A stretch of 36,767 bases of DNA. Source: an uncultured Clostridia bacterium. GTDB taxonomy: Bacteria; Bacillota; Clostridia; Saccharofermentanales; Saccharofermentanaceae. The notes beneath the pieces were generated by a model. The model had not been told where the DNA came from and made no database searches. It worked only from the letters and a program-made list of their open reading frames with translations. Below are positions 1-36,767 of this stretch, piece after piece. The number at the start of each line of letters is the position of its first letter. Position 1 is the stretch's first letter. The stretch spans positions 1 to 36,767 of the forward strand of contig CAMZBB010000018.1 of assembly GCA_947304405.1 (NCBI GenBank). The letters run 5' to 3'. The position numbers were made by a program, and so were the translations under genes.

Positions 1-973
1 TTGCTTCTTCGGCCTTGCAGATTTTCGCAGCACGGGTGATCTGGCTGCTGATCAATTTCTTTACAGCATCATCTGCATTGTTTTCATCGTAGCAGAAGAT
101 CTGCGCAGTGTTGTATGTGTATTCTGTTCCGTCAACCGCCTTGTCTGTAGCCGAAAACAGCTTGGAATAAAGGCGCAGCGTCTTTGAAGATTTAGTACCG
201 TCATTAAATGTGACTTCGATCGTTACTTTGACATCCTTTAACAAATAGGTATATGCCGCGCAGCTGTCGTCATCGCTTCCCTCGTGATTTAACAGATAAT
301 AAAGATCCATTCGGTCTGTCAGTTCACTGCAAATGTTTAAAAGGTATTTTGAATTTTGAAGCGTGGCATAATCTGCGCTGAATGAATCGTAATATCCTAC
401 TTCTGTCTTGCCGATGGGATGTCCGCTCATGTCATTACCATCAACATAAGTCGAGTTGAAATCGGCAAGCGTTTTGGGAGAACCGCTTTTTACAATGGAA
501 GGGCAGTCGATACTTACGACTTCAATGAACGCGTTGTCTGCTTTGAAGGTCACGGATGAGATGTTTTCGCCCTCGACCGAGACAGGAAAATTGATCTGAT
601 AATTTACACAGCCCGTCCAGTCAACATAATGACCAAATGTCTGTTTGCTGACATCCAAACTTATCGGCAGCGATGCTTTAGGCTCAAGCTCTGCCGCACA
701 AACCTTGATCGAAAACCGGTTGCCGCCGGGGAATGCCGATCCTTGACCGCCAAAATACGCTATCGCGACGAATAACACGACTATGGTTATGGCCGCAGCA
801 ACCACTGACGTTGCGATCTTTATGATAGTTGCTCTGGCTGATCTATATGTCTTTTGAGGCTTTTCATCCGGTTCATCCTGACGGTTATATATCTCCCTGA
901 AAGCAGCATTTGCTTTCTGCTGTACGATATCCGGGATCTTGGCGTTTTTCTCGAAAATATTCTTATTATTCAT
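1..973 (-). CDS. Membrane anti-sigma-like protein, 3' end outside the window
   Basis: The gene starts at the ATG complementary to 971-973, behind an AGGAG site, and is still open at base 1, so at least 324 residues are present and the C-terminus is missing. Visible layout: a cytoplasmic N-terminus of about 48 residues, one transmembrane helix (about 50-70, rich in Ile/Val/Ala), then a long outer domain starting near an FPGGN stretch. It lies 19 bases after the stop of an ECF sigma gene, in the same direction. This is the usual position and topology of a clostridial anti-sigma factor that holds the sigma at the membrane. The outer domain has no motif I can name; it may be DUF4179-like. The anti-sigma role is inferred from context and topology. 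Confidence 0.7.
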   Translation of the reverse strand, partial: MNNKNIFEKNAKIPDIVQQKANAAFREIYNRQDEPDEKPQKTYRSARATIIKIATSVVAAAITIVVLFVAIAYFGGQGSAFPGGNRFSIKVCAAELEPKASLPISLDVSKQTFGHYVDWTGCVNYQINFPVSVEGENISSVTFKADNAFIEVVSIDCPSIVKSGSPKTLADFNSTYVDGNDMSGHPIGKTEVGYYDSFSADYATLQNSKYLLNICSELTDRMDLYYLLNHEGSDDDSCAAYTYLLKDVKVTIEVTFNDGTKSSKTLRLYSKLFSATDKAVDGTEYTYNTAQIFCYDENNADDAVKKLISSQITRAAKICKAEEA

Positions 974-992
974 GTCATTCTCCTGTTAACTC

Positions 993-1496
993 TTAGCCGC
1001 CATAGTACTTTGCAAGCTGTTCTCTGCCCCTTTGCAGTCTGGTAGTTACCGTGCTCTTTGGGATATGAAGCATCGAGGCAATTTCTTTGGTGCTGTATTC
1101 TTTCAAGTAATACAGAGTGATGACCGATCTGTACTTCTCATCGATAGAGGATAAAACATCCTTGAGCTCGACATTGTATTCGTCATTTACAGCAGGCTCT
1201 TCCCATTCTTCCAGACCTGTCTGACGCTTCCTGACATCCAGGATCTGATAACAATTGTTTATAAGGATCCTCGTCATCCATGTCTTGAAAAACTTGTCTT
1301 CTCTTAGTGTGTTTAACTTTTCAAAGCAATTAAGGATAGTCTCACTGACGGCATCGGCAACGTCCTCGTCATTCATGAGAATTGCCAGTCCGACTTTGTA
1401 CATCTCCTGCATGTGCCCCTGCATCAGCTCGGCAAAGGCAAGCTTATCGTGCCTTTTTGCGAGTTTTACAAGCCTTGTCGTTTCATCTGTCTGCAT
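993..1496 (-). CDS. ECF-type RNA polymerase sigma factor
   Basis: A 167-residue sigma-70 family protein of ECF size with only regions 2 and 4. Region 2 spans about residues 10-85 (LAFAELMQGH through FKTWMTRILINNCY). Region 4 spans about 105-160, with the recognition helix in EIASMLHIPKSTVTTRLQRG. I prefer the ATG at 1496, which has AAGG about nine bases upstream; a GTG at 1517 would add seven residues. The next gene downstream encodes a membrane protein with anti-sigma topology, so this is probably a membrane-signal-controlled sigma with its partner. Target promoters cannot be read from the window. Confidence 0.88.
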   Translation of the reverse strand: MQTDETTRLVKLAKRHDKLAFAELMQGHMQEMYKVGLAILMNDEDVADAVSETILNCFEKLNTLREDKFFKTWMTRILINNCYQILDVRKRQTGLEEWEEPAVNDEYNVELKDVLSSIDEKYRSVITLYYLKEYSTKEIASMLHIPKSTVTTRLQRGREQLAKYYGG

Positions 1497-1724
1497 TACT
1501 TTTTTCCTTGTGTACACAAACGTATGGACTTTTTTCGTCCTCTAACCATTAGATGGATTAAGACGACATTTGGTCTCAACTAATTATGCTACCTTTTGAA
1601 AAAATCTCTTAAATACCATACAACAAAAATGGAAAACATTGCCGGTTTTGTCTGCATCGCAGATTAACATACATCAATGCGGTGACCCCTGTAGTCTGAT
1701 ATCGTCTCCTCGGAGGTGATTTCA

Positions 1725-2115
1725 ATGGATACATCAAAAACAAACGCAACGCGTGCAGTTGCGGTAACGACCGCACTTACATTATTCGTTACTGGCTTCG
1801 AGATATTCATTGCTTATACGCACTATCAGCAGGGGATTCATCGCCCTGGGATTAGTGAGCGGCATCGTTAAGGAAATACTCTATAGGGGCCTTGCAAAAG
1901 TGTTCTGCGGTCCTGTAATGGGAGAGATGACTGCTCTGATACTGTTTAATGTCATGTTTACGATGCTCGACTGGTACAATTTTGGATTATCGTTCGTTCT
2001 TGGGTTAATATGTATCTGGGCATACAAGAAAACAGGACATCTTCTTGCTCCGATGCTGGTTCACGGCGGCATCAACATCGTAAGTCTGATTTATTGGGTA
2101 CTGGTGATTAAATAA
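1725..2115 (+). pseudogene. Decayed CPBP (CAAX-type) intramembrane protease
   Basis: A strong GGAGGTG site precedes the ATG at 1725, but that frame reads only 48 codons (one hydrophobic segment, then TAA at 1869-1871). A second frame, open to 2115, carries the C-terminal half of a CPBP-family membrane protease: the first motif as KEILYRG (normally EExxxR), several hydrophobic helices, and the last motif as HGGIN. Family members usually have 200-280 residues; the two pieces together give about 140. The middle of the protein is missing and the halves are out of frame, which fits an internal deletion. The C-terminal frame could only start alone at a TTG near 1810 with no ribosome site, so I call it a pseudogene. 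Confidence 0.65.
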
Positions 2116-2118
2116 CAT

Positions 2119-2709
2119 ATGGATAAGGCATATCTTATAAAACAGCTTAAGGAATTGTCCGAGGGTTTCGGCCTTGGCATATCTGAAGAGGCCATTTCCA
2201 AAGCCATCGGATTCTCTAGATTCAAGGTCTTTTCAAAAGGCGAGGTCTTAGCCAGAACGGGTGATAAGACGATCACTGCGGGGTTAGTGATCAGCGGCGT
2301 GGTAAGGAGCTACTACGTTGACGCGGACGGCAATGACATTACGCAGTATTTTGCATCTGAGGCCGGCTGGTGCATCGATTCGGGAATGATCGGCTTTGAT
2401 GAGATGCAGGCCAACTGGGAAGCATTAGAGGACGCTACGGTCATGCTTTTCGACGTGAAGGACATGAAGGAACTGATCAATGGTGATGAGCATCTGAAGA
2501 ACGCGTGGATATCGGTCTTGGAAAGCGGAATGCGTTACAAGGTATACAGGGAGAACGCTTTCCTGGTGGAAAATGCCACCGAAAGGTATGTTACGTTCAG
2601 GAAAAGATATCCGGCGATCGCGAACCGCGTCCCTCAGCGGTATATAGCCACGTATCTCGGGATAACGCCTGAATCCTTGAGCAGGATAAGATCGTCACTT
2701 AAAGAGTAG
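2119..2709 (+). CDS. Crp/Fnr family transcriptional regulator
   Basis: 196 residues. The first 115 or so form a cyclic-nucleotide-binding-type beta roll (FSKGEVLARTGD, then a GLVISGVVRSYYVDADG segment). The C-terminal end is a Crp-type helix-turn-helix (VPQRYIATYLGITPESLSRI, about residues 170-190). No cysteine cluster for an Fnr iron-sulphur centre is visible, and whether a cyclic nucleotide binds is unknown. The ATG is 4 bases past the stop of the decayed protease reading frame with a poor ribosome site, which suggests it was translationally coupled to that gene. A stem-loop follows it. Confidence 0.87.
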   Translation: MDKAYLIKQLKELSEGFGLGISEEAISKAIGFSRFKVFSKGEVLARTGDKTITAGLVISGVVRSYYVDADGNDITQYFASEAGWCIDSGMIGFDEMQANWEALEDATVMLFDVKDMKELINGDEHLKNAWISVLESGMRYKVYRENAFLVENATERYVTFRKRYPAIANRVPQRYIATYLGITPESLSRIRSSLKE

Positions 2710-2718
2710 GAGAAAAAC

Positions 2719-2751
2719 ACAGACCCGGCAGCTATAACTGCCGGGTCCGTG
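2719..2751 (+). terminator. Stem-loop after the Crp/Fnr gene
   Basis: A 14-base stem with one mismatch (core GACCCGGCAG / CTGCCGGGTC) around a 6-base loop begins 10 bases after the stop codon. It lacks a T-run, so it may be a weak terminator or an mRNA-end-stabilising hairpin. Confidence 0.5.
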
Positions 2752-2848
2752 CTAATTGGACTGAACCAATTAATAATGTATCTGCACTGATATTATAGCA
2801 CCCCGGCACAAATACACAAGATTATCTGAGCAAGCTCTTCCATGATGT

Positions 2849-2882
2849 TATAATGTAACTGCCCGAGGGGAACCCCGGGCAG
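2849..2882 (+). promoter_or_regulatory. TATAAT box with GC-rich hairpin in the leader
   Basis: A perfect TATAAT at 2849-2854 has no good -35 box. It is followed at once by a self-complementary element at 2859-2882 (CTGCCC ... GGGCAG outside, GGGG ... CCCC inside) and then the pyrimidine/A-rich CTATTTTCATTT. If transcription starts near 2861, the hairpin sits at the very 5' end of the lipoprotein mRNA. It could equally act as a terminator for readthrough from upstream. Confidence 0.4.
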
Positions 2883-2909
2883 CTATTTTCATTTAACCGA
2901 GAGGGCAAT

Positions 2910-3677
2910 ATGAAAAAGATCTTTTCAGGGATAATGGTTTTGGCGCTGCTTTTGGCAGCGTTATTCTCTTTCGCGGGATGCGGGAGCAAACCTAAAAATG
3001 CGATTACTTCGAACTGGAAGTTCGATTCACTGATATATGACGGAAAGACAACAAAAGCATCGCAAATGAGTGAGGATGAGATGCCGATGATCATTATCGA
3101 TGCCGACAATCTGAATGCTAATTATTATTTTGTCACTTACCGTCAGAACGGCGCGAACCACAATGCGAGCATGGAGCAACGTGCAGACGGGTCCTATCTC
3201 ATCGATTTTGTCGATTCGGACAGAAACATGATCGCCGAGGTCGAAAATGACCGTCTGACTCTCAAGATCGAGGGAATGGTCGGCACGAGCATCGTTTTCA
3301 CTGCGACTCAGGAGGAGATCCTGATCCCGATAAGCGAAAAAGAAGGCCCCGAATACATAAAGGCGAATATGGTCGGCAAGAACAAAGTTGAGATCACCAA
3401 TGAAGGCGATACCGAATACACGTACGGCAAGTATTACCAGCTTGAAGTGCAGAAGAACGGAAAGTGGTACTATGCCCGCTGTGAGCAGCATTATGCCTGG
3501 ACCGATATCGCCGTTATACTTGCCCCCGGTGACAGTAACACCGAGGAATATGAGCTTTCATACTACGGGAAACTCAAATCCGGCTGGTACAGGCTTGCGT
3601 TATGCAACGAAAATGCCTGCATCTACGCTTACTTCACTGTAAACGTGGATGGCACGATCTCTTATAAGTACGTTTGA
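2910..3677 (+). CDS. Lipoprotein with C-terminal Ig-like domain
   Basis: 255 residues with a lipoprotein signal: MKKIFSG, a hydrophobic stretch, and lipobox FAGC with Cys24 as the lipidation site. Residues about 35-140 form a small beta-rich domain (SNWKFDSLIYDGK onward). Residues about 150-255 resemble the bacterial Ig-like domain often found in clostridial lipoproteins (EYTYGKYYQLEVQKNGKWY, then LAPGDSNTEEYELSYYGKLK and GWYRL), compatible with Pfam Big_14. It is anchored on the outer face of the membrane. No catalytic motif is visible. The next gene starts 42 bases downstream with its own ribosome site, so they may share a transcript. Confidence 0.8.
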   Translation: MKKIFSGIMVLALLLAALFSFAGCGSKPKNAITSNWKFDSLIYDGKTTKASQMSEDEMPMIIIDADNLNANYYFVTYRQNGANHNASMEQRADGSYLIDFVDSDRNMIAEVENDRLTLKIEGMVGTSIVFTATQEEILIPISEKEGPEYIKANMVGKNKVEITNEGDTEYTYGKYYQLEVQKNGKWYYARCEQHYAWTDIAVILAPGDSNTEEYELSYYGKLKSGWYRLALCNENACIYAYFTVNVDGTISYKYV

Positions 3678-3719
3678 TCGATCTTTCTCTCAACCTAAGT
3701 AATAAAGGAAGAACCATTT

Positions 3720-5537
3720 ATGCATGAGATAATGGGTTATGTAGTACGAATGGACTTTGTTAACCACTTTACCGGGTGGTTTGTGATCATCTTTTCGATA
3801 ATACAGATGATAAGGCACCGCTCTCTGGTCAAGAAAGACAAAGATTTGAAGGCCTGGAGAATATGGAGCATCATGTGCTTTATTCCCGTGATCGTATGTG
3901 CGGTACACTTTTATCTTTGCTGTTATAAGGGAAATGAATCTTTTTCGATCAAATTGTACCATCCCATGTATTCGGGAGCGCTGGCACTGATCTTCCTGTG
4001 CCTTCTCGGTAAAAGGAAAGTGCTGTACAAGTTCGCGGCCTTTCTTACGATCCTGGTATCGTTCATCGGCTTTGGATACACGGTCTTTAAACAGCTTGCC
4101 GATTACAACATGCCGCATATCGCAAACTTTTCGAGATGCGGATATGTTCAGAGCTTCGACAGGATAATGGCTGACATGAAGAAGAATTACGTGCTGAACG
4201 ACTGGAAGGAGATCGATTACGACAAGATCAGGGCCGACCTCATGCCGAAAGTTGAGGAAGCCGAGAAAAACCATGATCCCAAGGCGTATTACAAGGCTTT
4301 GGTTGAGTATGTGAGTTATTTTCACGACGGCCACATAAGCCTTGACAGCATGTCCGGGGAAGGCGCGAAGTTTGCGGCTGAAGCGGATGCGGAACTGGCG
4401 GGAAATGATTACGGATTTGCGCTATTTACCATTGACAGCGGTGAGACGATCGCCGTCAAGGTCGAAAAGGGCAGCGCCGCAGAGAAAGCCGGCATCCGTG
4501 CCGGAACCGTTATTACCAAGTGGAACGGCGTGGCAATCGCCAAGGCCATAGATGAAGCAGAATACACCCTTGGCAAGGAGGCGCCGGTCAAGGCGAATTT
4601 CGACAGGGTAAAGGCACTGTACTTCCCGGGGCTTTCCAATGGCACGGTCGAGGTCACTTTTATCGGCGATGATCTTTCCGAGAAAACGGTATCTTTGGAC
4701 AGCATCGGGAATTATTACAAAAGGCTTATAGCAGCGCTTGCGGATTTTAATCACGAGGGACTTGCCGCAACTTTCGATATTGAAGAGTTCAAAAAGCTCC
4801 CCAACGACGAGAAAGTGGCTTTATATAACAAGTTAACCGAAGAAAGAGAAAACTACCGTTCAAAGATGATCTCCGCCGACTGCGGATACATAGTCTTCAG
4901 AAGTGAATTCTACGATACCGCGGGCGATGTAATAGCCGATATCAAAGGCGAATATCCCGAAATAAAGGATCTGGTCGATTCCAAACTCAAAGAGATGAAG
5001 TCTAAGGGAATGAAGCGCCTTATCATTGATGCCAGAAACAACACAGGCGGATATCCGCTCATCTCGTGTGAACTTGTCTCGCTCTTTACCGACCATGAGA
5101 TCGATATGGATGTTGAAGGCGGCAGCGTTAGAAAAGTCAGAGTAGACGGAAGGTGGAAAGATCTGGACGTTATCGTGCTGACAAACATGAATTGCTGCAG
5201 CGCCGGCGACGGCCTCATATATGCATTCCTGCAGTGTCCCAACGTGACCGTGATGGGCATGACGACTTCTATGGGTATCTTTCAGTCGGTCGGAGGCGTG
5301 TGCGTAACGCCCAATTCTGAATTCATGCTGTCTTATCCGATGTTCCAGTCTAACGATGCCAACGGCGTGACCATGATCGATACCAAGCCTGACAGGATCA
5401 CAAGGGTTCCCATCGATGTGATGATCCCCGTAACGGCCAAAGCATGTGAGACCATCTTTGACGGAGACGGCGATACGGATTACGAGATTGATTTTGCGCT
5501 CGCTTACTTTGCAGGAAGCCGCAAGGATAATGTATAA
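3720..5537 (+). CDS. Membrane-anchored S41-family protease with PDZ domain
   Basis: 605 residues, with AAAGGAAG about 8 bases before the ATG. The first 125 residues hold about four hydrophobic helices (about 13-30, 48-68, 84-97, 102-122). A helical lead-in ends in YVSYFHDGHISL, then comes a PDZ domain (about 225-275; EKGSAAEKAGIRAGTVI) and an S41 catalytic core with RLIIDARNNTGGYPL and NCCSAGDG, where Ser494 is the likely nucleophile. The lysine that CtpA-type proteases carry after the serine is not evident (GMTTSMGIFQSVGG instead). The HDGH motif fits the tricorn/IRBP-like branch with a Ser-His arrangement. Fusion of this core to a polytopic N-terminal part is uncommon. Substrate unknown; envelope protein processing is likely. 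Confidence 0.85.
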   Translation: MHEIMGYVVRMDFVNHFTGWFVIIFSIIQMIRHRSLVKKDKDLKAWRIWSIMCFIPVIVCAVHFYLCCYKGNESFSIKLYHPMYSGALALIFLCLLGKRKVLYKFAAFLTILVSFIGFGYTVFKQLADYNMPHIANFSRCGYVQSFDRIMADMKKNYVLNDWKEIDYDKIRADLMPKVEEAEKNHDPKAYYKALVEYVSYFHDGHISLDSMSGEGAKFAAEADAELAGNDYGFALFTIDSGETIAVKVEKGSAAEKAGIRAGTVITKWNGVAIAKAIDEAEYTLGKEAPVKANFDRVKALYFPGLSNGTVEVTFIGDDLSEKTVSLDSIGNYYKRLIAALADFNHEGLAATFDIEEFKKLPNDEKVALYNKLTEERENYRSKMISADCGYIVFRSEFYDTAGDVIADIKGEYPEIKDLVDSKLKEMKSKGMKRLIIDARNNTGGYPLISCELVSLFTDHEIDMDVEGGSVRKVRVDGRWKDLDVIVLTNMNCCSAGDGLIYAFLQCPNVTVMGMTTSMGIFQSVGGVCVTPNSEFMLSYPMFQSNDANGVTMIDTKPDRITRVPIDVMIPVTAKACETIFDGDGDTDYEIDFALAYFAGSRKDNV

Positions 5538-5584
5538 TCTGACGGTAGTATCAATGTTTTTTGATTACTCAAAGGGGGATCTGT

Positions 5585-6145
5585 ATGCATAAGCGTTTGT
5601 TGGTATTGGTATTAACCTGCGGCCTTTTATTCTCATTAACGGCGTGTGATATGACATCGTGTGATTCGGCTTTTCGATATATGCTTGGTTCGTTCAAGAA
5701 AGCGCCTTCCGAGTCTTCCATGACCGAAGAGACGACAACCACGGAAGTGACCACAACAACTGAGGAGGAGACGACCTCAGAGGAGACGACCTCAGAAGAA
5801 ACTACCACCGAAGAAACAACTTCGGAAGAGACGACGACCGAAGCGCCCACGGCGACTCCGAAGCCCACAAAGGCTCCCACGAAGAAACCCTCTGCGACTC
5901 CTACATACATTCCTAAAGGATGGTCGAAGGTCAAAGAAGCCTGGGGCAAGAAGTATAAGGGCAAAAAGGTCTATGTAGTCCGCAAAGCCGGCAGCTTCAA
6001 GGGTTGGTACAACGGTGCCTGGATCAATCTTTACATGGATTCCTACACCATCGATGACACGGAAGAATACCACGTTGAGGGTATCCAGCTTTTCAGAGAC
6101 AAAAAGCAGAAGAAGATGTACGTCGAATTCCAGATGAAGACGTAA
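5585..6145 (+). CDS. Lipoprotein with Thr/Glu-rich linker and small C-terminal domain
   Basis: The start is the ATG at 5585 behind AAAGGGGGA. An in-frame TTG 24 bases earlier would only lengthen the protein through the ribosome site. 186 residues: a lipoprotein signal with lipobox LTAC, a low-complexity linker of TTE/TSEE repeats followed by Pro/Thr/Lys (about residues 45-110), then a compact basic domain of about 75 residues (GWSKVKEAWGKKYKGKKVYV ... WINLYMDSY). The domain is unknown to me. The linker suggests the domain is held away from the membrane, in or beyond the wall. It converges on the next gene with a 15-base gap. Confidence 0.75.
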   Translation: MHKRLLVLVLTCGLLFSLTACDMTSCDSAFRYMLGSFKKAPSESSMTEETTTTEVTTTTEEETTSEETTSEETTTEETTSEETTTEAPTATPKPTKAPTKKPSATPTYIPKGWSKVKEAWGKKYKGKKVYVVRKAGSFKGWYNGAWINLYMDSYTIDDTEEYHVEGIQLFRDKKQKKMYVEFQMKT

Positions 6146-6160
6146 GAACGGAATTACCTG

Positions 6161-6844
6161 TTACCGGGCGTTCTCAGGATCGATCTTCGGGCAGATCTCT
6201 GTCAGAACGAATCTTCTGAGGTCTGCCGCGTTATCTCTGATGTAGCTTGAAAGACTGCTTCTGGTGACCTTTGGTGCAGTGGTCTCTTCTTTCTCTGTCG
6301 TATATTCTGTTGTCATATAGGTAGTCCAGGAGACCTCTGCCGAAAGGACCACGTTGTCTGCGAGATAGAAGATCTTATGGATCACCGCATCGTTTGCGGG
6401 CATGTTTGCAATAAACCATCCGGTCCCCTCGTTTATTATGTTATTTGAGCCTGAACCGCCGCGTTCATTAAAGTAATTGATTATGAATTTTCTTTCGCTA
6501 TCAAAACTTCTCTTTGCATCCGCGGCAGAGTCAAAGACTTTGTAGGTGACCCAGTCTTTCGGATCTGAAGAATCCCAATATTTGAGACAGCGGATCTCAA
6601 GGCATCCCGCAGTGTTCCCGGTGCCTTCTCTTCTTACATAGTATTTATCGTCAATATAAACGGATTGCTTATCTTTCAGGCCGCTTTGAGTCACGTATTT
6701 GATCTTGCTTAACTCGTCGGGCATGACGCCTGATCCGGATATTGCTATTTTCGGCAGAAAGAATACTAAAAGTGCTGCCAAAATGCAGACTGCCGCTGCT
6801 GCCAATATTATGATCAATGTTGTACGTTTGCGCTTCTTTTCCAT
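6161..6844 (-). CDS. Single-pass membrane protein with outer domain
   Basis: 227 residues from the ATG at 6844, which has GGGGTG about 7 bases upstream; an in-frame GTG at 6853 overlaps that site and is less likely. A basic start (MEKKRKR) leads into one transmembrane helix (about 9-31), giving an N-in orientation, then an outer domain of about 190 residues with a TTEYTTEKEETTAP stretch near residue 180. The DSAADAKRSFDSE segment resembles the corresponding part of the lipoprotein at 11181-11819, so they may be distant relatives. No enzyme motif is visible and the function is unknown. It is divergent from the single-chain sigma factor, with 166 bases between the starts. Confidence 0.7.
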   Translation of the reverse strand: MEKKRKRTTLIIILAAAAVCILAALLVFFLPKIAISGSGVMPDELSKIKYVTQSGLKDKQSVYIDDKYYVRREGTGNTAGCLEIRCLKYWDSSDPKDWVTYKVFDSAADAKRSFDSERKFIINYFNERGGSGSNNIINEGTGWFIANMPANDAVIHKIFYLADNVVLSAEVSWTTYMTTEYTTEKEETTAPKVTRSSLSSYIRDNAADLRRFVLTEICPKIDPENAR

Positions 6845-6927
6845 ATAGTTCACCCCGCTATATTTTCGAGCAGCTCATAGGTTATGTGTACTTCTTGATT
6901 ATACAGTCGGGTGATAGAATAAAAAAG

Positions 6928-6957
6928 TTGAAAAATTTTCTGGTACCACCCAATAAT
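6928..6957 (+). promoter_or_regulatory. Candidate promoter for the single-chain sigma gene
   Basis: TTGAAA at 6928-6933 and AATAAT at 6952-6957 are 18 bases apart, about 55 bases before the start codon. The match to a housekeeping promoter is moderate. A second AT-rich candidate with TTGATT lies about 30 bases upstream. Confidence 0.3.
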
Positions 6958-7010
6958 CCTTATCCGCAATTCGTCTTAAGAGTAGATGCGGACATAAGGA
7001 GGCAAAGAAC

Positions 7011-8675
7011 ATGATGACCGACAGAGAACTCGTACAGATCTACAACGAAGGCTACCGCGCAGTTTACTGGACCTGCATGGCGCTTCTGAAAAACGAAGCC
7101 GACGCAGAGGACGTGGTGCAGGACACATTCGTGACCCTTATCGAATCCTATGACACGATCAACGATAAGTCCAAGGTGCTGTCCTGGATCAAGAAGACCG
7201 CAGCCAACAAGTGCCTGGACCGAATAAAGCTCGCGAGAACGGACAACGTTGACGATGAGTTCTTTGAAAGCGTGGAAGCGGTACCGGAAGATTTTCTCCC
7301 CGACACGATCGTTGAATCGGACGAGATGCGTAAGATCGTCATGGACATCATCGAAAAGACGCTGTCCGACGATGTAAGAAGAACGCTCGTCCTTTACTAC
7401 TTTGACGAGATGACCGCCAAAGAGATCTCCGACGCGCTGAAAGTCCCGCAGGGAACTGTTCTCTGGCGTCTCAGCTTTGCCAGGCAGAAGATCAAGAAGG
7501 AGGTCGAAAAATATGAAAAAGAAACTAACTCAAAGCTGTTCACGATGGCAGTACCGTTCTTAAGCAAGCTGTTCATGAAAGAAGCCGCGAAGGTGGCCTT
7601 CAAGCCCATCCCGGCTTCAGTTGTAAATGCATTTTTCAATCTGTCCGCATCAGCAACAACACAGGCAGCAGCATCGTCTGCTTCAGCCGCAGCATCACAG
7701 GCCGCTCAGACGGCGGCCCAAACCGCTGCACAGACGGCTGCTTCGCAGGCTGCAGCTCAGGCGGCGGCACAAGCGGCGGCCGCCCCCGCAAACGGAGTGA
7801 TCGCTCAGGCAGCCGCCGGCGCTTTCTCGAAAGCATCGGGATTCCTGGCCCAAAAGATAATCGTCGGCAGCGTCGCCGCCGTACTGGCCACGACCGTTGC
7901 AACGACGGGCGTCGTTCATTATGTAAAGAACAAGGATAAAGTAGAGAAGAACACTATTTCGACGGTCAGCGAGACCGACGATTCGTTTGGCTCATATGAC
8001 CGCTCCAAAGGCGGCTCCACGGACAATACAAAGAGCGACTGGAATCTTGACCCTGACGATACGACAACTTCCGGATCGGAATCAGAGACTACGTCAGAAT
8101 CTGCTTCGGAGACAACATCGGAAACGACTTCCGAGACTACTGAGGCACCGATAGGAAAGACCACGGTTGGCACTGCGTATAAGAAGAAAAAGACGGATAT
8201 GATAGGCCAGAAAGTTACTTGCAGGATCCCTAAAGTAACGATCGAAGGCGTTGATACATCTGCCATCAACAAAAAGATGTACAAGAGCTTCGATAAAGAC
8301 GGTTATTTCGATTACGAGTTTTATATTGGCAAGACATATGTCTCGATCCTTTGCGACTGGAGTATGGATGGCGGCGCATCATTTTGGTCATATAACATAT
8401 CCAGAAGGACCGGCAAGCAGATGACCAGAACGGAGCTTCTTGCGGAATTCGGCGTTACAAACTCCCAGTTCAATGCAAGGGTAAAGAAGGCCATAATGAA
8501 GGAATGGAGCAAAAGAGAAAGAAAAAAATATAAGAAAGCCTACAAAAAGGCGATCAGCACAAAGAATTTGAACAAGACGGCTGCTTATGTAAATAAAAAA
8601 GGAAAGCTTAGTTTTATTGCAGACGACAACCGTCCTGAAAACGGTTACGGCGAGCCTGTTTTGGGGACATACTGA
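7011..8675 (+). CDS. ECF sigma factor fused to a membrane segment and RsiV-like outer domain
   Basis: 554 residues; AGGAGG is 8 bases before the first of two adjacent ATGs. Sigma region 2 lies at about 5-75 (DAEDVVQDTFVTLIESYD, SWIKKTAANKCLDRIK). Region 4 lies at about 108-165 (TAKEISDALKVPQGTVLWRL). Then follow a hydrophobic/amphipathic stretch (175-210), an Ala/Gln-rich segment (about 212-275, AAQT repeats), one transmembrane helix (about 282-303), a Ser/Thr/Glu linker (about 310-385), and a 165-residue C-terminal domain with IPKVTIEGVDTSAINKKMY, YISR/RTGKQMT-like and LLAEFGVTNSQFNARVKKAI segments. That pattern resembles the DUF3298/RsiV sensor fold. The chain therefore looks like sigma and anti-sigma/sensor in one protein, probably released by proteolysis. 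Fold assignment and release are inference. Confidence 0.85.
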   Translation: MMTDRELVQIYNEGYRAVYWTCMALLKNEADAEDVVQDTFVTLIESYDTINDKSKVLSWIKKTAANKCLDRIKLARTDNVDDEFFESVEAVPEDFLPDTIVESDEMRKIVMDIIEKTLSDDVRRTLVLYYFDEMTAKEISDALKVPQGTVLWRLSFARQKIKKEVEKYEKETNSKLFTMAVPFLSKLFMKEAAKVAFKPIPASVVNAFFNLSASATTQAAASSASAAASQAAQTAAQTAAQTAASQAAAQAAAQAAAAPANGVIAQAAAGAFSKASGFLAQKIIVGSVAAVLATTVATTGVVHYVKNKDKVEKNTISTVSETDDSFGSYDRSKGGSTDNTKSDWNLDPDDTTTSGSESETTSESASETTSETTSETTEAPIGKTTVGTAYKKKKTDMIGQKVTCRIPKVTIEGVDTSAINKKMYKSFDKDGYFDYEFYIGKTYVSILCDWSMDGGASFWSYNISRRTGKQMTRTELLAEFGVTNSQFNARVKKAIMKEWSKRERKKYKKAYKKAISTKNLNKTAAYVNKKGKLSFIADDNRPENGYGEPVLGTY

Positions 8676-8691
8676 TCAGAAAGGCATTCAG

Positions 8692-9357
8692 ATGGCGGCA
8701 AGAAGAGGAAAAGCATTTTTGTTTTTACTGGTGTTGCTCAATGGCATCATTTTTCTTGCCGTGCCGTGGGAGAAGATCCTTTACGATAAGGAGAAAGCCA
8801 TCAACAGCTATCCCGGACATTTAGAAGTGATCGATGCCGAATACCTTGAGCCGACCGGCGTGTACGTGCCGATGACCTTCGGCGAGGGTGCCGTGAAAGG
8901 CTATCAGCACCCCGGCTGGTTTCACAGAAAGATGAATCCGTACGCGCAGTTTTACATTTACACCGGCCCGGTCACTGACAAGATGAGGGACGATATCAGC
9001 CACCAGAGGGAGAAATATGACGGCATCCCCATCCTGATCTCGGAGCAGATCGATGTTCCCGCCAAAGGCAAGGTCAGGATCGACATGTCTACGACCGAAT
9101 ATCCGCGCACTTACTACGTCAGAGAAGCCATGGAGACCCTTTCGGAAAAGTACGTCATGCCAAGTGATGAATACTACGACAGCGCGACGCTCCTCGACAA
9201 GGGCCTCATGGAATTCAAAAAGTCTTCGGGCCGCGTGTTCATGATCGTGATTTTCGCAGAGGCCATATTGTTCACTGTTTTCCTGGTAATAGTCTTAATC
9301 GTCACCCTCGCGAAAAAGAAAAAGCAGGGCGCCGGCTCCGGCGGCATTGCACAATAA
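8692..9357 (+). CDS. Membrane protein of unknown function, helix at each end
   Basis: 221 residues from the ATG at 8692, with AAAGG about 8 bases upstream; earlier in-frame starts lie inside the sigma gene. An N-terminal helix (about 7-24, FLFLLVLLNGIIFLAV) and a C-terminal helix (about 188-213) flank an outer loop of about 160 residues containing DAEYLEPTGVYVPMTFGEG and an HPGWFHRKMNPYAQFYIYTG segment. A short KKKKQ tail is predicted inside the cell. It begins 16 bases after the single-chain sigma gene, so they are probably co-transcribed and it could take part in the same signalling. I do not recognise the family. Confidence 0.72.
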   Translation: MAARRGKAFLFLLVLLNGIIFLAVPWEKILYDKEKAINSYPGHLEVIDAEYLEPTGVYVPMTFGEGAVKGYQHPGWFHRKMNPYAQFYIYTGPVTDKMRDDISHQREKYDGIPILISEQIDVPAKGKVRIDMSTTEYPRTYYVREAMETLSEKYVMPSDEYYDSATLLDKGLMEFKKSSGRVFMIVIFAEAILFTVFLVIVLIVTLAKKKKQGAGSGGIAQ

Positions 9358-9451
9358 TGGTAAATGCTTTAATATACGCGCGAATGTAAAGGCGGAAAAG
9401 AATTTCAAAATTTTTTCGAAAAAAGTGAAACCGTTTGAGTCCGGACTGCAC

Positions 9452-9474
9452 TATTATATGTGAACGGCCGTTCA
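9452..9474 (+). promoter_or_regulatory. -10-like box followed by a perfect 14-bp palindrome
   Basis: TATTAT (9452-9457) is followed directly by TGAACGGCCGTTCA (9461-9474), a perfect palindrome about 25 bases before the sigma start. Its position, over the expected transcription start, is that of a repressor operator; the symmetry is of the kind used by TetR-like dimers. No good -35 box is seen, though TGAAAC at 9426-9431 could serve as an ECF-type one. Confidence 0.45.
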
Positions 9475-9499
9475 AAAACGATATTTTGAGGTGAGACGA

Positions 9500-10063
9500 T
9501 TGAATGATGCAAAGGCGCTGGCCTTACTGAAATCAGGGGATCAGGAAGCACTGGAGTGGTTTATCGACAAGTACAGTGCTTATGTGGGAACCGTAGTGAA
9601 CAGCATCCTCTCGTATTCTATGACGCACGAGGATGTGGAGGAAGTGACGGCGGACGTGTTCGTTACTTTGTGGAGATCTGCGGAGAACCTTTATCCTTTG
9701 AACCTGAAAGGGTACTTGAGCCGCGTGGCACGCAGCCTTTCCATGCAGAAATTGCGGGAGAAGGTAGAGGTGCTGCCTTTGGACGAGGACATTCTTATCT
9801 TAGATGAAGATTCGGTTTTTGACAGCCTGGAGCGCGAGGACCAGGATCAGATCATGCGCAAGCTGGTCTATTCCATGCCTCAGCCGGATAAAGAGATCTT
9901 CTTGAGATTCTATTACTACTGTCAAAGCGTGTCGGTTATCGCAAAACAAATGCAGATGAACCCGTCCACGATCAAGACCAAGTTAAAGCGCGGGCGCGAG
10001 CGGCTTCGTCAACACCTCAGCAGTATCAGATTAACAACAGGAGGCGATATCAGTGCAAATTAA
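9500..10063 (+). CDS. ECF-type RNA polymerase sigma factor
   Basis: 187 residues from a TTG at 9500, which has TGAGGTGA 5-6 bases upstream; a GTG at 9491 lies within that ribosome site and is less likely. Region 2 lies at about 20-90 (HEDVEEVTADVFVTLWRSAE) and region 4 at about 125-178 (MPQPDKEIFLRFYYY, SVIAKQMQMNPSTIKTKLKR). Its 3' end overlaps the anti-sigma gene by 11 bases, a coupled arrangement that would keep the two products balanced. A palindrome sits just upstream. Target genes are unknown. Confidence 0.88.
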   Translation: MNDAKALALLKSGDQEALEWFIDKYSAYVGTVVNSILSYSMTHEDVEEVTADVFVTLWRSAENLYPLNLKGYLSRVARSLSMQKLREKVEVLPLDEDILILDEDSVFDSLEREDQDQIMRKLVYSMPQPDKEIFLRFYYYCQSVSVIAKQMQMNPSTIKTKLKRGRERLRQHLSSIRLTTGGDISAN

Positions 10064-11108
10064 CATTCGTGATCTAATGAGCAACATCGAAGACTCATCC
10101 GTTGACATGGAAGATCAGAACGTCGTCTCCCCCGAAAGGATCAAGGAGTTGACTAAAATGAAGATAAATGAATACGGATTTACAGAAAAGCGCAGTTCAA
10201 AAAAGAAGTTCGTTACGGTTCTGATCGCAGCGGCAGTTATTTCCGCAGTCGGAATCACGACATACGCCGCATTCAAGGGCGGCCTGGAAGGCGTATCTTT
10301 CGGCGATCCGACGGATCAGTCCGGTTCTACCACAACGGAAAAGATCATGCTTCCCGAAGGCCCTGACGGTGAAACAGGTGAATCAGGATACGCATATCAG
10401 GATCCTCCGATGGGCCATCTGATCTCTTTGCAGGGTTATTCGGACACAAACGAATTCAAGGCTTCGAAAGAATGGCGCGAATTCGAGGATGGCTATGACC
10501 AGGACTGGAAGATCTGTGACGCTTACGATAAGGAATGCAAGAAGACCGGAAAAGACCCGTTTGAGCAAAAATACCCGGGCTACGGCATCTACTCACAGGA
10601 GATGGCAAACAAGGTTGATGAGCTTTGTAAGAAATACAACCTTAAGCTTCGCGGAAAGTTCGTCAATAGCAAACATACCGTCAAAGACGAAGAAAGCTGG
10701 AATATCCATGAGAAGGACTTACTTGAAATGTTCGGCAATATCTGGGATGACAAGGTCATCGGAGTCGGATACTGCTATGAAAACGGAACTTTCTCACTCG
10801 ATGCAGACTGTGACAAGGTATCGTTCCAGATCAGAAGAGTCGTAAAGGGGACTTTCGATACCGTATATCTCAACATCGGTGACATCAGCCAGTATGAGCA
10901 GTGGACGTACAAGACAAAGTGCGGAGTTGAGGTTGCCATCGCTCTGAACAGTAAGGACAGCCAGAACGGCGTTGTTCTTGCCAATACCCCCAAGGGATTT
11001 GTAGCCATTAACCTCTGCGAGAACGAGGATGAGTTTGGTAAACCCATAAAATACACAAAGGCTATGATCGAGGAGTTTGTTGACCACATCAATTTCGATA
11101 AGCTTTGA
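10053..11108 (+). CDS. Membrane anti-sigma-like protein (DUF4179-like)
   Basis: 351 residues from a GTG with AGGAGG 8 bases upstream, inside the end of the sigma gene. A cytoplasmic N-terminus of about 50 residues would contact the sigma; a transmembrane helix spans about 52-74 (KKFVTVLIAAAVISAVGITT); an outer domain of about 275 residues follows. The HLISLQGYSDTNEFKASKEW segment recurs in clostridial proteins encoded beside ECF sigma genes. It matches the gene at 1-973 in topology and gene order but not obviously in sequence. The anti-sigma role rests on coupling and topology. A clear terminator follows. Confidence 0.78.
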   Translation: MQINIRDLMSNIEDSSVDMEDQNVVSPERIKELTKMKINEYGFTEKRSSKKKFVTVLIAAAVISAVGITTYAAFKGGLEGVSFGDPTDQSGSTTTEKIMLPEGPDGETGESGYAYQDPPMGHLISLQGYSDTNEFKASKEWREFEDGYDQDWKICDAYDKECKKTGKDPFEQKYPGYGIYSQEMANKVDELCKKYNLKLRGKFVNSKHTVKDEESWNIHEKDLLEMFGNIWDDKVIGVGYCYENGTFSLDADCDKVSFQIRRVVKGTFDTVYLNIGDISQYEQWTYKTKCGVEVAIALNSKDSQNGVVLANTPKGFVAINLCENEDEFGKPIKYTKAMIEEFVDHINFDKL

Positions 11109-11140
11109 TCTGAATCTTCACCCGACCGGGTAAGCTGTAA

Positions 11141-11177
11141 AAGGCCCTGCAGGCATTGAGCCTGCGGGGCTTTTCTC
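11141..11177. terminator. Bidirectional rho-independent terminator
   Basis: An 11-bp stem, GCCCTGCAGGC (11144-11154) pairing with GCCTGCGGGGC (11160-11170) with one G-T pair, has a 5-base loop and is followed by TTTTCTC. On the opposite strand the same stem ends in CTTTTAC. It lies between two convergent genes and can serve both. Confidence 0.88.
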
Positions 11178-11180
11178 ATG

Positions 11181-11819
11181 TTAGTCTTCAACAAGCTCTA
11201 TGGGTGAGATGTAACCCATCTTGCCGCAGAAATAAAGCGCGAAAGCATTGAGTTCGTTTTTATATGAGTAGGCCTGCAGGTAGGTTACGCTCTTGCCCTC
11301 AAGATAAATACCAATGACGGTCGTAGAGACGGTATTTTTTTCATATGCGATGGCGTATGAATATTTACTCTTTTCGCCCTTGTCCTTACCTAATATCCTT
11401 AAACTCGACATGGCAATTTCCGAGAGTTTATCGAAAACTTCTTTTGCATCTTCTTTGCTTTTGAGCGTAACCGAATAGACGGAACTAACGTGGATCACCG
11501 CGTTGCCTTTTTCTTTGACCGAGACGGCAATGAAATCATCAGCATCAATATCAGGAAGTTTTTTCCTTGCGTTGAAGTACGACTGATAATATTTTGTGGC
11601 TTCTTCGGTGTCTTTTGCCCTGTAATAACCTGCGCCTTCAGAAGTCAGTTTTGCTGATATCTTGATAAGATCCGTGCGGCTTGCGACTTCCTCGATGCCG
11701 TACCCTTTAGCGGCTTTGACGATGCTTGAGGGCACGTCGTTCTTAGCAAAGCACCCTGCCATGCTGATGGCAAACAAGACGATGAACAGTACCGATAACG
11801 ATTTCCTAACGATCTTCAT
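11181..11819 (-). CDS. Lipoprotein of unknown function
   Basis: 212 residues with AAGGAGGGC just before the ATG. Lipoprotein signal: MKIVRKS, a hydrophobic run, lipobox MAGC with Cys23. The mature part is about 190 residues, mixed alpha/beta, with a KDTEEATKYYQSYF segment and a VYSVTLKSKEDAKEVFDKL segment. No catalytic pattern is visible. The overall plan (an anchored domain with a repeated 'residue-ID plus K-E-D-A' helix) recalls the protein at 6161-6844. It converges on the anti-sigma gene and shares its terminator. Confidence 0.75.
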   Translation of the reverse strand: MKIVRKSLSVLFIVLFAISMAGCFAKNDVPSSIVKAAKGYGIEEVASRTDLIKISAKLTSEGAGYYRAKDTEEATKYYQSYFNARKKLPDIDADDFIAVSVKEKGNAVIHVSSVYSVTLKSKEDAKEVFDKLSEIAMSSLRILGKDKGEKSKYSYAIAYEKNTVSTTVIGIYLEGKSVTYLQAYSYKNELNAFALYFCGKMGYISPIELVED

Positions 11820-11929
11820 GGTGTGCCCTCCTTATATAATTGAAGATACGGTTATGTTAACACATCGATTGAATGATTTGGCATTCTGTGATATCCTCAT
11901 TATTGAACATGTTTAATAATGGAACGCGA

Positions 11930-12085
11930 GTGAATAACAAGAACCTTTCAAAATTGTTTCTGGGCCTGGGCATTTTTTTCGGTGCTCTGCTTTTGGTTGG
12001 AACATTTTGTGATCTGCCCGTCGCGCGATCGGAGCGATCAAGATGTGTTTCTCGTACGCGCTTCCGAAAAAGGGCCGCAAACTGA
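11930..12085 (+). pseudogene. Possible relic of a PAP2-type membrane phosphatase gene
   Basis: A short frame from the GTG at 11930 encodes one transmembrane helix, LFLGLGIFFGALLLVGTFCDL, ending in the kind of sequence that opens PAP2-type membrane phosphatases, then loses sense near 12020. Another frame directly after reads GAIKMCFSYALPKKGRKL, which looks like a protein tail. The pattern suggests that the middle, including the whole catalytic part, has been deleted. The identification rests on one helix and is weak; a small membrane peptide is an alternative. Confidence 0.25.
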
Positions 12086-12103
12086 TGTTTTGGAGAAAGA
12101 ATA

Positions 12104-12745
12104 ATGACGGAAGTTCATCTGATCAAATACAAGACTGACACGTGTTACATAGTTAATAACGGAGATAAGGCCATCCTCGTCGATACTTCGAGCGGCGAGG
12201 GTTATGAGACAGTTCTTGCCGAGTGCAGCAAATATGATCTGCAATTGATCTTGCTCACGCACGTTCATTTCGATCACGCCGAAAACGCCGCACGGCTGGC
12301 CAAGCATTTCAATGTTCCCGTTGCTCTTCATGAAGCTGATATGGAGCTTTTCGAGAGCTTCGATAAGCAGCCGCTCAAGTCGTGGGGACTGGTCGGCCGC
12401 GTCGTGCTCGGAATGTCTTTGAAAGTCCTGCGTGCAACTACCGTTGAAAAGCCCTCGAACATTATCTTCGTCAAGGAAGGCGACAGCCTTTTGGACTACG
12501 GGATCGACGGGAGCATCATAGAGCTTCCGGGTCACACGAATGGTTCGATCGGCCTTGATGTTGAGGGCAAGCATTTGCTTGTCGGTGACGCTTTGGATCA
12601 CTGGATCTCGGCTGCCACGGGGCATCTTTACTATGACATGGATGCATTAAAACGCAGCGCCGCGCGCATTGCTTCTTTGGGTCCGCGCACATTGTATTAC
12701 GGGCACGGCAAGCCGACGGAGAACAAGTTTAAGTTACTGAAATGA
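12104..12745 (+). CDS. MBL-fold metallo-hydrolase
   Basis: 213 residues; GGAGA is about 8 bases before the ATG. The metallo-beta-lactamase signature THVHFDHAEN (HxHxDH) is at about residues 48-57, a later ligand in LPGHTNGSIG at about 145, and GDALDHW at about 165, followed by YYGHGKPTE, so a two-metal site looks complete. The size fits the glyoxalase II/RNase Z-like group of small hydrolases. The substrate cannot be told; a cytosolic thioester or phosphodiester hydrolase is likely. Confidence 0.88.
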   Translation: MTEVHLIKYKTDTCYIVNNGDKAILVDTSSGEGYETVLAECSKYDLQLILLTHVHFDHAENAARLAKHFNVPVALHEADMELFESFDKQPLKSWGLVGRVVLGMSLKVLRATTVEKPSNIIFVKEGDSLLDYGIDGSIIELPGHTNGSIGLDVEGKHLLVGDALDHWISAATGHLYYDMDALKRSAARIASLGPRTLYYGHGKPTENKFKLLK

Positions 12746-12754
12746 GTTGATCTG

Positions 12755-12780
12755 CCCCGGGACCGCCGGGGTTTGTTTTT
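12755..12780 (+). terminator. Rho-independent terminator
   Basis: CCCCGG (12755-12760) pairs with CCGGGG (12766-12771) across a 5-base loop and is followed by TTTGTTTTT. It starts 9 bases after the MBL-hydrolase stop codon. Confidence 0.88.
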
Positions 12781-12883
12781 GGTTAAGTGAAGTGTCCCAT
12801 TTCGTGAACAAACATCCAGGTATAGCGATTGTCAAAACCTGAAATCAGTCAGGTGTCATTCACTTGTTTTGCCAATAATAATC

Positions 12884-12903
12884 ACGCGCGCATATTGTAG
12901 AAT
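12884..12903 (+). promoter_or_regulatory. Promoter-like block before the GH3 gene
   Basis: ACGCGCG is followed after 3 bases by ATTGTAGAAT, with TAGAAT (12898-12903) as the -10 box. The -35 region is poor. The same 20-base block, 16 of 20 identical, precedes the c-di-GMP gene at 17497-17516. Confidence 0.45.
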
Positions 12904-12945
12904 GAGGATGTACGGAAAGAATAGTCCGAACTTAAGGGGGAACTT

Positions 12946-14811
12946 ATGAAAAAACTGATGGCAGCCACACTTGCAGTTGCGATGATGCTTCCCATGGTGT
13001 CATGCAAGCCGAAGACCGAGCCGGCCGATGCGAACAGGTATAAGACTTACGCGGCAATGACGCCCGAGGAGATCTGCAAACAGCTGACGCTCGAGCAGAA
13101 GGCGGCGCAGATGGTGCAGCCTGCGATATACAAGACCAATAACGATAACATGCGTGAATACGGCTACGGGAGCGTCCTTTCGACTGCCGGTCACATCAAC
13201 GCGGAGCAGTGGAGAAAGATCGTTGACGGTTTTCAGCAGGCTTCTTTGGAATCCCCTTCGGGCATACCTTTCATTTACGGCCAAGACGACGTCCACGGCG
13301 TGAACTACTGCGTTAACGCCGTATATTTTCCCCACAACATAGGTATTGGAGCGGCGAACGACGAAGAATTAACGTACAAGATGGGTCAGATCACCGCTGA
13401 TGAGGCGAAGATCTGCCACATGATGTGGAACTTTTCGCCGGTAGTTGCGCAGTCGTCAGATCCCAGATGGGGAAGGACCTATGAGTCTTACGGCTCGGAT
13501 CTCGAGACAATAAAGAAGCTTTCAACCGCTTATACAAAGGGCCTTGTTGATAAGGGCCTCGTCGCGTGCGCGAAGCACTTTTTCGCTGACGGAAACGTAG
13601 TGTACGGAACTGGCGAGCAGGGTTCCACCAAGATGCTGATCGACAGAGGCGACGCGAAGCTTTCGGAATCTGAGATTAACGAGCTTCTCAAGGTGTATCA
13701 GGCGCAGATCGACGCGGGCGTGCAGACGATCATGATCAGCCACTCGTCGCTCAACGGCGTGAAGATGCACGAGAACAAAGAGTACATCATGAAGCTCAAA
13801 AATGAGATGGGCTTCAAGGGCTTTATCGTAAGTGACTGGGGATCTGTTGAGAACATCACGGGCGACTCTTACAAGGATAAGGTCATCAAGAGCGTCAACG
13901 CTGGCATCGACATGCTGATGGAAGCGGAGCGTTTCGAAGAGGCGAGAAGAATAATCATTGATGCCGTGAATAATAAAGAGATCCCCGAAGAGCGCGTAAA
14001 TGACGCCGTTACGAGGATCATTAAGGTCAAGAAGGATATAGGACTTTTCGAAGATCCGATGCTCGCCAACATGAAGACAGAGCAGGCTGAGCCCGGTTCT
14101 CTCGAGAACAGGAAAGTAGCCGAGAAGCTGGTCGAAAAGAGCCTTGTCCTCCTCAAGAACGATAAGAACACGCTGCCTTTCAAACAGGGCGCAAAGGTAT
14201 ATATCACGGGCCCTGCGGCTGACGACGGTTCTGTTCAGTGCGGCGGCTGGACGCTCGACTGGAACCGCTCCACAACGTCTGAGATCCCGGGAGTTACAAC
14301 GATCCGGGAAGCTTTCGAAAGATACGCGAAAGACTACGGGATCGAAGTCATCACTGATGCCAATGAAGCTTCAAAAGCTGACGTCGTACTGCTTTGCGTC
14401 GGCGAGCAGGCATACGCGGAATGGAATGGCGACACCGAAGACTTGAGTCTTACCGGCGAGCTTGGCCTTCCGGAAAACAGTGATGCAATGAATGCAGCCG
14501 AAAAGCTCGGAAAGCCCATCGTTACCTGCATCGTAGCGGGCAGACACGTCATCCTCAATGAAGACGATTTTAAGAAATGGAACAGCGTTGTAATGTGCTA
14601 TCTGCCGGGTTCGGAGGGCAAGGGAATCTCCGACGTCCTCTGCGGATGCGCTGATTTCTCGGGCAGGCTCCCTTCACCGTGGTACGGTTCGGTCGACCAG
14701 ATCGGCACTGACAAGTGCTTCCTCAAGCGGGGTTACGGTCTCACCTACGGTGACGGTTTTACCGCACGCAAAGAACCTGAAACTGTTTTGGATGAAGCCA
14801 AGGAGAAATAA
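12946..14811 (+). CDS. Glycoside hydrolase family 3 lipoprotein (beta-glucosidase type)
   Basis: 621 residues, with AAGGGGGAA before the ATG. Lipobox MVSC puts the lipidated Cys at 20. The GH3 N-terminal barrel covers about 40-365: YGQDDVHG with Asp114 for substrate binding, KHFFADG (about 210), and IVSDWGSV with Asp297 as the predicted nucleophile. The C-terminal sandwich domain covers about 390-600, with VGEQAYAEWNGD, where Glu492 fits the acid/base position of exo-1,3/1,4-glucanases such as barley ExoI. No fibronectin-III tail is present. It probably releases glucose from beta-glucans or oligosaccharides at the cell surface. The HAD gene follows after 6 bases. Confidence 0.92.
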   Translation: MKKLMAATLAVAMMLPMVSCKPKTEPADANRYKTYAAMTPEEICKQLTLEQKAAQMVQPAIYKTNNDNMREYGYGSVLSTAGHINAEQWRKIVDGFQQASLESPSGIPFIYGQDDVHGVNYCVNAVYFPHNIGIGAANDEELTYKMGQITADEAKICHMMWNFSPVVAQSSDPRWGRTYESYGSDLETIKKLSTAYTKGLVDKGLVACAKHFFADGNVVYGTGEQGSTKMLIDRGDAKLSESEINELLKVYQAQIDAGVQTIMISHSSLNGVKMHENKEYIMKLKNEMGFKGFIVSDWGSVENITGDSYKDKVIKSVNAGIDMLMEAERFEEARRIIIDAVNNKEIPEERVNDAVTRIIKVKKDIGLFEDPMLANMKTEQAEPGSLENRKVAEKLVEKSLVLLKNDKNTLPFKQGAKVYITGPAADDGSVQCGGWTLDWNRSTTSEIPGVTTIREAFERYAKDYGIEVITDANEASKADVVLLCVGEQAYAEWNGDTEDLSLTGELGLPENSDAMNAAEKLGKPIVTCIVAGRHVILNEDDFKKWNSVVMCYLPGSEGKGISDVLCGCADFSGRLPSPWYGSVDQIGTDKCFLKRGYGLTYGDGFTARKEPETVLDEAKEK

Positions 14812-14817
14812 CAAAGC

Positions 14818-15495
14818 ATGATCAAGGCCGTGATATTCGATATGTTCGAGACACTGGTAACGCTTTTCGAGGGGCGGACTTACTGGGGCGAAAACATTGC
14901 CGAAGACGTCGGCGCCGACCCGGCCATATTCCGCAGGGAATGGCATGCGATCGAGAAGGACAGGAGCATCGGAAAATACACTATCGAGGAAGGCCTGGAA
15001 GTCGTCTTAAAGAGGCTTGGATTGTACTCGGAGGACAAAGTCCGCCTCGCTGCTTCGAAAAGGCGCGAGGCCCTGAGCGACACGTTCTCGAACATTCCTT
15101 CCGAGACGTTTGAACTCCTTCAAGCACTTAAAGACAGGGGCCTTAAGGTCGGTCTCATTACGAACACTTTCTCGGACGAGCGCGAAATGATCAGGGCCAG
15201 CGGCCTGATGGCATTTATCGATGAGGCTCTGATATCTTATGAACAGGGGCTTTGTAAGCCCGATCCGGAACTTTACAGGAAGATCACCCGTCTGTTCCAT
15301 GTGGAATCTGACGAGTGCCTTTTCGTGGGCGATGGCGGGTCCAACGAGCTTTTCGCCGCAAGGGACTGCGGGATGCACGCTTTGCAGTGCACGTGGTTTC
15401 ACGACCGGGCATATGAGCCGCACATCCCGTGCCCGATATTGGATGAGTTTGATCACGCAAGAGTGCAGACGGATGTGCTGAAATACTTGGAATAA
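14818..15495 (+). CDS. HAD-superfamily hydrolase
   Basis: 225 residues; the ribosome site AAGGAG lies in the last codons of the GH3 gene. HAD motifs: I as FDMFETL (Asp8; the second Asp of the usual DxD is replaced by Phe, as in haloacid-dehalogenase-like members), II as LITNT, III as Lys in CKPDPELY, and IV as GDGGSNE. The helical cap lies between about 15 and 90. It is cytosolic. Co-transcription with the glucosidase suggests a sugar phosphate substrate, but this is only context, and members with motif I of this type have varied substrates. Confidence 0.88.
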   Translation: MIKAVIFDMFETLVTLFEGRTYWGENIAEDVGADPAIFRREWHAIEKDRSIGKYTIEEGLEVVLKRLGLYSEDKVRLAASKRREALSDTFSNIPSETFELLQALKDRGLKVGLITNTFSDEREMIRASGLMAFIDEALISYEQGLCKPDPELYRKITRLFHVESDECLFVGDGGSNELFAARDCGMHALQCTWFHDRAYEPHIPCPILDEFDHARVQTDVLKYLE

Positions 15496-15506
15496 GGGGA
15501 TCTGAC

Positions 15507-16007
15507 ATGGATAATTGGAAAGCAGCTTATGAGATCGCGGACATCGTTTTGGAAAACAGCCGTCTGATGTGGATCGTTTATATCAGCTTTTTCGTGATCG
15601 CGCTTAAGATCCGCAAGAAAGAGATCAAGACCAGAAGGCGCGTCGGCGCCCTCATGATCGGCGCTTCGATCCCCGGCCTCCTCATATCCGCAGCTTGTCT
15701 CGGCCTGTTCGTTTACGCGATGATCAAGTGCTATCTGGTCGCGGCCTCAAAGGAATTCTACGTACTTGGCGATTCACCGGTGGTCAGGCACGTTCAGGGC
15801 ATGTGCAACTCCGTCCCCGTAACATGTCTTGTCCTGTCGGTGGTCCTGTTCTATATACTGGCGCTTATCGCGGCGATATCAGGGATCATCATCCTCGCCC
15901 GCCGCGCCGGCAAGGGGGCAGGCTTTTTCACGCTGATCTACGGCATTTGTCTCGCGGGCTTCTCTTGGTGGTTCATGAATGCGGTCATGGCGTATTTGGC
16001 AACGTGA
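15507..16007 (+). CDS. Multi-pass membrane protein, unknown function
   Basis: 166 residues with AAGGGGATC before the ATG, 11 bases after the HAD gene. Four hydrophobic segments are seen at about 17-33, 45-70, 103-125 and 137-165. A basic patch (KIRKKEIKTRRR) follows the first helix, which predicts a cytoplasmic loop. No motif or family is recognised. It probably belongs to the GH3-HAD transcript. Confidence 0.7.
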   Translation: MDNWKAAYEIADIVLENSRLMWIVYISFFVIALKIRKKEIKTRRRVGALMIGASIPGLLISAACLGLFVYAMIKCYLVAASKEFYVLGDSPVVRHVQGMCNSVPVTCLVLSVVLFYILALIAAISGIIILARRAGKGAGFFTLIYGICLAGFSWWFMNAVMAYLAT

Positions 16008-16028
16008 GTGTTAGAATTAATCCATGAT

Positions 16029-16091
16029 CCGGCACACAAAGCCGGTAGATAAACGGGGCCGGAGTGGCAGTTGAAACGGAAGTTGAAACGG
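16029..16091 (+). repeat. Small hairpin and 12-bp tandem duplication
   Basis: CCGGC and GCCGG (16029-16045) form a 5-bp stem. AGTTGAAACGG then occurs twice at a 12-base step (16069-16079 and 16081-16091), just before the start of the small membrane protein gene. Confidence 0.5.
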
Positions 16092-16104
16092 GCAGGTACT
16101 AATC

Positions 16105-16317
16105 ATGAAAAAGGTTTTGTTGATCGTCGGGATAATAGTGATCATCGCTTGTGTATTGGCGCTCCTGCTCGGGGCGTTGAGCTTGTTTGGTTACTACCAC
16201 GTGCTTGACGGATCACAGGCCCTTTATGCGAAGCTCCACCGCCGCGCGATATTGTCTTTTGTCATCGCAGGAATACTGGCCGTGGTTGCGGTAGTCTGCT
16301 TCGTTGTCCGCCGTTAG
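16105..16317 (+). CDS. Small two-helix membrane protein
   Basis: 70 residues, two transmembrane helices (about 4-27 and 46-66), loop YHVLDGSQALYAKLHRR. The ribosome site is moderate (GGGCAGG). No relative is recognised. It faces the nuclease-like gene with a gap of 14 bases. Confidence 0.6.
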   Translation: MKKVLLIVGIIVIIACVLALLLGALSLFGYYHVLDGSQALYAKLHRRAILSFVIAGILAVVAVVCFVVRR

Positions 16318-16331
16318 CGGCCAACTCCGGA

Positions 16332-17108
16332 TCACCGGTTGAGATTGATCATCGTACCAAAGACCACGGCGTTAAGCTTTGCGGAAAGATAACGAATGTC
16401 CAAAGAAACATCGTCAGAGCTGTATGTGAAGAAAACGTCCTGATCCAGTAACAGGCCGGCCCCGGCATAAGTACCGCATTTAAGCGTGACGTCCCGCACA
16501 TAATTATTGAAGCTCATTAAACCGCAGTGTTCGTGGAACTTGCACATATCAAGTTCCGGGATCAACAAGACAAAATCCGGGAAAGCGGGTTTGCTCATTC
16601 CATTGAACCATACCTCAGGTTCATATTTGAACGGTATCCCCGCTTCCGTGTAGAAGATCGCGATCTCGCGCTCAGCCGCGGAACGGTAGTTTATCCCGTT
16701 GAAAGCATAAGCGCTGGACTTTGAGTAGTTTTTGTTGGAATCCTCCTTGAGGCTGTTAAAGAAATCCTTGTTTAACACGACTTTTTCGTATCCCGTATTG
16801 AGTGCCCTGGTTATCTCGGGCAGTTTATATTCCGGGACCGGCTTTAAAAAGTTGTGTTTCCAGATCGCTTCGTAGATCTGCAGCTTTTCTTCCAGTTCGC
16901 CCCGGATGAGCATGATCTTGTAGTATTTGTCGCCGGCTTGAGTTCCCAAGCTGTATCTGTGATTGCCGATCTCTACTCTGTCTCTCAACTTGCCCCGTAC
17001 TTTGAATTCATGCATGCTGACGCGCGGCAGCAGTTCCAGCTGTTGGCGGCAGTAGTTGATCTTAAGAGCCAGATACTCTTGCGGAATGTATGTGCCAAAG
17101 TATTTCAT
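16332..17108 (-). CDS. PD-(D/E)XK nuclease-like protein
   Basis: 258 residues. The C-terminal half carries a restriction-nuclease-like pattern: SAAEREIAIFYTEAGIPFKY with Glu146/148 on the first helix, FPDFVLL with Asp178, and KFHEHCGLM with Glu193 in the place of the (E/Q)xK strand, then Lys210. The HEHxG form replaces ExK, as I recall for some stand-alone or helicase-linked nuclease domains. The N-terminal 130 residues are charged and may bind DNA. The ribosome site is weak. No methylase, helicase or toxin partner is next to it, but three 10-bp repeats and a broken HTH-like frame lie just upstream. Activity is unproven. Confidence 0.6.
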   Translation of the reverse strand: MKYFGTYIPQEYLALKINYCRQQLELLPRVSMHEFKVRGKLRDRVEIGNHRYSLGTQAGDKYYKIMLIRGELEEKLQIYEAIWKHNFLKPVPEYKLPEITRALNTGYEKVVLNKDFFNSLKEDSNKNYSKSSAYAFNGINYRSAAEREIAIFYTEAGIPFKYEPEVWFNGMSKPAFPDFVLLIPELDMCKFHEHCGLMSFNNYVRDVTLKCGTYAGAGLLLDQDVFFTYSSDDVSLDIRYLSAKLNAVVFGTMINLNR

Positions 17109-17140
17109 AAGTTGATTCTATAAGCTCCGGCGACGAAAAC

Positions 17141-17170
17141 AACCGACAAAAACCGACAAAAGCCGACAAT
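17141..17170. repeat. Three 10-bp direct repeats upstream of the nuclease-like gene
   Basis: AACCGACAAA occurs twice head to tail (17141-17150 and 17151-17160), followed by AGCCGACAAT. The step of exactly one helical turn puts the copies on one face of the DNA, 33-62 bases before the nuclease start, which suits an operator. The same word forms the arms of the inverted repeat at 27999-28036. Confidence 0.6.
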
Positions 17171-17485
17171 GTCACGACCGAAAAAAGAGCCAAAAACGGC
17201 TTTTCGAGAGTCTAAAGTAAAATTAATAATCACTATGAACTTCCGGAACAACATGTTCCCTAAAAGTGTCAGCAAATTGCTAAATAACGTGATACCAAAC
17301 GACAAACTGAGGCGATTTTGCGAAAAAGTATCAGTGATTTGGCAAAAAAGGTGACACAAACAGGGAACGCCATCTCAGCTGCTAAATCATTCGGGATAAA
17401 CCGGGAAGAGTTGAAGAGGACCAAGCAACAAAAAGCCTCGGGCCCCGCGTTATACATTCAATCCTCACTATTTTTTTACAATTGA
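17169..17485 (+). pseudogene. Frameshifted small HTH-like gene
   Basis: One frame from the ATG at 17169 reads a basic 61-residue peptide (MSRPKKEPKTAF ...). A second frame, open from about 17291 to the TGA at 17483-17485, reads RQTEAILRKSISDLAKKVTQ and then AISAAKSFGINREELKRTKQ, which has the look of a psq-type helix-turn-helix. Joining the two needs one frameshift near 17290-17340. No ribosome site is visible. It fills most of the 440-base gap between the nuclease-like and c-di-GMP genes. Chance open frames cannot be excluded. Confidence 0.3.
17180..17204 (+). terminator. Weak A/T-flanked stem-loop
   Basis: AAAAGAGCC and GGCTTTT can pair around AAAAAC, giving a short stem flanked by A and T runs. 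It lies inside the 440-base gap upstream of the c-di-GMP gene. Its role is uncertain. Confidence 0.25.
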
Positions 17486-17496
17486 TTAACACAAGT

Positions 17497-17516
17497 ACGC
17501 GCGGGCATTGTAAAAT
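17497..17516 (+). promoter_or_regulatory. Promoter-like block before the c-di-GMP gene
   Basis: ACGCGCG, 3 bases, then ATTGTAAAAT, with TAAAAT (17511-17516) as the -10 box. It starts 51 bases before the start codon. TTAACA at 17486-17491 is a possible but widely spaced -35 box. It matches the block before the GH3 gene at 16 of 20 positions. Confidence 0.5.
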
Positions 17517-17547
17517 ATATAGTAACCCTTGAGATCCGAGGTGCACC

Positions 17548-20500
17548 ATGGACGGCGAGAACTCGAAAAAGCCAATCACTTTCGAAGAGATCGCGCTCGC
17601 GCTCGCGAAAGATTATGACAGCATATACGTTATCCACTCGGACGATGACAGTTACGTCGAGTATATTGCCGAGGGCGAAAACAGGACGCTTGTGCAAAGA
17701 GATGCTGGCGAGAAGTTCTATGAAGCAGTGCCAAGAAACTGCCGTGAGCTGGTGTATCCCGATGATCAGGAACGCTTTTTGGCCGCATTCAAAAAAGAGA
17801 CCGTTACCGAGGTCTTGAGGAACGGCAAGTCTTTTACGATCAATTACAGGCTGGTGATAGACGGGGAGCCGCACCACTATTACCTGAAGACGATCAAGGG
17901 ATCGGATGACAAGGTCATAATAGGCGTCAGGAACGTTGACGAGCAGCGGAGAAGGGAGCTCGCGACAGAAGAGAAGATGCTGACGTACAGCCGCATCGCC
18001 GAGGCGCTTGCCAGCCGTTATGAATTTATCTATTACGTCAATATCGAGACGAACGAATATACCCTGTACAGTGCGAGCGCAGATTATGCGAAGCTGGGAA
18101 TGACAAAGCAGGGTGTTGACTTTTTCGCCGACATGGAACGTGATGTGCCGAAGTTCATACACAAGGCTGACAGAGACTATGTCCTGTACGGGCTTCAGAA
18201 AGAGAACCTCCTGAGGAAGCTCTACAGATCCGGAGTTGTTACCCTGTCATACAGGCAGCAGCTTGGAAAAGACATCAAGCATGTCTCGCTGAATGTGGTC
18301 AAGCCGAAAAACGATCCGGAGCACATCGTCATGGGCCTTTTGAACATTGATGCCCAGACGAAGCGCGAGCAGTCGCTTCTCGAAAAGAACGAGCTTTTCA
18401 ACAACGTTGCGCTGGCGCTGGCCATGAGATACGAGGTCATTTACCGCGTTAACATCAAGACAAATGAATACTATGAATTTGCCTCGAGCGATAAGTACAC
18501 GAAGCTTGAAGTGGGCAACAGGGGTGATGACTTTTTCGCTGATTCGCAGCGCAACATGAAGAAGGACATCTATGAGGAAGATTATCCCATGATGAGCCAG
18601 GCGATGGTGAAGGAGAACCTCCTGTCGCAGCTCGATCAGTTCAACAACAAGCTGTTCCTGAACTACAGGCTCAAGCTTGACGGGCGTCCGCAGTACGTGT
18701 CGCTGGTCATAATGAGGATTGATAGCGACAGAGATCACATCATCGTGGCCGTTGAGAACATCGACGAAGTCAAGAAGCGCGAAATGGAGTACGAGGCCAA
18801 GATCGGTTCGGCGATCGACATGGCGAACAAGGACGCGCTGACGAGCGTCAAGAACAAGCACGCGTACGTCAACACGGAGATCCAGCTTAACAACCAGATC
18901 TTGATAAAGGACGAGGACCTTGAGTTTGCGATCGTGGTCTGCGACATCAACGGCCTCAAGCAGGTGAACGATGAGTATGGCCACAGCGCGGGCGACAAGT
19001 ACATCAAGGATGCGTGCGCGACCATTTGCGAGATATTCGATCACAGCCCGGTATTCAGGATCGGCGGCGATGAGTTTGTCATAATGCTGAGGGGATCGGA
19101 TTACGAGAACAGATACGATCTTTTGAAAAAGTTCAACATTATCCAGAACGACAACAGACACCAGGATCTTGTAACGCTGGCGTACGGCATGACGGAGTAC
19201 ATGCCGGGTACCGATCTGACGGTGCAGGACGTTTTCGAGCGCGCGGACAACCTCATGTACGCGAACAAGAAGAAGTTCAAGGAACAGCCCATCAACGAAG
19301 ACCTCCAATCGGTCGAGAGCTATTCGTTTACCAGGTTCTATGAGCTTTACGAGCAGCTCTTGACGGCTCTGGTCGATTTCGAAAAGGCGGACGTTAAGCG
19401 CATCACGTACTATCTTACCAAGATCGGCCTCATGTTCAGGCTCTGCAAGGGCGTGACCACGGTCTACAAAAATCCGAAGGATGAGAGGGAAGGCAACGGC
19501 GAGAACTTCATCGCTTTCGACATGCACAAGGAAGGACACGAGGTCCTGAAGTTCAGGGCCGTTACGAGTGTCATGACGATCACCGTGTCGACCGTTTACA
19601 TGGAGGAAGGCGTTGAGCCTCTGACGCATGAGGAAGCGGGCAAGCTTGAACTCGTAATGAGGACCATCATAAGCTACGTCAGCCGTGTCAGGATGAGGGA
19701 CATCGTTTATGAACTCGCATATTTCGACGACAACGGATATCCGAACCTGAGAAACCTTATTCGCGAAATAGGAAAGATCATCCAGGCAGGAACCTTTTCG
19801 GGCAAGATGGCCGCAAGATACAATCTGCGCCACTTCTCGCTCATAAATCAGGAGTTCGGCAGGGAGGCGGGTGACCGCATCATCAAGCAGCATTACGAAG
19901 GCCTGATGAATATCATGGGCAAAGACGGGTTCATCGGCAGATTAGGCGGAGACAACTTTGTCTGCATCGGGCCCAAGGATAAGCTGGGGGAGATCACGGA
20001 TTACCTCAATGAGGCAGTGATCAGGGTGGATGAATATAGCAGCGTCAAAGTACCGTCAAGTGCGGGTGTTTTTGTTACAGAAGAAGGTTTTATCCCGAGG
20101 GATCAAGGCGACATCATGGGGCCTATAGTCAATGCTTTCCGCGTTGCCCAAACAGGCGGCGGCAGCAGATTGATCTTCTACGATGAGAACCTCATGAAGC
20201 AGAAACAGAAGAATGCCATGATCCAGCAAAAGCTCTCCGATGCCATCTTGAACGAGGAGTTCAGGCCGTTCTACCAGCCCAAGGTTAACGCGAAGACAGG
20301 AGAGATCGTCGGAGGCGAGGCTTTGTGCAGATGGTTCCGCGACGGCAGGATCATTCCGCCCATTGAATTCATTCCGGCGCTCGAGCAGACGAGCGACATC
20401 TGCAAGCTTGATCTTTACATGCTCGAGCACGTCTGTCGCGACCAGCGCGCATGGCTCGACGGCGGCGAGGGCAGGACACTCGTTCCGATGTCGATCAATT

Positions 20501-20997
20501 TTTCGAGAAAGAACATTCTTAACATGGATCTTCCCAACACGATCGAGCGGATCATGGACAGGTACAAGATCCCGCACGATGCGATCGAGATCGAACTCAC
20601 CGAGACCACGACCGACGTTGAGTTCAACGACTTGAGGCGCGTGGTCACGGAGCTCCACAACAAGGGCATCGCGGCTGCGATCGACGATTTCGGCATCGGC
20701 TATTCGTCGCTCAACCTCCTGAGGGACATTCCATGGACGGCCATTAAGATCGACAGGAGCTTCGTCCCCGGAGAAGACGATTCAAAGGACAGCACAAAGC
20801 ACAAGATGTTCTGCAGCGTTCTCGCTTTGGCGAAAAACCTTGGTTTCAAGTGCGTCGCCGAGGGCGTTGAGACCGAAGCCCAGCTCAAAAAAGTGAGCAA
20901 TGTCGGATGCGAGATCATTCAGGGCTATTACTATGATCAGCCGCTGCCCAAGGAAGAGTTTGAGGCGAGACTGGCTTCCAAGAAGTACGAGAAGTAA
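17548..20997 (+). CDS. Three-sensor diguanylate cyclase/phosphodiesterase (GGDEF-GGDNF-EAL)
   Basis: 1149 residues, GAGGTG 6 bases before the ATG, no transmembrane helix. Three PAS-like units of about 135 residues occupy 1-425, each starting 'xxALAxxYxxIYxVN' and ending 'NIDExxKRE'. GGDEF domain 1 has an intact GGDEF (506-510) but no RxxD inhibitory site five residues before it. A linker of about 170 residues leads to a second GGDEF fold with GGDNF (800-804), probably inactive in synthesis. The EAL domain has EAL (924-926), an Asn in SINFSRK, ELTE, DDFG (1046-1049), the Lys of IKID and EGVE, so its catalytic set looks complete. It could both make and break c-di-GMP in the cytosol under control of the sensors. 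Confidence 0.93.
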   Translation: MDGENSKKPITFEEIALALAKDYDSIYVIHSDDDSYVEYIAEGENRTLVQRDAGEKFYEAVPRNCRELVYPDDQERFLAAFKKETVTEVLRNGKSFTINYRLVIDGEPHHYYLKTIKGSDDKVIIGVRNVDEQRRRELATEEKMLTYSRIAEALASRYEFIYYVNIETNEYTLYSASADYAKLGMTKQGVDFFADMERDVPKFIHKADRDYVLYGLQKENLLRKLYRSGVVTLSYRQQLGKDIKHVSLNVVKPKNDPEHIVMGLLNIDAQTKREQSLLEKNELFNNVALALAMRYEVIYRVNIKTNEYYEFASSDKYTKLEVGNRGDDFFADSQRNMKKDIYEEDYPMMSQAMVKENLLSQLDQFNNKLFLNYRLKLDGRPQYVSLVIMRIDSDRDHIIVAVENIDEVKKREMEYEAKIGSAIDMANKDALTSVKNKHAYVNTEIQLNNQILIKDEDLEFAIVVCDINGLKQVNDEYGHSAGDKYIKDACATICEIFDHSPVFRIGGDEFVIMLRGSDYENRYDLLKKFNIIQNDNRHQDLVTLAYGMTEYMPGTDLTVQDVFERADNLMYANKKKFKEQPINEDLQSVESYSFTRFYELYEQLLTALVDFEKADVKRITYYLTKIGLMFRLCKGVTTVYKNPKDEREGNGENFIAFDMHKEGHEVLKFRAVTSVMTITVSTVYMEEGVEPLTHEEAGKLELVMRTIISYVSRVRMRDIVYELAYFDDNGYPNLRNLIREIGKIIQAGTFSGKMAARYNLRHFSLINQEFGREAGDRIIKQHYEGLMNIMGKDGFIGRLGGDNFVCIGPKDKLGEITDYLNEAVIRVDEYSSVKVPSSAGVFVTEEGFIPRDQGDIMGPIVNAFRVAQTGGGSRLIFYDENLMKQKQKNAMIQQKLSDAILNEEFRPFYQPKVNAKTGEIVGGEALCRWFRDGRIIPPIEFIPALEQTSDICKLDLYMLEHVCRDQRAWLDGGEGRTLVPMSINFSRKNILNMDLPNTIERIMDRYKIPHDAIEIELTETTTDVEFNDLRRVVTELHNKGIAAAIDDFGIGYSSLNLLRDIPWTAIKIDRSFVPGEDDSKDSTKHKMFCSVLALAKNLGFKCVAEGVETEAQLKKVSNVGCEIIQGYYYDQPLPKEEFEARLASKKYEK

Positions 20998-21013
20998 GCG
21001 CCGCCTGATATCA

Positions 21014-21019
21014 TATAAT
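21014..21019 (+). promoter_or_regulatory. TATAAT box before the acetyltransferase gene
   Basis: A perfect TATAAT 29 bases before the start codon, followed by GAATCC. No clear -35 box. A very similar ATATAATGAAT word precedes the flavodiiron gene at 22969. Confidence 0.4.
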
Positions 21020-21047
21020 GAATCCATAACGCTATCAGGAGACTGCC

Positions 21048-21956
21048 ATGAATATTCGCACCAAACAGTTCCAGATACTGACGGACATTGAGCTGGTCTG
21101 GAAACTCATGACCGATGCATACAGCCATGAGACGAGCAGGCTGGCGGGACCGTTCTTTGAGTATGCGATAACTTCGCCCTGGATGGACAAGGATTACTTA
21201 AGGCTCAACCGTTTCTGGCTTGACGGCGATGAACCCGTGGCATTCGTGTTTTACGAGTGCCCCGTTCAGGATCTTTATTTCGTGCTCAAACCCGGTTATG
21301 AGTTCCTTGCAAAAGAGATGGTCGATTACGCCGAGAGCGCTTATCCGGTTTTCGAGAAAAGACAGTTCAAGCTTTTCAGCACGCAGGAAGCGCTGATCGA
21401 AGAGGTCACAAAGCGCGGATACAAGAATTGTTACGAAGAAAAGGAGTGGGTCTTTGATTTCAGCAAAGGCAAGCTCGATTACAAGCTCCCGGAGGGCTAT
21501 CACTTTGTTGAGTCAGAGAAGTCCGATCCGCTGAAGGTCGCGAAATGCCTTTGGGAAGGGTTTAACAGCGAGGAGTTTGGCCCGTTTGTGAATTGGGAGA
21601 CGCCCGAAAAGAAGGGCGGCATGAGTCCTCACGAGCTGTATCAGAACGTTTATGGCGCGACGGTCTCGCCTTCGCCGCATGCAACATATCAGTACACGGT
21701 GATCATTGCCGATGAGAACGAGGAGTATGTCTGCTTTTCGGGCATGTGGTGGGTCGAAAAGAACCGTCTGGCATACATGGAGCCGCTCTGCACAGTTCCA
21801 AAGCATCAGCACAAGGGCCTCGCCGCAGCGGCGCTTTCACGCCACGATGCGGTGCTCCGTCCTTTGGGAGCCCGGCTCATGACGGGCGGCGGGAACGAGT
21901 TCTATAAGAAGATCGGGTACACAGGTCAGCAGACGCTGATCCATTTTCACAAATAA
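21048..21956 (+). CDS. GNAT-family N-acetyltransferase
   Basis: 302 residues with AGGAGA before the ATG. The C-terminal half (about 160-300) has a GNAT core: a beta strand YMEPLCTVPKHQHKGLAAAA with the acetyl-CoA loop QHKGLA, and the closing FYKKIGY. The N-terminal half (about 1-150) is a related but less conserved fold with an FVFYECPVQDLYF strand, so it may be a tandem GNAT in which only the second half binds cofactor. The substrate is unknown. Confidence 0.8.
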   Translation: MNIRTKQFQILTDIELVWKLMTDAYSHETSRLAGPFFEYAITSPWMDKDYLRLNRFWLDGDEPVAFVFYECPVQDLYFVLKPGYEFLAKEMVDYAESAYPVFEKRQFKLFSTQEALIEEVTKRGYKNCYEEKEWVFDFSKGKLDYKLPEGYHFVESEKSDPLKVAKCLWEGFNSEEFGPFVNWETPEKKGGMSPHELYQNVYGATVSPSPHATYQYTVIIADENEEYVCFSGMWWVEKNRLAYMEPLCTVPKHQHKGLAAAALSRHDAVLRPLGARLMTGGGNEFYKKIGYTGQQTLIHFHK

Positions 21957-21967
21957 GGGATAAGCAA

Positions 21968-22963
21968 ATGGGATTATTCGGAAACACAAGCATAATACCT
22001 GACGATGTTGCGGAGAGGGTTGCTCAAAGTCTCTTTGTATTCTTTAACAAAGAAGTCGAGTACAACATAGACGAAGACATCTGCGTTTCGCATGTCCCTG
22101 AGGAACTGAAGATCAAGCGTTTCCCGCACTACGGGAACATTTCCCAGCATTTCATACTGAGGTACGTTAAAGAGATCACGCCTGACATGGAGTACCGCAG
22201 TTATTTTGTTAAAGGGAACGGTTACATCAGCTGCGACAGGTTCAGGAGGATCAACGTTCTGAACGAGAAAACGCTCTTAAAGGTGATGGATCTCGTCAGG
22301 AAGAATTTTGAAGCTCAGAACAAGCATTTCATGTACAAGATCGAATACCAAAAGTATTACAAGAGCCTGTGCTTTATTCCGTTTGCCTACATGACGCTTG
22401 AACAGAAACTGATCGAACGCGGCGATGGCAAGGGTAAGACTTCGTACTGCAGATTCCCCAGGCCGGATCACCAGTTCTTCAGGCTGGAACCTTCGCCTTA
22501 TAAGATCGTTCAGGACCGACCGGATCTTCAGGTAAACGTAGAACTTCAGGGCATTACGCTCCTGAGCAGTCAGGAGGCGCTTTCCTGCAGGCATCTCATT
22601 GATTTTCAGCAGAAGCCGGTGGCATGGTGGGTAAGGGACCCGATGCCGGGTCTGATAGATACACAGGTAATGATGCCAAATGAAACTGTCTATTGCGGCA
22701 TCAAGGAATCCAGAAACGGGATCTCACCTGCCGTAACAGGCAATTTCAAAGGCTTAAAGCGCGGCGACAAGGTGCTTTTCGCGGGACACAAATGGACTGT
22801 TGTTTTCGAGAACACGATATTCGTGGATGACCTTATCGGCTACGGTCCGTTCAACTATTACCGCCGCGACAGCGTATATTACGAGACCAGCATGGTAAGA
22901 GTTTTCATCGAGCACTGGTTTGAAGAGCACAAAAATGACCCGGTATATCGGGCAGGCAGATAA
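21968..22963 (+). CDS. Protein with C-terminal DUF6273-like domain
   Basis: 331 residues, 11 bases after the acetyltransferase gene, with AAGGG before the ATG. No signal or transmembrane segment. The last 70 or so residues (GDKVLFAGHKWTVVFENTIF through YYETSMVRVFIEHWFEEH) follow the pattern of DUF6273: a 'GD..F.G..W.V' strand pair, then 'W/YETS.(L/V)R.(F/Y)I...F'. The N-terminal 240 residues are unknown. Such domains are common in Clostridia, usually on extracellular proteins; here the protein looks cytosolic. Function unknown. Confidence 0.6.
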   Translation: MGLFGNTSIIPDDVAERVAQSLFVFFNKEVEYNIDEDICVSHVPEELKIKRFPHYGNISQHFILRYVKEITPDMEYRSYFVKGNGYISCDRFRRINVLNEKTLLKVMDLVRKNFEAQNKHFMYKIEYQKYYKSLCFIPFAYMTLEQKLIERGDGKGKTSYCRFPRPDHQFFRLEPSPYKIVQDRPDLQVNVELQGITLLSSQEALSCRHLIDFQQKPVAWWVRDPMPGLIDTQVMMPNETVYCGIKESRNGISPAVTGNFKGLKRGDKVLFAGHKWTVVFENTIFVDDLIGYGPFNYYRRDSVYYETSMVRVFIEHWFEEHKNDPVYRAGR

Positions 22964-22968
22964 CACGA

Positions 22969-22974
22969 TATAAT
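22969..22974 (+). promoter_or_regulatory. TATAAT box before the flavodiiron gene
   Basis: A perfect TATAAT 30 bases before the start codon, within ATATAATGAAT as at 21014. No clear -35 box. Confidence 0.4.
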
Positions 22975-23004
22975 GAATATCATGCCCACGCAAAGGAGAT
23001 TATT

Positions 23005-24795
23005 ATGCAGATAACGAATGACATTATTTACGTAGGCGTCAATGACCACAAGATCGATCTGTTTGAGGGACAGTACGTCGTGCCGAACGGAATGGCTTAC
23101 AACTCTTACGTCATCAGGGACGAGAAGATCGCCATCATGGACACGGTCGACAGGAATTTCACGCACGAGTGGCTCGACAATCTCGAAAAGGCGTTGGACG
23201 GCAGAAAGCCTGATTACCTGGTAGTCCAGCACATGGAGCCCGATCACTCCGCAAACATCGCAAACTTTGCAAAGGCTTATCCGGATGCCAAGATAGTCGC
23301 GTCCGACAAGGCTTTCGTCATGATGAAGAACTTCTTCGGAACGGCTTTTGAAGACCGCCAGATCGTTGTAGGCGAAGGCTCAACGCTTGAGCTCGGAAAG
23401 CACGTCCTGAATTTCGTAGGTGCCCCGATGGTGCACTGGCCGGAGGTCATAATGACCTACGATTCAACGGACAAGGTACTTTTCTCGGCTGACGGCTTCG
23501 GAAAGTTCGGCGCGTTGGACGTTGAAGAAGACTGGGCGTGCGAAGCAAGAAGATACTACATCGGCATCGTTGGAAAATACGGCCCGCAGGTCCAGGCAGT
23601 CCTGAAGAAGGCCTCAAACCTTGACATTCAGATAATCTGCCCGCTCCACGGCCCCGTCCTTTCTGAGGACCTCGGATATTACATCAACCTTTACAACATC
23701 TGGTCGTCTTACCAGCAGGAGACCGAGGGCATCGTGATCGCTTATACCTCGGTTTACGGCAACACGAAGAAGGCTGTCGAAAAGCTCGCTGAAATGCTCC
23801 AGAACAAGGGGTGCCCCAAGGTCGTCGTAAACGACCTCGCAAGATGCGACATGGCTGAGGCTGTTGAGGACGCTTTCAGATACGGCAAGATCATCCTCGC
23901 GACAACGACTTACAACGCGGGCATCTTCCCGTTTATGAGGGAGTTCATCCACCATCTGACCGAGCGCAATTTCGCGAACCACAAGATCGGAATCATTGAA
24001 AACGGCTCGTGGGCGCCGACCGCAGCCAAGACCATGAAGACCATGCTCGAAAACTGCAAGAACTGCACTTTCGCGGACAACGTGGTCCACATCAGGTCAG
24101 CTTTGAACGAGGAGAGCAATGCTCAGCTTGAAGCTTTGGCGGAAGAGTTCTGCGCTGAGTACAAGGCCCGCAAATCAGAGACCGCGGACAAGAACGATCT
24201 GCGCGCTCTGTTCAACATCGGTTACGGTCTCTATGTCGTCACGTCAAATGACGGCAAAAAGGACAACGGACTCATCGTTAACACTGTTACACAGGTAACA
24301 AATACGCCCAACAGGATCGCGGTTGCCATCAACAAGGACAACTATTCGCATCACGTCATTGAGCAGACAGGAATCATGAACGTCAACTGCCTGTCGACTG
24401 ATGCGCCGTTCTCCGTTTTCGAGAACTTCGGATTCCGGTCGGGAAGGTCAGTGGACAAGTTTGCCGGCATTGAGGAGATGAGGTCTGACAACGGACTCAG
24501 GTTCCTGCCGCAGTACATCAACGCGTTCTTCTCGCTCAAGGTTGAAGATTACGTTGACCTCGGAACGCACGGTATGTTCATCTGCTCCGTCGTCGAGTCG
24601 CGCGTCATCACCAAGAAGGAGACGATGACCTACACCTACTATCAGAACAACGTCAAGCCGAAGCCGGAGACCGAGGGCAAGAAGGGCTATGTCTGCAAGA
24701 TCTGCGGATATGTTTATGAAGGCGACGAGCTGCCCGAAGATTTCATCTGCCCGCTGTGCAAGCACGGTGCGGCTGATTTCGAGCCGATAGAATAA
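23005..24795 (+). CDS. Multidomain flavodiiron protein with flavin reductase and rubredoxin domains
   Basis: 596 residues with AAAGGAG before the ATG. Domains in order: MBL-like diiron domain (1-240) with HMEPDH (76-81), a His in MVHWPEV, an Asp in SADGFGKFG and a His in CPLHGPVL, so the ligand set looks complete; flavodoxin domain (about 241-395) with YTSVYGNTKKAV for FMN; flavin-reductase split barrel (about 398-550, FNIGYGLYVVTS); rubredoxin (562-596) with CKICG and CPLCK. It should reduce O2 to water, or NO to N2O, in the cytosol. Carrying its own electron-transfer domains, it may take electrons from NAD(P)H directly. A core of oxygen defence in anaerobes. Confidence 0.95.
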   Translation: MQITNDIIYVGVNDHKIDLFEGQYVVPNGMAYNSYVIRDEKIAIMDTVDRNFTHEWLDNLEKALDGRKPDYLVVQHMEPDHSANIANFAKAYPDAKIVASDKAFVMMKNFFGTAFEDRQIVVGEGSTLELGKHVLNFVGAPMVHWPEVIMTYDSTDKVLFSADGFGKFGALDVEEDWACEARRYYIGIVGKYGPQVQAVLKKASNLDIQIICPLHGPVLSEDLGYYINLYNIWSSYQQETEGIVIAYTSVYGNTKKAVEKLAEMLQNKGCPKVVVNDLARCDMAEAVEDAFRYGKIILATTTYNAGIFPFMREFIHHLTERNFANHKIGIIENGSWAPTAAKTMKTMLENCKNCTFADNVVHIRSALNEESNAQLEALAEEFCAEYKARKSETADKNDLRALFNIGYGLYVVTSNDGKKDNGLIVNTVTQVTNTPNRIAVAINKDNYSHHVIEQTGIMNVNCLSTDAPFSVFENFGFRSGRSVDKFAGIEEMRSDNGLRFLPQYINAFFSLKVEDYVDLGTHGMFICSVVESRVITKKETMTYTYYQNNVKPKPETEGKKGYVCKICGYVYEGDELPEDFICPLCKHGAADFEPIE

Positions 24796-24803
24796 GTTAG
24801 AAA

Positions 24804-25703
24804 ATGAAAGCGCGTTGTTCGGTCTGCGGATACTTGATGAAGCCGGACATTTTGGCCGGCGGACATGTATGCCTTGCATGCGGCAATTACTTTGTCATGC
24901 CTGAAGATTCCGTTCCCGGCACGATCGACGACGCGAAAGAATTATTCCAAAACGGACGGTTCGCTGAAGCGATCAGAGTCATAAACGGCCTGGAAAAGAG
25001 CAGCCCCGAGAGCATGCTGTTGAAGCTTTTGTGCTGCTATCAGGTGCAAGCTGCCGAAGAGCTTTTAAAGAAGATTTCATCAAAAGCGGAGGACGTAAAG
25101 ACGTTCGCAAACCGCGATGATGTGGCACAGCTTTCAAAAGATCTTCTGCCTCAGAAGAACAGGCTTTTGATCCACATGCTCGAGTACTGCATGCTGAATC
25201 TGCGTCTTAATGGCATTGACATGCGCACGTTCCGCCACAAGATAAAGGCTCCTGCCGTTCCCAAGAACAAACCGCAGTCTGCGTTTGCCAAAATGGACGC
25301 AGAAGAAGAGCACAACGCGGAGAGGGCAAAGAAGATAAAGGAAGCGGCCAGCCCTAAGGAAAGATATCCTGCTGATATCTGGAAAGACTATATCAACACG
25401 CCGCCGGAAAAAGTTTTCGATAATGAATGGTCAAAGCCCGCACAATCGCTCGCAGGCAACATCGTGCTCGATATCCTGGACTTCCTTGCATACGACCCGA
25501 ACTGGTACGATCCCGAATCGTTTTCGCATACGCGTCAGTACAGGGCTCAGATCCGCGATCAGGAGAAGGAGGAAAAAACCCGTCCGTACGATATGCCTGA
25601 TAACAGAGAAAAAGATTCCATGACTGACCAGGAGATCATCCGCCGTCAGAAGGATCTTTTGGAATCGATCGAAGCTGAAGAAGCGAAAATCCTGAGGATC
25701 TGA
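24804..25703 (+). CDS. Zinc-ribbon protein of unknown function
   Basis: 299 residues, 8 bases after the flavodiiron gene; the ribosome site is weak. An N-terminal four-cysteine ribbon (CSVCGYLMKP ... CLACGNYF) occupies residues 5-29. A helical, TPR-like stretch (about 42-75, AKELFQNGRFAEAIRVINGL) follows. The rest is charged and helical, with no membrane segment, and ends in a long acidic/basic tail. Position suggests co-transcription with the flavodiiron gene, but no functional link can be shown. Confidence 0.68.
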   Translation: MKARCSVCGYLMKPDILAGGHVCLACGNYFVMPEDSVPGTIDDAKELFQNGRFAEAIRVINGLEKSSPESMLLKLLCCYQVQAAEELLKKISSKAEDVKTFANRDDVAQLSKDLLPQKNRLLIHMLEYCMLNLRLNGIDMRTFRHKIKAPAVPKNKPQSAFAKMDAEEEHNAERAKKIKEAASPKERYPADIWKDYINTPPEKVFDNEWSKPAQSLAGNIVLDILDFLAYDPNWYDPESFSHTRQYRAQIRDQEKEEKTRPYDMPDNREKDSMTDQEIIRRQKDLLESIEAEEAKILRI

Positions 25704-25704
25704 C

Positions 25705-26157
25705 ATGCCGGTCTATAAGTGTGCAGACATAAGCGATGCAGATGTGCTTGTAGAGATATATAACTCTGCTTTCTACGATGATTTCATCCGTTACGGACAA
25801 TGCCCGGCATATGGCAGGACGCGCGAAAACATGGAGCAGTCGGTAAAAGATTACCCGAAGATCATTGCTTACGATCAGGACAGGCCGATAGGCGTCATCT
25901 CTTACAAAGAAGAAGGCCCCGGCAAGTACTATATCGGCTGCCTGGCAGTGTTAAAAGAAGAACAGGGCCGCGGCGTAGGAACGCAGCTTCTGAAGCATTT
26001 TATGAGTGAACATCCGGACTGGAACGAGATCACTTTGGTAACGCCAAAGGATAATGAACGCAATATCAGATTTTATACTGAGCGCTTCGGCTTCGAGATC
26101 ACAGGCGAAGAGGATGACGGGAAAGTAACGGTTCTCTGGTTCAGGTTAAGCAGGTGA
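25705..26157 (+). CDS. GNAT-family N-acetyltransferase
   Basis: 150 residues, starting 1 base after the zinc-ribbon gene's stop, with GAGGA in its last codons. Single GNAT domain: YYIGCLAVLKEEQGRGVGTQ with the acetyl-CoA loop QGRGVG (about residues 88-93), then NERNIRFYTERFGFEITGEE. A cytosolic acetyltransferase of unknown substrate. Confidence 0.88.
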   Translation: MPVYKCADISDADVLVEIYNSAFYDDFIRYGQCPAYGRTRENMEQSVKDYPKIIAYDQDRPIGVISYKEEGPGKYYIGCLAVLKEEQGRGVGTQLLKHFMSEHPDWNEITLVTPKDNERNIRFYTERFGFEITGEEDDGKVTVLWFRLSR

Positions 26158-26164
26158 CTTTAAA

Positions 26165-27022
26165 ATGGATATTCACGCATACAACTTTGATTCTCTGGCA
26201 GAGAAAGAATGGAAGTATCCGAAGATCGATGAGGATGCAAGAGGGACGCAGCTGCTCATAAAAGCGGCCGGCGGAAAGCTGTGTAAAGATGAGATCGACA
26301 GGATCGCCGAGCACCCTGATGCCAAGTCGGTCAGCATTGGCGGATTGCGCCAGGATACATTCGAATACTTTATCAGGACGTACAGCTGTCAGTTCCGCTA
26401 TATCAGTATTTTCGACGGCGCACTGATCGAGGACTGGTCTCTACTTGAGACTCTGCCTGAACTGGAGGCTTTGTACTGGTTTTCCAATCAGAAGATCACG
26501 AAGCTCTGGGATATGAGTAAGAACTGTTCGTTAAAGGCTCTGGAGTTAAGCGATTTTACCAAGCTCCATGATCTCTCCGGCGTGGAAAAGGCACCGGCGC
26601 TGGAATGGTTCGGTTTCGGGGATGCCGTATGGAGGACGTCAGAGATTGAGAGTCTAAGGCCTTTGAAAGATACGAATATCCGCCGTCTGAGCTTCAGCGG
26701 AAAGACCATCAGGGACATGGACATTTCGTTTATCCAGCAAATGAAGTCATTGGAAGTGTTTGATTTCCCGGCCAATCTTTTCGCAATGGAAGAAGTCGCA
26801 TGGCTTGCCGGCAAATGCCCTGATCTTGAGGGATATGCGTTGAGACCGTATATCGAGACAATGGTTTACAATCCGGAAACGTATAAGGCTGATATACCGG
26901 GCGTTCTCCTTGTTGGAAAACGCAAACCGACGATCGCAATCGCAGGCAACGAGAAGAGGATCGCCAACCATGTGGCTAAGTTCAACAAGATCGCAGAGCA
27001 GGCCCGCAACGAAGGAATCTGA
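26165..27022 (+). CDS. Leucine-rich-repeat-like protein
   Basis: 285 residues, 7 bases after the acetyltransferase gene. From about residue 75 there are irregular repeats of 22-25 residues: LPELEALYWFSNQKITKLWD, CSLKALELSDFTKLHDLSG, IRRLSFSGKTIRDMDISF and MKSLEVFDFPANLF, which read as a short LRR solenoid. No signal peptide or transmembrane segment, so it is probably a cytosolic protein-binding scaffold. Function unknown. Confidence 0.65.
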   Translation: MDIHAYNFDSLAEKEWKYPKIDEDARGTQLLIKAAGGKLCKDEIDRIAEHPDAKSVSIGGLRQDTFEYFIRTYSCQFRYISIFDGALIEDWSLLETLPELEALYWFSNQKITKLWDMSKNCSLKALELSDFTKLHDLSGVEKAPALEWFGFGDAVWRTSEIESLRPLKDTNIRRLSFSGKTIRDMDISFIQQMKSLEVFDFPANLFAMEEVAWLAGKCPDLEGYALRPYIETMVYNPETYKADIPGVLLVGKRKPTIAIAGNEKRIANHVAKFNKIAEQARNEGI

Positions 27023-27026
27023 AGGT

Positions 27027-27032
27027 ATAATT
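27027..27032 (+). promoter_or_regulatory. TATAAT box before the winged-helix gene
   Basis: A perfect TATAAT right after the LRR-like gene's stop and 35 bases before the next start codon. No clear -35 box is seen. Confidence 0.4.
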
Positions 27033-27066
27033 TGAAATATATTTTTGCGCACAGGAGGAGATAACG

Positions 27067-27246
27067 ATGGACGAAAAGAAAGCAATTCTGGATGCTATGA
27101 AAAAGGCAGGAGAACCTCTTAACGCAGGTAAGATTGCTGAGTTGACCGGACTTGACAGAAAAGTTGTCGACAAGGCGATGGCAGATATGAAGAAAGACGG
27201 ATCGATCGTTTCACCCGTCCGTTGCAAGTGGGAACCCGCTAAATAA
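27067..27246 (+). CDS. Small winged-helix protein, 59 residues
   Basis: The ATG at 27067 has an excellent GGAGGAG site. The 59-residue product (MDEKKAILDAMKKAGEPLNA ... VRCKWEPAK) has a compact winged-helix pattern: helix 1, GKIAELTGLDRKVVDKAMAD as the turn and recognition helix, then a KKDGSIVSPVRCKW wing. It would bind DNA as a dimer or act as an adaptor. Its stop is 4 bases before sfsA and the two are probably co-transcribed. It is short enough to be missed by automated calling. Confidence 0.82.
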   Translation: MDEKKAILDAMKKAGEPLNAGKIAELTGLDRKVVDKAMADMKKDGSIVSPVRCKWEPAK

Positions 27247-27250
27247 GCGA

Positions 27251-27904
27251 ATGGTCTATGACAACGTAACCAGGGCTGTATTCGTAAAGCGTCCGAACAG
27301 ATTCATAGCAGAAGTGAATATCGACGGGCGTAGGGAAACCGTACATGTTAAGAATACCGGCCGCTGCAAGGAGCTTCTGATACCCGGAAGCGAAGTTTGG
27401 CTGACCGCTCCCGGCACTCCGGACCGCAAAACGAAATACGATCTGATAGCCGTAAGAAAGAACAGCGGGATCCTTTTCAATATAGACAGTCAGGCTCCTA
27501 ACAAGGTGGTGAAGGAATGGCTGGCATCGCAGGATTATGATGCTGTGGTGCCGGAATATACTTACGGTGATTCACGCATTGACTTCTACATGGAGCGCGG
27601 AAACGAAAAGTATCTGATGGAGGTCAAGGGATGCACTCTGGAGATCGGCGGAGTGGGGTACTTTCCTGATGCTCCGACAGAACGCGGTGTAAAGCACATC
27701 CGTGAGCTGATCAAGGCTAAGGAAGCCGGATATCATGCCATACTGGCTTTTGTGATCCAGATGGACGGTGTCTATGAGGTGCGGGCTAACGCAGATACTC
27801 ACCCGGAGTTCGGAACTGCTCTTGATGAAGCGCAAAAAGCGGGAGTGGAGATCAGGTTCCTTAAATGTCATGTAGAGCCGGATTCTCTGACAGTAGTATC
27901 GTAA
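27251..27904 (+). CDS. sfsA: SfsA-family DNA/RNA nuclease-like protein
   Basis: 217 residues, the usual SfsA length. An N-terminal OB-like part (FVKRPNRFIAEVNIDG, then NTGRCKELLIPG) precedes a PD-(D/E)XK-like core: Asp in DSRIDFYM, then LMEVKGCTL with the ExK pair, and DAPTERGVKHIREL. The family is named for sugar fermentation stimulation in E. coli. Its cellular role is not well defined, though nuclease folds and DNA binding are established for it. The ribosome site is weak, consistent with translational coupling to the winged-helix gene 4 bases upstream. Confidence 0.93.
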   Translation: MVYDNVTRAVFVKRPNRFIAEVNIDGRRETVHVKNTGRCKELLIPGSEVWLTAPGTPDRKTKYDLIAVRKNSGILFNIDSQAPNKVVKEWLASQDYDAVVPEYTYGDSRIDFYMERGNEKYLMEVKGCTLEIGGVGYFPDAPTERGVKHIRELIKAKEAGYHAILAFVIQMDGVYEVRANADTHPEFGTALDEAQKAGVEIRFLKCHVEPDSLTVVS

Positions 27905-27916
27905 CGATAACGGGAT

Positions 27917-27937
27917 AATGCTTTTAACAGGCATTTT
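27917..27937 (+). terminator. Weak terminator-like hairpin after sfsA
   Basis: AATGC and GCATT (27917-27935) form a 5-bp stem around 9 bases and are followed by TT. Weak. Confidence 0.3.
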
Positions 27938-27998
27938 CCAGACTAAATCGGGCGACATTCTCAATTCGAATACGTGCAAAATCTGACCTGAGTTCAAT

Positions 27999-28036
27999 AA
28001 CCGACAAAACCTGAAAAAACAAAGCTTTTGTCGGTT
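27999..28036. repeat. Inverted repeat related to the 30.9-kb array
   Basis: AACCGACAAAA (27999-28009) and its exact complement TTTTGTCGGTT (28026-28036) are separated by a 16-base A-rich loop. Arm, loop length and A-rich loop resemble the first unit of the array at 30909-30948, whose arm reads ACCTACAAAA. The arm word also forms the direct repeats at 17141. It could also act as a terminator. A separate hairpin, GGCCGC/GCGGCC, lies at 28054-28072. Confidence 0.6.
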
Positions 28037-28084
28037 TTTCAACTTCAAAATCAGGCCGCCGCCGATGCGGCCCGTCAGCCGTCT

Positions 28085-28113
28085 TTATATTCGTAATCTC
28101 CGCATAGTATAAT
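28085..28113 (+). promoter_or_regulatory. Promoter for the EAL gene
   Basis: TTATAT (28085-28090) and a perfect TATAAT (28108-28113) are 17 bases apart, 30 bases before the start codon. Confidence 0.5.
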
Positions 28114-28142
28114 ACGGGTAATTGCCCGCGCGGAGGACAGCT

Positions 28143-29936
28143 ATGTTTATCAATAAACTCAACCAGCTCTATAAACCTAAGAGGGTGCTGTACTATGTCC
28201 CCGCGACGGAGGACGAGATCGACGCGTTCTACAGGGGCACTGTGAAAGAAGAGATAGCGCGCCTTACCAATGCTTTCGGAACTTACGATTACCCGGGCGT
28301 ATTCTTTTTGAGCTCGGTCAAAGGGCCGGTCATCGGTATTGAATACAGAAAAGACGATGACCGTATCGAATACCCGCAGGGGTTGGAGTCAGTCGACATC
28401 GGTGAGGCGTATTTCTATTCCATTGAACTTGATAGTGACATAAAGCCCGATATCAGTTACATAAGGGATACCATAACGGAGATCTCCATGGCTGACGACG
28501 CCCACAGGGTGTACAGCAATCTCACTATCAAGAGTTCGCCTGACGTGATAGGCATTTTCTCTGCCGGCAGGAAGATCAGGATCTTGTATGAGTGCGAGCT
28601 CGTGGATGACATGGCGCGCGCGATAATAGGCGATGACATTGATTCCATCGACAAGGAAACGCTTTACAAGATGGCGCTTTTCGATCCGATAACATGTCAC
28701 CATAATTGGTATCATCTGGTGCCGTACCTCGAAATGCCCGCGGACAGCGGCATTCAGGATTATGCGTTCGTTCATTTCGACATCAAGGCTTTCAGGGTCA
28801 TCAACGAGGTCTATGGCCACATCGCTGCCAACGAGGTGCTCTGCAATGTCGTAAAAGCCATGAAAGAGGCCGACTTTGTCTACACGAGCGCGAGGTGCCA
28901 CAACGACAATTTTGCCATGATGATCAAGGACATGCCCGAAGACGAGGCTGTCAGAAAGCTTGAGGACTTCTTTGAAGGCATCTCGCATCTGAAGGAAGAC
29001 CCCAACTACAAGATCTTCTACAGGTGTGGTTTCGTTCCGATGAAGATGGCGATGCTTCTGGGCAACCGCGTCGCCGACGCGGGCAAGCTCGCTCAGAAGA
29101 TGGGTGTTAACCACAACAAGACCGACGTCGTCGTTTACACCGAGAAGATGTACAGCGACAGCCTCTGGGGCAACTACATAAAGGCTTATCTCGACACAGC
29201 GGTCGAAAACGACGAGTTCGTCGTCTACCTGCAGCCGAAGTTTGATATCAGGACCGAGAAGGTCAAGGGCGCGGAAGCTCTCATCAGATGGAACTATAAG
29301 AACAAGGAGTTCTTAAGCCCATATAAGTTCATTCCGTTTTTCGAAAAGGACGGCTCGATCGGAAAGATCGATGACATCGTCCTGCGCAAGGTATGCGCGG
29401 CTTTCGCCAGATGGAGAAAAGAAGGAAAGATCCTTTATCCCGTGTCGGTCAACCTTTCGCGCGACCGCCTCTACGATGTAAACCTCGTGAAGCACCTGAC
29501 CGAGATCGTCGATTCGTACGGCGTTTACCACGACCTCATCGATTTCGAGCTTACTGAGAGCGCTTCGTACGACAACACCGAGCAGATGATAAGAGTCTTA
29601 AACGAGCTCCGTGGCGCGGGCTTCAAGATCTCGATGGACGACTTCGGAACGGGTTATTCGTCGTTCTCGCTGCTTACCCAGATGCCGCTCGATACGCTTA
29701 AGATAGACAAGAGTTTTGTAGACAAGGTCGGAGGCCCTCACTCCCTCAAACAGGACATCTCGGTCATCAGGCACATCATCTCGCTCGCCAAGGAATTAGG
29801 CTTCGTCTGCCTTGCCGAAGGCGCGGAGACCAGGCCTCAGATCGAAGAACTCAAAGCGCTCGGCTGCGACGTGATCCAGGGTTACTATTTTTCAAAGCCC
29901 GTCCCGATCGAAGAATACGAGAGAAGATATCTTTAA
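28143..29936 (+). CDS. c-di-GMP phosphodiesterase with degenerate GGDEF domain
   Basis: 597 residues from the ATG at 28143, which has GGAGG 6 bases upstream; the in-frame TTG at 28122 lies before it. No membrane segment. An N-terminal region of about 175 residues is unknown. A GGDEF-fold domain (about 185-340) has HNDNF (253-257) in place of GGDEF, so it should not make c-di-GMP. The EAL domain (about 350-597) has EAL (378-380), SVNLSRD, FELTESAS, DDFGTGYSS (499 on), LKIDKSFVD and EGAET, so hydrolysis looks intact. It and the 1149-residue protein share this last half and may be paralogs; here the cyclase-like domain may serve as a regulator. Confidence 0.92.
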   Translation: MFINKLNQLYKPKRVLYYVPATEDEIDAFYRGTVKEEIARLTNAFGTYDYPGVFFLSSVKGPVIGIEYRKDDDRIEYPQGLESVDIGEAYFYSIELDSDIKPDISYIRDTITEISMADDAHRVYSNLTIKSSPDVIGIFSAGRKIRILYECELVDDMARAIIGDDIDSIDKETLYKMALFDPITCHHNWYHLVPYLEMPADSGIQDYAFVHFDIKAFRVINEVYGHIAANEVLCNVVKAMKEADFVYTSARCHNDNFAMMIKDMPEDEAVRKLEDFFEGISHLKEDPNYKIFYRCGFVPMKMAMLLGNRVADAGKLAQKMGVNHNKTDVVVYTEKMYSDSLWGNYIKAYLDTAVENDEFVVYLQPKFDIRTEKVKGAEALIRWNYKNKEFLSPYKFIPFFEKDGSIGKIDDIVLRKVCAAFARWRKEGKILYPVSVNLSRDRLYDVNLVKHLTEIVDSYGVYHDLIDFELTESASYDNTEQMIRVLNELRGAGFKISMDDFGTGYSSFSLLTQMPLDTLKIDKSFVDKVGGPHSLKQDISVIRHIISLAKELGFVCLAEGAETRPQIEELKALGCDVIQGYYFSKPVPIEEYERRYL

Positions 29937-29967
29937 TCCTTTTGCTCATGGCACTATGGATTAACGA

Positions 29968-29996
29968 TTGATTGAATTGCCCCGGCAATGTAAAAT
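29968..29996 (+). promoter_or_regulatory. Promoter with inverted repeat in its spacer
   Basis: TTGATT (29968-29973) and TAAAAT (29991-29996) have the ideal 17-base spacing. The spacer contains ATTGCC-CC-GGCAAT (29976-29989), an inverted repeat placed to let a repressor block polymerase. It serves the gene starting at 30023. Confidence 0.55.
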
Positions 29997-30022
29997 CTTA
30001 CTATCCAAAGGGGGATCTATAT

Positions 30023-30481
30023 ATGAAAGCAAAGGGTGTGCTGTTTAATTTCGCATATATCGTATTCGCACTGATATGCGTTTTGCTGTTGTTCGTTCCG
30101 GTCGCGTCACTTACCGATAAAGATCTGACGAAGTACTCCATTGTTAGTTACAGGCTTTCGACCGGACTGATGGTTATCCTTCTTGCGGTCCTTGCTTTTG
30201 TATTTTCATTCCTCAAAAGGCAGAAGATCGTGATCTTGTTTACCGGGATCGGCTTCGGCGTTTATGGGATCTATGCTTTCATCATGACATCCAAGTTTGA
30301 GGCGATGATCATCAACGCCGTACGCGCAAAGCAGGCGGCCGCCGATATTGCAGCGACTGCAGAGGCGCCCGCGGCTCAGATCACATACTCGATCTCCCCG
30401 GTGCTTTTTATTTTCGCTATCTCCGCGATATTTGCCTTCGGCATGGCCGCGCTCACCTATCTGACAACTAACGACGATTAA
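30023..30481 (+). CDS. Four-helix membrane protein, unknown function
   Basis: 152 residues from the ATG at 30023, with AAAGGGGGA upstream; an earlier in-frame ATG at 29972 overlaps the promoter and is unlikely. Hydrophobic helices lie at about 6-25, 43-61, 68-90 and 122-145. An Ala-rich outer or inner loop (AAADIAATAEAPAAQ) precedes the last helix. No family is recognised. A second small membrane protein follows after about 40 bases. Confidence 0.7.
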   Translation: MKAKGVLFNFAYIVFALICVLLLFVPVASLTDKDLTKYSIVSYRLSTGLMVILLAVLAFVFSFLKRQKIVILFTGIGFGVYGIYAFIMTSKFEAMIINAVRAKQAAADIAATAEAPAAQITYSISPVLFIFAISAIFAFGMAALTYLTTNDD

Positions 30482-30520
30482 CCGCGGACACCTGTGCCCC
30501 CCTGCACCGATCACACCAAG

Positions 30521-30868
30521 ATGGACCAGACAAAGACACCAAAACCAAAGAGTTCAAAGCTTCCGGTCGTGATGGCGGTCATTCCCGTCGTGCTTTTTAT
30601 CCTAAACATATTGGGACTGATACTCATGTCCCTTGGGTACAGGACGAATGACCATCAGGAGTTCGTATTTGTCATTGCGGGGATCTTTTCTTTGATCGGA
30701 GTGTTCGTCCAGCCGTTCATCAGCCTTATTCTTGAGATAATCGGTCTTGCCGTTGCCGCCAAGAGAAAGAACAAGGCGATTACGGTCATTCTCGTGATCG
30801 AGCTCTTCCTGACGGTCATCATTGCGATAGTCGTAGGGCTCCTTTTCACATCGATAATGAGATCTTAA
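30521..30868 (+). CDS. Small three-helix membrane protein
   Basis: 115 residues if started at the ATG at 30521. A GTG at 30494 would add nine residues; neither has a clear ribosome site, so the start is unsure. A charged, Lys/Pro-rich N-terminus (DQTKTPKPKSSK) precedes hydrophobic helices at about 15-38, 50-80 and 88-112. Unknown function. It is likely co-transcribed with the preceding gene and lies just before the inverted-repeat array. Confidence 0.6.
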   Translation: MDQTKTPKPKSSKLPVVMAVIPVVLFILNILGLILMSLGYRTNDHQEFVFVIAGIFSLIGVFVQPFISLILEIIGLAVAAKRKNKAITVILVIELFLTVIIAIVVGLLFTSIMRS

Positions 30869-30908
30869 GCGTCCTGAAGTGACCCCGCTATTATTGATAG
30901 AATTTATA

Positions 30909-31235
30909 CTACCTACAAAATAAAGAGAAAGCCCGATTTTGTAGGTAGAATCATTTGCTGTTGGCCGCGACCTACGGGTTAAAACGATTAATGTGTGTTT
31001 TTAGCGGGTAGGTTTTGGATATTTATCGTCTTGTTTTGCCGCGACCTACGGGTTAAATCCCAATTTCGTCAATTTTACCCGTAGGTTTGGCGCTTCGCGG
31101 ATGCATATTTCGAAAAAACCTACGGGTTAAAATACACTTTTTCCAAATTTCACCCGTAGGTAATCGTTTTAATAGCGCCCGAAAAACAAAAACCTACGGG
31201 TTAAAACCACTAATATGCGTTTTCAACAGGTAGGT
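30909..31235. repeat. Array of five inverted-repeat units, four at exact 74-bp spacing
   Basis: Five units of 40-44 bases, each with facing arms: 30909-30948, 30970-31013, 31044-31086, 31118-31161 and 31192-31235. Units 2-5 begin with ACCTACGGGTTAAA and start exactly 74 bases apart; right arms read like TTTTACCCGTAGGT in units 3 and 4, and are looser (CGGGTAGGT, AACAGGTAGGT) in units 2 and 5. Unit 1 has a different word, CTACCTACAAAAT, with a perfect 13-bp complement. Loops of units 2 and 5 resemble each other, as do 3 and 4. Spacers of 30-31 bases differ. The 511-base gap (30869-31378) has no convincing ORF. This is not CRISPR: the inner sequences vary and no cas genes are seen. Confidence 0.85.
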
Positions 31236-31316
31236 CACACATTTCTTAACAGTCCGCCCCGTTCAAATGCAAGAGATTCACAGCCTCGCCCCCTATCTAA
31301 TTAAATTATTTATTGA

Positions 31317-31322
31317 TATAAT
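31317..31322 (+). promoter_or_regulatory. TATAAT box before the M13 peptidase gene
   Basis: A perfect TATAAT in an AT-rich stretch, 62 bases before the start codon. No clear -35 box. Confidence 0.45.
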
Positions 31323-31378
31323 CTCCCCATTCGTGTTAAAGAAGTTTTACAATTACGACGATGTGGGGGGAACACACT

Positions 31379-33448
31379 TTGTTTAAGATCAAAAAACCGG
31401 TCTCATTGCTGCTTGCCGCGGTAATGACGGTCACCATGTGCAGCTGCAATGCTGATGACGCTAACGAGGTCTCGCAGCAGACAACCGGCGGATATCATTT
31501 CCATTGGATGGATTCCAACATTTTCGAGAACATCGAGAAGATGGGAAAAGTCAACATAAAGGACGATTTCTACGCGGCGGTTACTTACGATTGGGCGAAA
31601 GACCAGGTCGAAGACTACACCTACTCGATCTCTTCGTTCGGCGAGGCAATGAAAAACGTCGTTCAGAAGAAGAGAGCCATATTGGACGACAAGTCGATCC
31701 AGAACAAGAACGTAGAGCTCGTACGCAAGGCCGACGGGCTTTTCAACGACTGGGAATACAGGAACAAGATGGGCGTTGAGCCTTTGAAAAAGTACCTGGG
31801 CTACATTGACGACATCAAGACGATAGACGATGTCTCGGCTTTTATGCTCGACAATGACAAAAACCCGTTTGCCATTTCTTTCGTGGACATGGATTATTCC
31901 AATAACGAGGCGCTTGAGGATTACCGCGCCATGATGCTCACAAGACCCAAGCTACTTTTGGGGGACGCGAACTATTACGTCAACATCACGGACGACGGCT
32001 ACAAGAAGAAGGACAAGATCGAAAAGCAGCTCAAATACATTTTCGACAGGTGCGGATATTCCAAGAAGGATATCGACAATGTCATGAAAGGGTGCTTCAG
32101 GCTGGAATCCAAGATAGTCCACCTCGATTACACCGAGATTCCTGATTACAAGACCGTTCATCCGAGGTCCGAGGTCATCTCGCTCGCCGGCAATTATCCT
32201 TTCGAAGCGCAGCTCAAGCACTACAAGATTGCGACGTGCGATCACTTCATGGGCGATCTCTCCTACTTGGACAAGCTCGAGACTTTGTATACCGGTGATA
32301 ACGTTGATGACATGAAGGCTTACTTCAAGGCGCGTCTGGCCCTCGAGTCACTGCGTTACCTCGATAAGGATTCCTATGATTTCTACATGGATTCGAGCGT
32401 TGACCGCGCCAACCAGTTCGCACAGCGTGTCGATAAGGACCCGGATCTGGTGTTCTTTTCGATGCTCAACTCGAATGCGCTGACCGCCGCAGTAGACCAG
32501 ATGTATCTCGATCAGTATTTCGATCAGAAAACATATGACGAGTGCAAGATGTTCATCAAGCTGATCAAAGAGAAGTACGAGGTAATGATCAGCGAGAACA
32601 AGAAACTGTCAGATGCCAGCAAGAAGGCCGTCACTGAGAAGCTCAACAAGATGGGCGAAAACGTCATCAAGCCGTCCAACACCGCCGATTTCACGGGCGT
32701 GGATTTCAGGTCGAAAGAGGAAGGCGGTTCATTCCTTGAAGCTCTGTGCGCCATCAACAAGGCCAAGTACGATCACATCGGCGTTATGGTCGAAAAGCAG
32801 TACGCCAGGGATTTCTGGGACATCTACGACGGGACCTTGTCAACCACTGAAACGAACGCCGCTTACTACGGCATGCAGAATGCCATCTATATCAGGGCCG
32901 GAATCCTCGTAGAACCGATGTATTCCCCTGATTACCCGATCGAAAGAAAGCTCGGCTCGGTCGTTGCAGTCCTGGGCCACGAGATATCCCACGCGTTTGA
33001 TTCCTCCAGCATTTACTATGATGCCGAGGGCAAGAATAACGACATTGTTACCAAGGAAGAACTTGAGCAGTGGGACAACGTTGTCAGCAGGATCGGAGAC
33101 CATTTCTCGGGATATTCTCCTTTTGACGGCTGCGATGCGTACGAAGGCGGCAGTCTGGTCAGCGGCGAGGTTATCGCGGATGCGGAAGGCTTCAAGTGCG
33201 CTCTCATGATCTCCAAGGATTACGATAACTTCGATTACGATACATTCTTCAGAGGCTATGCACGTTTCTGGCGTTTTATCGTGACAAAGGAGAACCAGAC
33301 GAATGCGGTCAAGAATGACCCTCATCCGTTCGAATTCATAAGGGTCAATTACACCATGATGCAGTTCGATGAATTCTACGAGACATACGGCATTAAGCCG
33401 GGCGACGGAATGTATATGGATCCCTCCGAGAGGATCCTGATCTGGTGA
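31379..33448 (+). CDS. M13-family (neprilysin-like) metallopeptidase lipoprotein
   Basis: 689 residues from a TTG at 31379 with GGGGGGA 6 bases upstream; an ATG at 31361 lies before the ribosome site. Lipobox VTMCSC gives a lipidated Cys. The M13 fold is full length: a large N-terminal helical part, then the zinc motif HEISH (His534, Glu535, His538) and SGEVIADAEG with Glu597 as third ligand and Asp601 as support, followed by FFRGYARFWR and the closing segment. The expected set of catalytic residues is present. It should cleave short peptides outside the cell. The permease-like gene begins right at its stop region, so an operon is likely. Confidence 0.93.
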   Translation: MFKIKKPVSLLLAAVMTVTMCSCNADDANEVSQQTTGGYHFHWMDSNIFENIEKMGKVNIKDDFYAAVTYDWAKDQVEDYTYSISSFGEAMKNVVQKKRAILDDKSIQNKNVELVRKADGLFNDWEYRNKMGVEPLKKYLGYIDDIKTIDDVSAFMLDNDKNPFAISFVDMDYSNNEALEDYRAMMLTRPKLLLGDANYYVNITDDGYKKKDKIEKQLKYIFDRCGYSKKDIDNVMKGCFRLESKIVHLDYTEIPDYKTVHPRSEVISLAGNYPFEAQLKHYKIATCDHFMGDLSYLDKLETLYTGDNVDDMKAYFKARLALESLRYLDKDSYDFYMDSSVDRANQFAQRVDKDPDLVFFSMLNSNALTAAVDQMYLDQYFDQKTYDECKMFIKLIKEKYEVMISENKKLSDASKKAVTEKLNKMGENVIKPSNTADFTGVDFRSKEEGGSFLEALCAINKAKYDHIGVMVEKQYARDFWDIYDGTLSTTETNAAYYGMQNAIYIRAGILVEPMYSPDYPIERKLGSVVAVLGHEISHAFDSSSIYYDAEGKNNDIVTKEELEQWDNVVSRIGDHFSGYSPFDGCDAYEGGSLVSGEVIADAEGFKCALMISKDYDNFDYDTFFRGYARFWRFIVTKENQTNAVKNDPHPFEFIRVNYTMMQFDEFYETYGIKPGDGMYMDPSERILIW

Positions 33449-33456
33449 GGTGTCAT

Positions 33457-34365
33457 ATGCAGGGATTAGTTAAAGAAGAGATCTTCACAACCATAAAGAA
33501 GAAGAGATTCATCATACTTACGGCGCTTCTCGCTATCGGCGCCGTCACGGCCGAGATCGCCACGAAAAACAGGTACATGAACGATCTGACATTCCTTTTC
33601 AAGATCAGAAAATTCATCATGCTCATATTCAATCCCATGATCGGATCGATCCTCCTGTTTGCCGTACATCGCAGAAAATACACGAGAACGTCCATCCTTC
33701 AGGCGCAGGATCACGGCGTGAAAAGAGGCAGAGCGGTCCTTGCAAGAGCCTGGGCCGGCACGGTCATCTTATTTTTCAGCTACCTGATCCTGGCAGTGAT
33801 CGTTATCCTTATGAGCTTCATCTTTGGCGCGAACATCACTTTCGACCAGTTTGTCCAGCTCATGACCGAGATCCTGACCAACTGGCTGGCTGCGGTCACG
33901 GCTTACATAATGTGCCTTTTCTGGCAGTATCTTTTCGCGTTCCCGCTCATACCCATCGCCCTGTATCTCGCTCTTATGCTGGTCGGCCCGTGGGTCTTCT
34001 TCGATTGCGACAACTATGCGAACATCGCTTACTTCATCGTCAGCTTCATCTCCCCGAAGTGCAACATGGACATCTTCTATACGAGCATCCTGTTCAGCAA
34101 CCCGCAGTGGTATTGTCTGTTGGTCTGCCTGGGCCACATAGTTATCGCGCTGCTCTTTTCGATGCTCGTCTTTAAGCTCAAGAAGTTGAAGGAGAAGAAG
34201 AAAAAGAGAAAGAAAGGCAAGAAGGGCGAAGAGCCGGAGGAAGAAGCTGCTGAAGCCGGCGATGACGTGTCCGCCGAGACGGCTTCCGGGGCCTCCGGTG
34301 CTGATGCTGATACCGACGTGTCCGCCGAGACGGCTGCCGCTTCTTCAGAAGGAGGTCTCACATGA
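33457..34365 (+). CDS. ABC-2-permease-like membrane protein with charged tail
   Basis: 302 residues from the ATG at 33457, with GAGGTG 5 bases upstream. An N-terminal 'QGLVKEEIFTTIKKKRFIILT' pattern is typical of ABC-2-type transporter permeases. About six hydrophobic segments lie between residues 20 and 245. A C-terminal tail of about 60 residues has a Lys run (KEKKKKRKKGKKG), then an acidic/Ala part with the seven-residue unit DVSAETA twice. No ATP-binding partner is in view, so transport is unproven. It overlaps the next gene by 4 bases. Confidence 0.7.
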   Translation: MQGLVKEEIFTTIKKKRFIILTALLAIGAVTAEIATKNRYMNDLTFLFKIRKFIMLIFNPMIGSILLFAVHRRKYTRTSILQAQDHGVKRGRAVLARAWAGTVILFFSYLILAVIVILMSFIFGANITFDQFVQLMTEILTNWLAAVTAYIMCLFWQYLFAFPLIPIALYLALMLVGPWVFFDCDNYANIAYFIVSFISPKCNMDIFYTSILFSNPQWYCLLVCLGHIVIALLFSMLVFKLKKLKEKKKKRKKGKKGEEPEEEAAEAGDDVSAETASGASGADADTDVSAETAAASSEGGLT

Positions 34366-35033
34366 TCGCAGGAATCAGACCCGAAAAAGCAGACTACATC
34401 TTATCCAGACCGGGCGACACGCCTAAATCGGCTGACGAAAGATCCATCGGCCGCTTGTGGATAAAGAACTTCGTCATCATCAGCGTACTCACTTTGTTCA
34501 TGGCTGCCTTATTTGTCATAAGCATCCTTGATGGCAGACGGAGTTTTATGGTAAGAGGGGCGATAGGCGTGGCCTTCGTTCTGGCAATAGACATCTTTGT
34601 CATCTCCAGATACATCCGCGTCAAATTCGTAAGCCCCGGCAGATACAAGAAAACCGTCGCGAAGTTTGGCAGAGAGACGCTTAAAGCCCAGATCACCGAT
34701 CCTTCGGCCATAGGCTTTTTCATCGATGAAGACGAGTACGAGAACATTATCCTGCTTACCGCGGATTACCTGATCCAGGCCCAGGAGTTCGTCTATGCGC
34801 TAAAAGACCTGAAGTCAGTTACGGTCAGCAAGACCGATATCCCCGAGGAGCGCGTGAAAAAGTTGCAGAACGAGCATCTCCGCAATGTCCTGCGCCGCAC
34901 GTACTCAATGGAGATCACGCTCATGGACGGCTCCAGGCGAAAAGAGATCTTCGCCATCAATTCCACGGAGATGCAGGCGTTTTTCGGGTACATCCAGCAA
35001 AGAGCGCCCCAGGTGGTCCTGCAGTATAAGTAA
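34362..35033 (+). CDS. Two-helix membrane protein with cytosolic domain
   Basis: 223 residues; GGAGGT before the ATG, overlapping the previous stop (ATGA). Two transmembrane helices (about 43-65 and 73-92) follow a 40-residue N-terminus. The remaining 130 residues form a soluble domain (GRETLKAQITDPSAIGFFID, EYENIILLTADYLIQAQEF, RTYSMEITLMDGSRRKEIF) whose strand pattern could be PH-like, as in YcxB-type proteins; this is a guess. It is co-translated with the permease-like protein and probably part of the same membrane complex. Confidence 0.7.
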   Translation: MIAGIRPEKADYILSRPGDTPKSADERSIGRLWIKNFVIISVLTLFMAALFVISILDGRRSFMVRGAIGVAFVLAIDIFVISRYIRVKFVSPGRYKKTVAKFGRETLKAQITDPSAIGFFIDEDEYENIILLTADYLIQAQEFVYALKDLKSVTVSKTDIPEERVKKLQNEHLRNVLRRTYSMEITLMDGSRRKEIFAINSTEMQAFFGYIQQRAPQVVLQYK

Positions 35034-35043
35034 ACCGGTCAAG

Positions 35044-35132
35044 GCAGGGATGTTAATGTCCCCGCATCTTCAAGTTCCCAAGTACCTGTTACCTCCTCTC
35101 TTTTCTTTTAAACAGAGGAGCTTACAGGTAAC
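35044..35132 (+). terminator. Two stem-loops after the M13 operon
   Basis: A short stem, GCAGGGA/TCCCCGC (35044-35065), with one mismatch and wobble pairs, is followed by a long imperfect stem of about 17 pairs (35082-35099 with 35114-35132, CTCCTCT/AGAGGAG at the loop end) with a T-rich loop. Neither has a following T-run, so termination is possible but unproven. Confidence 0.4.
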
Positions 35133-35162
35133 GATCCTCTACCAATCATAAAGTCGGCAGTA

Positions 35163-35168
35163 TATAAT
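35163..35168 (+). promoter_or_regulatory. TATAAT box before the secreted-protein gene
   Basis: A perfect TATAAT 48 bases before the start codon. TTGACA (35178-35183) lies downstream of it and lacks a good -10 partner. Confidence 0.4.
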
Positions 35169-35215
35169 TAAAAAATATTGACAAGCATCGCTTGCACATT
35201 TTTAGGGAGGTCCAT

Positions 35216-36767
35216 ATGAAACTTAAACGTTTGCTGGCCGGTTTTATTGCCCTCGCAATGACAGCTGCCATGATCCCGGCTATGGTTTTCGCTGATGAGT
35301 CTGAGAACGCAGCTGAAGAGACAACAGCCGTAGAGACAACGGAAGCCAAAGAGGAAGAGAAGAAGCCCGCGGAGAAGAAGCCTGAAGCAAAGGCAGAAGA
35401 GCCTGAGAAGAAGGAAGAACCCGAGGAGAAGCCTGCTGAGTCCAAGGTTGAGGAGCCTGCCGAGACTGAGGATAAGAAGGCCGAAGAGCCTGCCGAGTCT
35501 AAAGAGGCTGAGCCTGCAGAGACAGAGCCTAAGGCAGAAGAACCCGCTGAGACCGAGAATAAGCAGCCGGCTGAAAAGGCACCTGAAGAGACCAAGCAGC
35601 CTGATGCTGTTACCGGCAAGACTCCCGGTGAAACCGATTCAAGTGATCCCAAAAAGGCACCTATTGAAGTAAAAACAATTACCGACATAGGATGGGACGG
35701 AGCGGGTTCTTTGAGATGGAGTCAAGTTCCCGGAGCCACTCAGTACTTTGTCAAGATAAATACTATTGAAGAATGGACAGAGTATAGCGGGCTTTTCAAT
35801 ACTTACACAATAATTAACAATGCCATAAGAACCGGATGTTTGAAAAAACCGTCTGATCTGAAGTTTACGTTTACTGTTTTCGCATACGATGATGACTATA
35901 CTCTTTTGGGCAAGGGAGTTTTAGAATATAACATTCCCGCTAATCTAATCACCGCCGACGAACCTGCCGTAAAGGCAATCCCTGGTGCCAAGATCAAGAG
36001 CGGCCGTTTGTATTGGAACAAGTTGAAAAATGCTATTGTCAGTGAATACAGCGTGCGTATTAATGGTACATGGGTAAATTGGTATACCAGCTGCCCTAAA
36101 AAGGGTGTAAATCTAAAACCTTATGTAAACAGTTTGATCAAGGATGGCAAGATCGACAAGGCAAAAAACAATAAGTACAGTATTTTGCTGCTGGCATATG
36201 ACGGAGATAACGTTGTAGGAAGATACTCCGCAACATTAACTTACAAAACTTCTGCCAAACGGGTTCAGCAGTACACTTTTGACAGCGTAACTCAGGATGG
36301 CGGAAGACTTAATTGGTCCGCTATTAAGGGTGCAAAAAAATACGTAATTGATATTTGGGATCCTCATGGCGGCGATGATGATATTGTACGCACCGTAAAA
36401 ACAACTTCTGCGGACATTAATAATATCGTTGCCAACGACATGCTTTTTGAGGATGCACCGGGTACTTTAGATTATGCCTTGACAGCATACAACAGTTCCG
36501 GTGACAGTATTGCTTTTTATCGAGGAACGTTTAATTTTTCGATGCAGCCCAACCCTCTGTCCGTATCCGGCAAGACCGCCAAGGTCAAGTACAGCAAGCT
36601 TAAGAAAAAGAAGCAGACCCTGGCAGCATCTAAGGTAATCAACGGTACAGGTACAGGCCGCGGTCCTATGACTTATACAAAGGTTTCCGGTCATAAGAAC
36701 ATCTCGATCAATAAGAAGACCGGCAAAGTTACCATTAAGAAGAAGGGTCTGAAGAAGGGAACCTACA
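35216..36767 (+). CDS. Secreted repeat protein, partial at the 3' end
   Basis: The ATG at 35216 has GGGAGG 5-6 bases upstream, and the frame is open to the window end, so at least 517 residues are present. A signal peptide (MKLKRLLAGF ... AMVFA) with cleavage before DES is followed by about 120 residues of Glu/Ala/Pro/Lys repeats (KPAEKKPEAKAEEP style), a wall-spanning or flexible stalk. Then three or more fibronectin-like or Ig-like beta units of about 90-100 residues (GAGSLRWSQVPGATQYFVKI; GGRLNWSAIKGAKKYVIDI) follow. The end, KVKYSKLKKKKQTLAASKVI and SINKKTGKVTIKKKGLKKGT, is a Ca-adhesin/MBG-like repeat seen in clostridial surface proteins. Probably an adhesin or wall-bound scaffold. Confidence 0.82.
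   Translation, partial: MKLKRLLAGFIALAMTAAMIPAMVFADESENAAEETTAVETTEAKEEEKKPAEKKPEAKAEEPEKKEEPEEKPAESKVEEPAETEDKKAEEPAESKEAEPAETEPKAEEPAETENKQPAEKAPEETKQPDAVTGKTPGETDSSDPKKAPIEVKTITDIGWDGAGSLRWSQVPGATQYFVKINTIEEWTEYSGLFNTYTIINNAIRTGCLKKPSDLKFTFTVFAYDDDYTLLGKGVLEYNIPANLITADEPAVKAIPGAKIKSGRLYWNKLKNAIVSEYSVRINGTWVNWYTSCPKKGVNLKPYVNSLIKDGKIDKAKNNKYSILLLAYDGDNVVGRYSATLTYKTSAKRVQQYTFDSVTQDGGRLNWSAIKGAKKYVIDIWDPHGGDDDIVRTVKTTSADINNIVANDMLFEDAPGTLDYALTAYNSSGDSIAFYRGTFNFSMQPNPLSVSGKTAKVKYSKLKKKKQTLAASKVINGTGTGRGPMTYTKVSGHKNISINKKTGKVTIKKKGLKKGTY

What the first reader, a model, noticed from the sequence alone, without database searches (positions are those of the whole stretch)
30909..31235. Regular array of inverted repeats with an exact 74-bp step
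Units 2-5 begin with the same ACCTACGGGTTAAA word at 30970, 31044, 31118 and 31192, exactly 74 bases (about seven helical turns) apart. Each faces a reverse-complement arm 43-44 bases away. Loops of units 2/5 and 3/4 match each other better than across pairs (A-B-B-A), so the units look like old tandem copies that kept spacing and arms while drifting elsewhere. The arms, not the spacers, are conserved. This fits a protein or RNA-processing array: phased binding sites for a dimer, a replication or partition site, a mobile-element end cluster, or a multi-hairpin RNA.
Basis: partly seen in the sequence, partly recalled or inferred. Interest (0 to 1): 0.72.

Follow-up and report, generated by a model that had tools for sequence, protein, structure and literature searches.

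The report
Nuclease-linked, helix-phased DNA palindrome arrays
The window holds one of many arrays of DNA palindromes, spaced about seven turns of the double helix apart, that are scattered through a likely Saccharofermentans genome and its relatives; arrays of the same kind sit just ahead of the genes of an unnamed predicted nuclease family whose sequence co-varies with the palindromes, so these proteins likely bind their own arrays.

Summary
Units 2-5 repeat at 73.5-74.5 bp (seven helical turns); unit 1 lies 63 bp (six turns) from unit 2. A two-unit model finds this geometry in 36 of 85 genomes of the genus (own included) and 13 of four other genera of the family; arms differ between genomes by paired changes, and each genome has its own few five-base arm 'words'. 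The arrays track a Pfam-less ~267-aa protein with a predicted PD-(D/E)XK nuclease domain: its close subfamily is in 28 of those 36 genomes and 0 of the other 49, and 31 of 35 of its genes carry such units in a fixed register ahead of the start codon. Leaders of distant members often repeat at about 42, 52, 63, 74 or 84 bp (whole turns). Leader words match dispersed words of the same genome more than chance, and a predicted beta-hairpin co-varies with the word. Best reading: the protein binds its own phased arrays, in its leader (likely autoregulation) and elsewhere. For the window's main word no matching gene was found. Binding and cutting are untested.

The parts
30875..30885 (+). TGAAGTGACCC, left terminal-type motif shared by several arrays of this genome (TGAAGTGAACC)
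   Evidence: right-hand partner in the window is degenerate
30909..30948 (.). Palindromic unit 1, arms TACCTACAAAA/TTTTGTAGGTA (word CTACA), centre 63 bp (six turns) before unit 2
30970..31013 (.). Palindromic unit 2, word GGGTT; right arm departs at three positions
31044..31086 (.). Palindromic unit 3, word GGGTT/GGGTA
   Evidence: R1 match
31118..31161 (.). Palindromic unit 4, word GGGTT/GGGTG
   Evidence: R1 match 31118-31235, 100.5 bits (this window is in R1's training set)
31192..31235 (.). Palindromic unit 5, word GGGTT; right arm departs at two positions
30494..30868 (+). Upstream neighbour, 124-aa predicted membrane protein, no Pfam family above cut-off
31361..33448 (+). Downstream neighbour, M13-family peptidase (695 aa); the array lies between two genes in tandem
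27999..28036 (.). A second, single palindromic unit in the window, arms ACCGACAAAA/CTTTTGTCGGT (word CGACA)
   Evidence: (E 0.004)

Best explanation
The array is a set of five palindromic DNA sites, 63 and then about 74 bp (six and seven helical turns) apart, that are likely binding sites for a member of an unnamed family of predicted PD-(D/E)XK-type nucleases, whose genes carry the same kind of array between a predicted promoter and the start codon. Shown: arrays with this geometry recur in the genome and family, track a close subfamily of this protein, and stand in a fixed register upstream of its gene. Inferred: a dimer of the protein reads the paired five-base word of each palindrome, probably with the beta-hairpin at the tip of its N-terminal helical hairpin, and several dimers line up on one face of the DNA because the step is a whole number of turns. 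Inferred: bound to the leader array it blocks RNA polymerase and so limits its own expression. Inferred and weaker: its nuclease domain acts at dispersed arrays and repair from other copies spreads one word through the genome, which would explain why species differ in their words even at corresponding positions.
For: Geometry: R1, a two-unit model, finds matches in 36 of 85 genomes of the genus, own included, and in 13 genomes of other genera of the family but only 2 borderline ones outside it among 188. Arms co-vary: 15 of 22 pairs with double changes, 62 cells against 24 in shuffles (16 sequences). Step: 101 of 123 neighbour spacings are 73-75 bp, the next classes 51-53 (6) and 61.5-64 (3) (loci picked with R1). 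Leaders of family genes: of 59 non-redundant leaders with a modal repeat distance, 53 fall at 42, 51-54, 63-65, 73-75, 83-85 or 104-106. Protein link: close subfamily in 28 of 36 array genomes, 0 of 49 others, Fisher 1.3e-15; R1 array upstream in 25 of 28 such loci, none downstream in the flanks held; unit centres cluster 40-56, 114-130 and 185-205 bp before the start codon (31 of 35 leaders with a framed unit). Word match of leader and dispersed arrays in the same genome: mean 0.505 against 0.164 permuted, 3 of 10,000 (12 genomes). Residues 38-62, which hold the predicted beta-hairpin, predict the word given the rest of the protein: partial r 0.42, 0 of 500 permutations; five other segments do not (23 proteins). 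Nuclease domain: PADLOC PDC-S68 C-terminus in 5 of 5 members (E 2e-23 to 1e-26); R-S-K-S-E166, P-D197-F, E212-H invariant in 49 of 49.
Confidence: 0.7

Rival explanations
1. The arrays act as RNA: transcribed multi-hairpin leaders (and 3' tails) that the family protein, or another factor, binds or cuts; the palindromes are kept for RNA folding.
For: In the leaders the array lies downstream of a promoter-like TTGAAG-N-TAGGAT and would be transcribed. Covariation fits hairpins. G-U 29 against A-C 15 in leaders, p 0.049.
Against: Dispersed arrays show no wobble bias: tandem sense 21 to 17, convergent 20 to 19. Steps fall mostly on whole DNA helical turns, which RNA does not need. No Rfam family matches the window.
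Confidence: 0.15
2. The arrays are passive mobile palindromes (MITE- or REP-like) spread by an unrelated transposase; their place upstream of the nuclease-like gene is where an ancestral element carried them.
For: Two copies (C27, C28) are bounded by inverted TGAAGTGAACC-type ends about 315 bp apart; C27 has ATC at both flanks. Copies 94% alike over 324 bp sit on C18 and C24 beside different genes.
Against: No rve transposase in the own genome; Y1 transposases absent there and not associated with arrays (7 of 36 against 14 of 49, p 0.45). Arrays keep corresponding gene positions in different genomes while their words change. Such ends were not looked for in other species.
Confidence: 0.1
3. 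The arrays are nucleoid or supercoiling landmarks at gene ends, bound by a general chromosome protein, and the nuclease-like gene is only one of their many neighbours.
For: Of 52 arrays with both flanks called by a simple ORF rule, 21 lie between convergent, 22 between tandem and 9 between divergent genes (no background rate was computed).
Against: An R1 array is upstream of the family gene in 25 of 28 loci with a register fixed to the start codon, and residues 38-62 of the protein co-vary with the word.
Confidence: 0.05

Closest known systems
REP/REPIN elements with RAYT (TnpAREP) transposases ('REPtrons')
   Same: Short intergenic palindromes in many copies, partly species-specific types, some arrays with regular spacing, mostly downstream of genes, and a nuclease gene associated with its own palindromes and co-evolving with them (PMC3733652 and PMC8266576: abstracts; PMC3116915: passages).
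   Different: No constant GTAG/CGTC tag; Y1 transposase absent in the own genome and not associated; partner is a predicted PD-(D/E)XK protein; its arrays were found upstream only, between predicted promoter and start; steps fall mostly on whole helical turns.
BOX elements and other modular MITE-like intergenic repeats (recalled)
   Same: Variable number of internal palindromic modules, dispersed, possible terminal repeats.
   Different: Modules with a fixed helical step, arms that change in pairs between species, and a linked protein family.
Restriction-modification control (C) proteins and autorepressed nuclease operons (recalled)
   Same: A DNA-cutting system that could limit its own expression through palindromic sites at its promoter.
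   Different: Arrays of about 3-5 units downstream of the predicted promoter, plus many dispersed copies; no methyltransferase was looked for.
PADLOC candidates PDC-S68/S69 and HEAT_CxxC_PD-DEXK
   Same: Related C-terminal domain; relatives of it are also part of AAA family ATPases on plasmids.
   Different: Here a small stand-alone protein with another N-terminal domain and its own DNA arrays; the match covers only the last ~120 of 1221 positions of PDC-S68.

Membership tests
REP/REPIN-RAYT | Unpaired GTAG or CGTC tag at one end of each palindrome | tested here: not met
   Base frequencies of 143 units: the conserved AC..GT frame is paired and the inner word varies; no constant unpaired tag.
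REP/REPIN-RAYT | Cognate Y1 (HuH) transposase in the genome | tested here: not met
   PF01797: 0 in own genome; 7 of 36 array genomes, 14 of 49 others.
REP/REPIN-RAYT | Many dispersed extragenic palindromic copies | tested here: met
MITE | Terminal inverted repeats and target-site duplication | tested here: inconclusive
   Both ends seen at C27 and C28, flanking repeat ATC only at C27; one end or degenerate ends at others of this genome.
CRISPR array | Near-identical direct repeats with unique spacers | tested here: not met
   Arms vary and pair; spacers are shared between array copies.
CRISPR array | cas genes nearby | not tested
   No cas search was run.
PD-(D/E)XK nucleases | Homology of sequence profile to a named PD-(D/E)XK domain | tested here: inconclusive
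   HEAT_CxxC_PDDEXK 3 of 5 at E 0.0002-0.009; strong match (5 of 5, E 2e-23 or lower) only to PDC-S68, whose domain the library does not name. No Pfam above cut-off in 49 members.
PD-(D/E)XK nucleases | Fold match to solved enzymes | tested here: inconclusive
PD-(D/E)XK nucleases | Cuts nucleic acid | not testable with these tools
   Invariant E166, D197, E212 in 49 of 49 is consistent only.
Rfam RNA families | Match at gathering score | tested here: not met
   0 matches in the window.

The most novel reading that the evidence does not exclude
A protein-DNA address system of Clostridia: each member of a predicted nuclease family reads a private five-base word with a beta-hairpin, represses itself by sitting on a helically phased array in its own leader, and acts at dispersed arrays so that repair rewrites them all to the new word; every species thereby owns a private set of addresses that can be swapped in place without moving.
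Probability: 0.3. Interest if true: 0.95.

Novelty: categorically new. Interest (0 to 1): 0.85.

Why it matters
It links a class of orphan intergenic repeats to a large protein family (2003 relatives at E <= 0.001) for which no Pfam family reached its cut-off in 49 members and no NCBIfam in 5, and offers many natural protein/site pairs in which a recognition code could be read off by comparison. If the step classes are as they look, they are direct genomic evidence of cooperative binding on one face of DNA. The change of word at corresponding gene positions would make concerted evolution of a protein and its many sites testable in one bacterial genus.

Tried and rejected
Tried and set aside. 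(1) IS3-type mobile element: the inverted ends suggested it (resemblance recalled), but no rve transposase in the own genome. (2) RAYT-driven REP: not supported. (3) RNA strand bias: loop-oriented counts G-U 41, A-C 47 were not a fair RNA test, since loop orientation varies within leaders; repeated by gene sense. (4) Viral scans for the arms gave one chance-like stretch each. (5) Blind hairpin scans of 400 kb each of G046 and G017 found few arrays, and 74 was not a top offset there; R1 on the same stretches gave 6 matches in G046 and 0 in G017. (6) The CGACA arm pattern in genome-contig hit 17 stretches; 4 hold arrays (genomes of this genus), 13 lone hairpins. (7) Single-column mutual information was noisy; its top column is an alignment end. 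The segment test replaced it. (8): no solved structure by sequence (best E 0.72). (9) The N-terminal domain was not folded and searched alone. (10) Eight listings of open-licence papers showed no description of this; subscription papers are not held. Limits: stricter filters were used and at most 43 candidates scored per genome, both strands counted, so counts are neither array numbers nor complete, and a zero is not proof. R1 was trained on 16 of the 27 two-unit windows listed, those with centres exactly 74.0 bp apart, from own, G009, G025 and G046, so those match by construction. The cut for 'close subfamily' was set after seeing the gap between E 2e-61 and 1e-51. Gene names such as RecJ, PurB, MTHFR, phosphotransacetylase are recalled from reading the proteins, not from a call. 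One search prints 10 of 11 groups with different words; two groups have a member with 0 scorable units, so I use 8 of 9. Weaker flank matches (25-33% identity, likely paralogs) were left out of the 11 groups.

Full report
What is in the window. Five palindromic units lie between a 124-aa predicted membrane protein gene and an M13 peptidase gene, both on the + strand. Units 2-5 start with ACCTACGGGTTAAA at 30970, 31044, 31118 and 31192; unit 1 has other arms and is centred 63 bp before unit 2. All six exact ACCTACGGGT words of the window lie here. A further lone unit with CGACA-type arms lies at 27999-28036.

A dispersed family in this genome. The arm word occurs 35 times in the 2.16-Mb assembly with at most one mismatch, against 1 for the reversed control, on seven contigs. 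A second arm type, TACCGAYAAAA with its partner, is found in 8 places, two of which may be one locus split between contigs. Array copies share units, spacers and order; the copy on C24 is 94% identical to the window's over 324 bp. Several arrays lie at contig ends, so the true number is likely higher.

Kept step, changed arms. The exact arm pair is absent from 98 relatives, 58 of them congeners. Yet congeners carry arrays with the same step and other arms. The genus is named by matching contig lengths to public records, one titled Saccharofermentans sp., so the name is an inference. Of 27 two-unit windows I took the 16 whose centres are exactly 74.0 bp apart, from own and three congeneric genomes; they align without a gap over 118 columns, which their equal length favours. 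The frame is AC, five variable positions (the 'word'), AAA, a loop of about 16, TTT, the paired word, GT. Of 22 pairs, 15 show changes on both sides (62 cells; shuffles 24; slid partners at most 14). Sliding and shuffling do not remove relatedness.

How widespread. The model R1 built from these finds matches in 36 of 85 genomes of the genus, own included; 49 give none. Match numbers run from 2 to 43, but both strands and overlapping pairs count, at most 43 candidates were scored per genome, and stricter filters were used. In 188 genomes of the order the 51 positives are 36 of the genus, 13 of four other genera of the same family, and 2 with E 0.005-0.006 in another family. Forty array loci were fetched, nearly all from the listing. 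In them and in 8 other sources, 171 of 228 scanned hairpins show the AC..GT frame; 101 of 123 neighbour spacings are 73-75 bp, 6 are 51-53 and 3 are 61.5-64. These loci were chosen with a model that holds the 74-bp step, so the share of 74 is biased upward.

Words belong to genomes. In 48 loci, word profiles of two loci of one genome overlap 0.501 on average (77 pairs), of two genomes 0.093 (1051 pairs), 0 of 1000 shuffles as large. For example G054 uses CGACT in 33 of 36 half-sites and G105 GGATA in 12 of 12, while G000, G009 and G046 use several words. I picked eleven groups of arrays that lie next to related genes in different genomes. In 9 of them every member has scorable units, and in 8 of these 9 the commonest word differs between genomes, though one of the 8 pairs shares its second word. 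One pair (sensor kinases, 39 and 66% identity) keeps its word and may be paralogous.

The linked protein. A Pfam-less protein of about 267 aa stood directly downstream of an array in 7 of 7 instances among loci that had been fetched for their arrays. Searched by protein in the 85 genomes, a close subfamily (at least 52% identity to the query, E <= 2.3e-61, the next genome at 1e-51) is present in 28, all among the 36 array genomes, and in 0 of 49 others (Fisher 1.3e-15). The 8 array genomes without it include five with only 2-9 R1 matches and three with 19-28. Of the 28 loci fetched with it, R1 finds an upstream array in 25; two of the other three have palindromes with other arms by eye and the third ends with its contig. 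Among 35 close-family leaders, 31 have at least one framed unit, and centres cluster at 40-56, 114-130, 185-205, near 260 and near 335 bp before the start codon. A loose promoter pattern stands ahead of the array at about -254 to -294 with three units, -330 to -341 with four and -402 to -413 with five in most leaders, so the array likely lies in the transcribed leader.

Beyond the genus. The family is present in 25 of 391 genomes sampled from the class, six of them of the own genus. Upstream stretches of 20 genes from other families and one contig labelled as phage were read: many carry arrays with arms of their own, others show none that is clear (L289, L301, L303, L304, L305, L308; L291 has direct repeats only). 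Of 77 leaders, 59 are non-redundant and have a modal direct-repeat distance: 29 of 30 close-family ones are 73-75 bp; of the other 29, 26 lie within 2 bp of a multiple of 10.5 (my count from the listing), in classes near 42, 52, 63, 74, 84 and 105 and a few single values. Some of these rest on only 2-5 repeated words. Resultant length at 10.5 bp is 0.79 (0.75 at 10, 0.72 at 11), and 0.57 (p about 6e-4) on distinct distances. The same scan of coding starts gives 22 scattered values from 76. I take this as the best sign that the element works as double-stranded DNA.

Pairing of protein and word. In 12 genomes with both, leader words cover on average 0.505 of dispersed half-sites, 0.164 when genomes are permuted, 3 of 10,000 as high. 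It fails in G023, G026 and G054 (0.00) and is weak in the window's genome (0.15): its two genes carry CTATA and ATACG-type leaders, and no gene for GGGTT was found in the 91% complete assembly. G002 and G018 were left out for want of framed leader units and do not match by eye. Among 23 proteins, identity in residues 38-62 predicts word identity given the rest of the protein (partial r 0.42, 0 of 500), while the other five segments give -0.14 to 0.14. In the predicted structure (mean pLDDT 93.5, pTM 0.71) this stretch holds a beta-hairpin (38-53) between two long helices, apart from the C-terminal domain. None of these tests corrects for phylogeny.

Mechanism. Shown: arrays, their step, their place ahead of the gene, co-occurrence and co-variation. 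Inferred: dimers bind each palindrome through the beta-hairpin, on one face of DNA; binding in the leader blocks transcription; action at dispersed arrays and repair from other copies keeps few words per genome. Wobble counts are balanced in dispersed arrays (21:17 and 20:19) and lean to G-U in leaders (29:15, p 0.049; near-duplicate leaders not removed), so an RNA part in the leader stays possible.

Relation to known systems. REP/REPIN elements with RAYT enzymes are the nearest in logic: palindromes in many copies tied to a co-evolving nuclease gene (abstracts of PMC3733652 and PMC8266576; passages of PMC3116915, which also report regular tandem spacings). The tag and the Y1 enzyme that define them were tested and not met. 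So it works like a REPtron in part but is not one. I saw no description of it in the listings, which cover open-licence papers only.

Noticed in passing
window 27999-28036: A lone palindromic unit with CGACA-type arms between two tandem genes, a second copy of the element class in this window.
   Followed up: partly
G046:C2 (contig coordinates) 140272-140400 (L105), 304372-304590 (L113), 373444-373700 (L116): Arrays with a 72-bp step and unrelated, nested palindromic arms (ATTCTATC/CTCCA.., TTACCCAT/TCTTCCATT), perhaps other classes of the same phenomenon in one genome.
   Followed up: no
G046:C2 (contig coordinates) 227450 (L109), 249629 (L110), 268886-269110 (L111): Arrays with a step of about 62 bp and arms TTCACGAAAA or AATCTACACTGA.
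   Followed up: no
L122 18685-18980 and L129 16756-17025 (G017:C1): Alternating GGTTCACACAA / GTGTAAACAA half-sites about 26 bp apart (52-bp step) in a genome without R1 matches.
   Followed up: partly
upstream of close-family genes, about -285 to -410: AGTCTCA/TGAGACT motif in 22 of 34 leaders against 3 of 34 reversed, just ahead of the predicted promoter; possibly the site of a second regulator.
   Followed up: no
window 31087-31117 against L032 3565-3594: The spacer between two units is in opposite orientation in C18/C24/C75 and C27/C28/C57 (read by eye), as if a segment between inverted arms had flipped.
   Followed up: no
L032 3446-3761, L033 58-372: Two ~315-bp elements with inverted TGAAGTGAACC-type ends; the C27 copy has ATC at both flanks.
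   Followed up: partly
plasmid hits H2-H6; L289 (MT839528.1) 2995-3771: Relatives of the nuclease domain lie in genes annotated AAA family ATPase on plasmids of five genera, and a full-length relative is on a human faecal contig labelled Bacteriophage sp..
   Followed up: partly
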